This document shows positions 1 through 64,000 of a stretch of DNA of 64,000 nt, piece by piece. The DNA is taken from contig NZ_CP014571.1 in assembly GCF_017357425.1 (NCBI RefSeq), positions 1,054,001-1,118,000 of the forward strand, written 5' to 3'. The position numbers and the translations under genes are program-made. This DNA comes from Arthrobacter sp. D5-1 (lineage in GTDB: Bacteria; Actinomycetota; Actinomycetes; Actinomycetales; Micrococcaceae). The notes under the pieces were generated by a model. That model ran no database searches and was not told where the DNA came from. It was given only the letters and a program-made list of their open reading frames with translations. Within the stretch, counting starts at the first letter, position 1; every line of letters starts with the position of its first letter.

Positions 1-23
1 ACAGTACCCTCCCCCAGCGGCCG

Positions 24-61
24 CCCGCTTTTCCGTCGTTGAGCAACAACGGAAAAGCGGG
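24..61 (-). terminator. Terminator of the glucan phosphorylase gene
   Basis: A perfect 13-bp inverted repeat (24-36 with 49-61, 12-nt loop) lies just past the stop codon of the phosphorylase gene. It is placed as an intrinsic terminator for that gene, although the following T run is weak. Confidence 0.6.
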
Positions 62-80
62 GCCATACACTTTCAAAGGC

Positions 81-2714
81 TTAGGCGTTCGCGATCAACC
101 CCAGCTCAGCTTTGGAAGCCAGCGCCGAGTGCTTCGGGAACACCCGGACGGTGTAGCCGAAGGAACCGGACCGATTGATGACCACGGAGCCGTTGAACAG
201 ATGCCGTCCGTTGCCGAGGTCTTCCACGGAGTCCAGTTCAGCCACCACGATGTCCTCGAGTTCGTCGGACTCCTCGGCCCGCCCAAAAGCTACCTCGACG
301 GACACGTCATCCGGGGTGAGGCTGTTGAGGGCCACGTAGGCGTTGACCTGGAGGCTGTCGCCTACCTGGGGTTCCTCGGAGACCCCCACGGAGTCAACGT
401 GCTCCACCATTACCTGGGGCCACGCGTTCCGGACCTTGGTGGTCCAGGCGGCGAGTTCCTTTGCTTCCTTGAAGGATTCGGCAACAGCCCTGCGCCCGGA
501 AACAGCGGCCGGGCAGTAGAGGTTGTTGACGTAGTCGTGGAGCATACGTTCCGCGGAAACGGCGGGGCCGAGGTTTGCCAAGGTGTGCTTGATCATGGAT
601 ACCCAGTGAGTGGGAACGGTCTCGCGGCTGGACTCGGACGGTCCCGCAGCTCCAGCGCCTTGGGCAACGGTGGTGCCGTAGAAGCGCGGAGCTACCTGGT
701 TTTCGAGGAGCTCGTACAGAGCGGACGCTTCGATGTCGTCACGTTCATCCGCTGAGGCGCCGTTGTTGGCTGTGGGAATCGCCCAACCGTTTTCGCCGTC
801 GTACATTTCGTCCCACCAGCCGTCCAGGACGGACAGGTTGAGTGAGCCGTTGATGGCTGCCTTCATGCCGGAGGTGCCACAGGCTTCCAACGGGCGGAGC
901 GGGTTGTTGAGCCACACGTCGCAGCCCGGGAACAGGGTCCGTGCCATGGCGATGTCGTAGTTGGGCAGGAAGACGATCCTGTGCCGGACTTCGGGATCGT
1001 CGGTGAAGCGCACCAGGTCCTGGATCATCTTCTTGCCGGCATCGTCTGCGGGGTGCGACTTGCCGGCGATGACCAGCTGGATGGGGTGTTTCGGATCGAG
1101 CAACAGGGCCTTCAAGCGTGCGGGGTCGCGCAGCATGAGGGTAAGTCGCTTGTAGGTGGGCACGCGACGGGCAAAGCCGATGGTGAGCACGTCCGGGTCC
1201 AGCACGGAGTCGGTCCAGCCGAGCTCGGCGTCGGCGGCGCCGCGCTTCTTCCAGGAGGCCCGGAGCCGGCGTCGGACGTCTTCGATGAGTTGGGCGCGGA
1301 GCTCCCGGCGGAGTGCCCAGACGTCTTCGTCGCTGACGTTGTAGGCAAGGTCCCACCGGCCCAACGCTTCAGCCTCGGCGCCAAACTGGTTCCGGGCCAG
1401 GGTGGAGATGCGGGGGTCCACCCAAGTGGGGACGTGGACGCCGTTGGTGACGGAGGTGATGGGGATCTCGGAGTGGTCGAATCCCGGCCACAGGCCTGCG
1501 AACATTTCGCGGGACACCACGCCGTGCAGCTTTGCCACGCCGTTGGCACGCTGCGCCAGGCGCAGGCCCATGACTGCCATGTTGAAAACGGAAGGGTTTC
1601 CGCCGTCGAAGTTTTCACGGCCGAGTTCCAGGATGCGGTCCGTGGGCACCGCAGGTGCCAGTCCGGCTTCGAAGAAGTGCTTGATCTGGACGGTCTCGAA
1701 GCGGTCGATGCCGGCGGGGACGGGCGTATGCGTCGTGAAGACGGTGGACGCGCGTCCGGCCGCGAGGGCCTCGTCCCAGCTGAGGGGCACGGTGGGATCG
1801 GACATGGCTTCCTGGATGCGTTCGATGCCCAGGAACCCTGCGTGGCCTTCGTTGGTGTGGAAGACTTCCGGCGCGGGGGTGCCGGTGAGTTCCTGATAGA
1901 CGCGGAGGGCCTTGACGCCACCCATACCCAGGAGGAGTTCCTGCTGAAGCCGGTGGTCGCCCCCGCCGCCGTACAGGCGGTCGGTGATGCCGCGGGCGGC
2001 TTCATCGTTGGAGGGAACGTTGGAGTCCAGCAGCAGCAGCGGAACGCGTCCGACGTCGGCACGCCAGACGTGCGCGTGGAGTTCGCGGCCGTTGGGCAAC
2101 GGAAGGGAAATGTGGACGGGCTTGCCGGGCATGCCGTCCTTGCCGGGGTGGCGAAGAAGCGTGAGCGGCAGGCCGTCGGGGTCCAGCACCGGGTAGGTTT
2201 CCTGCTGCCAGGCGTCCCGGGACAGGGACTGCTTGAAGTAGCCGGCCTGGTAGAGGAGCCCGACGCCGATCAGCGGCACGCCGAGGTCCGAGGCGGCTTT
2301 AAGATGGTCGCCTGCCAGGATGCCGAGGCCGCCGGAGTACTGCGGAAGGACCTCAGTGATGCCGAATTCGGGGGAGAAGTACGCAATGCAGGCGGGAGCG
2401 TCTTCGCCGAGGCCCTGGTACCAGCGCGGTTCGCTGAGGTACCGGTCCAGGTCGGAGGCAGCTGCCTGAACCCGCTCCACCACGTCGCCGTTGTTGGCGA
2501 GGTCCTGCAGTTGTTCGCGGCTGATGGACCCCAGAAGGGCTATGGGGTCGTGCTGCGACGCCTCCCAAAGAGCCGGGTTGAGGCTCCCGAAAAGTTCCCG
2601 TGTGGGCCGGTGCCAGGACCAGCGCAGATTGGTCGCCAATCGGGCCAGGGGCCGGATGGGCTCGGGGAGGACGGTACGGACTGTAAACCTTCGAATAGCC
2701 TTCACGAGCGCCAC
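81..2714 (-). CDS. glgP: Alpha-glucan (glycogen/maltodextrin) phosphorylase
   Basis: This 877-residue cytoplasmic enzyme should release glucose-1-phosphate from the ends of alpha-1,4-glucans. The N-terminal ~120 residues resemble the DUF3417 domain of the long bacterial alpha-glucan phosphorylases, followed by the GT35 catalytic core. The pyridoxal-phosphate site is visible as GTSGMK with the lysine at residue 618, and HTNEGHAGF and the AGKSHPADDAGK stretch also fit the family. The gene is divergent from glgE, about 100 bp away, so polymer breakdown and synthesis are controlled from one intergenic region. The ATG at 2714 gives full family length. Function is secure at family level; substrate preference (glycogen or maltodextrin) cannot be read from sequence. 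Confidence 0.93.
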   Translation of the reverse strand: MALVKAIRRFTVRTVLPEPIRPLARLATNLRWSWHRPTRELFGSLNPALWEASQHDPIALLGSISREQLQDLANNGDVVERVQAAASDLDRYLSEPRWYQGLGEDAPACIAYFSPEFGITEVLPQYSGGLGILAGDHLKAASDLGVPLIGVGLLYQAGYFKQSLSRDAWQQETYPVLDPDGLPLTLLRHPGKDGMPGKPVHISLPLPNGRELHAHVWRADVGRVPLLLLDSNVPSNDEAARGITDRLYGGGGDHRLQQELLLGMGGVKALRVYQELTGTPAPEVFHTNEGHAGFLGIERIQEAMSDPTVPLSWDEALAAGRASTVFTTHTPVPAGIDRFETVQIKHFFEAGLAPAVPTDRILELGRENFDGGNPSVFNMAVMGLRLAQRANGVAKLHGVVSREMFAGLWPGFDHSEIPITSVTNGVHVPTWVDPRISTLARNQFGAEAEALGRWDLAYNVSDEDVWALRRELRAQLIEDVRRRLRASWKKRGAADAELGWTDSVLDPDVLTIGFARRVPTYKRLTLMLRDPARLKALLLDPKHPIQLVIAGKSHPADDAGKKMIQDLVRFTDDPEVRHRIVFLPNYDIAMARTLFPGCDVWLNNPLRPLEACGTSGMKAAINGSLNLSVLDGWWDEMYDGENGWAIPTANNGASADERDDIEASALYELLENQVAPRFYGTTVAQGAGAAGPSESSRETVPTHWVSMIKHTLANLGPAVSAERMLHDYVNNLYCPAAVSGRRAVAESFKEAKELAAWTTKVRNAWPQVMVEHVDSVGVSEEPQVGDSLQVNAYVALNSLTPDDVSVEVAFGRAEESDELEDIVVAELDSVEDLGNGRHLFNGSVVINRSGSFGYTVRVFPKHSALASKAELGLIANA

Positions 2715-2809
2715 ACTAACGGACGGACATGGCAGTCGGAACTGGATTGGGTTTCTTTTAGGTAAAAGTCATCTTGCGTCGAGTAGATAGGTCGTGTGCT
2801 TAGCATTCT

Positions 2810-4915
2810 GTGATTTTTGTCGCTAACGTCGTGGTTGTGACGAAAACCGCGCGAACCATCACCGCTCTGAAATCCAAGACGACTACGGACATCACCCAGG
2901 GACTGCGCTTCGGCCGGTTCCCCATCACTGCCGTGCAGCCGGTGGTTGAAGGTGGCCGTTTCCCGGCGAAGGCCTTGCCGGGCGAGGACCTCGTCGTCGG
3001 CGCCACAGTCTTCCGTGAGGGCCATGACCAGCTCGGCGTGTCCGCTGTGCTGCTCGATCCCCGGGGCAAGGAACGTCAGCGTGTCCGCCTGACCCCTGCC
3101 GAGGGTGAGCAGTGGAAAGGACTGGACCGCTGGGAGGGCCTGATCACGCCCACCGGCACCGGGGCTTGGTCTTTCGTTATTGAGGCGTGGCACGACCGTT
3201 ACGGCACCTGGCATCACAACGCTGAGGTCAAGGTGGGCGCAGGCATCGACGTTGAGCTGATGCTCGCCGAGGGCGCTGCCCTCCTCGCGGAAGCAGCCGA
3301 CGACGCCGGACGCAGCGCTGTTGAGAAGCGCACCTTGCGTGCCGCTTCCGTCGTGCTGGCCGATACCACCAAGACTGCCGAGGAGCGCCTTGGCGCCGGT
3401 TTCAGCCCTGAGGTGCTGGCCGCCGTCGGACGTGTTCCGATCCGTGAACTGGTGACTGTTTCCGAACGTTTCCCGCTGCAGGTGGAGCGCGACCTCGCGG
3501 GTCGTGGTTCCTGGTATGAGTTCTTCCCCCGCTCAGAGGGCGCTGTCCTGGATCACTCCACTGGTGTGTGGACCTCCGGTAATTTCCGTACGGCAGCCAG
3601 GAGGCTCGACGCCGTGGCGGAGATGGGCTTCGATGTCATCTACCTGCCGCCCATCCACCCGATCGGTTTCCAGCACCGCAAGGGCCGCAACAACACCTTG
3701 ACGCCGGGACCACAGGACCCGGGTTCGCCGTGGGCCATCGGTTCCAAGGACGGCGGCCATGACGCCATCCACCCTGAACTGGGCACCTTTGACGACTTCG
3801 ACGCCTTTGTGGCGCGCGCCAACGAGCTGGGGCTTGAGGTTGCCTTGGACCTTGCCCTGCAGGCAGCCCCGGACCACCCGTGGGTGACGTCCAACCCCGA
3901 GTGGTTCACCACGCGGGTGGACGGTTCCATCGCCTACGCGGAAAACCCACCGAAGAAGTACCAGGATATTTATCCGCTGAACTTTGATAATGACCCGACG
4001 GGACTGTCCAAGGAAATCCTGCGCATCGTGCAGTTGTGGATCAGCCACGGCGTGAAGATTTTCCGCGTGGACAACCCGCACACCAAGCCTGTGTGGTTCT
4101 GGGAATGGCTGATCGGCAAGATCAACAAGAAGAACCCCGAGGTTGTCTTCCTGGCGGAGGCCTTCACACGCCCGCCGATGATGCACGCCTTGGGGCGTGC
4201 TGGCTTCCAGCAGTCCTACACCTACTTCACGTGGCGGAACACCAAGACCGAACTGGAAGAGTACTTCCACGAAGTCAGCCATGTGAGCCCGGCGTACTTC
4301 CGCCCGAACTTCTTTGTGAATACCCCGGACATCCTCACCGAGTACCTGCAGTATGGCGGTCCGGCAGCCTTCCGCATCCGGGCTGCACTGGCTGCAACGG
4401 CCAGCCCGCTCTGGGGTGTCTACGCAGGGTTCGAGCTCTACGAGCACGTGGCCCGTCCGGGTGCCGAGGAGTACATCGACAACGAAAAGTACGAGTTCAA
4501 GGCGAGGGACTGGGAGGGCGCCGCCGAATCAGGACGCACGCTGGCGCCCTACATCACCAGGCTCAACACCATCCGCAAGAAGCACGTGGCGCTGGGCGAC
4601 CTGCAGAACCTGACACTGCACAGCAGCACGGATGATGCCACGATCGTGTACTCCAAGCACAAGACGCTGCCGGATGGCACCAAGGACACCTTGATCATCG
4701 TGGTCAACGTGGATCCGCACAGCACCCGCGAAAGCACGGTCTCCCTGGACCTCGCGGCCCTGCAACTGGACCCACGGGACCTTAACGAGGACGGCCGGTT
4801 CCGGGTGGATGACCTCATCAGCGGCGAGAGCTGGGAGTGGGGCGAGCACAACTACGTCCGCCTGGATGCGCATGTTGAACCGGCACACATCCTGAGCATC
4901 CGGAGGCAGCTTTAG
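2810..4915 (+). CDS. glgE: Alpha-1,4-glucan:maltose-1-phosphate maltosyltransferase GlgE
   Basis: GlgE (GH13_3) transfers maltose from maltose-1-phosphate onto alpha-1,4-glucan chains, the polymerising step of the trehalose-to-glucan route. The 701 residues have the family's N-terminal all-beta region and a catalytic barrel. RVDNPHTKP carries the nucleophile aspartate (residue 421 from this start), and LAEAFTRP carries the acid/base glutamate (residue 450). The start is uncertain: GTG at 2810 gives the longest form, but GTG codons at 2831 and 2837 are equally possible and no Shine-Dalgarno sequence stands out. The stop overlaps the treS start by one base (TAGTG), showing translational coupling. 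Confidence 0.95.
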   Translation: MIFVANVVVVTKTARTITALKSKTTTDITQGLRFGRFPITAVQPVVEGGRFPAKALPGEDLVVGATVFREGHDQLGVSAVLLDPRGKERQRVRLTPAEGEQWKGLDRWEGLITPTGTGAWSFVIEAWHDRYGTWHHNAEVKVGAGIDVELMLAEGAALLAEAADDAGRSAVEKRTLRAASVVLADTTKTAEERLGAGFSPEVLAAVGRVPIRELVTVSERFPLQVERDLAGRGSWYEFFPRSEGAVLDHSTGVWTSGNFRTAARRLDAVAEMGFDVIYLPPIHPIGFQHRKGRNNTLTPGPQDPGSPWAIGSKDGGHDAIHPELGTFDDFDAFVARANELGLEVALDLALQAAPDHPWVTSNPEWFTTRVDGSIAYAENPPKKYQDIYPLNFDNDPTGLSKEILRIVQLWISHGVKIFRVDNPHTKPVWFWEWLIGKINKKNPEVVFLAEAFTRPPMMHALGRAGFQQSYTYFTWRNTKTELEEYFHEVSHVSPAYFRPNFFVNTPDILTEYLQYGGPAAFRIRAALAATASPLWGVYAGFELYEHVARPGAEEYIDNEKYEFKARDWEGAAESGRTLAPYITRLNTIRKKHVALGDLQNLTLHSSTDDATIVYSKHKTLPDGTKDTLIIVVNVDPHSTRESTVSLDLAALQLDPRDLNEDGRFRVDDLISGESWEWGEHNYVRLDAHVEPAHILSIRRQL

Positions 4916-6711
4916 TGAGTTTTTCTCCGCAGAACCCCAGCCAGTACTTCACTCCGAAGAACACCTTCGAGTTGAACGCCCCCGGTCTCCAGCATGATCC
5001 ACACTGGTACCGCAAGGCAGTCTTCTACGAGGTACTGGTGCGGGCCTTTGCGGATGCCAACGGGGATGGCTCCGGCGATTTCCATGGGTTGATCGAGAAA
5101 CTGGACTACCTCCAATGGCTGGGCGTTGATTGCCTCTGGTTGCCACCGTTCTTCCATTCGCCGCTGCGGGATGGTGGCTACGACATTGCGGACTACACGT
5201 CCGTGTTGGATGAGTTCGGCACCATCAGCGATTTCAAGCGGTTGGTTGCCGAGGCACATGCCAGGGGCGTCCGCGTCATTATCGACCTTCCGTTGAACCA
5301 CACCTCGGACCAGCACCCGTGGTTCCAGGAGTCGCGCAAGGACCCCACGGGTCCCTACGGCGATTTCTACGTCTGGAGCGATACGGATGAGAAATACCAG
5401 GACGCCCGGATCATCTTCGTTGACACCGAGGAATCCAACTGGACGTTCGATCCCATCCGCCGGCAGTTCTTCTGGCACCGCTTCTTCAGCCACCAGCCGG
5501 ATCTGAACTTTGAGAACCCCAAAGTCATCGAGGCCCTCTATGACGTGATCCGGTTCTGGTTGGACCAGGGGATTGACGGGTTCCGTGCGGACGCCATTCC
5601 CTACCTGTTTGAGGAAGATGGCACCAACTGCGAGAACCTGCCGGCCACGCACACCTTCCTGCAGGACCTTCGGCGCATGGTGGACGCGAACTATCCCGGC
5701 AGGGTGATCATTGCGGAGGCCAACCAGCCGCCGCATGAAGTGGTGGAATACTTCGGCACCGAGGAAGCACCCGAATGCCATATGGCGTTCCACTTCCCCA
5801 TCATGCCGCGGCTCTACTACGCACTGCGTGACCAGAAGGCCGCACCCATCATCGAGACCCTGCGGGAGACCCCGGACATTCCCAAGGGCGCCCAGTGGGG
5901 AACTTTCCTGCGCAACCATGATGAGCTCACCCTGGAGATGGTGCCGGCCGAGGAACGCGCCGCGATGCTGGGCTGGTATGCCCCTGATCCCCGGATGAGG
6001 GCAAACATCGGCATCCGCCGCCGGCTCGCGCCGCTTCTGGACAACTCCCGGTCCGAGATTGAGCTCATTAATGCGCTGCTCCTTTCCCTGCCCGGCAGTC
6101 CCTTCCTGTATTACGGGGATGAGATCGGGATGGGCGACAACATTTGGCTCGATGACCGTGATGCCGTCCGCACGCCGATGCAGTGGAACCCGGACCGCAA
6201 CGCAGGTTTCTCCGGAGCAGATCCGGGCAAGCTGTACCTGCCGGTCATCCAGTCGCTGGTTTACAACTACGGCATGGCCAACGTTGAGGCCCAGGCCGCG
6301 CACTCCGGTTCGCTGCTGCGCTGGACCCGCCAGATCCTCAGCGTCCGCAAGAACCACCCGGTGTTTGGTCTGGGCGGCTTCCGTCACATCGAAGCCGATC
6401 ATGAAGTGGTATTGGCCTATGTACGGGAATTGCCGGCAGGCAACCCCGAGGGCGAGGACGCCGAAACGATTCTGTGCGTCTTCAACCTCTCCCAGCACCC
6501 TGTGTCGGCAACGTTGGACATCCCCGAATTCGCGGGCCGCGGCCTGCGCGATATTTTCGGCGGCCAGCCATTCCCGGCCGTCGGCGACAACGGTCATCTG
6601 ACCGTGATGCTGGGCAGCCACAGCTTCTACTGGCTGCGGGTGCGCTCGGCCTTTTCCAATCCGTCGTCGCCTTTTACCCAGGCGATTCCCGTGGTGACCT
6701 CCAAAGGATGA
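4915..6711 (+). CDS. treS: Trehalose synthase (maltose alpha-D-glucosyltransferase) TreS
   Basis: TreS interconverts maltose and trehalose and feeds maltose to the maltokinase encoded next. The 598-residue protein is a typical single-domain GH13_16 enzyme. It shows LWLPPFFHSPLRDGGYD near residue 78, the nucleophile Asp226 in GFRADAIPYL, the acid/base Glu268 in IIAEANQPP, and the His335-Asp336 pair in LRNHDE. The GTG start overlaps the glgE stop by one base, and the next gene begins two bases after the TGA, so the three genes form one operon. TreS is usually about 590-600 residues, so this copy is complete and, unlike many, not fused to maltokinase. Confidence 0.96.
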   Translation: MSFSPQNPSQYFTPKNTFELNAPGLQHDPHWYRKAVFYEVLVRAFADANGDGSGDFHGLIEKLDYLQWLGVDCLWLPPFFHSPLRDGGYDIADYTSVLDEFGTISDFKRLVAEAHARGVRVIIDLPLNHTSDQHPWFQESRKDPTGPYGDFYVWSDTDEKYQDARIIFVDTEESNWTFDPIRRQFFWHRFFSHQPDLNFENPKVIEALYDVIRFWLDQGIDGFRADAIPYLFEEDGTNCENLPATHTFLQDLRRMVDANYPGRVIIAEANQPPHEVVEYFGTEEAPECHMAFHFPIMPRLYYALRDQKAAPIIETLRETPDIPKGAQWGTFLRNHDELTLEMVPAEERAAMLGWYAPDPRMRANIGIRRRLAPLLDNSRSEIELINALLLSLPGSPFLYYGDEIGMGDNIWLDDRDAVRTPMQWNPDRNAGFSGADPGKLYLPVIQSLVYNYGMANVEAQAAHSGSLLRWTRQILSVRKNHPVFGLGGFRHIEADHEVVLAYVRELPAGNPEGEDAETILCVFNLSQHPVSATLDIPEFAGRGLRDIFGGQPFPAVGDNGHLTVMLGSHSFYWLRVRSAFSNPSSPFTQAIPVVTSKG

Positions 6712-6712
6712 G

Positions 6713-9700
6713 ATGAGCAAGGCAAACTTGAACCCCTCCATTGAAGGACTTCTCCGTCACTGGCTGCCAGGCAAGCGCTGGTTCCCGGTCCAGAGCCCCG
6801 ACTTTGCGCTGGAGCAGGTGGGCGCTGTCAGCCTCCCTGGCACTCACGGCGACACTGCTTTTGAGGTGGTGCTGCTGGCGGTGACCCACCGGACGGCCGA
6901 CGGCGGTCCCCGGACTGACGTGGTGCAGGTTCCGTTGAGCTACCGGAGCCAACCACTGGTGGACGCCCCGGCGGCATTGTTGGGGGAGTTTACGGACGAC
7001 TCGGGCCTGCGCCTGGTGTACGACGCCGTCTACGATTCCGATTTCGTCACCGCCTGGCTGGAACTGATGCGGAGCGAAGGCAGCGTGGGAGGTGCACGGG
7101 GACACCTCACCCGTGGCCGCGTCGCGCTCCCTGAAAACCCCACCTCCGTACGGGTCCTGTCCGGCGAGCAGTCCAACACGTCGGTCATCATCGACGACGG
7201 CGATTCGGCCGCGATCGTGAAGATCTTCCGCGTGCTGGCGGCTGGAAAGAATCCCGAAGTAGAGCTTGGCGCCGCCCTGACCGCCGCCGGGACCGCCGAA
7301 GTTCCTGCGACGCTCGGCTGGATCACCGGCTCGTGGGAGGGCCCGGCATCGAACGGATCCGCGCCGGCTACCGGAGAACTGACCGTGGCACATGAATTTC
7401 TGCTTGGTGGGTTGGACGCCTGGCGGTTGGCCGTCGAAGCAGCCGCAGCCGGTAAGGATTTCACTGCCGAGGCCCGCGGGCTCGGGGCCGCGACCGCCAC
7501 GGTTCACGCAAGGCTGGCGGAAACGTTCGGTACCCAGGACGGGCAGGAACAGGGGCCCAATATCATCGCAGCTGTAGCACGGCGCGTCCGCCAGTCGTGG
7601 GCTGAGGCGGCATCCGCCGTCGGGCCCTATGACGGCAACCTCGACCAGCTGCTGGCCGCACTGGATCCCCGCGATGTGGGGCAACTGCAGCGCGTCCACG
7701 GAGACCTCCACCTGGGACAGATCCTGTTGGTTCCTGCAGACGAATCGGTGTCCGGCGACGACGGACGGCCAGGGCGGTGGGCCATCCTCGACTTCGAAGG
7801 CGAGCCCCTGCGGACCATTGACGAGCGCAACAGTCCTGATCTTCCCCTGCGTGATGTCACGGGCATGCTGCGCTCCTTCGACTATGCGGCGGGTGCTGCT
7901 ACGCGCGAAAATTCCCATGCCAACGTGCCTGAAACCTGGGTGGATGACTGCGCTGCAGCGTTCCTTGAGGGCTACAGCGACGTCACCCCCGGAACCATAG
8001 ACCGCCGCTCGCCGCTCTTTGTGGCATTGTGGCTGGACAAGGCCTTATACGAGGTGGTGTACGAGTTGCGGAACCGGCCCGACTGGCTGTCGATTCCGGT
8101 CAACGCATCACGACGAATCCTCGACAACACAAGCCGCGGCAAGCATGCGGCAGCTACAGCGGAAGGTAATGACATGACTGGCTCTGCACGCACCGAACGG
8201 CCCCGAGTTCCCTTGCACGTGGACTCCGAGACCTTGGAACGCGTGGCAGCCGGCGCCTATCACGCGCCGCACTCGGTCCTGGGCGCACACTTGGACGACC
8301 ACGGCCACGTCACCGTCCGTACGGTGAAGCACCTCGCAAAGTCCGTGGCGGTGGTGACCGAAAGCGGCCGGACCGACATGGAACATGAAGCCCATGGCGT
8401 GTGGGCCGCCGTCCTGGAACCGCTGCAGGCCGGCCACGTGCCGGACTACCGTTTGGAAGTGGTGTACGACGTCGAACCCGTCACCATCGATGACCCGTAC
8501 CACTACCTGCCTACCGTCGGTGAAGTGGACCTGCACTTGATCGGTGAAGGCCGCCATGAGCGCCTTTGGGATGTGCTCGGCGCCCACGTGCAGCACTACC
8601 GTTCCGCGCTCAGCGAGGTGGACGGTGTCTCGTTCGCAGTGTGGGCCCCGAACGCCCAGGCAGTTCGCGTCAAGGGCGACTTCAACGGCTGGGATGGCCG
8701 TCAGCATGGCATGCGTTCCCTGGGTTCCTCCGGAGTCTGGGAACTCTTCATTCCGGGGGTTGTAGCAGGGGCGTGCTATAAATACGAGATCCTGACCAAG
8801 TCCGGCCACTGGATAGAAAAAGCCGACCCGTTGGCGTTCGGTACAGAGGTCCCGCCATTGACGGCGTCGCGCGTTGTGGACACCAGCTACCGCTTCAAGG
8901 ATGCGGAGTGGATGACAGCCCGCGCCGCGAAAGATCCGCATAACTCGCCCATGAGCGTTTACGAAGTTCACCTGGGCTCTTGGCGATTGGGTCTTGGCTA
9001 CAAGGAACTTGCCAAGGAACTTGTGGACTATGTGAAATGGCTCGGGTTCTCCCACGTCGAGTTCATGCCAGTGGCCGAGCACCCCTTCGGTGGTTCATGG
9101 GGCTACCAGGTGACGTCCTACTTTGCGCCGACTTCCCGCTTTGGCCACCCGGACGAGTTCCGTTTCCTGGTGGATTCACTTCACCAGGCCGGCATCGGCG
9201 TCCTCCTCGACTGGGTACCTGCGCACTTCCCCAAGGACTCCTGGGCGTTGGCGCAGTTCGACGGTCAGCCGCTGTACGAGCACTCCGACCCCGCGTTGGG
9301 TGAACACCCGGACTGGGGAACCCTGATCTTCGATTTCGGGCGCAGCGAGGTCCGCAACTTCCTGGTGTCCAATGCGCTGTACTGGCTGGAAGAATTCCAC
9401 ATCGATGGCCTCCGGGTGGACGCTGTTGCCTCGATGATCTACCTGGACTACTCCCGCGAAGAAGGGCAGTGGAAGCCCAACAAGTTCGGCGGCCGCGAGA
9501 ACCTCGAAGCCATCTCCTTCATGCAGGAAGTCAACGCCACCGTCTACAAGTCCCATCCCGGGGCCATCATCATCGCCGAGGAATCCACCGCCTTCCCCGG
9601 TGTCACGGCCCCCACCAACCACGGTGGACTGGGCTTCGGGCTCAAATGGAACATGGGCTGGATGCATGACTCGCTCAAGTACATCTCCGAAGACCCCATC

Positions 9701-10399
9701 AACCGCAAGTGGCATCACGGCACCATTACGTTCTCCCTGGTTTACGCCTTCACCGAGAACTTCCTGCTGCCCATCAGCCACGACGAAGTAGTTCACGGCA
9801 AGGGCTCAATGCTCCGGAAGATGCCCGGTGACCGCTGGCAGCAGCTGGCCAACCTCCGCGCCTTCTTCGCCTACCAGTGGGCGCATCCGGGCAAGCAACT
9901 CATCTTCATGGGCACCGAGTTCGGCCAGGAAGCCGAATGGTCCGAGCAGTATGGACTGGACTGGTTCCTGGCGGACATTCCGGCGCACCGCGGACTGCAA
10001 CTCCTGATCAAGGATCTCAACGAGCTCTACACCTCGACGCCCGCCCTTTACCAGCGGGACAACGATGCCGGCGGGTTCCAGTGGATCAACGGCGGGGATG
10101 CCGACCACAACGTCTTGTCCTTCATTCGCTGGGACCAGGATGGCAAACCGTTGGTCTGCGCTGTGAACTTCTCCGGCGGTCCGCATAAGGACTACATCCT
10201 GGGTGTGCCTGCAGCGGGGGAATGGACCGAAGTCCTGAACACCGACTCGGAAACGTACGGCGGCTCCGGAGTGGTGAATGCAGGTTCCCTGAAAGCCTCG
10301 TCACCCGGAACCGATGGCCAGCCCGCCGCGCTGACCGTTACTCTTCCTCCGCTCGGCGCCTCCTGGTTCGCGCCGGCCGGGCAGCCTCGGCGTTCGTAA
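6713..10399 (+). CDS. Maltokinase fused to 1,4-alpha-glucan branching enzyme
   Basis: One 1228-residue reading frame joins two enzymes. Residues 1-487 are a maltokinase (Mak/Pep2) that makes maltose-1-phosphate with ATP; the catalytic loop HGDLHLGQILL is at residues 329-339 and an ILDFEGEP metal-binding motif follows. Residues 488-1228 are a complete GlgB: an N-terminal beta domain, a CBM48 module (WAPNAQAVRVKGDFNGW), and a GH13_9 barrel with the nucleophile in GLRVDAVASM (Asp903) and the acid/base in IIIAEEST. The junction contains an ATG at 8174 preceded by GGAAGG, at the position where a separate GlgB would start. Together with GlgE and TreS this completes the GlgE pathway. Confidence 0.95.
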   Translation: MSKANLNPSIEGLLRHWLPGKRWFPVQSPDFALEQVGAVSLPGTHGDTAFEVVLLAVTHRTADGGPRTDVVQVPLSYRSQPLVDAPAALLGEFTDDSGLRLVYDAVYDSDFVTAWLELMRSEGSVGGARGHLTRGRVALPENPTSVRVLSGEQSNTSVIIDDGDSAAIVKIFRVLAAGKNPEVELGAALTAAGTAEVPATLGWITGSWEGPASNGSAPATGELTVAHEFLLGGLDAWRLAVEAAAAGKDFTAEARGLGAATATVHARLAETFGTQDGQEQGPNIIAAVARRVRQSWAEAASAVGPYDGNLDQLLAALDPRDVGQLQRVHGDLHLGQILLVPADESVSGDDGRPGRWAILDFEGEPLRTIDERNSPDLPLRDVTGMLRSFDYAAGAATRENSHANVPETWVDDCAAAFLEGYSDVTPGTIDRRSPLFVALWLDKALYEVVYELRNRPDWLSIPVNASRRILDNTSRGKHAAATAEGNDMTGSARTERPRVPLHVDSETLERVAAGAYHAPHSVLGAHLDDHGHVTVRTVKHLAKSVAVVTESGRTDMEHEAHGVWAAVLEPLQAGHVPDYRLEVVYDVEPVTIDDPYHYLPTVGEVDLHLIGEGRHERLWDVLGAHVQHYRSALSEVDGVSFAVWAPNAQAVRVKGDFNGWDGRQHGMRSLGSSGVWELFIPGVVAGACYKYEILTKSGHWIEKADPLAFGTEVPPLTASRVVDTSYRFKDAEWMTARAAKDPHNSPMSVYEVHLGSWRLGLGYKELAKELVDYVKWLGFSHVEFMPVAEHPFGGSWGYQVTSYFAPTSRFGHPDEFRFLVDSLHQAGIGVLLDWVPAHFPKDSWALAQFDGQPLYEHSDPALGEHPDWGTLIFDFGRSEVRNFLVSNALYWLEEFHIDGLRVDAVASMIYLDYSREEGQWKPNKFGGRENLEAISFMQEVNATVYKSHPGAIIIAEESTAFPGVTAPTNHGGLGFGLKWNMGWMHDSLKYISEDPINRKWHHGTITFSLVYAFTENFLLPISHDEVVHGKGSMLRKMPGDRWQQLANLRAFFAYQWAHPGKQLIFMGTEFGQEAEWSEQYGLDWFLADIPAHRGLQLLIKDLNELYTSTPALYQRDNDAGGFQWINGGDADHNVLSFIRWDQDGKPLVCAVNFSGGPHKDYILGVPAAGEWTEVLNTDSETYGGSGVVNAGSLKASSPGTDGQPAALTVTLPPLGASWFAPAGQPRRS

Positions 10400-10430
10400 T
10401 CACCCAATAGGGCAGTAGGTCTTCAGGCGG

Positions 10431-10465
10431 AGAGGGCCCGGATCCAGGATTCCGGTCCCTCTTCC
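10431..10465 (+). terminator. Possible terminator after the glucan operon
   Basis: An imperfect stem pairs AGAGGG with CCCTCT around an inner CGGA/TCCG pairing, followed by a pyrimidine stretch. It lies 30-65 bases past the mak-glgB stop and upstream of the rRNA promoters, a sensible place to end the glgE-treS-mak-glgB transcript. Confidence 0.4.
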
Positions 10466-10516
10466 CTTTGTTTCCGGGGATTTTGCCAGGCTAAGCGACC
10501 GTGTCGTTGCCGGGTT

Positions 10517-10545
10517 TTGCCATCGCGGGGAAGTAGGGGTATAGT
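10517..10545 (+). promoter_or_regulatory. rRNA operon promoter P1
   Basis: TTGCCA (10517-10522) and TATAGT (10540-10545) are separated by 17 bp, a good sigma-70-type promoter about 360 bp upstream of the 16S gene. No other strong candidate lies closer to the mak-glgB end. Confidence 0.6.
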
Positions 10546-10624
10546 TAGTACCCGCGCTGCTCCCCAGTGGAGGACGGTGAAGCTGACAAGAAACCGCAAG
10601 GAAAATCAAGTCAAGTTCGCCGAT

Positions 10625-10653
10625 TTGACCCGGAGGCAGGCAGCGTGTAAGTT
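10625..10653 (+). promoter_or_regulatory. Possible second rRNA promoter P2
   Basis: TTGACC (10625-10630) and TAAGTT (10648-10653) have an exact 17-bp spacer. Tandem promoters are common for actinobacterial rRNA operons, but this one rests on sequence match only. Confidence 0.45.
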
Positions 10654-10713
10654 TGAAAAGTTGCTCCGGAGCGATCCAGCGAAGGCTGGTGGTACTGCTC
10701 TGGGATTGTGACC

Positions 10714-10753
10714 TGTTGTTTGAGAACTCAATAGTGTGCCAAGTTTGTTGATA
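10714..10753 (+). promoter_or_regulatory. rRNA leader element and 5' arm of the 16S processing stem
   Basis: The sequence GTTGTTTGAGAACT occurs here and again at 12815, ahead of 23S, the arrangement expected of a boxA-like antitermination or leader element. Bases 10737-10753 can pair, with small bulges, with 12536-12561 downstream of 16S, so they probably form the base of the RNase III stem that excises pre-16S. Confidence 0.5.
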
Positions 10754-10904
10754 CCGATTGTTTTATTGATTGGTTGAAATTATGGCTGGATCATTGCGCA
10801 CCCCCGTGTGTGGTGGTCTGGTTTTCAGCTGGTTTCGAATTTTGTGCAGCCGTGCCGGCCGTTATTTCCGGTGGGTGTGGTTGTGTCTGTTTGATTTGTT
10901 TTTC

Positions 10905-16118
<5,214 letters not shown>

Positions 16119-16136
16119 ACCACACAACACACTGCA

Positions 16137-16167
16137 CGCGTCCACTATGTGGTTCCCGAACAACAAC
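16137..16167 (+). other. 3' arm of the 23S processing stem
   Basis: These 31 bases are an almost exact reverse complement of 12812-12842 upstream of 23S. The long duplex would bring the ends of pre-23S together for RNase III cleavage. Confidence 0.65.
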
Positions 16168-16275
16168 CCGCACCAAGGGTTGCCGGAACCAACAACTAAA
16201 TAACAACACCACAGTTGTAACCACAAAGTCTTCCCACCCACCCCCACCAACAAGGGGGCCGGGACGGGTAACAGA

Positions 16276-16394
16276 GTTACGGCGGTCATAGCGTGGGGGA
16301 AACGCCCGGTCCCATTCCGAACCCGGAAGCTAAGACCCACAGCGCCGATGGTACTGCACCCGGGAGGGTGTGGGAGAGTAGGACACCGCCGGAC
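16276..16394 (+). rRNA. rrf: 5S ribosomal RNA
   Basis: The 5S gene begins GTTACGGCGGTCATAGCG and ends ACACCGCCGGAC, with the closing stem GGCGG/CCGCC and the conserved CCGAACCCGGAAGCTAAG in the middle. About 119 nt, complete. It is the last gene of the rRNA operon and is followed directly by a strong terminator. Confidence 0.96.
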
Positions 16395-16406
16395 AACCAT
16401 TAAGGC

Positions 16407-16435
16407 AAGAGCCCCGACCACAGGTCGGGGCTCTT
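16407..16435 (+). terminator. rRNA operon terminator
   Basis: A perfect 13-bp stem (AAGAGCCCCGACC with its complement, 3-nt loop) lies 12 bases past 5S and is followed by CCCCTTT, a classic intrinsic terminator. Confidence 0.9.
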
Positions 16436-16723
16436 CCCCTTTAACCACCCTTACCACCCCCTTCAAATTCCTGCGCCGGCGGTAGAGTTGGTGGTCATGG
16501 AAAACCTCTTCAGCCACCCCGCCTCTGAACCCGAACCGTCCCAGCAGGCAGGCGACGCACTTCAGCCGCTCATCTTCACTGTTGTGGTGCCCACCAACGT
16601 TTCGCATGCTTTCCAGGGATTCACTGATCATCCGCACCTGTGGTGGCCGCTGGAGCAGGAAAGCGTGTTTGGTGGCTCTTCGCGGTTGATGGTGAAACAG
16701 GTTCCGTGTCTTGAAATCTGAAG

Positions 16724-16787
16724 GGCTCGTAGCCCTGCTGTGATGGATGTTCTCTACGCATTCATCAAGAGTCAGGAGCTACGAGCC
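16724..16787 (+). repeat. Inverted repeat spanning the transposase start
   Basis: GGCTCGTAGC (16724-16733) and its exact complement (16778-16787) enclose the GTG/ATG start codons at 16740 and 16743. In RNA this stem would hold the initiation region in a loop, a possible brake on transposase translation. Confidence 0.5.
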
Positions 16788-18077
16788 TTGAACGAGCCTA
16801 CTTCGCCGCGCCCCGATGCTGCCACCGCCATTTTCAACCTGCCCGACTACCGGGTCACCGGCACCGAGGTCCTCGCCTTCGGGCAGCGACGGATCCGCGT
16901 CGTGGCCACCGCCGAGGCCGGCTGCCCGTCCTGCGGCGTGATCAGCACCCGCGTGCATTCACGCCGGTCACAACGCCTGCGTGACATCCCTGTCGCCGGC
17001 CCGGTCGAAGTGGTCTGGGCCAAGCGGAGGTTCTTCTGCGATGAGTACCTGTGCCCCCGCCGGACATTCACCGAGGAGACAGCCGAGGTACCGCGCCGGG
17101 CACGGTCCACCCGCCGGCTCCGTGAGGCCCTGGTGGCCGCCGTGATCGGTTCCGGGAGGGCCGCCGCCGAGGCTGCCTCTTCATTCGGTGTCTCGTGGTG
17201 GCTTGTCCAGCGGGCACTGGATTCCGCGGCGCTGACGCTGCCCGATGTCGATGCCCTGGCACCGCGGATGCTCGGCATCGATGAACACCGCTACCGGTCC
17301 GTGCGGTTCTTCCGCGACCCTGCCACGAAGGCCTGGAAACGCTACGAACCCTGGATGACCACCATCGTCGATCTCGACACCGGACAAGTCCTCGGGATCG
17401 TTGACGGCCGCGACAGCGAGGGGGTAGGAGACTGGCTGTTCGCCCGCCCGCTTCAGTGGCGGCTGGGCGTGCAGGTCGTTGCCATCGACCCCTCGGCGGC
17501 GTTCCGCAATGCCCTGCGGATGTGGCTTCCACGCACCGCTGTCTCAGTCGACGCGTTCCACCTGGTCAAGCTCGGCAACGACATGCTCACCGAAGTCCGG
17601 CAACGACTCACCCAGCAGACCCATGGTCGGCGGGGGCGCTCCATCGATCCGGTCTGGGCCAACCGGCGACTGCTCCTGCGCGCCGGGGACACGCTCTCGG
17701 ATCGGGCCCGGGACAGGCTCAGCAACGTGTTCGCGACCGACGATGTCACCGGGAAGCTGCAGGCCGCGTGGCTGGTCAAGGAACAGCTCCGGGCCCTGCT
17801 GACTACCGGCTCTCTTGCCGACGCTGCCGCCGCGAAGGACCGGCTGCAGGTCCTGGTCGAGCGAGCCGCGCAGCCGGAGACGAACCGGCTGTGGCGCACA
17901 ATCTGCCGGTGGTGGAAAGAGATCGAAGTCCTCATTGTCACCGGTGCGACAACCGCGAAAGTGGAAGCCAACAACACCGCGATAAAACACATAAAGAGGA
18001 CGGGTCGGGGATTCACCAACGCACGCAACTACAAAACCCGTATCCTGTTGCGCAGTGCCGCCAGAACAGCGGCATGA
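16740..18077 (+). CDS. ISL3-family transposase
   Basis: This DDE transposase moves the surrounding insertion sequence. From the upstream GTG it has 445 residues. An N-terminal zinc ribbon is visible as CPSC followed about 40 residues later by the second Cys pair (FCDEYLCPRR). The likely catalytic triad is Asp181 (GIDEHR), Asp271 (VDAFHLVK) and Glu409 (VEANNTAIK), the last in the conserved KHIKRTGRGF context. Start choice is uncertain: GTG 16740, ATG 16743 or TTG 16788 are all possible. No frameshift or stop is seen, so the protein is probably functional. Confidence 0.93.
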   Translation: MMDVLYAFIKSQELRALNEPTSPRPDAATAIFNLPDYRVTGTEVLAFGQRRIRVVATAEAGCPSCGVISTRVHSRRSQRLRDIPVAGPVEVVWAKRRFFCDEYLCPRRTFTEETAEVPRRARSTRRLREALVAAVIGSGRAAAEAASSFGVSWWLVQRALDSAALTLPDVDALAPRMLGIDEHRYRSVRFFRDPATKAWKRYEPWMTTIVDLDTGQVLGIVDGRDSEGVGDWLFARPLQWRLGVQVVAIDPSAAFRNALRMWLPRTAVSVDAFHLVKLGNDMLTEVRQRLTQQTHGRRGRSIDPVWANRRLLLRAGDTLSDRARDRLSNVFATDDVTGKLQAAWLVKEQLRALLTTGSLADAAAAKDRLQVLVERAAQPETNRLWRTICRWWKEIEVLIVTGATTAKVEANNTAIKHIKRTGRGFTNARNYKTRILLRSAARTAA

Positions 18078-18438
18078 ACATCCCTCACGGCAGAACGTTC
18101 ACCACGAACCGTGAAGAGCCTGTTTGGTGCGGGGTCCCATGTTGAGTTTGAAGAGAACCTGATTCTTGAAACGGCCGAGGACGGCCGGACGTCGGTGTGG
18201 GGCACTATTGATGACTGGCAGCCCCCGCTGTCCTTCCACGCCAGCTGGTACCCGGCTGGAACGCCGTTGTGGTCCACGGAGATCCGGGTTGTTTTTGGTG
18301 CCGTGGATGAGGGCACGGAGGTACGCCTGATCCACGACGGGTGGGAAGGTGCCGAGGATCCGGTAGCGTCCAGGGCATCTTACGCCGAGGGCTGGCCCCG
18401 CGTGCTGGCATGCTACGTACGGTTCATGGGTGGAGCCA

Positions 18439-18960
18439 GTGCCTAGGGTCCGCCGGCTCCAACCCAGTGATTGGCGTTTGCTGCGTGAGGTGCGGCTGGA
18501 GATGCTCAAAGACACACCTATGGCTTACGTGGAGAGCCTGGAGTCAGCGCGGCGGCAGACCGATACGCAGTGGCAGGAACGTGCGGCTGCAATGTCCAGG
18601 AACTGCAGCCTTACATTGGTTGCCGATGCAGGCCAGGACGGCAGCACCTTCTGCGGATTGATGCGTGTGGTGGTCAAGGACCGCCAAAGCACGGAGAAGC
18701 CGCTGCAGGCCATGCTGCTCAGCGTCTACGTGGCACCCGGGCACCGGGGGCTGGGATTGGCCGACGAACTCCTCAACGAGGCGTGCAAAGCCGCCTCGGA
18801 AGAACTCGCCGCCGGGAGCATCCAGCTGGGGGTGCATGAGGACAATTCAAGGGCGCTGGCCTTCTACCGGCGTCACGGTTTCGAGACCACGGGTGCCAGC
18901 AGGCCTTATCCGCAGGACACTTCCAAGCTTGAGCTCACCATGGAGCGCCAGCTGTCGTAG
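18439..18960 (+). CDS. GNAT-family N-acetyltransferase
   Basis: This 173-residue protein should transfer an acetyl group from acetyl-CoA to an amine. The acetyl-CoA loop is clear as SVYVAPGHRGLGLADELLNEA, interrupted in the usual GNAT way by the R-G-x-G core, followed by LGVHEDNSRALAFYRRHGFE, the canonical C-terminal GNAT motif. GTG codons at 18430 and 18439 are both possible; both overlap the end of the SRPBCC gene. The insertion element upstream probably cuts it off from its original promoter. The substrate is unknown. Confidence 0.88.
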   Translation: MPRVRRLQPSDWRLLREVRLEMLKDTPMAYVESLESARRQTDTQWQERAAAMSRNCSLTLVADAGQDGSTFCGLMRVVVKDRQSTEKPLQAMLLSVYVAPGHRGLGLADELLNEACKAASEELAAGSIQLGVHEDNSRALAFYRRHGFETTGASRPYPQDTSKLELTMERQLS

Positions 18961-18991
18961 CAGTCGACTCGAGGAGCACAGCAAGAAGCTG

Positions 18992-20014
18992 CTAGAAGGT
19001 ACCTGCTTTGGGAACCGCGGTACTGGAGCGCACCACCAGCTTAGTGGGGTGTTCGGTATCGGCAGGTTCCAGGACGAGGTCCTTGGTGATGGCACCCAAC
19101 AAGGTGCGGACGGCCAGCGCTCCTTGGCCTTTGGCGTCCTGGTCGATGGTGGTCAAGCCCAGGACATTGCCGAGATCATGTCCGTCGATCCCCATGACCG
19201 AGAGGTCATCCGGGATGCGGAGCCCGAAGTCCCGCGCCGCGAGGATGGTGCCGATGGCCATTTCGTCGGAGGCAGCGAAGACGGCGGTTGGCCTGTCCGG
19301 GGCACTGGCCAGCAGCTGCCGTGCCGCAGCGTAAGCGCCTTCAATGGTGAAGTCAGCGGAAACGATCCATTCGGGCCTGACGGGACAGCCGGCGTCGTTC
19401 ATTGCTTCTTCGAATCCGCTCCGACGCGTTCCTGGAAGATGGAAGTCCTGGTCGTAGGCTTCGTTGCCGGTGATGTGCGCGATCTTGGTGTGCCCCAGAC
19501 CGAGCAGGTGGTTGGTGGCCTTTCGCGCGATCGAGGAGTCGTCGATCCTGATGGTTGATGCTCCGGGTAAGGGCCCGCCAATTCCGACGATCGGCCGGTG
19601 CATGGCGTGGAGCTGCTGGAGCTCGTCCTCGCTCAGTTCCAGCGATACCGCGATGACCGCGTCCACCCGCTTGCGCAACAGGAAGTCGTTGAAGACGCTG
19701 TGCCGGTGCTCGGGGTTTTCCCCGATGTTGTACAGGGTGAGGTCGTACCCCGCTTCAAGCAGCGCGGCCGATGCGCCCTCGATCACCGCTGAGAAGAACC
19801 AGCGGTGGACCGAGGGCACCACCAAGCCAACGTTGTGCGTGCGCCCGGAGGCCAAGCTGGAGGCGTGGTAGGACAGCACGAAGCCCAGCTCTGATGCGGC
19901 GGCGCGGGCACGCTCCCGGCTGGTCGGCGATACATTGCCCTTGCCGCTGAGCGCCCGTGACACGGTGGCAACGGACAGCCCTGCTCGCTCGGCCACGTCC
20001 TTGATGCCCGTCAT
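18992..20014 (-). CDS. LacI-family transcriptional regulator of the alpha-glucosidase gene
   Basis: A 340-residue LacI/GalR repressor with the N-terminal helix-turn-helix (IKDVAERAGLSVATVSRALS, residues 4-23) and the periplasmic-binding-like sugar domain (GLVVPSVHRWFFSAV onward). The ATG at 20014 has AGGAG five to six bases upstream. It lies 19 bp downstream of the GH13 alpha-glucosidase on the same strand, so the pair is co-transcribed and the regulator most likely controls both through the LacI-type palindromes at 21792 and 21879. The inducer is probably an alpha-glucoside, inferred from the neighbour. Confidence 0.9.
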   Translation of the reverse strand: MTGIKDVAERAGLSVATVSRALSGKGNVSPTSRERARAAASELGFVLSYHASSLASGRTHNVGLVVPSVHRWFFSAVIEGASAALLEAGYDLTLYNIGENPEHRHSVFNDFLLRKRVDAVIAVSLELSEDELQQLHAMHRPIVGIGGPLPGASTIRIDDSSIARKATNHLLGLGHTKIAHITGNEAYDQDFHLPGTRRSGFEEAMNDAGCPVRPEWIVSADFTIEGAYAAARQLLASAPDRPTAVFAASDEMAIGTILAARDFGLRIPDDLSVMGIDGHDLGNVLGLTTIDQDAKGQGALAVRTLLGAITKDLVLEPADTEHPTKLVVRSSTAVPKAGTF

Positions 20015-20033
20015 GCCGCTCCTAGGTGAAAAA

Positions 20034-21761
20034 TCAGCTGACTGTCAGCCAGATTGTCTCCCCTGAGCCTAGTTGATCAGCGCCTGATGCAGGGGCGCTG
20101 CGCAGGATGGTGCTACCGGCCGGGAGCGGCAGGGGATCGGGGCCTACGTTCATGATCACCAGGGTGTTGCCATTCAGGTACGCCAGCGAAGACCAAGTGC
20201 AGTAGTCCTCAACCCAGGCCAGGGAACCTTGCCCGAGCCGGAGCGTGGCGCGTTCGGTGAGCATGGCGCGGTACAGGTTAAGGTGCGACGCCGGATCGGA
20301 CTCCTGCAGGTCCCTCGCCAGCGTGGGCCAGGACTCGGGCTGCGGCAACCAAGGGTCCATGCCGCTGCCAAACCCGGAGTGGGGTTCGGCCGAACGCCAA
20401 GGGAGCGGCACGCGGCAACCGTCGCGGCCGATACGGGCTCCGCCGGTGCGGGCGAAAGTGGGATCCTGGCGCATGCTGCCGGGAATGCTGGAAGAATCGG
20501 GCAGGCCCAGTTCTTCGCCCTGGTAGAGGTATGCGCCGCCTGGGAGGCCGAGCATGAACATGGTAGCCGCGGCAGCCCGGCGTCGTCCGAGTTCTTCGTT
20601 GGGCTGCGCGTCATCGGGGCCGATGCCGTCTCCGTCGCGGGGACCAGGTCCGTCGTACCCGAAGCGTGAGACGTGCCGGACAACATCATGGTTGGACAGT
20701 ACCCACGTGCTGGGGGCGCCGACGGCGTCGAGGGACACCAACGAGTCGGTGATGATGTGGCGCAGGCGATGTACGTCCAGGCCGGCGTGCAGGTAAGGGA
20801 AGTTGAAGGCCTGGTGCATTTCATCAGGGCGGACCCACTGCGCCAGTCGGGGGAGCGGATCCACATTGGCTTCCGCACAGAGGATTCGGTCCGGGCCGTA
20901 CTCTTCCAGGATGGAACGCCACCGGCGGTAAATGTCGTGGAGGGCAGGCTGGCCGAACATCGGAGCGTCCTGGCCCGGGAAACCATCGGAGCTGTTGCCG
21001 TCGGCGCGGCCGCCCCAGTTGGGCAGGCCGGCTGCCTTGACCAGCGCGTGGGCTACGTCCACCCGGAAGCCGGAGATGCCGCGGTCCAGCCAGAACCGGA
21101 GCACGCGTTCGAATTCAGCGTGGACGGCTGGGTTGTCCCAGTTGAAGTCCGGCTGCGAGGAGTCGAAGAGGTGCAGGAACCATTGACCGGGCTGACCGTT
21201 CGGCTCGGTGATACGCGTCCATGCCGGACCGCCGAAGTGCGACTGCCAGTTGTTGGGCGGCTCGCTGCCGTCGTGCCCCTGGCCGTCGCGGAAGATGAAC
21301 ATCTCCCGCTCCACGCTGCCTGCACCCGCGGCAAGTGCTGCTTGGAAGGCGACGTGCTGGTCGGAGCAGTGATTGGGGACGAGGTCCGCGATGACGCGCA
21401 GGTTGAGCCTGTTGGCTTCGGCGATGAGGGCGTCGAAGTCGGCCAAGGTGCCAAACAGGGGATCGACGTCGCAGTAGTCGCTGACGTCATAACCCGCGTC
21501 CCGCTGGGGTGAGCGGTAGAACGGCGACAACCACACGGCGTCGACGCCCAACGCCGCCAATTGCGCGAGTTCAGCGGTGATGCCCGCCAAGTCTCCGACG
21601 CCGTCGCCGTTGAGGTCCCGGAACGAGCGCGGATAGATCTGGTAGATCACAGCGGAACGCCACCAACCGTGGGCCGCGGAGGCATCGTGGATCGGGGTCA
21701 GCTGCGTAAAAGCTGCAGTGGGCTCGTGGGTCGCAACCGAGAGCAATGAATCAACGGACAT
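20034..21761 (-). CDS. GH13 alpha-glucosidase (oligo-1,6-glucosidase type)
   Basis: This 575-residue cytoplasmic enzyme should hydrolyse short alpha-glucosides such as maltose, isomaltose or sucrose. The barrel starts at WRSAVIYQIYPRSFRDLNGDG and shows VWLSPFYRSPQRDAGYDVSDY, the nucleophile in GFRVDVAHAL (Asp235), the acid/base in LCAEANVDP (Glu297) and LSNHDVVRH. The reading frame stays open upstream to 22121, but family alignment supports the ATG at 21761. No Shine-Dalgarno site precedes it, while a -10/-35 pair lies so close that the mRNA should be leaderless. It forms an operon with the LacI gene. Confidence 0.92.
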   Translation of the reverse strand: MSVDSLLSVATHEPTAAFTQLTPIHDASAAHGWWRSAVIYQIYPRSFRDLNGDGVGDLAGITAELAQLAALGVDAVWLSPFYRSPQRDAGYDVSDYCDVDPLFGTLADFDALIAEANRLNLRVIADLVPNHCSDQHVAFQAALAAGAGSVEREMFIFRDGQGHDGSEPPNNWQSHFGGPAWTRITEPNGQPGQWFLHLFDSSQPDFNWDNPAVHAEFERVLRFWLDRGISGFRVDVAHALVKAAGLPNWGGRADGNSSDGFPGQDAPMFGQPALHDIYRRWRSILEEYGPDRILCAEANVDPLPRLAQWVRPDEMHQAFNFPYLHAGLDVHRLRHIITDSLVSLDAVGAPSTWVLSNHDVVRHVSRFGYDGPGPRDGDGIGPDDAQPNEELGRRRAAAATMFMLGLPGGAYLYQGEELGLPDSSSIPGSMRQDPTFARTGGARIGRDGCRVPLPWRSAEPHSGFGSGMDPWLPQPESWPTLARDLQESDPASHLNLYRAMLTERATLRLGQGSLAWVEDYCTWSSLAYLNGNTLVIMNVGPDPLPLPAGSTILRSAPASGADQLGSGETIWLTVS

Positions 21762-21767
21762 GAACAC

Positions 21768-21805
21768 ATCGTAGAAGAGAATTCCCCAAAGTGTAAACGT
21801 TTCCA
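21768..21805 (-). promoter_or_regulatory. Promoter with overlapping LacI-type operator for the alpha-glucosidase operon
   Basis: On the minus strand TTTACA (complement of 21792-21797) and TACGAT (complement of 21768-21773) are 18 bp apart and predict transcription starting at the ATG itself. The palindrome TGTAAACGTTTCCA (21792-21805), typical of LacI-family operators, covers the -35 box, so repressor binding would block polymerase. Confidence 0.65.
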
Positions 21806-21878
21806 GTCCTAAGGCTACTGTCTTTGCAATGCGACCGACGGCTGGGCTTTTCAAATTCGCATGCCGCCCTGTACTTAG

Positions 21879-21892
21879 TGGAAGCGCTTGCA
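21879..21892. promoter_or_regulatory. Second LacI-type operator
   Basis: TGGAAGCGCTTGCA is a near-perfect palindrome with the central CG dyad of LacI/GalR operators. It lies 87 bp from the operator at 21792, a spacing that would allow looping, or it may have served the decayed GH13 gene beside it. Confidence 0.55.
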
Positions 21893-21899
21893 GTTGATT

Positions 21900-22699
21900 C
21901 GGTGGTGGCCCGCTGGCTGAGCCGCCGTTCAACCTCGATAGCTGGAGGATCGACGTCGGCAATATGACAGGACGCCTGGGATCTGTAGATCTCAACCATG
22001 AGGTTGCCCGGCTTATCGCGGACCGGGTTCGTGAGATCAACCCGAACGCGGCCCTGCTGGCGGCGGAATCCACGGCCGACGCCGCCCCCGATTTCACTGG
22101 CGAGCACTGGCCAGGCGCCATGACCTACTCCAACCTCACCCGCCCGCTGTGGTCCGTGGCTCGCCAAGGACGCCCCCAACATCAACTTCTGTGGCTCGCC
22201 CCAAACAGGGCCGCACAGGATCGACGCCGAGGACTTCCTCGCGACGCACCAGGACCTCGCCGCGGGATTTAGCTGGAGTGTGCGACAAAACAACATGAGC
22301 GCACTGAACACGCACGACACGGCGCGGGCGGGAACGGTCATGATCGACGGCGGCCCGGACGTGGGCGCCGCGCTCACCTTCTGCCTGCCGGGGGTGCCCG
22401 TGGTGTTCGCCGGTGACGAGTTCGGCTTGGAAGGGTTCAAGGGGTTGGCCTTTGTTCGGGAAACGGCAGAGTCTTCAGTACTGGTGTTCGTCACGAGGGA
22501 GGCCGCCGACATTGTCCTCGACAACTCGGTTCTCAGCGACGCGCAGCTCGAAGCGTTGCTTGCATCGCCGCTGCACCGCTCCGGAACAGTGACGTCGGCA
22601 CCTGCCCAGCCAGCCGGCGTCGAGGGTGTCTATCTACGCGCCGACGGCATCTCTGCCGGGATCTGGGAGCTGCCCGGAACGGTGATCCCCGCCGGGTAG
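21900..22699 (+). pseudogene. Decayed GH13 glycoside hydrolase gene
   Basis: Translated pieces resemble the C-terminal half of a GH13 maltodextrin-active enzyme. The first frame gives FNLDSWRIDVGNMTGRLG and AALLAAESTAD; after a frameshift near 22155-22165 the second frame gives WLAKDAPNINFCGSPQTG and RQNNMSALNTHDTARAG, which includes the H-D motif. The stretch then jumps from FAGDEFGLEGFKG straight to LAFVRETAESSVLVF, so an internal segment is missing, and the whole N-terminal half is gone. The remnant ends at the TAG near 22699. It is divergent from the intact alpha-glucosidase, suggesting a former two-enzyme locus. Confidence 0.75.
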
Positions 22700-22811
22700 C
22701 AGGTGGGTGTGGCCGTGCTCTGCCGTTCTGTGCTGGCTAGACTGTGAGCACCAAAACACTGCGAAGACTGCCGGTTTGGCGTGTCCGCGGTGCGTACGTG
22801 GAGGGACCACT

Positions 22812-24275
22812 GTGTCGGACGAAACGGCTATGGCCGGAACATCAGCGGAAAGCATCACTGGCAGGACGACGGGCCATCGGGAAGCCTCCCAGCCCACAAC
22901 TGGGCGGCAGCTGTTCCTGAAGGAGCTCGCAGCCGGACTACGTGCCGGGCAGGTGGCAGGGGATGAAGAAACCCTCACCGTGTACTCCGTCGATCAAGGA
23001 CCACTGCTGGAGCGGCACCTGCCGCTCGCCGTCGTCTGGGCGGAATCGGTGGAGGACGTCCAGCACATCGTTCGCAGCTGCGCCGCGCACCGGATTCCTA
23101 TCGTGGCCAGGGGAGCAGGCACCGGTGTGTCCGGCGGAGCCCATGCCACGGAAGGCTGCATCGTCCTGAGCCTTGTACGGATGACCCGCATCCTGGACCT
23201 CAACCCGGACGACGAGACCGCCGTCGTCGAGCCCGGCGTCATCAACGCCGATCTGAACGCTGCCGCCGCAGAGCACGGCCTCATGTATGCGCCTGACCCC
23301 GCAAGCTACAAAATGTCCACCATCGGTGGCAACGTGGCCACCAATGCCGGGGGACTGCGATGCGCTAAATATGGCGTCACAAGGGACTCCGTGCTGGCAC
23401 TCGACGTCGTCATGGCTGATGGCTCGTTGATGCACACCGGACACCAGACCTTTAAGGGAGTTGCCGGCTACGACCTCACCGCGCTGCTGGTGGGCTCCGA
23501 AGGGACGCTGGGGATTGTGGTGGGCGTGACCGTCCGCCTGAAGTACCTGCCGCGAGAGGTCCACACCATTGCGGCGTTCTACCAGGACTTCCGCAGCGCG
23601 GCCGCCGGAGTGCTCGCCGTGGGCAAGGCCCGGGTCCAGCCGGCCATCATGGAACTGCTGGATAACGGAACCCTGGTGCAGTTGGATGAAATGCATGGAG
23701 GTGACCTCCAGACCCGTGGCAAGTCGCTGCTCCTGATCCAGACCGATGGCTTCGGCGCGGCTGCGGAAGCGGACGTGGTGCGGCAAGTGCTGGCCGCAGG
23801 CGGCGCAACGGTGACCACCGAGGCCAGCGAGGAAGCCGAGATGCTGGTGGAACTGCGACGCAACAGCCGGGGCGCGGAAGTGGATGACGAATTCAGGGTT
23901 GGCGAGGACATCGCCGTGCCACGATCGCGGTTGGTGGACTTCGTGGCCGAGCTCGAGGCCATGGCGGCCCGCTTCAGCGTGATGCTTAAGGTGGTGGCGC
24001 ACGCCGGAGACGGCAATCTGCACCCGACGTTCTGGATGGAACGTGTGGACCCTGTTACCGATGCGGCTGCTTTGGAGCGGCTCAACGCGGCGTTGGATGA
24101 ATCCATCCGGATAGGCCTCGAAATGGGTGGCACCATCACCGGAGAGCACGGCGTGGGGCAATACAAACTGCGCTGGCTGGGCCTGGAACAACCGGAGCCC
24201 GTGCGGGAGTTGCAGCGGCGGATCAAGGAGCTGTTCGATCCGCAGGGAATCCTGAATCCGGGAAAGGCAATTTAG
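22812..24275 (+). CDS. glcD: FAD-linked oxidase, glycolate oxidase subunit GlcD type
   Basis: This 487-residue flavoprotein belongs to the GlcD/D-lactate dehydrogenase family, which oxidises 2-hydroxy acids. The FAD-binding PCMH domain is visible in PIVARGAGTGVSGGAHATEG and in MSTIGGNVATNAGGLRCAKYG; the C-terminal domain ends with HAGDGNLHPTFW and TGEHGVGQYKLRWL, the usual GlcD signature. The frame is open further upstream, but the GTG at 22812 with GAGGGA ahead gives normal length. No glcE or glcF lies beside it, so the electron acceptor and exact substrate (glycolate, lactate or other) are open. Confidence 0.88.
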   Translation: MSDETAMAGTSAESITGRTTGHREASQPTTGRQLFLKELAAGLRAGQVAGDEETLTVYSVDQGPLLERHLPLAVVWAESVEDVQHIVRSCAAHRIPIVARGAGTGVSGGAHATEGCIVLSLVRMTRILDLNPDDETAVVEPGVINADLNAAAAEHGLMYAPDPASYKMSTIGGNVATNAGGLRCAKYGVTRDSVLALDVVMADGSLMHTGHQTFKGVAGYDLTALLVGSEGTLGIVVGVTVRLKYLPREVHTIAAFYQDFRSAAAGVLAVGKARVQPAIMELLDNGTLVQLDEMHGGDLQTRGKSLLLIQTDGFGAAAEADVVRQVLAAGGATVTTEASEEAEMLVELRRNSRGAEVDDEFRVGEDIAVPRSRLVDFVAELEAMAARFSVMLKVVAHAGDGNLHPTFWMERVDPVTDAAALERLNAALDESIRIGLEMGGTITGEHGVGQYKLRWLGLEQPEPVRELQRRIKELFDPQGILNPGKAI

Positions 24276-24373
24276 GTCTTCTGGTATTCCAAAAGGTCCA
24301 TGCGGCCTGCCTGTCACATCTGATCAGCTAAATTACCTGCATTTACTTCCCACCATTCTCCCCCTAGGCTTAC

Positions 24374-24385
24374 TTGGTATACCAA
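24374..24385. promoter_or_regulatory. GntR-type operator upstream of the CynX-like transporter
   Basis: TTGGTATACCAA is a perfect 12-bp palindrome of the kind bound by FCD-type GntR regulators. It lies 21 bp before the transporter start. A related site, sharing TATACCAAAGT, lies ahead of the GntR/amidohydrolase pair at 29333. Confidence 0.6.
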
Positions 24386-24405
24386 AGTTGCTATGAGGAG
24401 AAGAT

Positions 24406-25740
24406 GTGCGCGAGAAGCGGCAGGCCCGGGTTGGAGCAAGTCCGAGGTTGATGACGGGCTTGGTGCTGCTTGCGCTGGTCATGGTGTCCATCAATCTCCG
24501 GCCCGCCATCACCACCATCGCCGGTGTGATGGGCCAGATTCCGGACGTCTTCGCCCTTGACCCCGCACTGCTGCCGCTCCTGGGAACCTTGCCGGTCCTG
24601 GCGTTCGGAATCTCCGGGCCGATGGGACCCTGGCTGGCTCGGCGATTCGGAACCGGTCCAGCGGTGGCCATTGCGCTCACCGCCTTGGCCGCCGCGCTGG
24701 TCCTCCGGGCCACAGTCCCGGCGCTCTTGCTGCCGGGCACCTTCGTTGCAGGCATGGCGATCATGACAGCCAGCGTGCTGGTTCCGCAGATCGTCAAAGC
24801 CAACCGGGGCACAGGCTGGTGGACAGGGCTCTGCACCATGGGCTTTGGACTGGGGGCCGCGCTGGGGGCCGGCCTGGTTCAACCTCTCCAGCAGTCCTTT
24901 GGGGGGAGCCTGGCCGGGGCGCTGGCTGTGTGGGCGGTGCCGGCACTCTTCGGAGCTGTCCTCATCCAGCGCACCGGAAGACGCCCGACGGCGGCACTGG
25001 CTGCCGCGGGCAAAGCCACCTCAGCGGCGGGGGACGCTTCGACGCCGCGGTGGGATGCGGCGTCGTCCGCTGTTGTCCCCCCCGCACCCGCTATGCCCCT
25101 GCGGAAGCAGCGCACAGCCTGGGCGGTGACGGCATTCTTCGGGCTCCAGGCGATGCTTTACTTTGCCATCACATCCTGGCTGGCCGTGTACCTGGTGTCC
25201 CGGGGGCTCGCGTCCGCGGACGCTGCAGCGCTCTTGGCCTGGTTCAGTCTCGCGGGGCTCCCGGCCAGTCTGCTGGCCCCGGTCCTTGCCAGCCGACCGG
25301 CCATTCTGCGCTGGATGGCTCCGGGACTTGGCGTGCTGGTGGCCGTGGCACTGCTCGGTGTTCTGGTGGCACCAGCGGAGCTTCAGTTCCTTGCTGTCGG
25401 GGTGCTGGGAATCGTCCAGAGCGCCGGATTCGGGCTGGCCATGGCCCTGGTGGTGATTCGCTCGGCCGGGCCGCAATCCGCGGGACGATTGTCCGCCATG
25501 AGCCAGGGATTTGGGTTCGCTGCGGCGTCGCTCGGTCCACTCGGAGCGGGGCTTCTGCACTCCATGACAGGCGGGTGGGAAGCAACGTTCTGCGCGCTCG
25601 CGGCCGAGGCTGTGGTGCTGGCAGGCGCTGGCTTCTTTGCCATCCGGGGGCCGTTGGTGCGGGTGGATGAGGTTGGGCTGGTTGCGGAGCGTGACATGTC
25701 CACAATAGGCGTGGCAGGAACGAACCCCGCCGCGAGATAG
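24406..25740 (+). CDS. MFS transporter of the CynX/NimT family
   Basis: A 444-residue inner-membrane transporter with about 12 hydrophobic segments. The first segment, LVLLALVMVSINLRPAIT, has the SxNLRP signature of the cyanate/2-nitroimidazole (CynX/NimT/YycB) group. The GTG start follows GAGGAGAAG closely. A GntR-type palindrome sits at the promoter and matches one beside the cytosine-deaminase-like amidohydrolase 5 kb away, so it may carry that enzyme's substrate or product. The last ~16 codons lie antisense to the remains of a GNAT gene, suggesting that the natural C-terminus was replaced by a deletion. Confidence 0.87.
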   Translation: MREKRQARVGASPRLMTGLVLLALVMVSINLRPAITTIAGVMGQIPDVFALDPALLPLLGTLPVLAFGISGPMGPWLARRFGTGPAVAIALTALAAALVLRATVPALLLPGTFVAGMAIMTASVLVPQIVKANRGTGWWTGLCTMGFGLGAALGAGLVQPLQQSFGGSLAGALAVWAVPALFGAVLIQRTGRRPTAALAAAGKATSAAGDASTPRWDAASSAVVPPAPAMPLRKQRTAWAVTAFFGLQAMLYFAITSWLAVYLVSRGLASADAAALLAWFSLAGLPASLLAPVLASRPAILRWMAPGLGVLVAVALLGVLVAPAELQFLAVGVLGIVQSAGFGLAMALVVIRSAGPQSAGRLSAMSQGFGFAAASLGPLGAGLLHSMTGGWEATFCALAAEAVVLAGAGFFAIRGPLVRVDEVGLVAERDMSTIGVAGTNPAAR

Positions 25741-26097
25741 GTTGCCAGAGCGCCCTTGTTGGCGCCTTCTGCGGCCACCACCACACTGGAGGAACCCATC
25801 TTCCGCAGTACAGCGGCTCCCGGCGGGGGTGATCTCCGCCCCCTAACCGCGCCCACGATAGTCCATGTGCACGCCCAAATGCGCAATGGGGCCGGGACGC
25901 CCTGACCCGGCAGACCATACAGTGGTCACCGCGACGGCCTTGCCGCTCTCATCGAAGGCGACGAGGCTACGGGATATCTCTGCCAAGGGCCCTGAGGTCA
26001 TGGTCAGCCATCGATTGACGAACGTCTGCCGCATTCCATCATCATGCAGAGGCTGAGAAGGACGAGTGAGCGATGTCCAAGCAGTCCGCAGCACCAC
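25690..26097 (-). pseudogene. Broken GNAT acetyltransferase gene
   Basis: One minus-strand frame gives VAFDESGKAVAVTTVW and AHLGVHMDYRGRG, the acetyl-CoA-binding motif, then hits TAG. In the next frame the protein resumes as AAVLRKMGSSSVVVAAEGAN and GALATYLAAGF, the C-terminal GNAT motif. A small deletion around 25825-25845 has therefore broken the gene. Its 3' end overlaps the final codons of the convergent transporter and has no clear stop of its own. Confidence 0.7.
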
Positions 26098-26146
26098 GGG
26101 CTTAAGGACAAGCAGCCGTTTCTGTGGATCGTGAGAGCATCATGGA

Positions 26147-26920
26147 GTGACCGACAGTACTTTGCTTGAATTGCCGCCCCTCTACGAGTCCCTGACCTGG
26201 CTTACCCCGCTGTCCGAGGAACGCGCCGCGCACCTTGTATCGTTCTTGTCCGCGCCGGCGCCGGCTGAAGTTCTGGACATGGGGTGCGGATGGGGTGAAC
26301 TACTACTTCGGGTTTTGACGGCGGCCCCGCAGGCACGGGGACGCGGAGTGGACAGTGCTGGCTCGTTCATCGACCGAGCCAGGCAACAAGCTGTGACTCG
26401 TGGGCTGCCCGGCAGGGCGAGGTTTGATTCGATGCCCGGGCTCGAGGTCCAGGATCGCCCTGCAGACGCTGTCATCTGCATCGGCGCGAGTCAGATCTGG
26501 GGGCCGCCGGTAGAGGACGCGCAGCCGCTCGACTACGCCGCGGCCCTGCGCGCCCTTCGAGCACTGGTGCTTCCCGGCGGCCGGCTCGTCTACGGCGAGG
26601 CAATCTGGGCGGCAACACCTCATCCGGCTGCCACCGCCCCTCTGGCCGGACGCGATGACGAGTACCTCACCCAAGATGCGTTACGCGAGCAGATCCGCGC
26701 CGCTGGTTTCGAGGTGGTGGACGAGGACCGGGCAAGCGTTCAGGAGTGGGATGTCTTCGAAGCCGGGTATCGCGGCAGGTTCACCCGTTGGCTGGAATCA
26801 CATGATGCCGATCATCCCGCCGCAGGGCAGGTCCGCCGGCGATATGAGGAACAGCGCGCCGCATATGAAGAGGGCTACCGGGGTGTACTCGGGATGGCGT
26901 ATTTCTGCCTAAGGGGCTAG
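26147..26920 (+). CDS. SAM-dependent methyltransferase
   Basis: A 257-residue class I methyltransferase. The SAM-binding motif I is EVLDMGCGWGELLLRVL (around residue 40), followed by an acidic residue in GVDSAGSFIDRARQQA and a post-motif LVLPGGRLVYGEAIW. The start is a GTG at 26147. It is a stand-alone gene with no informative neighbour, and the substrate is unknown. The C-terminal region, rich in Glu and Arg, resembles members annotated only as small-molecule methyltransferases. Confidence 0.82.
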   Translation: MTDSTLLELPPLYESLTWLTPLSEERAAHLVSFLSAPAPAEVLDMGCGWGELLLRVLTAAPQARGRGVDSAGSFIDRARQQAVTRGLPGRARFDSMPGLEVQDRPADAVICIGASQIWGPPVEDAQPLDYAAALRALRALVLPGGRLVYGEAIWAATPHPAATAPLAGRDDEYLTQDALREQIRAAGFEVVDEDRASVQEWDVFEAGYRGRFTRWLESHDADHPAAGQVRRRYEEQRAAYEEGYRGVLGMAYFCLRG

Positions 26921-26983
26921 GCGTCGGCTGCGCCCCTGGCCGAACCGGCGCTTCTTCCGATAAGTGGGCACCGGCCGGAGTTC

Positions 26984-27364
26984 TCAGTCGAGTACTACGA
27001 CGGAGCCGGCGAGCACTTGCCAGCGCCCGTCAATGATCCGCCATTCCCGGTGCCAGAGCAGCTGGATCTCGATCTGTGATCCGTTGATGTGGAGCACAGC
27101 GCGGGCAGTGGTGTCTGTTGTGCCGCTGCCGTCGGATTCGAGGGTGCGCCGGTTGGTTTCCTCGATTCGGGCAAAGTTGGTGGCCCCAGTGCGGTGTGCT
27201 TCCAGATCTGCCTTCTTGGTGAGGACGGTGCCCTCAGGGTCGATGAACTTCAGGTCATCGGAAATGAGCCGGTCCAACGCTTCAAGGTCACTCGCTCGCA
27301 TGGCATCCAGGAGTTCGTCTTCGGCGGCCTCCATTGTGCGGCCAGCATTGTCGTGGGTGGTCAC
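26984..27364 (-). CDS. SnoaL/NTF2-like (DUF4440) protein
   Basis: A 126-residue protein with the cone-shaped NTF2-like fold pattern: a helical start (EDELLDAMRASDLEALDRLIS), then DDLKFIDPEGTVLTKKADL and a beta-rich end closing with WREWRIIDGRWQVLA-like aromatic residues. DUF4440 proteins are usually small hydrolases, isomerases or binding proteins; nothing here points to one reaction. ATG at 27364. It converges with the methyltransferase gene. Confidence 0.75.
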   Translation of the reverse strand: MTTHDNAGRTMEAAEDELLDAMRASDLEALDRLISDDLKFIDPEGTVLTKKADLEAHRTGATNFARIEETNRRTLESDGSGTTDTTARAVLHINGSQIEIQLLWHREWRIIDGRWQVLAGSVVVLD

Positions 27365-27524
27365 ATCGAAACACTAGCAGCGCCTTGGGCTGGTGCCGCT
27401 GAAGGATGTCTGTCGAGATTGGCCTTCGCGCCCGCGTCATGACCGAGGAGCCGGCGCTACCCCAGCCCTCGTCCGGTAAGCCGTGGCCTGTTGAATGTCA
27501 GGGGCCCGGCGTATCCTCTGCGGT

Positions 27525-28013
27525 ATGACGACTTCACCAGCCGGGACCAATCAACCAGGCACGCCCGCCACGGAAATTCTTGAGACCAACCAGTGCTGGG
27601 AGCTCCTCCGCGGAGTCTCAGTGGGACGGCTTGCCGTCTGGGTGGACGACCACCCGGACATCTTCCCGGTGAACTACAAAGTGGACCACGGAACCATGGT
27701 GTTCCGGACGGGTGAAGGTACCAAGCTCCATGCCGCCCTCAGCGACGCCCCGGTGGCCATAGAGGCTGACGGCGTCAACGTCGAAACGGGCGTGGCGTGG
27801 AGTGTGGTGGTCAAGGGCCAAGCGGCCGCGGTGAAGCTTACCGAGGACGTCTTGGATACCGTCGGGCTTCTCCTGTTTCCGTGGGAGGCGGGGCAAAAGG
27901 ACCAGTTCATCCGTATCACCCCCACCACCGTGACGGGCCGCCGTTTCACGGTGACACCCCCGGTCACCTGGTGGACCCCGTTGGATGATGCGCCCACAGG
28001 GCGGAGCGAGTAG
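27525..28013 (+). CDS. Pyridoxamine 5'-phosphate oxidase-family flavoprotein
   Basis: A 162-residue protein of the split-barrel FMN-binding group. It starts with ILETNQCWELLRGVSVGRLA and continues with HPDIFPVNYKVDHGTMVFRT and the DAPVAIEADGV segment, typical of the actinobacterial PPOX/nitroimidazole-reductase-like proteins. Such proteins bind FMN, F420 or heme and are often redox enzymes of unknown substrate. The ATG at 27525 is preferred over an upstream GTG. Convergent with the amidohydrolase gene, two bases apart. Confidence 0.8.
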   Translation: MTTSPAGTNQPGTPATEILETNQCWELLRGVSVGRLAVWVDDHPDIFPVNYKVDHGTMVFRTGEGTKLHAALSDAPVAIEADGVNVETGVAWSVVVKGQAAAVKLTEDVLDTVGLLLFPWEAGQKDQFIRITPTTVTGRRFTVTPPVTWWTPLDDAPTGRSE

Positions 28014-28015
28014 CG

Positions 28016-29257
28016 CTAGGGTCGTCGCTGGACCAGTTCCAACTGGTCTGCCACCACCTGGCCGGCATGGATCACCGTGCGGTCCTTGCCCCGGTCCATC
28101 ACAGTGGAGGCCACCGTTTCGCCGTCCACCAGCAGCAGTTCCGCTGGGTCGCCAACCTCGACGCCGGGACGGTGGGCAGTGTTCTTGAGCCGGGTCGCGT
28201 TGGGGTCAAGGATGCTGGCGCCGCCGATGGTGGCGATGGCCAGGCAGTGTTCGATCAGCTCGTCCTTGCGGAAACCGTGAGTGAAGGCGAGTTGCCAGGT
28301 GCGGTCCAGCATGTCGGTGTTGCCGTACGGGGACCAGTAATCACGCTGTCCGTCCTCGCCCAAGCCCAATCGGACCCCGGCCTCGGTGAGGAGCGGGATG
28401 GGCAGTTGGCCGGCAGCGGACGGAGCAACCGATGCGAGGGAAACATCCAATTCCGCGAACGCATCAATCAGCCTGCGGGTGGTGGCCTCGCTGACGCTGC
28501 CCAGCTGGTAGGCGTGGGACATGGTCACCTTGCCCTGCATACCCAGCGCGCGCGTGCGCTCAAGCACCAGCTCCGTGCTGAACACACCCAGCTCGCCCGG
28601 TTCGTGGAGGTGGATATCGATGGGAACCTGGTACTTCTCCGCCAGGCCGAAGACGATGTCGAGGTGCTTCGCCGGGTCCCGGTCCAGCGTGCAGGGATCG
28701 ATGCCACCCATCACGTTGGCCCCGGCTTTCAAGGCCTCTTCCATAAGCACAACAGTGCCCGCTTCAAGCAACAGTCCAGCCTGCGGGAAAGCGATGATGT
28801 CCACCGAAGCCTGACCGGCAAACTTCTCCTTGGCGGCAGCAACGGCGTCGAAACGCTCCAGCCTGCAGTCCACATCCACCTGCGCATAGGAACGTACGCG
28901 GGTGGTGCCCCTCGCGATCATCCGCCCCAGAGTGTCATTCACCCGATCCTGCAGCGGGACCTCGGCGTTGCGCCAGTTCTGACGGTCGTTCATCATCATG
29001 GTCCACACGCCCGGACCGCCGGTGTGCTCACGGAAAGGCAAGCCGATCCGGGTGGAATCGAGGTGTACGTGGACGTCGGAGAACGACGGGAGCAGAATCC
29101 GGCCGCGGCCTTCAACCACGGTTGTGTCGCCCGGGACAACGGTGGCAGGGTCATGCGGCTTCACGGCGGTGATCTTGCCGCCTCCTTCGGCGGCAACGAG
29201 GGTTACGTCGCTCAGTGATTGCCCCCAAGGGCGGACGGCGCGGATCAGGGTGTTCAA
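28016..29257 (-). CDS. Cytosine deaminase-like amidohydrolase
   Basis: A 413-residue metal-dependent hydrolase. The metal-binding motif is LPSFSDVHVHLDS, with further ligands in IDIHLHEPGELG, SHAYQLG and the Asp in LGLGEDGQRDYWSPYG, matching the cytosine deaminase/isocytosine deaminase branch of the amidohydrolase superfamily. The start is a TTG at 29257 with AAGGGAG about seven bases upstream; a longer open frame reaches 29365 but runs into the operator. It diverges from a GntR/FCD regulator, which probably controls it. The substrate may be a pyrimidine or another cyclic amidine and is not certain. Confidence 0.85.
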   Translation of the reverse strand: MNTLIRAVRPWGQSLSDVTLVAAEGGGKITAVKPHDPATVVPGDTTVVEGRGRILLPSFSDVHVHLDSTRIGLPFREHTGGPGVWTMMMNDRQNWRNAEVPLQDRVNDTLGRMIARGTTRVRSYAQVDVDCRLERFDAVAAAKEKFAGQASVDIIAFPQAGLLLEAGTVVLMEEALKAGANVMGGIDPCTLDRDPAKHLDIVFGLAEKYQVPIDIHLHEPGELGVFSTELVLERTRALGMQGKVTMSHAYQLGSVSEATTRRLIDAFAELDVSLASVAPSAAGQLPIPLLTEAGVRLGLGEDGQRDYWSPYGNTDMLDRTWQLAFTHGFRKDELIEHCLAIATIGGASILDPNATRLKNTAHRPGVEVGDPAELLLVDGETVASTVMDRGKDRTVIHAGQVVADQLELVQRRP

Positions 29258-29332
29258 TGGTTGCTCCCTTGGTGGCCGCCCCTGTTCAACATCGACTCGA
29301 CGAAGACAGTGAAAGCGGATGCTGTGAAATTC

Positions 29333-29345
29333 TTGTATACCAAAG
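29333..29345. promoter_or_regulatory. GntR-type operator between amidohydrolase and regulator
   Basis: CTTGTATACCAAAGT matches the palindrome at 24374 over TATACCAAAGT but lacks one base in the left half. It lies between the divergent amidohydrolase and GntR genes, where an autoregulatory site is expected. Confidence 0.5.
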
Positions 29346-29384
29346 TACCGTAGGGCTAGCGTCACTCAAAGGACTGGCGTCGGC

Positions 29385-30086
29385 ATGAAAGGAAGTTCGA
29401 CAGTGGCTGAGGCGATGCCGGGTACCGGAAACGGCCGTGATGATGAGGCCCGCGCGGAAAACGTCTACCAACTGGTGTTGGAAGGCATTGTCACGGGTAC
29501 CTACGCGCAGGGCATGCGTTTACGCGAACGCGAACTTTCCGAGCTCTACAACGTGTCCCGCATACCGGTCCGGGAAGCCATCCAGCGCTTGGAGCAGGAC
29601 GGTTTTGTCGCAACGTTCCCGCGCCGTGGTGCCGTGGTGCGCCAACTGACACTCACGGATGTCAATGAGCTCTTCGATATCCGGCTGTGCCTTGAAACCT
29701 TCGCCGCGCGCATGGCTGCCACCCGTGTTGCCGAAGGCAGCGATGGCGGACGACTCGAAGAACTCATGGAAGCGTCCAAGACTGCCATCGACGAGGAGCG
29801 GACAGACGACGTTGCCGTCATCAGCGCCAAGTTGCACGCCGAAATCGTCCGCCTGTCCGGCAACCGGCTCCTGATCGAATCCGTGAAGCCCCTCTTTGGC
29901 CGGATGCGTTGGATCTTCGGGCTGGCCCACAACCGCAGCAACGAACTCCAACGCGACGAGCACACGGAACTGTGCAATGCGATTCTGAAAGGCCGGCCGG
30001 ACCTGGCTTACTCGCTGGCATACTCGCACATCGAGCTGGGGCGGGAACCAGTCCTGGCCGGCCTCGCCGAAACCCTGGAACCGTAG
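29385..30086 (+). CDS. GntR-family regulator with FCD domain
   Basis: A 233-residue DNA-binding regulator. The winged helix-turn-helix covers YQLVLEGIVTGTYAQGMRLR and the VSRIPVREAIQRLEQDGFV stretch (about residues 26-80); the FCD ligand domain follows with ELFDIRLCLETFAARMAA and the metal-binding His in KLHAEIVRLSGN. A GTG at 29403 has the better ribosome site (AAGGAAG seven bases before) and would give 227 residues. It likely represses the divergent amidohydrolase and, through the matching palindrome, the transporter at 24.4 kb. Confidence 0.88.
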   Translation: MKGSSTVAEAMPGTGNGRDDEARAENVYQLVLEGIVTGTYAQGMRLRERELSELYNVSRIPVREAIQRLEQDGFVATFPRRGAVVRQLTLTDVNELFDIRLCLETFAARMAATRVAEGSDGGRLEELMEASKTAIDEERTDDVAVISAKLHAEIVRLSGNRLLIESVKPLFGRMRWIFGLAHNRSNELQRDEHTELCNAILKGRPDLAYSLAYSHIELGREPVLAGLAETLEP

Positions 30087-30097
30087 TAGTTAAAGAG

Positions 30098-30133
30098 CTC
30101 GACGTCGGCACTCACCTGAGTGCCGACGTCGAG
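30098..30133. terminator. Bidirectional terminator
   Basis: A perfect 17-bp inverted repeat (30098-30114 with 30117-30133) sits between the convergent GntR and DUF4032 genes, with short T-rich flanks on both strands. It probably ends both transcripts. Confidence 0.75.
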
Positions 30134-30149
30134 TTCGTCTCACCGTGTG

Positions 30150-31571
30150 TCAGTCGTCGGCGTCCGGGTATTCGTCCTCGTCTTCATCGTCGTACCGGCC
30201 GGATTCCTCCACCTCGACCTCAAGGATCTTCAGCAGCTCCGTATCCGGGTTCAGCATGATGGCAGCCTCGTCGCGACGGTGTTGCAGCACAGTGTCCAGG
30301 TAGGACTGAACCGTCTCTGCCAAGGGGACGTACCTGTCCTGTTTCTGGCTCATGTACCAGCGATGCTCCAGGACCTCGTGCACCACTTCCGCGGGCTCCA
30401 GCTTTCCGGCCAGGTGCCGTGGAATGGAACGGACTATGGGCTCAAAGATCTGGCTGACCCAAATGTGGGCGCTGATTTCCTCGTCCAGGTCCGGGTTGTT
30501 GTCCGCCCGGAATTGGTCCATGTCGTTCAAGAGCCGGCGGGCCTGGTTCTCTTGGGCGTCCAACCCGGTCAGGCGCAGCAAGCGACGCTGGTGGTGGCCG
30601 GCGTCGACCACTTTGGGCTGGAGCTGGATGGTGGAGCCGTCCGCCGTGGTCTTGATGGCGTATTCCTCCACGTCGAAGCCCAGCTCGTTGAGGCGCCGGA
30701 TACGGGCAGCCACGCGCCACCTTTCGCCCAATTCGAAGGACTCCTTCTCCGTCAGCTCGGTCCAGAGACGGCGGTAGCTGTCCATGATCAGCTCACTGGT
30801 GGCCACGGGATCCACCTTTTCCTCGATCAGCCCGCCGTCCAGCAGGTCCATCAGTTCACCAGCGATGTTCACGCGGGCGATTTCGAGGTCGTATTCACGT
30901 TGGCCCATGGAGAGGTCCGGATAGAGCTCGCCCGTTTCGGCGTCCACCAAATAAGCGGCAAAGGCCCCGGCATCACGGCGGAACAACGTGTTGGACAGCG
31001 AAACGTCGCCCCAGTAGAAGCCCACAAGGTGCAGGCGGACCAGCAGCAGTGCCTGCGCGTCAATGAGCCGGGTCAGGGTGTCCTTGCGCAGCATCTGCGA
31101 GAACAAGGCACGGTACGGCATGGAGAACTTCAGGTGCCGGGTCACCAGCACAGGGTTCAGCGGCCGGCCATCCGCGGTGGTGCGTCCGGTGATCACAGCA
31201 ACCGGCTCCACGCACGGAACATCCAGCCGGGCCAGCTTCCGCAGCATGTGGTACTCGTGGCGGGCCACGTGCTCGGAGGTTTCCTTGATGGCGATGACCG
31301 AACCACCCAAGTGCGCGAACCGCACAATGTGCCGCGAAATACCGCGGGGGAGCGCCGCAAGGTTCTCCGCCGGCCAATCCTCCAAAGCGATGTGCCACGG
31401 AAGATCCAGCAGTTCAGGATCGGCCGAAGCCGCCGTGATGTTCAGGGAACCGATGACGCTCGCGGGCGGTGCCGTGTCCTGCGCACTCGCCGCTTCAGTG
31501 CGGGGGAGCTTGCCGATCTGCCCGTAGTCGGTAGGTTCGTCGTGCCACTGGGCTCCGTTTTGCTCGCTCAT
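30150..31571 (-). CDS. DUF4032 protein with lipopolysaccharide-kinase-like fold
   Basis: A 473-residue actinobacterial protein. The middle has a protein-kinase-like pattern: IAIKETSEHVARHEYHMLRK for nucleotide binding, HLVGFYWGDVSLSNTLFRR as catalytic loop and AYLVDAETGELYP in the position of the metal-binding motif. The C-terminal third is the DUF4032 domain, ending in a very acidic tail (EESGRYDDEDEDEYPDADD). The function is not known. Its ATG overlaps the stop of the GH20 gene downstream by four bases (ATGA), so the two are translationally coupled, which hints at a role in sugar or cell-envelope metabolism. Confidence 0.8.
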   Translation of the reverse strand: MSEQNGAQWHDEPTDYGQIGKLPRTEAASAQDTAPPASVIGSLNITAASADPELLDLPWHIALEDWPAENLAALPRGISRHIVRFAHLGGSVIAIKETSEHVARHEYHMLRKLARLDVPCVEPVAVITGRTTADGRPLNPVLVTRHLKFSMPYRALFSQMLRKDTLTRLIDAQALLLVRLHLVGFYWGDVSLSNTLFRRDAGAFAAYLVDAETGELYPDLSMGQREYDLEIARVNIAGELMDLLDGGLIEEKVDPVATSELIMDSYRRLWTELTEKESFELGERWRVAARIRRLNELGFDVEEYAIKTTADGSTIQLQPKVVDAGHHQRRLLRLTGLDAQENQARRLLNDMDQFRADNNPDLDEEISAHIWVSQIFEPIVRSIPRHLAGKLEPAEVVHEVLEHRWYMSQKQDRYVPLAETVQSYLDTVLQHRRDEAAIMLNPDTELLKILEVEVEESGRYDDEDEDEYPDADD

Positions 31572-33157
31572 ACTTCAATTGTTCCGTACTGGGAGGGCGG
31601 GGCCGCAAACGGCCAGTCCGGCTTGGCAACCCAGTCGACGTCGGGCGCCTCTTGGAAGGTGACACCCTGCTTGGCGAGCCGCTCACCCAAGGCGCCCAGC
31701 CGACGTCGGAAGTCGCCGGTGTTCCGTGCTTCCTGGCCGGACCATGCCACTTCCGCCAGCGAAACCAGCCGCGGGTACAGGAGCCAGAAGGCCTGTTGGC
31801 TGTTTCGGACCGTCTCGGTCCAGAGCGGACCTTCGACGCCGAGGATATGGTGGTCTTCCAGTCCGCCTTGGGCAGGATCCCAGTTGTAGTACTCGGCCCA
31901 GGTGAAGGGGCCGCCTTCCACCCACTGGAGTCCGATGGGGCTGCTGTCGTCGTACTTCTGATCCAGGTAGGTGTTGGCTGCCGGGGACATGATCACCGTG
32001 GAACCGCCCTCACCAGCCTGCCGGACCACGGGCGCGAAATCGCCGTGCCAGTACTGGATCACGGAACCTTCAGGAAGCTCGACGGCGGCGAATTCATTCC
32101 AGCCCACCACGGACTTTCCAGTGTCCGCGCCAATCCGGACGAACCGCTGCACCATCTCGACGTATTCGTCGTGGCCCGTGACGTGGGCTTCGTCGCCGCC
32201 GATGTGCAGGTAAGGGCCGTCCGTGATGGCAGCCAACTGGGTGAGGACTTCGCGCACAAACTCATAGGTGGCAGGCAGCTCTGCGCTCAGGGTTGACCAG
32301 CCCACCTCCGCAGTGGTGCTCATGGCTTTGGCCTGGCCGTCCGGATTGAGCTGCGGGATGGCCGCAAGGGCCGCGTTGACGTGGCCGGGAAAATCGATCT
32401 CCGGGATGACCAGGACATTCTTGGTGGCGGCGTACGCCTGGATGTCCTTGAAGTCCTGTTGTGTGTAGAACCCCCGGTTCCCACGGGTGGGAACGGCAGT
32501 GGGTACCTCCACCGCCCCCGGCCCTCCGATCGCGGTGAGCTGGCCGTAGGGCAACCCGGACGGGTTTCCCGCTGGCCCGGGATCGTTGATTTCGAGGCGC
32601 CACGCCTGGTCGTCGGTGAGGTGCAAGTGAAGGGCGTTCAGCTTGAACCGCGTCATGACGTCGATCTGCTCCTTCACCTCCTCCACGGTGAAGAAATTGC
32701 GGGCAACGTCCAGCATCAGGCCGCGGTACGCGAAGCGAGGGGCATCAAAAATTTCGACGGCGGGAATCACCCAGGTGCCGTCGTGGGAGGCCTCGCCGGT
32801 GGGGGAGTCCTCAATCGCGGACGGGAAAAGCTGACGGAGTGTTTGGGCGCCGTTGAAGAGCCCGGCCGGGGTGGTGGCCGTGAGCAGGGCCCCGCTCCCG
32901 GTGACGGCCAGTACGTAGGCTTCCGGTCCGCCGTCGAGCGTGTCCGTCACAGCCAGGGCGATGTCACCGTCGCGGGAGTCCGCGACGATGGGCAGGTCGA
33001 AGCCCGTAGCGCGGCGAAGCAGCGAGGCGAGCTGTTCAGCCACGGTAGCCGCGGCATCGCTTGCGGCGATACGCGCGGTGGGGTGGAGCGTGAAGGCCGG
33101 GCCGTCGGTGAGTGCGACGTGCGAGGGCCGGGGGATCAGGTTATCCGTCGTGTTCAT
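31568..33157 (-). CDS. Beta-N-acetylhexosaminidase (GH20)
   Basis: A 529-residue GH20 enzyme that should release terminal GlcNAc or GalNAc. An N-terminal GH20b domain (residues ~5-130) precedes the barrel, which begins RFAYRGLMLDVARNFF. The catalytic Asp322-Glu323 pair lies in YLHIGGDEAHV, and HLHLTDDQAWRLEI and EIDFPGHVNAAL are also typical. No signal peptide is visible, so it should act in the cytoplasm on imported chitin or murein fragments. It is translationally coupled to the DUF4032 gene before it. Confidence 0.93.
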   Translation of the reverse strand: MNTTDNLIPRPSHVALTDGPAFTLHPTARIAASDAAATVAEQLASLLRRATGFDLPIVADSRDGDIALAVTDTLDGGPEAYVLAVTGSGALLTATTPAGLFNGAQTLRQLFPSAIEDSPTGEASHDGTWVIPAVEIFDAPRFAYRGLMLDVARNFFTVEEVKEQIDVMTRFKLNALHLHLTDDQAWRLEINDPGPAGNPSGLPYGQLTAIGGPGAVEVPTAVPTRGNRGFYTQQDFKDIQAYAATKNVLVIPEIDFPGHVNAALAAIPQLNPDGQAKAMSTTAEVGWSTLSAELPATYEFVREVLTQLAAITDGPYLHIGGDEAHVTGHDEYVEMVQRFVRIGADTGKSVVGWNEFAAVELPEGSVIQYWHGDFAPVVRQAGEGGSTVIMSPAANTYLDQKYDDSSPIGLQWVEGGPFTWAEYYNWDPAQGGLEDHHILGVEGPLWTETVRNSQQAFWLLYPRLVSLAEVAWSGQEARNTGDFRRRLGALGERLAKQGVTFQEAPDVDWVAKPDWPFAAPPSQYGTIEV

Positions 33158-33189
33158 GCCGTTCTTTCTGGGAGAAAGGTTAACGCGAG

Positions 33190-33219
33190 AGCGGCCCGAC
33201 CGGGAAGGGTCGGGCCGCT
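33190..33219. terminator. Hairpin after the ABC ATPase gene
   Basis: AGCGGCCCGACC pairs with GGTCGGGCCGCT across a short loop, between the ATPase stop (33265) and the GH20 start (33157). It is a likely terminator on the minus strand, though no long T run follows. Confidence 0.6.
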
Positions 33220-33264
33220 ATCACAATGCGGAACTTACAGACGCGTTAGCGCCACCAGCGGGGA

Positions 33265-34347
33265 CTAGTCGCCCAGGCGGAGGCCGGTCTTGGTGTCGAA
33301 CAGGTGCACGTGGCCGGACTGCGGACGAACGAAGATGGACTCGCCCTTCATCGGGGGGCGACGACCGTCGACGCGTGCAACGATGTCGTGGCTCTTGCCA
33401 TCGAGGATGGTGTGGCCGTACACGTAAGCGTCGGCGCCGAGTTCTTCGACGACGTCAACCTCAACCTGGAGGCCTTCGCCGTTGCCGACGGTCTCGAGGT
33501 CTTCCGGACGCGAACCAACGGTGACGGTCTGGCCGTGAGCCTCTTCGAGGATGTTGCGCGGCACGGGGTAAACCGTTCCACCGAACTGGACACCGCCGTC
33601 GACTACCGGCAGTTCCAGCAGGTTCATGGCAGGGGAGCCGATGAAGCCTGCAACGAAGACGTTCTGCGGGCGGTCGTACAGGTTGCGCGGGGTGTCAACC
33701 TGCTGGAGCAGGCCGTCCTTCAGCACTGCGACGCGGTCGCCCATGGTCATGGCCTCGACCTGGTCGTGTGTCACGTAAACGGTGGTGACACCGAGGCGGC
33801 GGGTCAGGGATGCGATCTGCGTACGGGTCTGGACGCGAAGCTTGGCGTCAAGGTTGGACAGCGGCTCATCCATGAGGAAGACCTGCGGGTTACGGACGAT
33901 TGCACGACCCATGGCAACACGCTGGCGCTGACCACCGGAGAGAGCCTTCGGCTTGCGGTCCAGGTACTGCTCAAGGTCGAGAAGCTTGGCGGCTTCGCGA
34001 ACACGCTCGGCGCGCTCTTCCTTGGAGACGCCGGCGATCTTCAGGGCGAAGCCCATGTTGTCGGCAACGGTCATGTGCGGGTACAGGGCGTAGTTCTGGA
34101 AGACCATTGCAATGTCGCGGTCCTTCGGCGGAACGTCGGTGACGTCGCGGTCGCCAATCAGGATGCGGCCGGCGTTGACGTCCTCAAGGCCTGCGAGCAT
34201 GCGCAGCGAGGTGGACTTACCGCAGCCGGAGGGTCCAACGAGGACCAGGAATTCGCCATCGGCGATGTCGATGTTGAGCTTATCGACGGCGGGCTTATCT
34301 GTGCCCGGGTACAGACGCGTAGCGTTATCAAAAGTAACTGTAGCCAC
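33265..34347 (-). CDS. ABC transporter ATP-binding protein, MsiK/UgpC type
   Basis: A 360-residue ATPase of carbohydrate importers. Walker A is GPSGCGKST (38-46), the signature is LSGGQRQRVAMGRA, Walker B is VFLMDEPLSNLD, and the C-terminal regulatory OB-fold region extends to the end, as in MalK, UgpC and MsiK. The GTG at 34347 has AAGGGA upstream and gives the usual N-terminus; a longer frame begins at 34365. No permease or binding protein lies beside it. In actinobacteria such an orphan ATPase (MsiK) serves several sugar importers, and the ATPase-less fructan importer at 48.7-51.9 kb is a probable client. Confidence 0.92.
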   Translation of the reverse strand: MATVTFDNATRLYPGTDKPAVDKLNIDIADGEFLVLVGPSGCGKSTSLRMLAGLEDVNAGRILIGDRDVTDVPPKDRDIAMVFQNYALYPHMTVADNMGFALKIAGVSKEERAERVREAAKLLDLEQYLDRKPKALSGGQRQRVAMGRAIVRNPQVFLMDEPLSNLDAKLRVQTRTQIASLTRRLGVTTVYVTHDQVEAMTMGDRVAVLKDGLLQQVDTPRNLYDRPQNVFVAGFIGSPAMNLLELPVVDGGVQFGGTVYPVPRNILEEAHGQTVTVGSRPEDLETVGNGEGLQVEVDVVEELGADAYVYGHTILDGKSHDIVARVDGRRPPMKGESIFVRPQSGHVHLFDTKTGLRLGD

Positions 34348-34419
34348 AGTTATCAATCCCTTCACCGGCAGGTACGTGCCGGACGATCCGTTGTGAATGG
34401 TTCATTTTCTTCAGTTGAA

Positions 34420-34477
34420 CTCCCCGGCCAATGGCCGGGGAGGATCATGTGACGTCGCACGGTACTGTGCGTCACAT
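34420..34477. promoter_or_regulatory. Two inverted repeats upstream of the MsiK-type gene
   Basis: A 10-bp stem with a 3-nt loop (34420-34442) is followed by ATGTGACG...GTGCGTCACAT (34447-34477), an imperfect dyad whose outer parts, TGTGA and TCACA, recall Crp/GlxR-type sites although the spacing is larger. They lie between otsB and the ATPase gene. Their roles are open: the first may be an otsB terminator, the second an operator. Confidence 0.4.
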
Positions 34478-34553
34478 CACATCCAAGAGTATGTCAGACT
34501 TTTGGACTTACTGCCTAACTGTTACAAACATCACATGTAGCCATGGTCACACG

Positions 34554-35340
34554 CTAAGCCTCGGCGGTGACCTTCCGGCGCTCCCTTAGGAGGGCTTCCA
34601 GCAACTCCGCCACGTGTACCGGCGCCTCCACCCTGTACTGGGCCTGAGTGAAGTCCAAGCCAACCTTGATGCCCACATCATCGCCCAGGAGCCGGCCCAG
34701 CGCGTCCTCATCGGTGACGTCGTCACCTGCGAACAGGATGGCAGTGGCGCCGGTTGCCTGACGCAGGAACTCTACGGCCTCGCCCTTGGAGGCGTGAACC
34801 ACGGACGTCTCCAGCACACGTTTGCCCGTCTTGAGGTAGACGCCCGGATGCTCCCGGAGCACCCGCATGGCGGCCTCGACGGCGTCTTCCGCGACGTCGT
34901 CGTCGGCCATCCTCGTGTGGAGGACGACGCCGGCGGGCTTGTCTTCGAGCAACGTCCCCGGAGCGATGTTCACGATTTCCGCGAGGACCTCACGCACCGA
35001 GGCCAGTTTGCTGCGCTGCTCATCGTCCAGTTCCAGGCCAAGGGATCCTTCGCCGAGCCACACTTCAGCCCCATGGCTGCCGATCAGCAGCGTGTCTGCC
35101 GGAGGTGAAGCGACCAGCCGCAGGCTGTCCAGGGCCCTGCCTGAGATGAGTGCCGTCGTCGTGCGCGGAAGTTCGGCGAGGCTCGCCAATGCGGCAGCCG
35201 AGCGGGGCAGGGGGCGGGCATCCTCCGCCCGGTCCACGATGGGGGAGAGGGTGCCATCGAAATCGAGGGCTACCAACAGATGCTCCGTGCCGGAAATGCG
35301 CCGGACTGCTTCAAGCAACTCCGGTGACAGGGAAAGACTC

Positions 35341-35351
<11 letters not shown>
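34554..35351 (-). CDS. otsB: Trehalose-6-phosphate phosphatase OtsB
   Basis: A 265-residue HAD-superfamily phosphatase that converts trehalose-6-phosphate to trehalose. Motif I is ALDFDGTLSPIVD with Asp30 and Asp32; LISGR, the Lys of VYLKTGKRVLE and FAGDDVTDEDAL supply the other HAD motifs. The start overlaps the otsA stop by 11 bases, so the pair is one operon with otsA upstream. Together they form the OtsAB trehalose route, which may supply the GlgE pathway encoded at the start of the window. Confidence 0.94.
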
Positions 35352-36840
<1,489 letters not shown>

Positions 36841-37015
36841 TAATGCTCCCTGGGGTTGCTGTGACTCAACTCCCAGCCTACTAGCGGAATCTTCCATGGC
36901 ACTTGATCGTTCAACAACCGGGCAAGGGGTCTGCGCCAGATCTTCAAGTTTGCTCCCGTAAACTGACCCCGTTGCCCTAGCTATGCCCTTTGACGTCGAA
37001 TACCCCGAGGAACTG

Positions 37016-37894
37016 ATGAGCCCCGCAAACGAACAACGCCTGTCCAAGGCTGAACGCACCGCCCAGGCACGGGAAAAGGCGCGCGCAATCCGAGAAGAGC
37101 AGCTGAAGAAGGACAAGCGCAACAAGCTTTTGGTCGGCTGGGGCATTGTGGTTGCCGTTGTGGTCATCATCGCCTTGGTGGCGTTCGTGGTCATCGGCCA
37201 AGCGCAGAACAACGCACCTATCGCCGATCAGGGCCCGACGCCGGCCAACGGCAACGTCCACGGCGGCGTGACGCTGCTGGCCAACAGTGAAGTTGTTAAG
37301 TCGGAGCCGGCCACCGTCAACGTTGCCGACGTCCCCAGCCCTGCAGCTACCCCGCCTGCCACCGTGACGGTGCCTGGCGGCGAAGCCGAAGCCGGCAAGC
37401 CCGTCAAGGTCATTGCCTACATCGACTTCATCTGCCCCGTCTGCAAGCGGTTCGAGACCACTTACGGAGAGTCGCTGACCAATCTCCGCAATGAGGGCAA
37501 GATCTCCCTTGAGTACCGGCCCCTCGGGTTCCTGGACCGCCAGTCCACCACCAACTACTCCTCCCGCGCGGCCAACGCCGCTGCGTGCGTAGTGAACTCA
37601 TCCCCGGAAAAGTACGCGGACTTCTTCAACTTGCTCTTCGAGCGCCAGCCGGCTGAAGGCGGAGCGGGCATCTCCGACAACGACCTGAAGAAAATGGCCA
37701 CCGAGGTTGGTGCGGCCAACATCGACACCTGCGTTGACAGCAAGCAGTTCCGTCCGTGGGTGAAGGTTGCCACGCAGGAAGCTGCGGCAGTAGGCATCAC
37801 CGGCACTCCCACCGTGTTCATTGACGGCAAGCAGTGGGACGGCAGCACCGATCTGAACGCTGAAATCCAGACGGCCGTTGACGCCAAGGGCTAG
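37016..37894 (+). CDS. DsbA-like thioredoxin-fold membrane protein
   Basis: A 292-residue protein with a charged cytoplasmic start rich in Lys, Arg and Glu (residues 1-37), one membrane span (LVGWGIVVAVVVIIALVAFV), a Pro/Ala-rich linker and an outer thioredoxin-fold domain. The redox pair is Cys140-Pro-Val-Cys143 in YIDFICPVCKRFE, and the cis-proline region is GITGTPTVFIDGKQW. This layout matches actinobacterial DsbA-like oxidoreductases that act on exported proteins. The ATG at 37016 follows GAGGA closely and is preferred over the one at 36983. Confidence 0.87.
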   Translation: MSPANEQRLSKAERTAQAREKARAIREEQLKKDKRNKLLVGWGIVVAVVVIIALVAFVVIGQAQNNAPIADQGPTPANGNVHGGVTLLANSEVVKSEPATVNVADVPSPAATPPATVTVPGGEAEAGKPVKVIAYIDFICPVCKRFETTYGESLTNLRNEGKISLEYRPLGFLDRQSTTNYSSRAANAAACVVNSSPEKYADFFNLLFERQPAEGGAGISDNDLKKMATEVGAANIDTCVDSKQFRPWVKVATQEAAAVGITGTPTVFIDGKQWDGSTDLNAEIQTAVDAKG

Positions 37895-37917
37895 TAGCCC
37901 CCGCTGAATGCACGACG

Positions 37918-37953
37918 GCGGCCGGTCACCCTTGTTCCTGGGTGGCTGGCCGC
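37918..37953 (+). terminator. Terminator after the DsbA-like gene
   Basis: GCGGCCGGTCACCC pairs with GGGTGGCTGGCCGC (one G-T pair, 8-nt loop), 24 bases past the stop codon and before the tRNA promoter region. Confidence 0.65.
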
Positions 37954-37994
37954 TGTTGTACCGTTCGCTTCCGGTTTGGTCCCGGCGAATTTCG

Positions 37995-38025
37995 TTGACG
38001 GGGATGGTCTGGGCTAACCTTATCT
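37995..38025 (+). promoter_or_regulatory. Possible tRNA-Thr promoter
   Basis: TTGACG at 37995 and TTATCT at 38020 have a 19-bp spacer, about 40 bp before the tRNA. The spacer is slightly long, so this is tentative. Confidence 0.35.
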
Positions 38026-38063
38026 AGCGCTCTTTCGCGCTGTGCTTCGGGTAACCGGAGCGT

Positions 38064-38140
38064 GCCTCCTTAGCTCAGTTGGCCAGAGCACCGCTCTTGT
38101 AAAGCGGGGGTCGTCGGTTCGAATCCGACAGGGGGCTCCA
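38064..38140 (+). tRNA. tRNA-Thr (anticodon TGT)
   Basis: A complete 77-nt cloverleaf with an encoded CCA end. The acceptor stem pairs GCCTCCT with AGGGGGC, the D arm is TAGCTCAGTTGGCCAGAGCA, the anticodon loop CTTGTAA reads ACA threonine codons, and the T loop is GGTTCGAATCC. Confidence 0.97.
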
Positions 38141-38142
38141 CG

Positions 38143-38185
38143 AACCCCTCCATTCCGGCGATTTTTCCGGAGTGGAGGGGTTTTT
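38143..38185 (+). terminator. Terminator of the tRNA gene
   Basis: CCCCTCCATTCCGG pairs with CCGGAGTGGAGGGG (one G-T pair, 8-nt loop) and is followed by TTTTT, immediately after the tRNA. Confidence 0.88.
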
Positions 38186-38384
38186 GTGTCGGGTTTTGGG
38201 CGCGACGCACGACTGTTGTTGCAGGAATCAGATTTCAGCAACAACGAGTCCGGGCGGACCCAGGCGCTGAACGGCGTCGAATTCGGCGCTGGCGGCGCAC
38301 TGCGCTACTCCAAGAGGCGTCTCACATGGATGGATTATTTGGCCTCACCAGGTCTGCGGCAACACTGAAAGCGGCTGGAAGGTG
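38186..38384. other. Region without a recognisable gene
   Basis: No protein family is recognisable here. It contains an exact 8-bp inverted repeat, GTTGTTGC (38215-38222) with GCAACAAC (38238-38245). No duplicate of the tRNA 3' end was found, so there is no evidence of an integration scar. Confidence 0.5.
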
Positions 38385-38879
38385 CTACTTTCGGACGCTG
38401 ATCACCGGTGCAGTCTTCTGACGAAGCTGCATCAGGCCAGCGACAGTCAGCCCGGCAGTAAGCGCCAGGGCCGCTACCCACAGTGTGAGGCCGGTGAGGT
38501 CGTGGATGGCCATTTGGGGGAGCCGTCGATCAGGCACGGCGATCACGCCAATAAAGGCGCCGACGAGGCCGAAGTAGCTTCCGGTCATAAACCGCTGATG
38601 CGCCCGGATGTTGCCGCGGCGGACGGTCACCAGGCCCATCGTCAGGGTGCAGAACGTCAGCACGGACAGGGCGTGAAGCCAGTTGAATCCGCCGTCGATG
38701 GTCCGGATCCCGAACGAGGTGAGGACCACGACATACATGGCCACCGCCCAGATGCGCCCCAGGATTTTGTGCGCTGCGCTGCCTTTGTTGCGGCGGAGCA
38801 GGTTGACGGCGCCGAAGATCAGGGCGTAGCCCGCTGCGATGGCGTGCAGAGCGATCAGGAAAGTCCACGGGGAGGGCAT
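38385..38879 (-). CDS. DUF2306 membrane protein
   Basis: A 164-residue protein with four hydrophobic segments: IALHAIAAGYALIFGAVNLL, AVAMYVVVLTSFGI, GLVGAFIGVIAV and LWVAALALTAGLTVAGLMQL. The pattern H(K/R)ILGRIWAV and RAHQRFM is typical of DUF2306, a family of unknown function with conserved His residues that may bind heme or metal. Its ATG is nine bases downstream of the XRE gene stop, so both are probably co-transcribed. Confidence 0.8.
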   Translation of the reverse strand: MPSPWTFLIALHAIAAGYALIFGAVNLLRRNKGSAAHKILGRIWAVAMYVVVLTSFGIRTIDGGFNWLHALSVLTFCTLTMGLVTVRRGNIRAHQRFMTGSYFGLVGAFIGVIAVPDRRLPQMAIHDLTGLTLWVAALALTAGLTVAGLMQLRQKTAPVISVRK

Positions 38880-38888
38880 ACGGCCAGC

Positions 38889-39818
38889 CTAGCGAATTCG
38901 GAAGTGACTATCGGGCTGTGGCAGCGTGGACGATCGTTGATCAAGGGGCAATCGGGCCGGGCCCTCCGGCCCTACCGCATCGCCGGCGGCGAGCAGTTGA
39001 AGTGCTTCCGCGGCCGGCGTCCCCGGGTCCGCAGCGTACATGAGGATCCTGTGCCCGGACTCGTCGGGCGGTGTGAGGACCTCGAAATTCAGCTCCAGGT
39101 CACCTACTTCGGGGTGGTGCATATGCTTCAACCCGGACATGCAGTTCTCAACGGGGTGCCGAGCCCACAATTTCGCGAACTCCTCACTCTTCAAGGTGAG
39201 CTCACCCACCAAGGAAGCGAGTTCAGGGTCATCTGTGGCCCGGCCGGCGACGAGCCGTAGTGATGACACCGCACGCGTGGCTTCCTCCAGCCAGCGTGGG
39301 TAAAGTTCGCGGGTGTGCTGGTCAAGGAACAACAAACGAGTCATGTTTGGCCTTGTTGCAGCCGACTTCGGTGCGTCGTAGTCCAAGTGCCCTGCAACCA
39401 ATCGATGACCGAGCCGGTTCCAGGCAAGCACCTCGCTGCGGCGTCCCAGCACGATGGCGGGGGTGCTCGACATTGACTGAATCAGGCGGAGCGTCCCGGT
39501 CCTGGCCTTGTCCGGCTTCGTCACAGTGCGGCGTTTGGTGGCGCGGGCCCGGGCAAGATTGAACAGGTGTGCTCGCTCGTCAGTGTTGAGATTCAGGGCC
39601 CGGGCGATCGCATCAATGATGGCATCAGAAGCATTGTTACTGAGGCCCTGCTCCAGACGGGTGTAGTAGGTATTGCTGACTCCCGCGAGCATGGCCAGTT
39701 CCTCCCGCCGGAGGCCTGGTACGCGGCGGATGCCGTAATTGAGCAGGCCAACGTCTTCCGGCTGCAGAGCCGCCCTTCGGACTCGAAGGAACTCCCCAAG
39801 TTCACTCACCATAGTCAT
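38889..39818 (-). CDS. XRE-family regulator with MmyB-like ligand domain
   Basis: A 309-residue regulator. The helix-turn-helix (VPGLRREELAMLAGVSNTYY with RLEQG following) matches the MmyB/XRE type common in actinobacteria, and the C-terminal part (ILGRR-like VLAWNRLGHRLVAGHLDYD to FEVLTPPDESGHRI) is the PAS-like MmyB domain that binds fatty-acid-like ligands in this family. Start codons at 39902, 39827, 39818 and 39812 are all possible; 39818 fits the family N-terminus. It diverges from a multidrug efflux pump and probably controls it. Confidence 0.87.
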   Translation of the reverse strand: MTMVSELGEFLRVRRAALQPEDVGLLNYGIRRVPGLRREELAMLAGVSNTYYTRLEQGLSNNASDAIIDAIARALNLNTDERAHLFNLARARATKRRTVTKPDKARTGTLRLIQSMSSTPAIVLGRRSEVLAWNRLGHRLVAGHLDYDAPKSAATRPNMTRLLFLDQHTRELYPRWLEEATRAVSSLRLVAGRATDDPELASLVGELTLKSEEFAKLWARHPVENCMSGLKHMHHPEVGDLELNFEVLTPPDESGHRILMYAADPGTPAAEALQLLAAGDAVGPEGPARLPLDQRSSTLPQPDSHFRIR

Positions 39819-39856
39819 GACCACCATTCTGCCGGTCCCCACCGGCAGTGTCCTGT

Positions 39857-39867
39857 CCCTGTCAGGG
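39857..39867. promoter_or_regulatory. Candidate XRE operator
   Basis: CCCTGTCAGGG is a perfect 5-1-5 palindrome between the divergent XRE regulator and efflux pump genes, a suitable place for an autoregulatory operator. Confidence 0.4.
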
Positions 39868-39900
39868 GTAGGCAGGAGGGGGTGTGGTTCATCCGGGCAC

Positions 39901-39924
39901 ATGCGTAGACCGTTGGAGCTGTGA
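39901..39924 (+). other. Possible short leader ORF (MRRPLEL) before the efflux pump
   Basis: ATG at 39901 opens a seven-codon frame ending at TGA 39922-39924. Its last codons and stop lie inside the 5' arm of the hairpin at 39912-39956. No Shine-Dalgarno site sits at normal distance, so translation would need a leaderless mRNA. It is a candidate attenuation peptide only. Confidence 0.35.
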
Positions 39925-39956
39925 AGAAGCCGCCCACGGGCGGTTACAGCTCCAGC
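39912..39956 (+). promoter_or_regulatory. Leader hairpin abutting the ribosome site of the efflux pump gene
   Basis: An outer 11-bp stem (39912-39922 with 39946-39956, one G-T pair) encloses an inner CCGCCC/GGGCGG stem. The hairpin ends directly against AAAGGA (39957-39962), the ribosome binding site of the DHA2 pump. This layout is known from translation-attenuated resistance genes. Confidence 0.55.
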
Positions 39957-39970
39957 AAAGGATCACCGAT

Positions 39971-41443
39971 ATGACGACACAACCGGATGTCACCAAAGGC
40001 ACCAGCCTTCCATCTGCCATCGTCCACGAACCCCAACCGGACTCGAAAAGGCAGATGACAGGCCGGCAGCGGCTGGCCCTTATTGTCCTGCTCGCAGCGA
40101 GTTTCACCCTCGCTGTTGACTTCTCCATCCTTAACGTCGCCCTCCCGGCCATCGGCACCGATGTTGGCTTCAGCCTGGAGAACCTTCAGTGGATAGCGAC
40201 GTCATTCGCCCTGTGCGCTGCGGGCCTGACATTGCTGTTCGGACGTGTCGCCGATATTGCCGGACGCCGCAAAATGTTCATCATCGGCATGGCCCTGCTT
40301 GGCGCGGCGTCGCTGGCCGGCGGATTGGCTGCCGACCCGGCCTTGTTGCTCATTGCACGCGTGGGACAAGGCGTCGCGACGGCCATTGTCGTTCCCGCTG
40401 CCCTGTCCCTGTTGCTGGCATCCTTCCCGGAAGGCCCGCTGCGCGATAAGGCACTGGGCCTTAATGGATCACTCATGGCCGCGGGCTTTACGACCGGCGC
40501 TATCCTCGGCGGACTGCTGACGGACCTGCTGAGCTGGCGGTGGGCGTTCTTCATCAACGTGCCTGTTGCCATCGCAGTACTGGTTATCGCTCCCATCGTC
40601 CTCGCCGAGAGCAAGCCCACCACGAAGTTGAAGCTGGACGTTCCGGGTGCTGTCACCGTTACCCTCGGCCTTCTGGCCCTTGTCTTCGGTTTGACGAACG
40701 CCGCCGAGCACTCCTGGACCAATCCATTGACTTTGGGCTCCCTCGCGGCAGCCGTCGTGTTCTTTGTTGCCTTTGTTGCGGTCGAACGCCGGGCAAGCTC
40801 GCCGCTGGTACCGCTGGAGATCTTGAAGCGCTCCACTGTCGCCTGGGGCAACATCGCCGGCATCCTGGCCTTCGTCACTGAAACCTCCCTGGTGTTCTTG
40901 CTGACGCTGTACCTGCAGCAGGTTCTCGGCTACACCCCGCTCGGTGCAGGATTGGCCTTCGCGGTCCTCGGTCTCGGCACGGTACTCGGTGGCGTCCTCG
41001 GACCCAGGGTGATCGGAAAGATCGGCAACAAGAAAGCCATCGTCTACGGATTTATAGTCCAGGCCATTGCCACAGGCATCCTCGTCCTGCTCAGCGCAGA
41101 CCCCGCATCCATCGGTCTGCTCCTGGTCGCCACCTTCATCGGTGGTGTAGCAAACCTTGTTGTCATCGTCGGCTTCATGGTCACTGCAACATCCGGGCTG
41201 CCTGATGAAGAACAAGGCCTGGCCACGGGACTGGCAACCATGAGCCAGCAGATCGGCATCACCATGGGCATCCCCATTATGAGTGCCATCTTCACGGCTC
41301 AAATCCTCAGCATCGGTAACAACGAGGCCCCCGCCGTCCTCAGCGGTGTCACAACCGCCATCTGGGTCAACGCCGGCCTTTGCCTGCTCACCGCACTGGT
41401 TGTGGGCCTGTTCCTGCGCAAACCGGCGATGTCCGCCAACTAA
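39971..41443 (+). CDS. DHA2-type MFS multidrug efflux transporter
   Basis: A 490-residue, 14-span proton-driven exporter of the EmrB/QacA group. Family motifs include DFSILNVALPAIGTDVGFSL in span 1, LFGRVADIAGRRKMFIIG (motif A) and LLTDLLSWRWAFFINVPV (motif C region). The ATG at 39971 follows AAAGGA; an in-frame GTG at 39884 with AGGAGG before it would add 29 residues but reads through the leader hairpin and is less likely. Control is probably double: the divergent XRE regulator at transcription and the leader hairpin at translation. Substrates are unknown. Confidence 0.9.
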   Translation: MTTQPDVTKGTSLPSAIVHEPQPDSKRQMTGRQRLALIVLLAASFTLAVDFSILNVALPAIGTDVGFSLENLQWIATSFALCAAGLTLLFGRVADIAGRRKMFIIGMALLGAASLAGGLAADPALLLIARVGQGVATAIVVPAALSLLLASFPEGPLRDKALGLNGSLMAAGFTTGAILGGLLTDLLSWRWAFFINVPVAIAVLVIAPIVLAESKPTTKLKLDVPGAVTVTLGLLALVFGLTNAAEHSWTNPLTLGSLAAAVVFFVAFVAVERRASSPLVPLEILKRSTVAWGNIAGILAFVTETSLVFLLTLYLQQVLGYTPLGAGLAFAVLGLGTVLGGVLGPRVIGKIGNKKAIVYGFIVQAIATGILVLLSADPASIGLLLVATFIGGVANLVVIVGFMVTATSGLPDEEQGLATGLATMSQQIGITMGIPIMSAIFTAQILSIGNNEAPAVLSGVTTAIWVNAGLCLLTALVVGLFLRKPAMSAN

Positions 41444-41472
41444 GCCCCAGAGGCAGAAGCCCTACATCTGGC

Positions 41473-41940
41473 TCACGGGCAGTTCAGTGTTCCTGTCAAG
41501 GGTGCGCCCGCCCACGCGTTGGTGGAGTTGGGCACCTTGTAGTAACCGCGGATCTGGTAGGTCCAGGTGCCTGAGAGGTTGCTAGTGCTTTGGACCCCTG
41601 AGCTGTAGGCCTTTCCTGAGGCCTTGCTGAGGTCGCCCGTGAACCGTACGACGCCGTCGGGGTCTATGACCTTAAGCTCGTGGTAGTTCGCGTAGGCGAC
41701 GGCCGCGAAACTGCTGACGCTGATTTTGGCTTGGCCAAACCAGAGGAATGAATCGCAGGACTTCGACACACTTACCGTGCTGGCTGCCGGCGCGGGGATC
41801 TTTGCCGCACTGACAGCCATCGCACCTGGCGCGGTGTCGCTGAACTGGGCGTGCGCAGGTGAAATGTAGACGCCCATCAGCAGTAACATGACCGCCAGGA
41901 TGGTGGCCGGTACTTGCCGGATGATGCCTTTGCCATGCAT
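41473..41940 (-). CDS. Small secreted protein with a SipW-type signal sequence
   Basis: A 155-residue protein with a clear signal peptide: a short basic start, hydrophobic core TILAVMLLLMGVYI, then SPAHAQFSDTAPG. Cleavage after AHA is predicted. FSDT at the mature start recalls TasA/CalY-type precursors processed by SipW. The rest looks like an all-beta domain with two cysteines (62 and 154) that could form a disulfide. No family was recognised. It is the last gene of the TasA-SipW-Hpt cluster, 91 bp after the Hpt-like gene, and may be a minor fibre or surface protein. Confidence 0.7.
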   Translation of the reverse strand: MHGKGIIRQVPATILAVMLLLMGVYISPAHAQFSDTAPGAMAVSAAKIPAPAASTVSVSKSCDSFLWFGQAKISVSSFAAVAYANYHELKVIDPDGVVRFTGDLSKASGKAYSSGVQSTSNLSGTWTYQIRGYYKVPNSTNAWAGAPLTGTLNCP

Positions 41941-42031
41941 GTGCGTGATGCCGTCCCGGTAGTGCGGATGATGTGTTTCCAGTGTGCCGAACGGGCCTCA
42001 GGAAACACCTCGGTGAACACTCAAGGTCCGC

Positions 42032-42439
42032 TCAAGACCGAAAAAAACCCCGGTGCCGGCTCAGCGATGTATGCGCGGCCCTGATGAGGTCGGACCGTGA
42101 AGCGAGACAGCGGTCTGCCGTCTGCCTCAGCGCCGGCAGCGCATGGGCGGCGTCGTCGAAGTGGTTTTCCCGGATCATTGATTCGATGGCCCGGCATTGG
42201 TGCTCCGTTTCCCTGGCTCCCACCATGGAAGAGCTGATCTTGAGGCTAAGAACAGCGGTGGTGGTCTCCGTTGCGTCATGCTCGTCCACAGCGTGGACTA
42301 TGCGTTCGACGCGCTGCGGAAGCATCGCGAGGTATTTGGCGAGGAAACGCAGTGCCGGTTCAGGGCTTCCCAGTTCCTCGGCGAGTGATTGGAGCCTGCC
42401 CAGGTCCAGTTCACCGCCTGGATTACCCGATGGCTTCAT
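42032..42439 (-). CDS. Hpt-like domain protein lacking the phospho-acceptor histidine
   Basis: A 135-residue helical protein matching histidine phosphotransfer (Hpt) domains. The core motif, normally A-H-x-L-K-G, reads VLSLKISSSMVGA at residues 63-75, with Leu64 where the histidine should be and Ile68 for the glycine; Lys67, Gly74 and Ala75 are kept. The C-terminal part (CRAIESMIRENHFDDA) also follows the Hpt pattern. Without the histidine it cannot relay phosphate in the usual way and may be a binding partner or pseudo-Hpt regulator. Its start overlaps the sipW stop by 17 bases, showing tight coupling to the secretion genes. Confidence 0.75.
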   Translation of the reverse strand: MKPSGNPGGELDLGRLQSLAEELGSPEPALRFLAKYLAMLPQRVERIVHAVDEHDATETTTAVLSLKISSSMVGARETEHQCRAIESMIRENHFDDAAHALPALRQTADRCLASRSDLIRAAHTSLSRHRGFFRS

Positions 42440-43151
42440 CGCGGCCTCCGGCCGTTTCCCCGGGTGTGGTCTTGGCGGGCTCTTTGGTCCAGATGGAGGC
42501 GAGCATTCCGATGACCAGTACGGCGGGTGCGCCGTACATCAGGATGTTCATGACGATGGGTTCGCGAAGGGCGCGGATGGCGTTGCCTACGTAGGGGATG
42601 GTGGTGACCTGCTTGTCCACGGTTTGCCCCTGCAGGGTGGCTATCCAGGGGTCGATACCGTTGTTGGCGTCGCCTTTGGTCTGGACTGCCACGCCGCCGT
42701 CGGCGGTGGTGCTGATCTCCGTGATCCGGTGGGTTTCCACCCGCTGGTCTTCGACCGGGATGTGGTAGGTGATGATGTCGCCGACCTTGACGTCGGTGAT
42801 GGGGGTGGGGACGGTGACGACGACGTCGCCCGGGTTGATCAGCGGGGCCATGGATCCTGTGAGCATGGTGGAGGTCTGGTAACCCAGGACGCGCGGGCCG
42901 ATCGCGAGGAACAGGAACACCAACGCAGCGAGGACCAGCATGCCCACGCCCATACCCCTCACCACTTTGCCGGCTATCCGGCGGAGGGAGCCGGTTGTGC
43001 CGGCAAAGGAGGTGGCCGCTGCGGGCTGCTTCACAGCGGCGGTCTTAGGAACGGAAGGAACGACGACGGCGGCTGGCTGGGGTCCGCTCCCTGCTGCGGC
43101 CGAACGCCGGCCGCGAACTGCGGGGGTGGTGATGGTGCTCAGTGCGCTCAT
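42423..43151 (-). CDS. sipW: SipW-type signal peptidase I
   Basis: A 242-residue membrane peptidase of the ER/SipW type, which cleaves TasA-like precursors. A long Ala/Pro-rich cytoplasmic start precedes one membrane span (GMLVLAALVFLFLAIG); the catalytic Ser100 lies in LTGSMAPLINPGDVV and the partner is His141 in VETHRITEI, the His replacing the usual Lys. A second span (MYGAPAVLVIGMLASIW) lies near the C-terminus. ATG at 43151 with AAAGGAA upstream. It lies 176 bp downstream of the TasA-like gene on the same strand, as in Bacillus tasA-sipW loci, though gene order is reversed. Confidence 0.9.
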   Translation of the reverse strand: MSALSTITTPAVRGRRSAAAGSGPQPAAVVVPSVPKTAAVKQPAAATSFAGTTGSLRRIAGKVVRGMGVGMLVLAALVFLFLAIGPRVLGYQTSTMLTGSMAPLINPGDVVVTVPTPITDVKVGDIITYHIPVEDQRVETHRITEISTTADGGVAVQTKGDANNGIDPWIATLQGQTVDKQVTTIPYVGNAIRALREPIVMNILMYGAPAVLVIGMLASIWTKEPAKTTPGETAGGRDEAIG

Positions 43152-43327
43152 GCCTGGCGTTCCTTTCGTGGTGTTCGACGTGCTTTCAGTCTGTCCTTCC
43201 CCGCTCAAGAGAGTGTGCGGGCGGGCCTCAAGACTTGATCAGGAAATGGCCAGGAACCGGCCGGAAGGGCATGCCGGCCGGCCCCTGGGGTCTATCGGGC
43301 TGCCTGTTGGGGGTCAGCGGGTGGGTG

Positions 43328-43936
43328 TTATTTGGTGGTTTCGGTGCGCTGGGTGCCGGTGAAGGAGAAGGCGATGGTGGAGGTGGCGCCTTGGAAGTCG
43401 TTGTTCGCGGTGGTGGGGAACGCGGTGGTGATTTTGAGGTTGTCGGTCTTGGCGGACGTCAGTGCGGTCAGGTTGGCCAGGGCCTTGTTGGCGGTGATGA
43501 CCGGGGCGGAGGCCAGGACGGTGCTCTTGGTTCCGGTGCAGGTGTAGGGGGCTGCGGTGCCGGTCCAGGCCACGGAGCAGTTTTCGATGGTCAGCTGCAG
43601 ACCGTTGGTCACGTCGGTGGTGAGCAGGGATCCGGTGGCCCCGGCGGAGGTGGTGAGGGTGACGTTGTTCAGGTCCGAGTTGCCGGTGTTGGCCAGGGTG
43701 ACGAGCTTTTCGACCTTGTCTCCGGGCAGCAGTCCTGCGATGGGGACGTTGAGGGTGTTGGCCGGGCCGGGGGCGCCCAGGGCGATGGTGACCGTACCTG
43801 CGGTGACAGCCTGTGACGCGGAGGTCGATGAGGTGAACGCACCGTAGGTTCCCATGCCGGCGACGGCGGCTGCGGTGCCGACCAGTGCGACGGAGGCGAG
43901 GATTTTGCCGGAGGTGGTCTTGAGGCTGATGGCCAT
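43328..43936 (-). CDS. TasA/CalY-like secreted fibre protein
   Basis: A 202-residue exported protein. The start MAISLKTTSGKILASVALVG leads into a hydrophobic stretch and GTYGAFTSSTSA, the SipW-dependent signal sequence form of TasA/camelysin proteins. The mature part has the family's beta-jelly-roll pattern: VTIALGAPGPANTL, then LLPGDKVEKLVTLANTGNSDL, and the TENCSVAW-like region with two cysteines (CSVAW and YTCTG). ATG at 43936 with AAAGGA about ten bases upstream; a longer frame begins at 43963. In Bacillus such proteins form biofilm fibres; here the role is inferred from family and its neighbour sipW. Confidence 0.85.
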   Translation of the reverse strand: MAISLKTTSGKILASVALVGTAAAVAGMGTYGAFTSSTSASQAVTAGTVTIALGAPGPANTLNVPIAGLLPGDKVEKLVTLANTGNSDLNNVTLTTSAGATGSLLTTDVTNGLQLTIENCSVAWTGTAAPYTCTGTKSTVLASAPVITANKALANLTALTSAKTDNLKITTAFPTTANNDFQGATSTIAFSFTGTQRTETTK

Positions 43937-44170
43937 CTGAGTATGGTCCTTTCGGGAGGCCACCGCGGGTCCGGCCGGCCGTTTCTTCCAGCCTCTCTGG
44001 CTGACAAGAACTACTGTGCCGGGGCTGGATCAAGAACTAATCCTGCAAACCCGCAACAGTTCCTCAGGAAAACCTCAAGACTCACCACAGCCCAAAGCCA
44101 GGACCCGGAGCATCCTCCCCGACCACATGGAAGAGTTCTTGTCAGAGTGACGATAACTCTGGTACGGTAT

Positions 44171-44191
44171 TTATTATTAGGTTGATAATAA
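44171..44191 (+). promoter_or_regulatory. Putative NrtR operator of the pnuC operon
   Basis: TTATTAT and ATAATAA (44171-44177, 44185-44191) form a perfect 7-bp dyad with a 7-bp centre just before pnuC. It is strikingly AT-rich for this genome. The operon encodes its own Nudix-related regulator, the probable binder. Confidence 0.5.
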
Positions 44192-44205
44192 AGAACGGAA
44201 GAACG

Positions 44206-44874
44206 ATGATGATGGCACTGCTTGACTGGATGAATTCCGCAGCAATCCCCAACCTCTTCGGCAGTCCTGTGAGCTGGATCGAAGTCATCGGCTTCGTCAC
44301 CGGTGCTGCCTGTGTTTATGGCGTGGCCCGGCAGAAGCTTTGGAACTGGCCAGTCGGCATCCTGAACAATCTTGCGTTTATCGTTCTGTTTCTCGGAGCC
44401 GGCCTTTATGGCGAAACCGTTCTGCAAGTGATCTTCGCGGCTGTTGCCGTTTATGGCTGGTACAACTGGGTGCGCGGAAACGCCGATACCGAGAACAAGA
44501 ATGACCTGCGGATCCGCGATGCCGCCGGCAAGGAGCTCCTCCTTGGGGTGGGTGCCACGGTGGCCGGTACTGCAGCTGTGGCGCTGGTGCTTACCCACGG
44601 AACCGATTCCCAGGTTCCTTGGCCGGACGCTTTCGTGCTGACCGCCTCACTCGTAGCAACATACGGGCAAGCCAAGAAGATCTTCCAACACTGGTATGTA
44701 TGGATTCTCATCGATGTGGTCTCCATCCCGCTCTACTTCAGCCGCGGTCTGGCACTGACAGCGATCCTCTATCTCGGATTCCTGACCCTCTGCATCTACG
44801 GACTGATCGACTGGAAACGTGCCCGCAGCACTGAAACACCGGTTATCCCCGAAGCTCTCAAGACAGGAGCATGA
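44206..44874 (+). CDS. pnuC: Nicotinamide riboside transporter PnuC
   Basis: A 222-residue membrane protein with about seven spans that imports nicotinamide riboside. The family signatures ARQKLWNWPVGILNN, VYGWYNW and the QHWYVWILIDVVSIPLYF stretch are present. Three ATG codons in a row (44206, 44209, 44212) follow GGAAG; the first or second is most likely. The stop is one base before the nadR start, so transporter and kinase/adenylyltransferase form one operon that traps the imported riboside as NMN and NAD. Confidence 0.94.
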   Translation: MMMALLDWMNSAAIPNLFGSPVSWIEVIGFVTGAACVYGVARQKLWNWPVGILNNLAFIVLFLGAGLYGETVLQVIFAAVAVYGWYNWVRGNADTENKNDLRIRDAAGKELLLGVGATVAGTAAVALVLTHGTDSQVPWPDAFVLTASLVATYGQAKKIFQHWYVWILIDVVSIPLYFSRGLALTAILYLGFLTLCIYGLIDWKRARSTETPVIPEALKTGA

Positions 44875-44875
44875 C

Positions 44876-45985
44876 ATGTACAAGCAGGCCCTGGTCATCG
44901 GTAAGTTCTACCCGCCGCACGTAGGCCACGCCCACCTGATCACCACTGCCGCGGCGCAGGCCGAAAAGGTCGCTGTCCTGGTACTGGGCACCCGCTTTGA
45001 GTCCATCAGCGTTGAAGACCGTGCCACGTGGCTTGCCGAAGAGTTTGATGGCGTCGGCGGCGTGGAGGTCATCGGTATGCGCAACGACTGCCCTGAGGAT
45101 TACTACTCGGACGAAATCTGGAAGGCCCAGACCGAGCTGATGCGTCTGGCGCTGAAGTCCCACGGCGTAACCTCCATTGATGCCGTGTTCAGCTCGGAAG
45201 AATACGGCATCCAATTGGCCGGGGCCTTTGACGCTGAACACGTCCTGGTGGACCTGGCCCGGACCACCTACCCGATCAGTGGCACTCTATGCCGTGATGA
45301 CCTTGGGGCGGCCTGGTCCTGCATCATCACACCCGCCCGCCAGGAGATGGCAACGCGCATCATTGTGGTTGGCGCCGAGTCCACGGGCACCACCACACTG
45401 GCCAAGGCGCTGACCGAGCATTACCGGCCGCGCTTCCCCCGGCTCACGGAAGTCCCAGAATTTGGCCGCGAATACACCTACACGAAGTTCGACGAACTGC
45501 GCGCCCGGACCGCGGACGCGGAACTTCAGAACATGGTGTGGACAGCGCAGGACTTCGGCCTGATTGGCGCGCGACAGACCGATATGGAAAATGCGGCAGC
45601 TGACTCCTGTCCCTTGGTGATTGCAGACACCGACGCACTGGCGACCACGCTCTGGGAGCGGTTCTACCTGGGGGAAGGAAGTTTCGGTTCGTACCACGCT
45701 GCCGACGTTCTGCCTCGGCGTGATGTGTACCTGATCACCGATCACGAGGGTGTGGAGTTCGAAGACGATGGGTGGCGTGAAGGCGAACACCGGCGTGCAG
45801 AAATGACTGAGTGGTTTAAAGAGACCCTGACTGAGGAAGGGCACTCGTGGATATTGGTCACGGGCGACCACGAACGGCGCATGAAAACCGCCGTCGAGAT
45901 TATTGACCTGATCCTTGCCCAACGGAGCAGCCTTACTTCTCCGCCCTGGGCGACCAGGACCGTTCTGGAAGGAGTAGGGGCATGA
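44876..45985 (+). CDS. nadR: NadR-like NMN adenylyltransferase / nicotinamide riboside kinase
   Basis: A 369-residue bifunctional protein. The N-terminal nucleotidyltransferase domain has GKFYPPHVGHAHLI (His15, His18), and SSEEYG near residue 110. The C-terminal kinase domain begins about residue 160 with RIIVVGAESTGTTTLAKAL. There the P-loop has Thr172 where the usual lysine is expected, so kinase activity is worth checking. The N-terminal DNA-binding domain of enterobacterial NadR is absent. The stop overlaps the nrtR start (ATGA). Together with pnuC it forms a complete nicotinamide riboside salvage operon. Confidence 0.9.
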   Translation: MYKQALVIGKFYPPHVGHAHLITTAAAQAEKVAVLVLGTRFESISVEDRATWLAEEFDGVGGVEVIGMRNDCPEDYYSDEIWKAQTELMRLALKSHGVTSIDAVFSSEEYGIQLAGAFDAEHVLVDLARTTYPISGTLCRDDLGAAWSCIITPARQEMATRIIVVGAESTGTTTLAKALTEHYRPRFPRLTEVPEFGREYTYTKFDELRARTADAELQNMVWTAQDFGLIGARQTDMENAAADSCPLVIADTDALATTLWERFYLGEGSFGSYHAADVLPRRDVYLITDHEGVEFEDDGWREGEHRRAEMTEWFKETLTEEGHSWILVTGDHERRMKTAVEIIDLILAQRSSLTSPPWATRTVLEGVGA

Positions 45986-46752
45986 CACCCGAAACGGATT
46001 CCGCCGGGAAATTTCTGGAAAGCTACAACCCCCGGGACTATCCCTCCGTAGCCCTGACGGTGGACCTGGTGGTCTTTGCCGTCGCCCGAGGGGTGCTGAA
46101 AGTCGCTTTGGTCCGGCGGGGAGAGCACCCTTTCAAGGATGTGCTTGCCCTGCCAGGAGGCTTTGTCGGCGCAGAGGAATCAGCCGGAAAAGCAGCAGAG
46201 CGTGAGCTCGCTGAAGAGACAGGTCTGGACCTCGGAAGACTGCCGGTCCATATCGAGCAGTTGGCTACCTACACGAGTCCGGATCGGGATCCCCGGATGC
46301 GCGTTGTCTCGGTGGCCCATCTGGCGCTCTTGGCTTCCAGCGGGACCTCGCTGCCAATGATCGCCGCCGGGTCCGATGCTGCCTCTGCTGGCTGGTATGC
46401 CGTCCATGACATTCTCAGAAGCGACGGGCTGGCCTTTGATCACGCCGTTATCCTGGGCGACGGCTTGGCGCGGCTGGCAGGAAAAATGGAATACACCACC
46501 GTCGCTGCCCGACTTCTGCCGGAGGAGTTCACGCTGACTCAGCTTCGCACCGTCTATGACGCCGTGTGGGAAACAACGCTGGCCGCTGGTAACTTCACCC
46601 GCAAGATGATGCCTCAGTTGAATGACACCGGCCGGAAGACCCGCGGTTCAACCGGCGGTGCCCCGGCCGCGCTGTTCACCGCCACGGACCGGCACATCCA
46701 TCCGCCGCTCAAACGCTTCCCCACGGCTCCCGTCCAACCACGCCGATCGTGA
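45982..46752 (+). CDS. nrtR: Nudix-related transcriptional regulator NrtR
   Basis: A 256-residue regulator with an N-terminal Nudix domain (residues ~20-150) and a C-terminal winged helix (MEYTTVAARLLPEEFTLTQL, about residue 170 on), the NrtR layout. NrtR repressors sense ADP-ribose or NAD derivatives and control NAD salvage, which matches pnuC and nadR upstream. The Nudix box GFVGAEESAGKAAERELAEE with TGL after it keeps every catalytic residue, unlike many NrtR proteins, so it may also hydrolyse its ligand. The ATG overlaps the nadR stop by four bases. Confidence 0.88.
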   Translation: MTPETDSAGKFLESYNPRDYPSVALTVDLVVFAVARGVLKVALVRRGEHPFKDVLALPGGFVGAEESAGKAAERELAEETGLDLGRLPVHIEQLATYTSPDRDPRMRVVSVAHLALLASSGTSLPMIAAGSDAASAGWYAVHDILRSDGLAFDHAVILGDGLARLAGKMEYTTVAARLLPEEFTLTQLRTVYDAVWETTLAAGNFTRKMMPQLNDTGRKTRGSTGGAPAALFTATDRHIHPPLKRFPTAPVQPRRS

Positions 46753-46788
46753 GCTGATTTGCACGCCAACGGGGTCGGGTTACTGACT

Positions 46789-46811
46789 GAAAGCGCCTAC
46801 TTGGCGCTTTC
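46789..46811. terminator. Shared terminator of nrtR and the DedA gene
   Basis: GAAAGCGCC pairs with GGCGCTTTC around a 5-nt loop, followed on the plus strand by a T-containing run. It overlaps the last codons of the convergent DedA gene. Confidence 0.65.
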
Positions 46812-47450
46812 CTTTCCCCGTTTTACCCTCCGGACAACGAGCCACGCAATGAAGGCGGCAAGCCCTGCGTATACGGCGTAGTTGAGGAACCGTGAGTACT
46901 GGTCAACCAAGTGGTATTGCTTGCCGAGCAACGCGCCCAAGCCGATGAGCAGCGCGTTCCATACTCCGGTGCCGGCGATGGTGAAGATGCTGAAGGTCAT
47001 AAGGTTCATGCGTTCGGCGCCCGCCGGGAGGGAGATGAGACTGCGCACCCCGGGCAAAAGCCTGCCGAAGAAGATCGCGGACTTACCGTGGCGTTCGAAC
47101 CAATCGGCGGCTTTCTCGAAATCTTCCCGATCAACCAGTGGAAGTTTCGACAGCAAGTGGATGGAGCGCTTAAGCCCTACTTTGTACCCCAACCAGTACA
47201 ACAGCAGCGCTCCCACATAGGCGCCGAGAGTGCTGGTAAGGAACACCAGGAGCAGGTTGATGCTGCCCTGCTGGGTGAGGAAACCTGCCAGGGGGAGGAT
47301 GACCTCGCTGGGAATCGGCGGGAATACCGTCTCCAGAAGGGTCAGCAGGCCCACACCCCATTCGCCGAGGGCCTCGATTACTTGAGCGGCGACACCGACG
47401 ATCCCGGTCAGCTCGTCGGTGGAACCACCCGTTTCCAGAGAGCCGATCAA
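46797..47450 (-). CDS. DedA-family membrane protein
   Basis: A DedA/SNARE-associated membrane protein of about 217 residues. Signatures are ETVFPPIPSEVILPLAGFL, the re-entrant loop, and FFGRLLPGVRSLISLPAGAERM. Members move phospholipid carriers such as undecaprenyl phosphate or phosphatidylethanolamine across the membrane. The TTG at 47450 has GGGAAGGA at the right distance; GTG 47483 and ATG 47555 are alternatives, the latter reading through a hairpin. It lies downstream of the fructan LacI gene but is separated from it by that hairpin, so it is probably an independent unit. Confidence 0.85.
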   Translation of the reverse strand: MIGSLETGGSTDELTGIVGVAAQVIEALGEWGVGLLTLLETVFPPIPSEVILPLAGFLTQQGSINLLLVFLTSTLGAYVGALLLYWLGYKVGLKRSIHLLSKLPLVDREDFEKAADWFERHGKSAIFFGRLLPGVRSLISLPAGAERMNLMTFSIFTIAGTGVWNALLIGLGALLGKQYHLVDQYSRFLNYAVYAGLAAFIAWLVVRRVKRGKESAK

Positions 47451-47486
47451 AGCGATGTCCTTCCCAAGAGCTGACAGGTTCACAAG

Positions 47487-47519
47487 GGAAGCCCAGTGAT
47501 GGGGGACCACTGGGCTTCC
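47487..47519 (-). terminator. Terminator of the fructan LacI gene
   Basis: GGAAGCCCAGTG (47487-47498) pairs perfectly with 47508-47519 across a 9-nt loop; on the minus strand it is followed by TCCCTT. It lies 60 bases past the LacI stop and before the likely DedA start. Confidence 0.65.
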
Positions 47520-47579
47520 ACCCTCAACGCTATTCCCATGAGCGCCTGTGGGCAATGAGCAGTTCTTTGTACAGGATTG

Positions 47580-48659
47580 CTAAGCCGGTGAATGCACTGC
47601 TACGGACGCCCGCTCAACCGGCGGACAGGCGATCTTCACAGCGGACTCAAGGGGAGCAGCATCCAGGCCCAGGAGCATGCGTACGCCGGCTGCGCCCAGT
47701 TCGTAATGAGGCAGTGACACTGTGGAGAGCGGCGGGCGCAGGTGGGCAGCGATGACTTCCTGGTTGTCGAAACCCACCACGGCAATGTCCTCCGGGATGG
47801 ACAGCCCGTTTTCCCGCAGCCCATCGTAAAGTCCCATGGCCATACGGTCGTTGTAGCAGTACACGGCACTCACCCCAAGCGTGAGCAGGCTTTCCGTGGC
47901 CCCGTAGCCGCCTTCCTGATCAGGGTAGGCCTCCAGCACCAACGCCGGATCAAAGGGAATTCCGGCGGCATCGAGCGCGTCTTTGTATCCCTGGAGCCGG
48001 CCATCCCTGGCCGGTGCAGGGGTGGTGGCGTTGATGAACGCGATGCGACGGTGGCCACCGCGGAGCAGGATCTCGGTTGCCGATTGTCCGCCTTGGGTCT
48101 CGTCGGGGACCACGGCGCGGGCTGCTCCGGCTTCTGGTGAAAAACAGTTGACCAGGACGAAGTCCGATTCCCGCAGGGTTTCGGGGATGTCCGTGGGGCG
48201 GTGAAACCAGGTGGAGTACAGGATGCCGCGTACTTTGTATTCCAGCATCATGGCGATCGCGTCTTTTTCGAGCTCCTGGTTGCCTTCGGTATTCGCGATC
48301 AGCAGGGCATAACCATGTTTCCAGGCTTCGTCTTGAGCGCCGTGAATGATTTGGCCGGCGAACGGTGTTGTGGCTACGCCGTCGGCAACCAGTCCGATGA
48401 ACTTGGACGTGCCACTCACCAACGTTTTGGCCATGGCGTTGGGACGGTATCCCAATTGGGTGATCGCTTCGGTGACGCGTTGGCGGGTTTCGTCGGCGAT
48501 CCGTGCGTTCTTCTTCTTGTTGATCACCAGCGAGACCGTGGCAGTGGACACTCCGGCCAGTTCAGCCACTTCGCGGAGGGTCACCGGATGGGCGCGGCCT
48601 GTTCTGGCAGGAACGGCGGGGGTGGCCGCGTTGCCTGACTCTCTCTCCTGCGAAATCAT
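47580..48659 (-). CDS. LacI-family regulator of the fructan locus
   Basis: A 359-residue repressor. The helix-turn-helix VTLREVAELAGVSTATVSLV (about residues 26-45) is followed by the sugar-binding domain from KFIGLVADGVATTPFAGQI. The ATG at 48659 has GGAGGA four bases upstream; an ATG at 48701 overlaps the permease stop but lacks a usable ribosome site. It ends an operon of GH32 enzyme, binding protein and two permeases, and most likely binds the three near-identical palindromes at 53362-53467 between the two GH32 genes. Confidence 0.9.
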   Translation of the reverse strand: MISQERESGNAATPAVPARTGRAHPVTLREVAELAGVSTATVSLVINKKKNARIADETRQRVTEAITQLGYRPNAMAKTLVSGTSKFIGLVADGVATTPFAGQIIHGAQDEAWKHGYALLIANTEGNQELEKDAIAMMLEYKVRGILYSTWFHRPTDIPETLRESDFVLVNCFSPEAGAARAVVPDETQGGQSATEILLRGGHRRIAFINATTPAPARDGRLQGYKDALDAAGIPFDPALVLEAYPDQEGGYGATESLLTLGVSAVYCYNDRMAMGLYDGLRENGLSIPEDIAVVGFDNQEVIAAHLRPPLSTVSLPHYELGAAGVRMLLGLDAAPLESAVKIACPPVERASVAVHSPA

Positions 48660-48697
48660 CTGTCCTCCATCAGGAGTATAACCGTCGGCCATAGCGG

Positions 48698-49600
48698 TCA
48701 TCCCTTGTTCGCTCCGCTCTCAAGGCCTTGGATCATGGCCTTGTTGAGGACCAGGAAGACCAGCAGCAGCGGTGTGATGGTCACGCAGACGGCGGCGAAG
48801 GTGGCCGTCCAGTCCACCTTGCCCATGGCGCCGATGTAGTTCTGCAAGCCCAGGGGGATGGTCTTGAGGTCCTCGGAGAGAACAAAGGTGTTGGCGAAGA
48901 TGAAGTCGTTCCAGATGAAGATGCTGTTGACCAGCACCACGGTGACCACGGTGTTGAGGGAGAGCGGCAGCGTGATCAGCCCGAAGATCCGGTACGGTCC
49001 GGCCCCGTCCAGGGATGCTGCCTCGTAGGTTTCGCGCGGAATGTACTCGAAGAAGGACGAGAAAAGGTAGATGGACATCGGCAGGGCGAAGCCGGCCAGT
49101 GGGATGATCATCGACTGGTAAGTGTCCAGCAGGTTCACGGCGGAGTAGTCGATGAACAGCGGGACCAGCGCGATTTGGACGGGAACAATGATGCCGATGA
49201 GGAACAAGCCCCGGACGAACTTGCTGAGGCGGAAGCCAAGGACCTGGATGGCGTAAGCGGCCATCATGCCGAACAGGACAATCAGAATGTTGGCGCCCAT
49301 GGTGACGATGAAACTGTTCAGGATGTTCCGTCCCAGGTCGCCGGTTTCAAAGGCGCGGGCATAGTTTTCCCACGTCAACGAGCTGGGAAGCCCGAACGGA
49401 TCACCGCTGGCAAAGTCGTTTTCGGTCCGCAGGCTGGTCACGAACAGCCAGGCGAGCGGGTACACCTGGACGATCACGATGAGCAGGATCAGGACCCTCG
49501 AGAGTGTCCGGTACAAGCTGGGCTTCCGACGCCGGCGCTGGGGGACGGGGGAAGGAACCCTGGCGCGGGTCGGCTGAGCCGGGGCTGTCTGGGTGATCAT
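48698..49600 (-). CDS. Carbohydrate ABC transporter permease, MalG type
   Basis: A 300-residue inner-membrane permease with six spans. The ATPase-contacting EAA loop is visible as YEAASLDGAGPYRIFGLITLPLS cut by the conserved G at loop centre. The ATG at 49600 overlaps the stop of the MalF-type permease by four bases (ATGA) and has GGAAGG upstream, so the two subunits are made together. It forms the fructo-oligosaccharide importer with the binding protein; the operon has no ATPase gene. Confidence 0.92.
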   Translation of the reverse strand: MITQTAPAQPTRARVPSPVPQRRRRKPSLYRTLSRVLILLIVIVQVYPLAWLFVTSLRTENDFASGDPFGLPSSLTWENYARAFETGDLGRNILNSFIVTMGANILIVLFGMMAAYAIQVLGFRLSKFVRGLFLIGIIVPVQIALVPLFIDYSAVNLLDTYQSMIIPLAGFALPMSIYLFSSFFEYIPRETYEAASLDGAGPYRIFGLITLPLSLNTVVTVVLVNSIFIWNDFIFANTFVLSEDLKTIPLGLQNYIGAMGKVDWTATFAAVCVTITPLLLVFLVLNKAMIQGLESGANKG

Positions 49601-50478
49601 GAATCTGCCTTCCGCTTGAGCATGAACAAGATGAGGCCGACGGCGACAAGGCACTCGATCACGATGAAGACGGCGATGGTACTTGCGTAGCCAAAATCCG
49701 TGCTGGTGAAGGCTGTCTTGTACATGTAGGTGGTGAGGAGCTCGGAGGATTGTCCCGGGCCGCCGTTGGTCATGAGGTACGGGATATCAAAACCGCGCAG
49801 GCCGTAGGTCGTGGCCATGATGGTGGTGGTAATCCACACGGGCCGGATGTAAGGGAAGCGGATCTTGGTGAAGAGCGTCCACTTCGATGCGCCGTCCAGG
49901 ACCGCGGCTTCTTCGAGTTCCTTGGGTACGGCGATCAAGGCCGCGTAAATGATGAGCATGTACAGCCCGGTGAACCGCCACCCTTCAGGGGCGGAGACCG
50001 CGGCCAGCACTGTGGTGACGTCGGACAACCAGGCACGCTCCAAGGAACCCAGTCCTATCCAGTGCAGCAGCTGGTTCAGCAGGCCGACAGGGTCAATGGA
50101 GTAGATACGGACAAAAAGGAACGCAATGGCGACCGTGGAGATCACGGCGGGCAGCAAGTACAGGGTCTTGATCAGTTCACGTCCCCTGCGCAGGGACGTG
50201 AGCAGGCTGGCGACAACCAGGGCACCGCCCAGCTGCAGGACCAGGCAGATGGCCAGGTAGACCAGGGCGTTGAAGAAGGAACGCCAGAAGATGTCATCAG
50301 CCGTGAGCATTCGGACGTAGTTGGCCAGCCCGACGAACTCCATGTCACTGATGCCGTTCCAGGAGAAGAAGCTTAGGAACAGGGACTGAAGGATGGGGAA
50401 GAGGACTGCTGCGCAGTAGAGCAGCAATGGTGGGAGCAGGAAAACCAGGACTGAGGTCCTTGACCTGTTGGGAAGCAT
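49597..50478 (-). CDS. Carbohydrate ABC transporter permease, MalF type
   Basis: A 293-residue permease with six membrane spans, beginning LVFLLPPLLLYCAAVLFPI. The EAA loop is ELEEAAVLDGASKWTLFTKI, and TNGGPGQSSELLTTYMY near the end is typical of sugar-importer permeases. It lies between the binding-protein gene (46 bp upstream, separated by a hairpin) and the MalG-type permease, which it overlaps. Its sugar is inferred from the flanking GH32 genes. Confidence 0.92.
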   Translation of the reverse strand: MLPNRSRTSVLVFLLPPLLLYCAAVLFPILQSLFLSFFSWNGISDMEFVGLANYVRMLTADDIFWRSFFNALVYLAICLVLQLGGALVVASLLTSLRRGRELIKTLYLLPAVISTVAIAFLFVRIYSIDPVGLLNQLLHWIGLGSLERAWLSDVTTVLAAVSAPEGWRFTGLYMLIIYAALIAVPKELEEAAVLDGASKWTLFTKIRFPYIRPVWITTTIMATTYGLRGFDIPYLMTNGGPGQSSELLTTYMYKTAFTSTDFGYASTIAVFIVIECLVAVGLILFMLKRKADS

Positions 50479-50491
50479 GGTGGGCCTTTCG

Positions 50492-50516
50492 GGCGGGGGC
50501 CTTACCGGCCCCCGCC
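50492..50516 (-). terminator. Hairpin between binding-protein and permease genes
   Basis: GGCGGGGGCC and its exact complement enclose a 5-nt loop, 9 bases past the binding-protein stop. No T run follows, so it more likely stabilises the upstream mRNA or weakens read-through than ends transcription outright; this would give more binding protein than permease. Confidence 0.6.
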
Positions 50517-50524
50517 GTTTCGGT

Positions 50525-51862
50525 TTACTTGAAGAACTTGGGCGCGTTCTGCTTGATGGCGTCGTCCATGGTCTTGGTGAATTGTTCGGGCGTGATGTTG
50601 CCCTGGACCAGGAGGACCAGCTCTTGCTGCAGACGGCCGTTGGTGGTGGGGTCCAGTTGGGTGTCCCACGGCATGGCCTGCTTTTCGCCGAGGGCGTTGG
50701 CCGTTTCGAGGGCCTTTTTGTACAGCGGTGTAGCGTTCGCGGGGACGGTGGTTTCCACGGTGGTGGTGGGGGAGAGTGCCCCGGTGGCAGCGTATTCAGC
50801 CGGGTACTTCTCCAGGGCGAACTTCAGGAAATCGCTGACCAGGGGATCGTAAGTCTTTGAGTTCACGGCCATGCCGATGCCGGACGGGGAAACGAACTCG
50901 TTGGCCGCTGTCACGGAACCCGGTGTCGTGGGAAGGGTGAAGAAGTCGACGTCATCCCGGACGTCAGGGTTGAGTTTGTCCGTGGCGAGGCTGGGCAGTT
51001 CCCACGTGCCGATGTTGTACATTGCGGCTTGGCCGGAGGTGAACTGGTTCTGGGCATCGGAGTAGCCCTGCGCAGAGAATCCTTCCTGGAAGCACTTGGC
51101 CTTGCCGAGTTCGGCCATCCATTGAACAGTCTTCTGGCCCGCGGGATCGCTGAACGCAGCTTCGCCCTTCTTGAGTTTCTGGACGAAGTCGGGCCCGGCA
51201 GCCCGGAACGGCTGGTAGGCGACATAGCGTTCCAGCGGCCACTGGTCCTGCCCGTCGATGGCGATCGGCGTGATTCCTGCGTTGCGCAAAGCCGTGCACA
51301 TCGCTGGGATGTCGTCCAAGGACTGAGGGACAGCCACGCCCGCTTTTTGGAGTAGGGCCTTGTTGTACCAGATGAATTCCAGCTCGAACTGGAACGGGAT
51401 CATGTAGAGGGATCCGTCATCGAAGCGCTGGTAGTCCAAGGCTCCGGGCCGGTAGTCGTCGTAGAGGTCCAGCGACTTCAGCAGTTTGTCGGCCTCCACC
51501 ATTTTGCCCTGCTTGGCCAGCTGCTGCGCGAATGGGGTGGCGTCCGTGTCAAACAGCTCGGGGAGCTTGTTGGCCGCAGCCAGGGTTTCGAGCTTCTGGA
51601 TGTAGGAGGGCCGGTCCGGGGTGGTGATGAGGTTCAGTGCAAACCCCGGGTGGTCCTTGGCGTAATCGTCGGCGAGCTTCTTCATGATGTTGATGACGGC
51701 GCCATCGGCAGGCCTGGAGAGGAGCCACGAGATTTCGCGGGGCTTGATCTCCCCGGTGGGGCTGACGTTGGAGGGGTCTGTAGCAGCTCCTCCGCCGCCA
51801 CAGGCTGTCAAGGCCAACGCGGCGACGGCTGCGACGGCAGCAGCACGGAGTAGTTTCTTCAT
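50525..51862 (-). CDS. Extracellular sugar-binding lipoprotein of the fructan importer
   Basis: A 445-residue lipoprotein. The signal ends in the lipobox LALTAC with Cys21, followed by GGGG, which anchors it to the outer membrane face. The mature part is a family 1 solute-binding protein: EISWLLSRPADGAVINIMKK, KLPELFDTDATPFAQQ, and the W-rich ligand region (DGQDQWPLERYV). It delivers sugar to the two permeases downstream. Genes on either side (GH32 enzymes, LacI regulator) suggest fructo-oligosaccharides or levanbiose as ligand. Confidence 0.92.
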   Translation of the reverse strand: MKKLLRAAAVAAVAALALTACGGGGAATDPSNVSPTGEIKPREISWLLSRPADGAVINIMKKLADDYAKDHPGFALNLITTPDRPSYIQKLETLAAANKLPELFDTDATPFAQQLAKQGKMVEADKLLKSLDLYDDYRPGALDYQRFDDGSLYMIPFQFELEFIWYNKALLQKAGVAVPQSLDDIPAMCTALRNAGITPIAIDGQDQWPLERYVAYQPFRAAGPDFVQKLKKGEAAFSDPAGQKTVQWMAELGKAKCFQEGFSAQGYSDAQNQFTSGQAAMYNIGTWELPSLATDKLNPDVRDDVDFFTLPTTPGSVTAANEFVSPSGIGMAVNSKTYDPLVSDFLKFALEKYPAEYAATGALSPTTTVETTVPANATPLYKKALETANALGEKQAMPWDTQLDPTTNGRLQQELVLLVQGNITPEQFTKTMDDAIKQNAPKFFK

Positions 51863-51906
51863 TGCGGCAATCTCCCTTGATTGGAACAGAGGTTGGGGTG
51901 GGATAT

Positions 51907-53343
51907 TCAGTTGTCGATGCGCTGTCGTATCTCAAGTTCGGTGACGGTGACGGTTCCTTCGCCGGCAAAGACGCCGATCCTGCCGGTTGTGAGGTCGTAC
52001 ATCCTGGCGCTGAGCGCCACTTGACGGTCGACGACGGCCACGCAAATGTCGCCGTCGACGATGACCTCAAGCGTGTGCACGCCGGGGGTGAGGTCACAGG
52101 GCCGCTCAAGTTCGACGTCGAACGGCACGTCACCTGAGACGTGCCACTGGGCATCTCCGGTGATGGCGCGCGGCCAGCGGTCGAAGACGAGCCGGCCACG
52201 CTTGGGTTCCAGACGGAGGACGTAGGAACGGTCGCCGTCGGCGCTTGAGCGGAGCAGCAACCCGCACTCGGTGGTGTTCGGAGCTATGTCCAGCACCACC
52301 TTCGCGTAAAATTGCTGCGGCAACTCCTCATCGGACAGCAAAGCCGTGTACCCGTCCGGCACATCGACCCGGGCAGGCAACGCACTGGCCAAGGACACCG
52401 GGACGTCATCCCAGAAGCTCTCTACCAGCTCGTCCGCGAAGGAGAATGCCAAGGTTCCGTCCGGGTTTTGGCGGGCTTCCAGCACGGACATGGTGCCGGC
52501 CCACTGCCATGGCCCATGATCGGTGTTGCCTTCCTTGGTGGCGATCCAGCCAAAGAAGAACCGGCGACCGTCGCGTTCTGCGGACTTTGAGGCGTAAAAG
52601 GCGCGGCCGTCGATGCTGTCCAGGTGCGGCACAGTCCACGGGCCGTCGGGGCTCTTGGCCATGCGGTAGCGGGTGGTGAACGATTCCGAGAACTCGGAGT
52701 ACACCATGTACCACCAGTCACCCCAAACGAACACATCCGGGCATTCGTGGGTGATGTACCGGCGCGGGTCCCAGAACGGATCGGTGTACTGCCAGGCCAT
52801 CAGGTCAGTGGACACACACTGGGCTATGACGCCGCGGCGGCGTTCCGGACCGGTGGAGTGCCGGGCTGCCAGCAGCATCCTCCACTGCTTCTTGTCGTCA
52901 TCCCACAACACGAAGGGATCGCGCCAGTCTCCGGACTCATAGCCGTCCGGAGCGCCGAAAGTCAGTTCCGGATGTTTTTGCCAGGTCCGCATGCCATCGG
53001 TACTGGTGGCGTGCATGACCAACTGGAGGGGCGCGCCGTCGGCCCCGAGGTTCCGGGGGTTTTGTCCGGTGTAGAAGAGGTGGTGGACGCCGGACCCGTC
53101 CGCCACGACGCTGCCGGTGTAGGCGTTGAAGTCCATGTCGCTTTCGCTGCCATGGTGCAGGGAGACGCCATGGTTCTCAAACTGGGTGAGGTCCTTGGTG
53201 GTGACGAGGTTCCATGATGTTCCGGGTTTTGGGTCTGAGCGGTCTTCGTGAAGGTAGAAGAGCCAGAACTCCCCGTACTTCTCATAGGGGATAAGGTCCC
53301 CAACCCATCCGTCGGCGGGTTGGAAGAAGACTGGGCGTTTCAT
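51907..53343 (-). CDS. Cytoplasmic GH32 fructan hydrolase
   Basis: A 478-residue GH32 enzyme without a signal peptide. The five-bladed propeller shows the nucleophile Asp16 in DGWVGDLIPYE, the RDP motif at residues 141-143 (DWRDPFVLWDD) and the acid/base Glu200 in THECPDVF; a C-terminal beta-sandwich follows. The first motif is unusual: the common W-x-N-D-P-N-G is replaced by W-V-G-D-L-I. It likely cleaves imported short fructans, and it starts the minus-strand operon that also carries importer and regulator genes. ATG at 53343. Confidence 0.87.
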   Translation of the reverse strand: MKRPVFFQPADGWVGDLIPYEKYGEFWLFYLHEDRSDPKPGTSWNLVTTKDLTQFENHGVSLHHGSESDMDFNAYTGSVVADGSGVHHLFYTGQNPRNLGADGAPLQLVMHATSTDGMRTWQKHPELTFGAPDGYESGDWRDPFVLWDDDKKQWRMLLAARHSTGPERRRGVIAQCVSTDLMAWQYTDPFWDPRRYITHECPDVFVWGDWWYMVYSEFSESFTTRYRMAKSPDGPWTVPHLDSIDGRAFYASKSAERDGRRFFFGWIATKEGNTDHGPWQWAGTMSVLEARQNPDGTLAFSFADELVESFWDDVPVSLASALPARVDVPDGYTALLSDEELPQQFYAKVVLDIAPNTTECGLLLRSSADGDRSYVLRLEPKRGRLVFDRWPRAITGDAQWHVSGDVPFDVELERPCDLTPGVHTLEVIVDGDICVAVVDRQVALSARMYDLTTGRIGVFAGEGTVTVTELEIRQRIDN

Positions 53344-53361
53344 CTGCGCTGATGTCCATTC

Positions 53362-53378
53362 TGCTAAAGCGTTTGATC
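53362..53378. promoter_or_regulatory. LacI-type operator 1 (fructan locus)
   Basis: TGCTAAAGCGTTTGATC, 19 bp before the cytoplasmic GH32 gene. It matches the two sites at 53408 and 53451 with few changes and is centred on the CG dyad typical of LacI operators. Confidence 0.7.
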
Positions 53379-53407
53379 ACTCGTAAGCTAGCGTGAAAAC
53401 TCCGGTC

Positions 53408-53424
53408 GATCAAGCGTTTTAGCA
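53408..53424. promoter_or_regulatory. LacI-type operator 2 (fructan locus)
   Basis: GATCAAGCGTTTTAGCA is the reverse complement of operator 1 except at two positions. It lies in the middle of the divergent promoter region. Confidence 0.7.
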
Positions 53425-53450
53425 ATTTTTGTTTTCCACCAAAATTGTGG

Positions 53451-53467
53451 TGCTAAAACGCTTGACC
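53451..53467. promoter_or_regulatory. LacI-type operator 3 (fructan locus)
   Basis: TGCTAAAACGCTTGACC has the same core as the reverse of operator 2 and lies on the side of the secreted GH32 gene. The region 53344-53680 holds these operators and otherwise no gene that could be recognised. Confidence 0.7.
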
Positions 53468-53680
53468 GTCGAAGCGGCCGCCACTAATGTCCTGCGTAGC
53501 CGATGACTCACCGGGCCGCTCGATGCTGAGCCGTCCGAACCCGGCCATGAGTACCAATCCAGCTCTCCATCTCACGCGCAGTACCAGGCTGCCCGGGACT
53601 TTCCCGACGGCCGCGCACGTTCATCACCATGACGTTTGGCAGGCCGTCGCGCCCGCCAAGCACTGAGAGGAAACACATCA

Positions 53681-55240
53681 ATGACGTATGACATCTCTCG
53701 CCGCACTGCCCTGCAAGGTGCAGGAGTTGGTGCCCTGGCACTGTTCATGAGCAGCGCCGTCCCCGTGGCAGCCCACGCCCAGACATCCCTCCGGGCGATT
53801 TACCACATGACGCCGCCCACGGGCTGGCTGTGTGATCCGCAACGTCCCGTTCATACCAACGGCGCCTACCAGCTCTACTACCTTCACTCAGGCCAGAACA
53901 ACGGACCGGGCGGATGGGACCATGCGACCACCTCCGACGGAGTGTCGTACACCCACCATGGAGTGGTGATGCCACTGCAGCCGGACTTCCCCGTCTGGTC
54001 GGGATCGGCCGTAGTGGACACCGCCAACACCGCCGGCTTCGGTGCCGGCGCAGTTGTCGCGCTCGCCACCCAGCCCACGGACGGCATCCGCAAATTCCAG
54101 GAACAGTACCTTTACTGGTCTACGGATGGCGGCTTCACCTTTACCGCATTGCCTGACGCGGTCATTGTGAACACTGATGGACGGACGGCCACCACCCCCG
54201 CCGAGGTGGAGAACGCAGAATGGTTCCGCGACCCCAAGATCCATTGGGACGCGACGCGCAACGAATGGGTCTGTGTCATCGGGAGGGCCCGCTACGCTGC
54301 CTTCTACACCTCTCCCAACCTGCGTGATTGGCAATGGAAGTCCAACTTCGACTTCCCCAACCACGCCCTTGGCGGCATCGAATGCCCGGATCTGTTCGAG
54401 ATGACAGCCGGAGACGGCACCCGGCATTGGGTGTTCGGCGCGAGCATGGACGCCTACAGCATTGGATTGCCCATGACTTTTGCCTACTGGACAGGTTCAT
54501 GGAACGGCACCGCGTTCATCGCGGACAACCTCACACCGCAGTGGCTTGACTGGGGATGGGACTGGTACGCCGCCGTAACCTGGCCGGCCGTGGAAGCACC
54601 TGAGACGAAGCGACTTGCCACCGCATGGATGAACAATTGGAAATACGCAGCCCGCGACGTACCCACAGACGCATCCGATGGTTACAACGGACAAAATTCC
54701 ATAACGCGCGAGCTCAGGCTTGAGCGCCAACCGGGTGGCTGGTACACCTTGCTCAGCACGCCCGTTCCGGCGCTTTCGAACTATGCCACGTCCAGCACCA
54801 CACTGCCGGACCGCACGGTCAACGGCAGTTTCATACTGCCGTGGAGCGGGCGCGCGTATGAGCTGGAGCTCGATATCTCTTGGGACATCGCCGCGAATGT
54901 TGGAGTGTCGGTGGGCCGCTCGTCGAATGGCAGCCGTCATACGAACATCGGCAAATACGGCGACGAACTGTACGTCGATCGCGCACCATCGGACCAAAGC
55001 GGATATGCGCTGGCACCGTACACCCGCGCCGCGGCGCCAATTGACGCCAATGCCAGATCCGTCCACCTGCGTATCTTTGTCGACACCCAAAGTGTTGAGG
55101 TTTTTGTGAATTCCGGGCACTCGGTGATTTCGCAGCAGGTGCATTTCGCGGTCGGGGACACGGGGATCTCCCTTTATGCTGACGGCGGTCCGGCAAACTT
55201 CACCGGAATCACCATCCGCGAGTTCGGGACCCCCATCTAA
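53681..55240 (+). CDS. Tat-exported GH32 fructan hydrolase
   Basis: A 519-residue secreted enzyme. The start MTYDISRRTALQGAGVGAL carries a twin-arginine motif and hydrophobic core, with cleavage likely after VAAHA. The GH32 propeller has Asp52 in GWLCDPQRPV, RDP at residues 183-185 and Glu234 in GIECPDLFE, with a beta-sandwich at the C-terminus. The usual N-D-P-N-G is changed to C-D-P-Q-R. ATG at 53681 follows GAGAGGAAA. It should degrade fructan (levan or inulin) outside the cell and supply the importer encoded on the other strand; exact product size is unknown. Confidence 0.88.
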   Translation: MTYDISRRTALQGAGVGALALFMSSAVPVAAHAQTSLRAIYHMTPPTGWLCDPQRPVHTNGAYQLYYLHSGQNNGPGGWDHATTSDGVSYTHHGVVMPLQPDFPVWSGSAVVDTANTAGFGAGAVVALATQPTDGIRKFQEQYLYWSTDGGFTFTALPDAVIVNTDGRTATTPAEVENAEWFRDPKIHWDATRNEWVCVIGRARYAAFYTSPNLRDWQWKSNFDFPNHALGGIECPDLFEMTAGDGTRHWVFGASMDAYSIGLPMTFAYWTGSWNGTAFIADNLTPQWLDWGWDWYAAVTWPAVEAPETKRLATAWMNNWKYAARDVPTDASDGYNGQNSITRELRLERQPGGWYTLLSTPVPALSNYATSSTTLPDRTVNGSFILPWSGRAYELELDISWDIAANVGVSVGRSSNGSRHTNIGKYGDELYVDRAPSDQSGYALAPYTRAAAPIDANARSVHLRIFVDTQSVEVFVNSGHSVISQQVHFAVGDTGISLYADGGPANFTGITIREFGTPI

Positions 55241-55260
55241 GGCTGCGCTCCAAGGTTGGA

Positions 55261-55308
55261 AAGAACGACGGCGACACTAAAGCGGGCGGCAGCGTCGCCG
55301 TCGTTCTT
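55261..55308 (+). terminator. Terminator after the secreted GH32 gene
   Basis: AAGAACGACGGCGAC (55261-55275) pairs perfectly with 55294-55308 over 15 bp with an 18-nt loop, 20 bases past the stop codon. Confidence 0.75.
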
Positions 55309-55366
55309 CCGGTCCGGTGGGTGGTCTCAGCCTTGACAACCCGCAGGCACCCACGACACTGATGTC

Positions 55367-55975
55367 ATGTATAGGAATTGCCGGGTCTCGGCCCAGTTTT
55401 CGATGTCCCTGGACGGCTTCATCGCCCGCGTGGATGACACCGTGGGGCCCTTGTTCGATTGGTACGAGGCCGGGGACGTTGAGACCTGGATGCCGGGACA
55501 TCCCGTTCCGTTCCACCTGAGTGAAGCCGATGCTGCGTACTGGAACTCACTTCCGCGTGAGGGGGCGTTCATCTCAGGCCGAAGGCTGTTCGACATCACC
55601 AAGGGGTGGGGAGGCCATCCGCCCAATGAATCGCCCACCGTGGTGTTGACGCACCGCGAACTCCCAGTGGATTGGCCGCCCACCAGACGGGACGGCCGGC
55701 CCGTGCCCTTCGAGTTTGCCGGGGACCTGGAAACGGCGCTGGAGCGGGCCGCCGTTCACGCCGCCGGCGGAGAAATCGGAGTTGCCGGGGCAGACGTCGT
55801 GCAGCAGTGCCTAAGGCGCGGCGTGGTGGATGAGCTCCGTGTGGACCTGGTGCCGGTGCTGCTCGGAAGCGGTATCCCGTGGTTTGGAGCACTGGATGGC
55901 GACCTCCTGTTTAATGAGCCCGTAATTGTGCCGGGCACCCGGGTGACCCACCTGGTCTACCGGGTCCGCCGATAG
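55367..55975 (+). CDS. RibD C-terminal / dihydrofolate reductase-like protein
   Basis: A 202-residue protein of the RibD-C/DHFR superfamily. It begins VSAQFSMSLDGFIARVDDTV, the usual substrate-binding start, has GAFISGRRLFDIT with the NADPH-binding pattern, and ends with GVAGADVVQQCLRRGVVDEL and VPVLLGSGIPWF. Family members reduce pterin- or flavin-like substrates with NADPH, but most stand-alone copies have no known function. ATG at 55367. Upstream lies a GH32 terminator, so it is a separate unit. Confidence 0.85.
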   Translation: MYRNCRVSAQFSMSLDGFIARVDDTVGPLFDWYEAGDVETWMPGHPVPFHLSEADAAYWNSLPREGAFISGRRLFDITKGWGGHPPNESPTVVLTHRELPVDWPPTRRDGRPVPFEFAGDLETALERAAVHAAGGEIGVAGADVVQQCLRRGVVDELRVDLVPVLLGSGIPWFGALDGDLLFNEPVIVPGTRVTHLVYRVRR

Positions 55976-56107
55976 GGGCGAAGGCAACAGGGCGTTATCC
56001 ACAGCGGGTCAAGCAGCGGACGACGTCGGGTCCCCGCCTCCGCTAGGCTGGACACCTCGGCTGATGCAAGTGGCCGCAGGAACCTCTATGCGGAGCCACC
56101 CTACGAA

Positions 56108-57766
56108 ATGTCTGTTGACCTTGCCCTGAGCGCCCTCGCGGCGTCCTCTTTTTCCCTTCCTGAACTGCGTGATGGCCAACTCGCAGGTATGAGCGCCCTT
56201 GCTGAGGGCCGTGATGTCCTGGCTGTCATGCCCACCGGGTACGGCAAATCCGCAACCTATCAGGTGGCGGCACAGTACCTTTACCAGCAGACGGGACGGC
56301 CCGCCGTCGTGGTGTCGCCTCTCATTGCCCTGCAGGAGGACCAGCTTGACGGGCTAACGGAGGACCTGGGCCACCATGCCGCCGTCGCCATCAACTCTTC
56401 CCGCAGCGATTCCGAAGTGGAGGCCGCCTGGCAGGCGGCCGAATCCGGCAAGGCCACCTTCTTGTTTCTCGCTCCGGAGCAACTGGCCAAGCAGGCGACC
56501 GTAGAACGGATCGCCGCGCTGGACATCACCATGTTCGTGGTGGACGAGGCCCATTGTGTGTCCTCCTGGGGCCATGACTTCCGCCCCGATTACCTCGACT
56601 TGGGCACCGTCCGCGAACAGTTGGGCAACCCACCTGTGGTGGCGCTGACTGCCACCGCCTCCCCGCCGGTGCGCGACGAAATCGTGGAACGGCTGGGAAT
56701 GAAGGCCCCCTTGGTCCTGATCCGCGGCTTCGACCGGCCAAACATCAGCCTCACAGTGGTCCGGCACCAGGAAGACAAAGCCAAGCGGGAAGCCGTGCTG
56801 GACCACGTTGCCTCCCTGGCCGCGGCGAAAGGGATGGGATTGCTGTACGTTGCCACCCGCAAGGACAGCGAAAAGTATGCAGCCAAACTGACAGATGCCG
56901 GGCTCCGTGCGGAGGCGTATCACGCGGGCAGATCGGATACTGACCGGGAGACCATCCACGAGTCGTTCATGGATGACCAAGTGGATGTAGTAGCGGCCAC
57001 AACGGCGTTCGGCATGGGCATCGATAAGCCCAACGTGCGGTTTGTGGTGCATGCCGACATTCCGGCGTCATTGGACTCGTACTACCAGGAGGTTGGCCGG
57101 GCCGGCCGGGATGGCGCGCCCGCCGAGGCGATCCTGCATTACCGGGCGGAGGACCTGGGGCTGCGTAAGTTCTTCAGCACCCATTCCCCGGACCCCGATG
57201 CACTAACGGCGGTGCTGAAAGTCATCAAGAATGCCGGCGCTCCCGCCCCGAAGACCGCATTGGTGGAACTCACGGGCTTCCCCGCCCGGCGGATCACCGC
57301 ACTGGTGAACCAGTTGGAAGAAGTGGATGCCGTCAGCACCGGCAAGCGTGGAACGCGGCTTGAATCGAAAGCCAGGCTGTCCACCCTGGTGGGCCGCGCC
57401 GTCGAACGTGCTGAGGCCCGGCAACGAGTGGAACAGTCGCGGCTCACCATGATGCGCGCCTACGCGGAGACGGACAGTTGCCGCCGCCAGTTCCTGTTGG
57501 GCTACTTCGGTGAGGACCTGCCGGAGCCTTGCGGCAACTGTGACTCGTGCGCTGACGGGCACGACGACGGCAGGCTGGACCGGGCGCCCGTCTCCGACGC
57601 GGAGGAGACGTTTCCTTTGCAATCCACGGTGGTGCATAAGGAATGGGGGCAGGGCTTGGTGATGCGCCACGAGGATGACGTCATCACTGTCCTGTTCGAG
57701 CAGGAGGGCTATAAAACCCTGTCCCGTTCCGCCGTCGTCGAGCATGAATTGTTGAAGCCTGCCTAG
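56108..57766 (+). CDS. RecQ-like ATP-dependent DNA helicase
   Basis: A 552-residue superfamily 2 helicase. Walker A is MPTGYGKS (Lys47), the DEAH box is at residues 145-148 with [13 protein letters not shown] after it, and the second helicase domain shows [19 protein letters not shown] and [11 protein letters not shown] zinc-binding motif follows: [12 protein letters not shown] with CGNCDSC about 20 residues on. The HRDC domain is missing; instead the C-terminus has [17 protein letters not shown] and a short basic tail, like the DUF3553-type ending of some actinobacterial RecQ proteins. It should unwind 3'-5' in repair of stalled forks. Confidence 0.9.
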
Positions 57767-57769
57767 GTG

Positions 57770-57800
57770 CCTGCGGCAGCCGCCGGCCGGCTGCCGCAGG
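57770..57800. terminator. Shared terminator of recQ-like and nnrD genes
   Basis: A perfect 13-bp stem (57770-57782 with 57788-57800, 5-nt loop) lies between the two convergent genes and can serve both. Confidence 0.7.
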
Positions 57801-57808
57801 GCTGGAGC

Positions 57809-58738
57809 TCAGGTGTTCAGCTCCAGCATCAGGGCCGGCAGTTCGTCGGCCAGTTCGCGTGCCAGGAAACCCAACGGGCCGAGCTTGCTGGCCAAACGGT
57901 CAGCCGCCGCTGCGTGAAGGTGGGTTCCCCAACAGGCGGCCTGCGCATCACTGGTTCCCCGTGCCCGCAAACCGGCTACGGCGCCAGCGAGAACGTCACC
58001 GCTGCCGGACGTCCCCAGTCCGCCGTACCCGGTGGTGATTTTCCATAACTTCCCACCTGCGCCCGACGGCCCGGCAATAATGCCCTGGCAGCTCACCACT
58101 GCATCAAACCGGTCTGCCACAGCGGCAACATCGCGTTCGAGGTCTTCCACGTCCCGGCCCAGCAATATCCCGGTCTCCGTCGGATTGGGCGTCAGGATCA
58201 GCCTTCCCCGCCACGGTTCGAGCTCCTCCTCGATCCTGCCCAGCACTCCCAGGGCAAAAGCATCAAGAACGACGGCGGGACCTCCCGCGGTGCCGCCGCC
58301 GTCGTCGGACTGTTCCTGCTCCAGTAACGCCCGCAGCAGTGCCTCAGCGAGGTCGAGGTCGTCCAGGCCGGGCCCAATGAGGAGGGCGTCCGCCTTCTCC
58401 AGGTCGCCGGCGATGCGCTCCAAGCCTTCTCCGGTCACTGAGCCGTTGGGGTTTTCGGGCAGGCCAACAGATCCGCATTCAGGCAAGGCCACGCCAATCT
58501 GCACCGCAGCGGACTCGGCGACTGCCAGGGTGATTTTCCCGGCCCCGGCACGGAGCGCCGCAGTGCCGGCCAGCAGCGCCGCGCCGGGCGTAGTCCGGGC
58601 CCCTCCGATCACCAGCACTGCTCCCCGCGAGTACTTGTCCTCGCCCGGTGCCGGCAACGGCCAGTCACGCAGCAGCGAGGGCGTCACCAGGATGGCGGCA
58701 CTGGATTCACTGCGGGTGGACACTGGCGTCTCCTGCAT
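57809..58738 (-). CDS. nnrD: ADP-dependent NAD(P)H-hydrate dehydratase
   Basis: A 309-residue ribokinase-like enzyme that repairs hydrated NADH and NADPH. The family motifs are KYSRGAVLVIGGARTTPGAA, AGAGKITLA, LIGPGLDD, LILTPNPTETGILLG and GTSGSGDVLAGAVAGL, the last holding the catalytic Asp. The NnrE epimerase domain found fused in other bacteria is absent, so that step must be encoded elsewhere. Its start lies 32 bases within the phosphatase gene upstream, so the two are coupled. ATG at 58738. Confidence 0.92.
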   Translation of the reverse strand: MQETPVSTRSESSAAILVTPSLLRDWPLPAPGEDKYSRGAVLVIGGARTTPGAALLAGTAALRAGAGKITLAVAESAAVQIGVALPECGSVGLPENPNGSVTGEGLERIAGDLEKADALLIGPGLDDLDLAEALLRALLEQEQSDDGGGTAGGPAVVLDAFALGVLGRIEEELEPWRGRLILTPNPTETGILLGRDVEDLERDVAAVADRFDAVVSCQGIIAGPSGAGGKLWKITTGYGGLGTSGSGDVLAGAVAGLRARGTSDAQAACWGTHLHAAAADRLASKLGPLGFLARELADELPALMLELNT

Positions 58739-59492
58739 GTTCTGTCACTGCCACTCCCTGCTCGGCCAGATGGTCAGCCACATTGAAGCTCTCCAGTTCC
58801 CACGGGCCTGAGCCGGTGGGACGTACGTAACGGGTGATCGACGCATTCAGCACCGACGTGGTCGCGGCCAGGTCCAGGATTTCGTCCTCGGACATCCCTT
58901 CCAGGACGTAACGGACCAGCAGGATGACGGCATCGTGGCAGACCAGCATCACGCGGTGCCCTGTTCCCAGGGTGTTGAGCTCATCCAGGATCGAACGCAG
59001 GCGGAGTGCGACGTCAGCCCACGACTCCCCGCCGGGCGGGCGGTAGTACAGCTTGCCCAGCCAGAGCCGCCGCTCGGCTTCGTCGGGGTACCTCGTCTCG
59101 ACGCCCAAGCGCGTCAGCCGGTCCAAAATACCCAGTTCCCGGTCCCTGAGGCGTTCATCGGTGAGTACCTTGACAGGCCAGCCGGCGGTCTCCACAGCGA
59201 TTTCCGCTGTCTGTCTGGCACGGGCATAGGGGGAGGAAACCACAGCATCGGGCCGGAGCTCTTCGGCCATCCGGGCGAGCGCCGTTCCCAGTGCTTTCGC
59301 CTGCTCCCGGCCGGTGCCGGATAAGTTCACGTCGGGATCCCTGGCAGGAACCTGGATAACCTCCGCTCCAGCCAAGCGTGCCTCCGTCGCGGCCACGTTT
59401 CCTTCGCTTTCACCGTGCCGGATCAGCAGCAACTCCACGGCACCGGCCTCCTGGACTGCGTCCGTCAGTCCGTCCTCGTTCACAAAGATCAC
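58707..59492 (-). CDS. Histidine phosphatase family protein
   Basis: A 261-residue phosphoglycerate mutase-like phosphatase. The phosphohistidine motif is ELLLIRHGESEGN (His26), with SSPYARARQTAE, the acid/base Glu in RDRELGILDRL and the second His in MLVCHDAVILLVRYVL. The substrate is not known; sugar phosphates, nucleotides and phosphopeptides are all possible. The ATG at 59492 gives ordinary length. It is transcribed with nnrD, whose start it overlaps. Confidence 0.88.
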   Translation of the reverse strand: MIFVNEDGLTDAVQEAGAVELLLIRHGESEGNVAATEARLAGAEVIQVPARDPDVNLSGTGREQAKALGTALARMAEELRPDAVVSSPYARARQTAEIAVETAGWPVKVLTDERLRDRELGILDRLTRLGVETRYPDEAERRLWLGKLYYRPPGGESWADVALRLRSILDELNTLGTGHRVMLVCHDAVILLVRYVLEGMSEDEILDLAATTSVLNASITRYVRPTGSGPWELESFNVADHLAEQGVAVTEHAGDASVHPQ

Positions 59493-59616
59493 TCCTCCGC
59501 GTGTGTTGCCGAATGCAGAACACTACCCAGTGCGTACCCACGGGTCCAGAGAATAAACGCACGACGGCGTCCGGGAACCTCTGTCGCCCGGACCTTCAGT
59601 GAAGTAAGTTGCTCGC

Positions 59617-60912
59617 ATGGAGGACTCATATCAAGTCATCGTTGTGGGTGCCGGATTCGCGGGCGTAGCGGCAGCCAAGGAACTCGGGCGCAAAGGCGTC
59701 AAGGTCTTGCTGATCGACTCGAACAACTACCACCAATTCCAGCCACTCCTTTATCAGGTAGCTACATCCCAGATCGGAGTCTCGGCAATTGCGCGGCCAC
59801 TCCGGTCCGTGTTCCGACGCTTCAAGTCGGTTAAGGTCCTCACGGCGAAGGTCGAGTCCGTGGATGCAGCACAGCGGTCCGTCAGCACGGAAGACGGACA
59901 GACCCTGCGCGCGAAGATCCTCGTTATTGCAGTCGGCGCCGTTCCGAACTTTTTTAATACCCCTGGCGCAGAGGAGTTGGCGTTCCCGCTGTATTCCGTC
60001 ACAGACGCCACCAGGCTGGGCACTGGCCTTACCCGGCTGCTGGACCAAGCCGACAGAAACCCCGACGGTTCCGTCGACGTAGTGGTGGTGGGAGGCGGGC
60101 CCACCGGCGTGGAGACCGCCGGAGCGATGGCGGAAAACGTCAAATATGTGGTGAGCAAGTATTTCTCGCCGGAGCTCGCAGCACGATGCCGGGTGCATTT
60201 GGTGGACATGGTTCCCAGTGTCCTGAACATGTTCTCCAAGAAATCCCAGAGCTATGCCACTGATCATTTGAAGAAGGTGGGCGTTCACCTTCATATGGGA
60301 GTGGGCGTCACCGAGGTCCGGCCGGACGGAGTGATCCTGGCAGACGGCAGCTCCGTGCCGGGACAGATCGTGGTGTGGGCCGGAGGCCTGAAAGCGGGCG
60401 ATCTCATTGCCGGGTCCGGGCTGACGCAGGGGAGAGGGGGGCGCATTGACGTCAACACTGACCTGACGGCTCCGGACGCGAAGGGCGTATACGTCATTGG
60501 GGATTGCGCCAACATCACCGACTCCACCGGTGCGAAGCTTCCGCAACTGGGGTCCGTGGCTCAACAGGCAGGAAAATGGGCCGCCAAGAACATCCTTGCG
60601 GACCTCGGCGGGGGCATCCGGACGCCCTTCCACTATGTGGATAAGGGTTATATGGCGATGGTGGGTCGTGGCGCCGCAGTGGCAGAGTTGGGTCGCAAGC
60701 GAATCCAGCTGCAGGGGATTTTCGCCTTCTTATCCTGGCTCCTCGTCCACCTCGCATTGTTGTCCGGCCTCCAACAAAAGATCCGTGCCTTGTTCTCCTG
60801 GCTCAACGGCTATCTGCTGCATAGCCCCGCGCAAGTTGTTGTCAGCGGGCCCATCGAGAAGGAACCAACGGAACAGGATCCACCGGGCCCGGAGGTTTCC
60901 CAGGGGTCCTGA
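59617..60912 (+). CDS. ndh: Type II NADH dehydrogenase
   Basis: A 431-residue flavoprotein that passes electrons from NADH to quinone at the membrane without pumping protons. The FAD motif is VIVVGAGFAGVAAAKELG, the NADH motif VVVVGGGPTGVETAGAMAE, and the quinone-site region is KLPQLGSVAQQAGKWAAKN. An amphipathic, hydrophobic segment (GIFAFLSWLLVHLALLSGL, about residue 368) anchors it to the membrane. ATG at 59617. The C-terminal tail is Pro/Glu-rich and differs from close homologues in length. Confidence 0.93.
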   Translation: MEDSYQVIVVGAGFAGVAAAKELGRKGVKVLLIDSNNYHQFQPLLYQVATSQIGVSAIARPLRSVFRRFKSVKVLTAKVESVDAAQRSVSTEDGQTLRAKILVIAVGAVPNFFNTPGAEELAFPLYSVTDATRLGTGLTRLLDQADRNPDGSVDVVVVGGGPTGVETAGAMAENVKYVVSKYFSPELAARCRVHLVDMVPSVLNMFSKKSQSYATDHLKKVGVHLHMGVGVTEVRPDGVILADGSSVPGQIVVWAGGLKAGDLIAGSGLTQGRGGRIDVNTDLTAPDAKGVYVIGDCANITDSTGAKLPQLGSVAQQAGKWAAKNILADLGGGIRTPFHYVDKGYMAMVGRGAAVAELGRKRIQLQGIFAFLSWLLVHLALLSGLQQKIRALFSWLNGYLLHSPAQVVVSGPIEKEPTEQDPPGPEVSQGS

Positions 60913-60967
60913 CGAGGAACCGGCAGCTGTTTTGCGGGGTCCCTGGTTGAACAGCCGCGCTTCTTCT

Positions 60968-61696
60968 TCAGGCGGCAAGCAAGTTCTTGGCTGCAGCAAT
61001 CAGCTCAGCATTGCCTTCAGCGCGCTCTCCATGGGGGAGTAGGAGCGTATCTTCGAGACCGATTCTGGTGTCCAATCCCCACCGGGCTGCCAGCTTCAGC
61101 GCAGCCCAGGTGGACCGTTCCTCGCCGTGGAGCAGGGTCGGCACCTGGACCGCTGGTTCCCGCAACAGTTCCAAGAGACATTTGGCCTCGCCTTCCACAG
61201 CCTCGGCCGGGATGTCCTGTAGCTCGATCAACACCCTCAGGCATTCAGCCCGGAATGGCGAGCAGGCCCATCGGCGGGCAGCGTCCGCATGCCAGATTCC
61301 CGCCTCGATGCCAATACCGCGGGCGTGAAGGGCGCCGGCCACTTCTTCGGCACCGTCCTCGTGCCAATTTACGGATGCAAAATCCGGTGCCTCACGCCAT
61401 GACTCCACCATCTTCACGCGCGACGATGCGTCGGGGGAAGTCCAGGCACCCGTTGTCACGCCCACAGGTACGTCAGGACAGGCATGACGCACTGCGCGCA
61501 GCCATTGGGTGACGTAGTGCGGTTCCATGGTGTCCGCGCCCTGAGGATTCTTAGGATGGACATGCAGGCTGTGGGCGCCTGCAGCCACGGCCGCCGCAGC
61601 TTCCTGGGCAATCATGGCGGGATCTGCCGCCAGCCGTTGGTGGAGCGAGACGTTCCGAGCCCCGTTGAGGCAAGCCTGTAGCATCACACCGCCCAT
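60968..61696 (-). CDS. BKACE-family (DUF849) beta-keto acid cleavage enzyme
   Basis: A 242-residue protein of the 3-keto-5-aminohexanoate cleavage family, which splits beta-keto acids with acetyl-CoA in a zinc-dependent way. Features are LQACLNGARN, the zinc ligands in HSLHVHPKN, and VGVTTGAWTSP. It is shorter than classic BKACE proteins (about 270-310 residues) and its C-terminal part (IGLEDTLLLPHGERAEGN) keeps the conserved motif. ATG at 61696 or 61684. It diverges from the YqeY gene; no pathway neighbour indicates a substrate. Confidence 0.82.
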   Translation of the reverse strand: MGGVMLQACLNGARNVSLHQRLAADPAMIAQEAAAAVAAGAHSLHVHPKNPQGADTMEPHYVTQWLRAVRHACPDVPVGVTTGAWTSPDASSRVKMVESWREAPDFASVNWHEDGAEEVAGALHARGIGIEAGIWHADAARRWACSPFRAECLRVLIELQDIPAEAVEGEAKCLLELLREPAVQVPTLLHGEERSTWAALKLAARWGLDTRIGLEDTLLLPHGERAEGNAELIAAAKNLLAA

Positions 61697-61785
61697 GGTA
61701 CGAGGTTGTCTCCGTGGGGCGGGATCTTATTGAGCGGCCAAACTGGGAAGATAGCAGAAGGAATCCCGAATCAAGGAGCAACATC

Positions 61786-62247
61786 ATGACCCTCAAAGAA
61801 CGCCTGAAAGCCGACGTGGTTGACCACATGAAGGCGGGCAACAAGGTTGCGCTGACCACAGTGCGCAACGTGCTGGGTGAGATTACTACCCGTGAGAAGT
61901 CCGGGAAGACGCCGGTCGAGTTGGACGACGCCCAGGTGACATCACTGCTCCAAAAGGAAGCCGCCAAGCGCCGGGACACTGCCCGCATCTACACGGAGGC
62001 CGGCGAATCCGAGCGCGCAGCCGCCGAAGTGGCGGAGGCTGAAATTATCGAGGCTTACCTGCCAAAGGCCCTGACCAGGGAAGAAGTGGAAGCAATCGTC
62101 GACGACGCCGTCCAGGCGCTGAAGGCTGATGGCCAAGAGCTTTCCATGCGTTCCATCGGAGCCGTGATGAAGCCCGTCACCGCCAAGGTTGCAGGACGTT
62201 TTGACGGCAAGACTGTCAGCGAGATCGTGCGCGGACGCTTGGCGTAG
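61786..62247 (+). CDS. GatB/YqeY domain protein
   Basis: A 153-residue YqeY protein, a stand-alone form of the tRNA-binding tail of GatB. It begins LKERLKADVVDHMKAGNKVA, has TVRNVLGEITTREKSGKTP and the C-terminal ELSMRSIGAVMKPVTAKVAG, all conserved. The ATG at 61786 follows AAGGAGC and is preferred to the longer frame from 61714. YqeY may assist tRNA-dependent amidation, but its role is not settled. Convergent with the DUF72 gene. Confidence 0.9.
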   Translation: MTLKERLKADVVDHMKAGNKVALTTVRNVLGEITTREKSGKTPVELDDAQVTSLLQKEAAKRRDTARIYTEAGESERAAAEVAEAEIIEAYLPKALTREEVEAIVDDAVQALKADGQELSMRSIGAVMKPVTAKVAGRFDGKTVSEIVRGRLA

Positions 62248-62252
62248 CGAGG

Positions 62253-62984
62253 TCAGTTGACCCCCAGCAGCCACCGCAAAGTGTCAGCGTTTCGCACGGC
62301 GTTACCACCGCCGTCGTTGTTGAAGTAGACGTACACGTCCTTGCCGGAACCGTCCCACTCCCGAATCCGTTCCGCCCACCAGCGGAGATCGTCATCGGAG
62401 TATGAGCCGCCGTAGAGGTGCTCATGGTCCGGGCCGTGCAGTCGAACGTAAACAAACGGCGCGGTGGCGCGCAGGATGCAGGGCAGATTGGCGCCACTCA
62501 TGATGCAGTATGCGGCCCCGTGGCGCTCCAGCAGTGAATAGACGTCGGGGTGGTCCCAGCTGTCGTGGCGGAACTCGACGGCAACTCGGATCCAGTGGGG
62601 CAGGGCGGCCAGGAAGTAGTCCAGCCGGGCGTCGTCGCGGGCAAAACCGGGTGGGAGCTGGACCAACAGGACGGCCCGTTTGTCGCCGAGCTCGTGCCAG
62701 CAGCGAATGATCCGTTCCACCCACACCTCCGGGCTGTACAGCTTCTTGGCGTGTGTGAGTCCCCGTGGCGCTTTGACGGACATGGCAAAGCCCGGAGGCA
62801 GGCGGTTTCGCCAACTCGCAAACGAGGTGTCCCGGGGCCAGCGATAAAAGCTCGCGTTGAGCTCCACTGTGGTGAACCTGGCCATGTACTGGGCCAGGCG
62901 CTTTGAAGCCGGAAGCCCCGGCGGATAGAGCACATTTTCCCAGTGGTCGTAGCTCCAGCCCGAGGTGCCGATGTGGATGCCCAT
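62253..62984 (-). CDS. DUF72 (YecE-like) protein
   Basis: A 243-residue TIM-barrel-like protein. The start HIGTSGWSYDHWENVLYPPG and the segments VELNASFYRWP, VKAPRGLTHAKKL, AVEFRHDSW and the VYVYFNNDGGGNAVRNA end are family signatures. DUF72 has an unknown function; conserved acidic and aromatic residues suggest a metal- or sugar-phosphate-dependent enzyme. ATG at 62984. Confidence 0.88.
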   Translation of the reverse strand: MGIHIGTSGWSYDHWENVLYPPGLPASKRLAQYMARFTTVELNASFYRWPRDTSFASWRNRLPPGFAMSVKAPRGLTHAKKLYSPEVWVERIIRCWHELGDKRAVLLVQLPPGFARDDARLDYFLAALPHWIRVAVEFRHDSWDHPDVYSLLERHGAAYCIMSGANLPCILRATAPFVYVRLHGPDHEHLYGGSYSDDDLRWWAERIREWDGSGKDVYVYFNNDGGGNAVRNADTLRWLLGVN

Positions 62985-63024
62985 GGTGTGAATGTACCCG
63001 CGCTGGACCTCCCCAACCCGGGTG

Positions 63025-63252
63025 TTACAGCTTGCCGCTCCGGGCCATCAGGGCCTGGAGATCTTCGGCCACCTTGGCTACTTCGCGCTGCCGGGCGCTG
63101 GGCGTTGGATTGGAACCGGGTTTGCTGCTGCGCGTTGCCGGGTGTGCAGGCCGTCGGGACGTGCGGGCTGGGCGGTGAAGCTGCGGATCGCGCGAGGGCG
63201 CGTCGACAGTGACGGCTCCCTGCAGGGGATCGTGGAAGAGTGGGAGGTTCAT
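63025..63252 (-). CDS. Small hypothetical protein
   Basis: A 75-residue basic, Pro/Arg-rich protein (MNLPLFHDPLQGAVTVDAP at the start) with a helical, charged end, REVAKVAEDLQALMARSGKL. The ATG at 63252 gives a natural small protein; the frame remains open to 63438 but that part looks random. No family is recognised. Codon use is in line with a genuine gene, but this is a weak call. Confidence 0.5.
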   Translation of the reverse strand: MNLPLFHDPLQGAVTVDAPSRDPQLHRPARTSRRPAHPATRSSKPGSNPTPSARQREVAKVAEDLQALMARSGKL

Positions 63253-63353
63253 ACTTCCCGATCCTGACAGAAGCGGCCCTGGGCCGGTATGGACAGGTGC
63301 ATACGCCGTCACGGCACGGCTGTGCAAATGTCCATCCGGGCCGGGGCAGGCAC

Positions 63354-63812
63354 CTAGCCCCAGAGAGCCTTCTTCAGCAGGGTCCTCAATTGGGCATTCT
63401 CGTCCTCGCTGAGTCCCGCAAGCTGGGTCTCTTCGCACACTTCAAGGGCAGCCCTCGCCTTGTTGTGGATCCGCCGGCCCTCGGCTGTGGAGACGATGAT
63501 CTTCGCCCGGCGGTCCTGTTTGCCCTGAGCCCTCTTGACCAAGCCGCGGTGTTCCAGGTCGTCCACAAGGCTGACCACCTGGCTGGGGTCCAGGCTGAGG
63601 AAATCGGCGAGCTCCCGCTGCGTAGGTTCCAGCCCGCTGCACGCAAGAGTCAGCACGGAGAAGGACCGCTCCCTGAGTCCGTAATCTGCCAGGGCCTTGT
63701 TGTTCAGCAGTGAACCCGTGGCATGCAGTTTGGCCAGCAACAGGCCCACATCGCTGCCGATTTTTGCTGCGGCCAAGCGCGGGGTTTCCACTTCGGTGCT
63801 TTGCGGGCCCAT
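63354..63812 (-). CDS. MarR-family transcriptional regulator
   Basis: A 152-residue winged helix-turn-helix regulator. The recognition region TQRELADFLSLDPSQVVSLV and wing DLEHRGLVKRAQGKQDRRAK are typical of MarR. The ATG at 63812 follows GGAG; a longer frame starts at 63839. It diverges from a short-chain dehydrogenase gene, and two dyads in the 140-bp gap are candidate operators. Likely ligands are small phenolic or redox-active molecules, by family only. Confidence 0.87.
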   Translation of the reverse strand: MGPQSTEVETPRLAAAKIGSDVGLLLAKLHATGSLLNNKALADYGLRERSFSVLTLACSGLEPTQRELADFLSLDPSQVVSLVDDLEHRGLVKRAQGKQDRRAKIIVSTAEGRRIHNKARAALEVCEETQLAGLSEDENAQLRTLLKKALWG

Positions 63813-63838
63813 GACAACTCCAATAGTAATGAAAAACA

Positions 63839-63874
63839 ATCGTTGACTTTTTCAATGATCCGTATTCTCATTGA
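63839..63874. promoter_or_regulatory. Candidate MarR operators
   Basis: TCAATGA (63852-63858) and TCATTGA (63868-63874) form a dyad with a 9-bp spacer, and ATCGTTGA...TCAATGAT overlaps on the other side. Both are AT-rich and lie between the divergent MarR and dehydrogenase genes. Confidence 0.45.
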
Positions 63875-63951
63875 TCATGACAAGGATCTCACGACGCAGT
63901 GGGATCGGCCTCACCGGCTCCGGCCGGTTACTGCATGCGAAGGAGCACGCC

Positions 63952-64000
63952 ATGAGCTTGAACGGCAAGGTTGCAATCGTTACTGGAAGTGGACAGGGTC
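63952..64000 (+). CDS. Short-chain dehydrogenase, 5' end only
   Basis: The gene runs off the window edge. MSLNGKVAIVTGSGQG shows the NAD(P)-binding TGxxxG start of the SDR family. The ATG at 63952 follows AAGGAG. Only 16 codons are visible, so substrate and length cannot be given. The divergent MarR regulator probably controls it. Confidence 0.8.
   Translation, partial: MSLNGKVAIVTGSGQG

Follow-up and report, generated by a model that had tools for sequence, protein, structure and literature searches.

The Bacillus signal peptidase SipW, a SipW-type peptidase for TasA like the enzyme examined here, is reported to have a second role in surface biofilm that is independent of its peptidase activity (PMC4238804, PMC5817204, citing Terra et al. 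2012); the excerpts of these two articles name neither an Hpt partner nor an Hpt fusion. In plants, AHP6 is a pseudo-HPt that lacks the acceptor histidine and inhibits its two-component pathway (PMC3572949, excerpt), and in Caulobacter the small helical protein HmrB, which has no HxxKG motif, controls surface attachment in the Hmr pathway (PMC11481889, excerpt). The open-access literature on Hpt domains lacking the conserved histidine concerned plants, judged by title, plus Caulobacter and Pseudomonas, judged from excerpts, and for the term "pseudo-Hpt" all the titles listed were on plants. For an Hpt domain in Arthrobacter nothing was retrieved from this literature, the entries for histidine phosphotransfer in Micrococcaceae, for a signal peptidase with an Hpt domain and for SipW in Arthrobacter were unrelated by title, and no title described an actinobacterial TasA/SipW fibre system. 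We found no open-access description of the protein family reported below or of its link to SipW, although one may exist elsewhere. A bacterial pseudo-Hpt family that is multi-copy, carries its own motif, is paired with a regulator and is fused to SipW would offer a testable answer to the question of how a matrix-secretion enzyme also regulates matrix genes.

A four-gene locus for a putative fibre

We analyzed a 64,000-nucleotide stretch of the Arthrobacter sp. D5-1 genome, hereafter the window, whose numbering is used unless another stretch is named. The initial annotation had described a TasA/CalY-like protein, a SipW-type peptidase, an Hpt-like protein and a small exported protein encoded in a row on one strand, and this arrangement was recovered, with all four open reading frames in that order on the minus strand. 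Family scans above curated cut-offs likewise upheld the first three identities. The TasA/CalY-like gene (43328..43936) encodes a putative fibre protein of 202 aa, presumed to be a SipW client, which has a SipW-type signal peptide and matches PF12389 (41.9 bits, cut-off 22.5) and TIGR04088 (20.7 bits, cut-off 19); against the Bacillus TasA equivalog NF046066 it scored 20.9 bits, below the cut-off of 450. The sipW gene (42423..43151), whose start is best placed at 43151 on an ATG preceded by AAAGGAA, encodes a SipW-type signal peptidase I of 242 aa (TIGR02228, 73.1 bits, cut-off 51.85). It carries the Ser/His/Asp motifs TGSM, ETHR and KGDA (Ser98), and its two hydrophobic segments outline a membrane helix, the peptidase domain, a second membrane helix and a short tail; its score against the Bacillus SipW equivalog NF046067 was 62.4 bits, below the cut-off of 190. 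The Hpt-like gene (42032..42439) encodes 135 aa that match PF01627 at 32.2 bits (cut-off 24.6), and the closest database Hpt protein, labelled P. nicotinovorans, is 95% identical to it, which suggests that the host is a Paenarthrobacter. With the end of sipW at 42423 and the start codon (ATG) of hpt at 42439, the two genes overlap by 17 bases (42423..42439), as had been annotated. The fourth gene (41473..41940) encodes a small exported protein of 155 aa that has an N-terminal hydrophobic segment and matches nothing in Pfam or NCBIfam above cut-off. Its relatives lie in tasA/sipW loci and adjoin SipW there, and it may itself be a second SipW client. Candidate promoters and terminators in the region were about as numerous as expected from shuffled sequence.

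Loss of the phosphoacceptor histidine

The predicted structure of the Hpt-like protein (AF2, pLDDT 89.4) adopts the four-helix Hpt fold, its best solved structural matches being Hpt domains; we attribute further matches, to receptors and designed bundles, to the likeness that helix bundles commonly share. Profile and fold thus mark the protein as Hpt-like, and the phosphoacceptor histidine is absent. In true Hpt domains (PF01627; 3myf and Pseudomonas HptB 7c1i) the acceptor histidine is in place, whereas that of 3myf pairs with Leu64 of the window protein, the first residue of LSLK within AVLSLKISSSMVGA (codon 42248..42250, minus strand). The corresponding site is AVHKLKGSAGNIGA, AAHKLRGAAANIGA and AAHKLAGASANIGA in three true Hpt domains, which come from long frames of the same bacterial family and serve as an internal control.

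A profile whose seeds were all His-less found 118 relatives in 67 of 149 Micrococcaceae genomes. Their acceptor column contained Leu in 99 members, Ile and Ala in four each, Val in three, Arg and Gln in two each, and His, Gly, Met and a gap once each, the single histidine belonging to L144. The site is occupied by a strongly kept motif, LSL[KR]xSSxMxGA: of the 118 sequences, 112 have Ser at +1, 114 have Met at +8 and 117 have Gly at +10. Because this family profile had been built from His-less seeds, we also ran an independent PF01627 search of the same genomes. It returned 63 matches over cut-off, 57 of them at places of the family and six elsewhere. Five of these six lie in frames of 1057–1184 aa, with the histidine present in the three inspected (L088–L090), and in the sixth (G030, L091) no HxxKG motif was found. 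The two paralogues in the window genome fell below the PF01627 cut-off, at 18.0 and 18.7 bits.

Because the Hpt fold is kept, the histidine is lost and the site is not drifting (Ser, Met and Gly being retained), the Hpt-like protein is a member of a conserved pseudo-Hpt family. Compared with PF01627 Hpt domains at large, the family has its own motif (LSLKxSSxMVGA) and occurs either as a small protein on its own or as a domain joined to SipW or to a glycosyltransferase. The phosphorelay-type function proposed in the initial annotation is impossible by the canonical route, since the phosphoacceptor histidine is Leu64, and no alignment column holds a histidine in more than 10 of the 118 members; with both the acceptor and any other conserved histidine missing, a phosphorelay function was rejected. 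As 57 of the 63 Pfam Hpt matches lie at pseudo-Hpt places, the label "phosphorelay" misleads for most PF01627 matches in Micrococcaceae. AHP6, in its excerpted account, resembles the window protein in being an Hpt protein without the acceptor histidine and differs in acting in plant cytokinin signalling with no secretion-enzyme link, so that the likeness is drawn at the level of the Hpt fold. HmrB, compared by its description (PMC11481889, excerpt), differs in being a predicted dimerising hairpin in which two other histidines are needed.

Partners at the gene and protein level

Among the 149 Micrococcaceae genomes, 22 SipW matches scored at least 190 bits, and in 17 an Hpt gene either followed immediately or shared the reading frame; four had no adjacent hpt (G062, G122, G115 and G018) and one sat at a contig edge (G078:C70). 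SipW and Hpt form one open frame in three genomes of one genus (L063, L065 and L143). Both domains also occurred together in 39 of 126 database proteins examined, which comprise the best 120 of 942 matches to a fused metagenome protein plus six earlier proteins. The acceptor site of these 39 fusions reads AVLSLK in 38 and ALLSLN in one. In a SipW tree, 11 fused sequences fell into two distinct groups, both of which also had unfused relatives, and some unfused frames fell inside one of the fused groups; a single ancient fusion with later splits may also fit this tree. An artefactual origin of the fusions is disfavoured, because the fused proteins come from many sources and the 11 tree sequences are not one clade. 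The model of one fusion (mean pLDDT 77.7, pTM 0.44) comprises a membrane helix, the peptidase domain, a second membrane helix, a linker and the Hpt bundle. The usual SipW topology would leave the fused Hpt domain in the cytoplasm. Five further loci keep tasA and hpt with sipW lost or fragmentary (L004, L013, L015, L017 and L072).

The proposal that the Hpt-like gene is a conserved actinobacterial partner of the fibre-secretion pair is therefore sustained by the 17 adjacent or fused cases and by the fusions themselves. Co-occurrence in relatives, on which the initial annotation had staked this proposal, was borne out in those 17 of 22 and failed in the four without an adjacent hpt, and the loci that keep tasA and hpt without an intact sipW depart from it in a different way. 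A plasmid has a similar arrangement: in pYA7-1b, which is conjugative and comes from Arthrobacter sp. YA7-1, genes for a signal peptidase, CalY, a hypothetical protein and a His-less Hpt that reads AVLSLK follow one another (L193, 3962–6417).

Beyond SipW, neighbours were taken from genomic stretches on which all 118 pseudo-Hpt genes were mapped; labels reflect similarity to a few seeds, and those seeds and some other neighbours were scanned with Pfam or NCBIfam. The gene immediately upstream (n = 117) was SipW in 18 cases, TadB/C-like in 14 and a TIGR04089-like SipW client (divergent) in 12, and several upstream neighbours, antiporters and MMPL transporters among them, fell outside the surface genes. 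In five stretches (L080, L077, L078, L083 and L086), the His-less Hpt gene is the last gene of a Tad/Flp pilus operon, convergent with a regulator. At five other loci (L138, L147, L167, L168 and L181), a His-less Hpt domain forms the C-terminus of a protein of 613–630 aa. Scans of two of them identified family-2 glycosyltransferases, with Pfam detecting the Hpt part in one, below cut-off; the remaining three share that N-terminal part, and in all five the Hpt part is detected by the family profile. At four of these loci (L138, L147, L167 and L168), the convergent regulator is a short protein of 134–147 aa.

The commonest next gene downstream of a pseudo-Hpt was a convergent, tail-to-tail response regulator (73/118 genes, 55/67 genomes), at gaps of −45 to 172 nt. 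Such a neighbour occurred in 14 of 1249 other genes of the same stretches, a control that rules out chance linkage; the whole window genome has 14 matches to the DNA-binding domain of OmpR. The regulator aspartate is intact in all 73 linked regulators, and 67 of them carry an OmpR-type DNA-binding domain; none was seen in the remaining six, which are short (134–147 aa), so some pairs have an output other than transcription. Distances among Hpt proteins correlate with those among regulators across the 73 pairs (r = 0.739), and swapping regulators among same-genome pairs (12 genomes, 1000 trials) gave r of at most 0.667. The pairs are inherited as units, and linked inheritance alone can explain the distance correlation. 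A regulator of its own, as the initial annotation had envisaged for this matrix system, is thus found beside 73 of 118 relatives but not beside the window copy, which is among the 45 members without a convergent regulator as next gene, together with its tasA-linked paralogue.

The window genome encodes three pseudo-Hpt genes. The second adjoins a second tasA, whose protein is identical to the TasA/CalY-like protein of the window and whose sipW persists only as fragments; the third adjoins a kinase and a regulator, with no fibre genes (L005). No regulator lies next door at either fibre locus of this genome, so any contact there would be in trans.

A proposed docking role and its alternatives

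Hpt domains bind receiver domains. Because the pseudo-Hpt keeps the fold and a conserved face, has lost the phosphate carrier and is in most relatives encoded beside a receiver-containing regulator, its most likely role is that of a non-phosphorylatable docking module, which would hold a response regulator at surface-structure machinery; to this reading we assign about even likelihood. The pseudo-Hpt would be a cytoplasmic Hpt-fold protein that is unable to take phosphate at the usual site; it would bind the receiver domain of its paired regulator as Hpt domains do and pass no phosphate. SipW would hold it at the membrane, either as a fusion or with the pseudo-Hpt as partner of the SipW cytoplasmic tail, and fusion and gene order would place other members at a Tad machine or a polysaccharide synthase. 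Tethered in this way, it could sequester or present the regulator, and fibre production would then follow how much export machinery there is or what state it is in. For the window species this implies a regulator acting in trans, and one candidate is that adjoining the third pseudo-Hpt (C1, at about 1,294 kb; L005:4459–5202). The second role reported for Bacillus SipW and the plant protein AHP6 may serve as analogies for such docking. More tentatively, the Micrococcaceae family could represent membrane-tethered anti-response-regulators at SipW fibres, Tad pili and GT2 polysaccharide, through which a signal peptidase or secretion machine would report its own state to transcription by way of an adaptor and without phosphate; we regard this wider reading as possible and somewhat doubtful.

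The intimate ties to machines, namely the two clades of SipW fusions and the GT2 fusions, would equally suit an assembly or stability factor acting on SipW, a Tad protein or a GT2 synthase and never touching the regulator, which would be linked only as the controller of neighbouring genes. The 45 members without a convergent regulator, the window copy included, also speak for such a factor. However, the regulator pairs as well with members that have no adjacent surface gene (e.g. L005 and L070), Hpt folds are ones that bind receivers, and conservation lies on the face that was once the active site, so we consider an assembly factor unlikely, if worth keeping in mind. That the pseudo-Hpt inhibits or scaffolds a histidine kinase, by binding the kinase as such or the domain that binds ATP, would fit the presence of a kinase within 4.5 kb of 76 of the 118 members, often just beyond the regulator; yet the gene directly next to the pseudo-Hpt is the regulator in 73 cases versus a kinase in four, and a kinase target appears improbable.

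The two remaining explanations concern the altered site itself, and we regard both as highly improbable. Phosphate might still be transferred through another histidine, seven of which occur in the window protein, and HmrB has been proposed as an atypical Hpt without the usual motif (PMC11481889, excerpt); against this stands the lack of any alignment column in which His recurs beyond the 10-member level given above. The gene might instead be a decaying former Hpt kept by chance, given that its acceptor histidine is gone and that sipW has decayed at one fibre locus of the window genome. Decay is disfavoured because the acceptor site carries a nearly invariant alternative motif and because the gene, multi-copy and repeatedly fused, survives where sipW has been lost.

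A stretch comprising tasA and its upstream DNA is present twice in the genome (window 43296–44093 and L004 6468–7264), 99.6% identical over 798 bases. Although the flanking sipW and hpt differ, the sequences suggest a recent duplication or gene conversion. At the second locus a remnant of sipW (L004 6088–6186) separates tasA from hpt, and a same-genus genome still has a full-length sipW there (L069). Upstream of the window tasA is a perfect 12-base inverted repeat (44001–44012 and 44134–44145) with arms 121 bases apart, which may be due to chance. Next to the fibre operon, on the opposite strand, PnuC-like, NadR-like and NUDIX-like open reading frames, named by eye from their translations, lie in a row (44182–46752).
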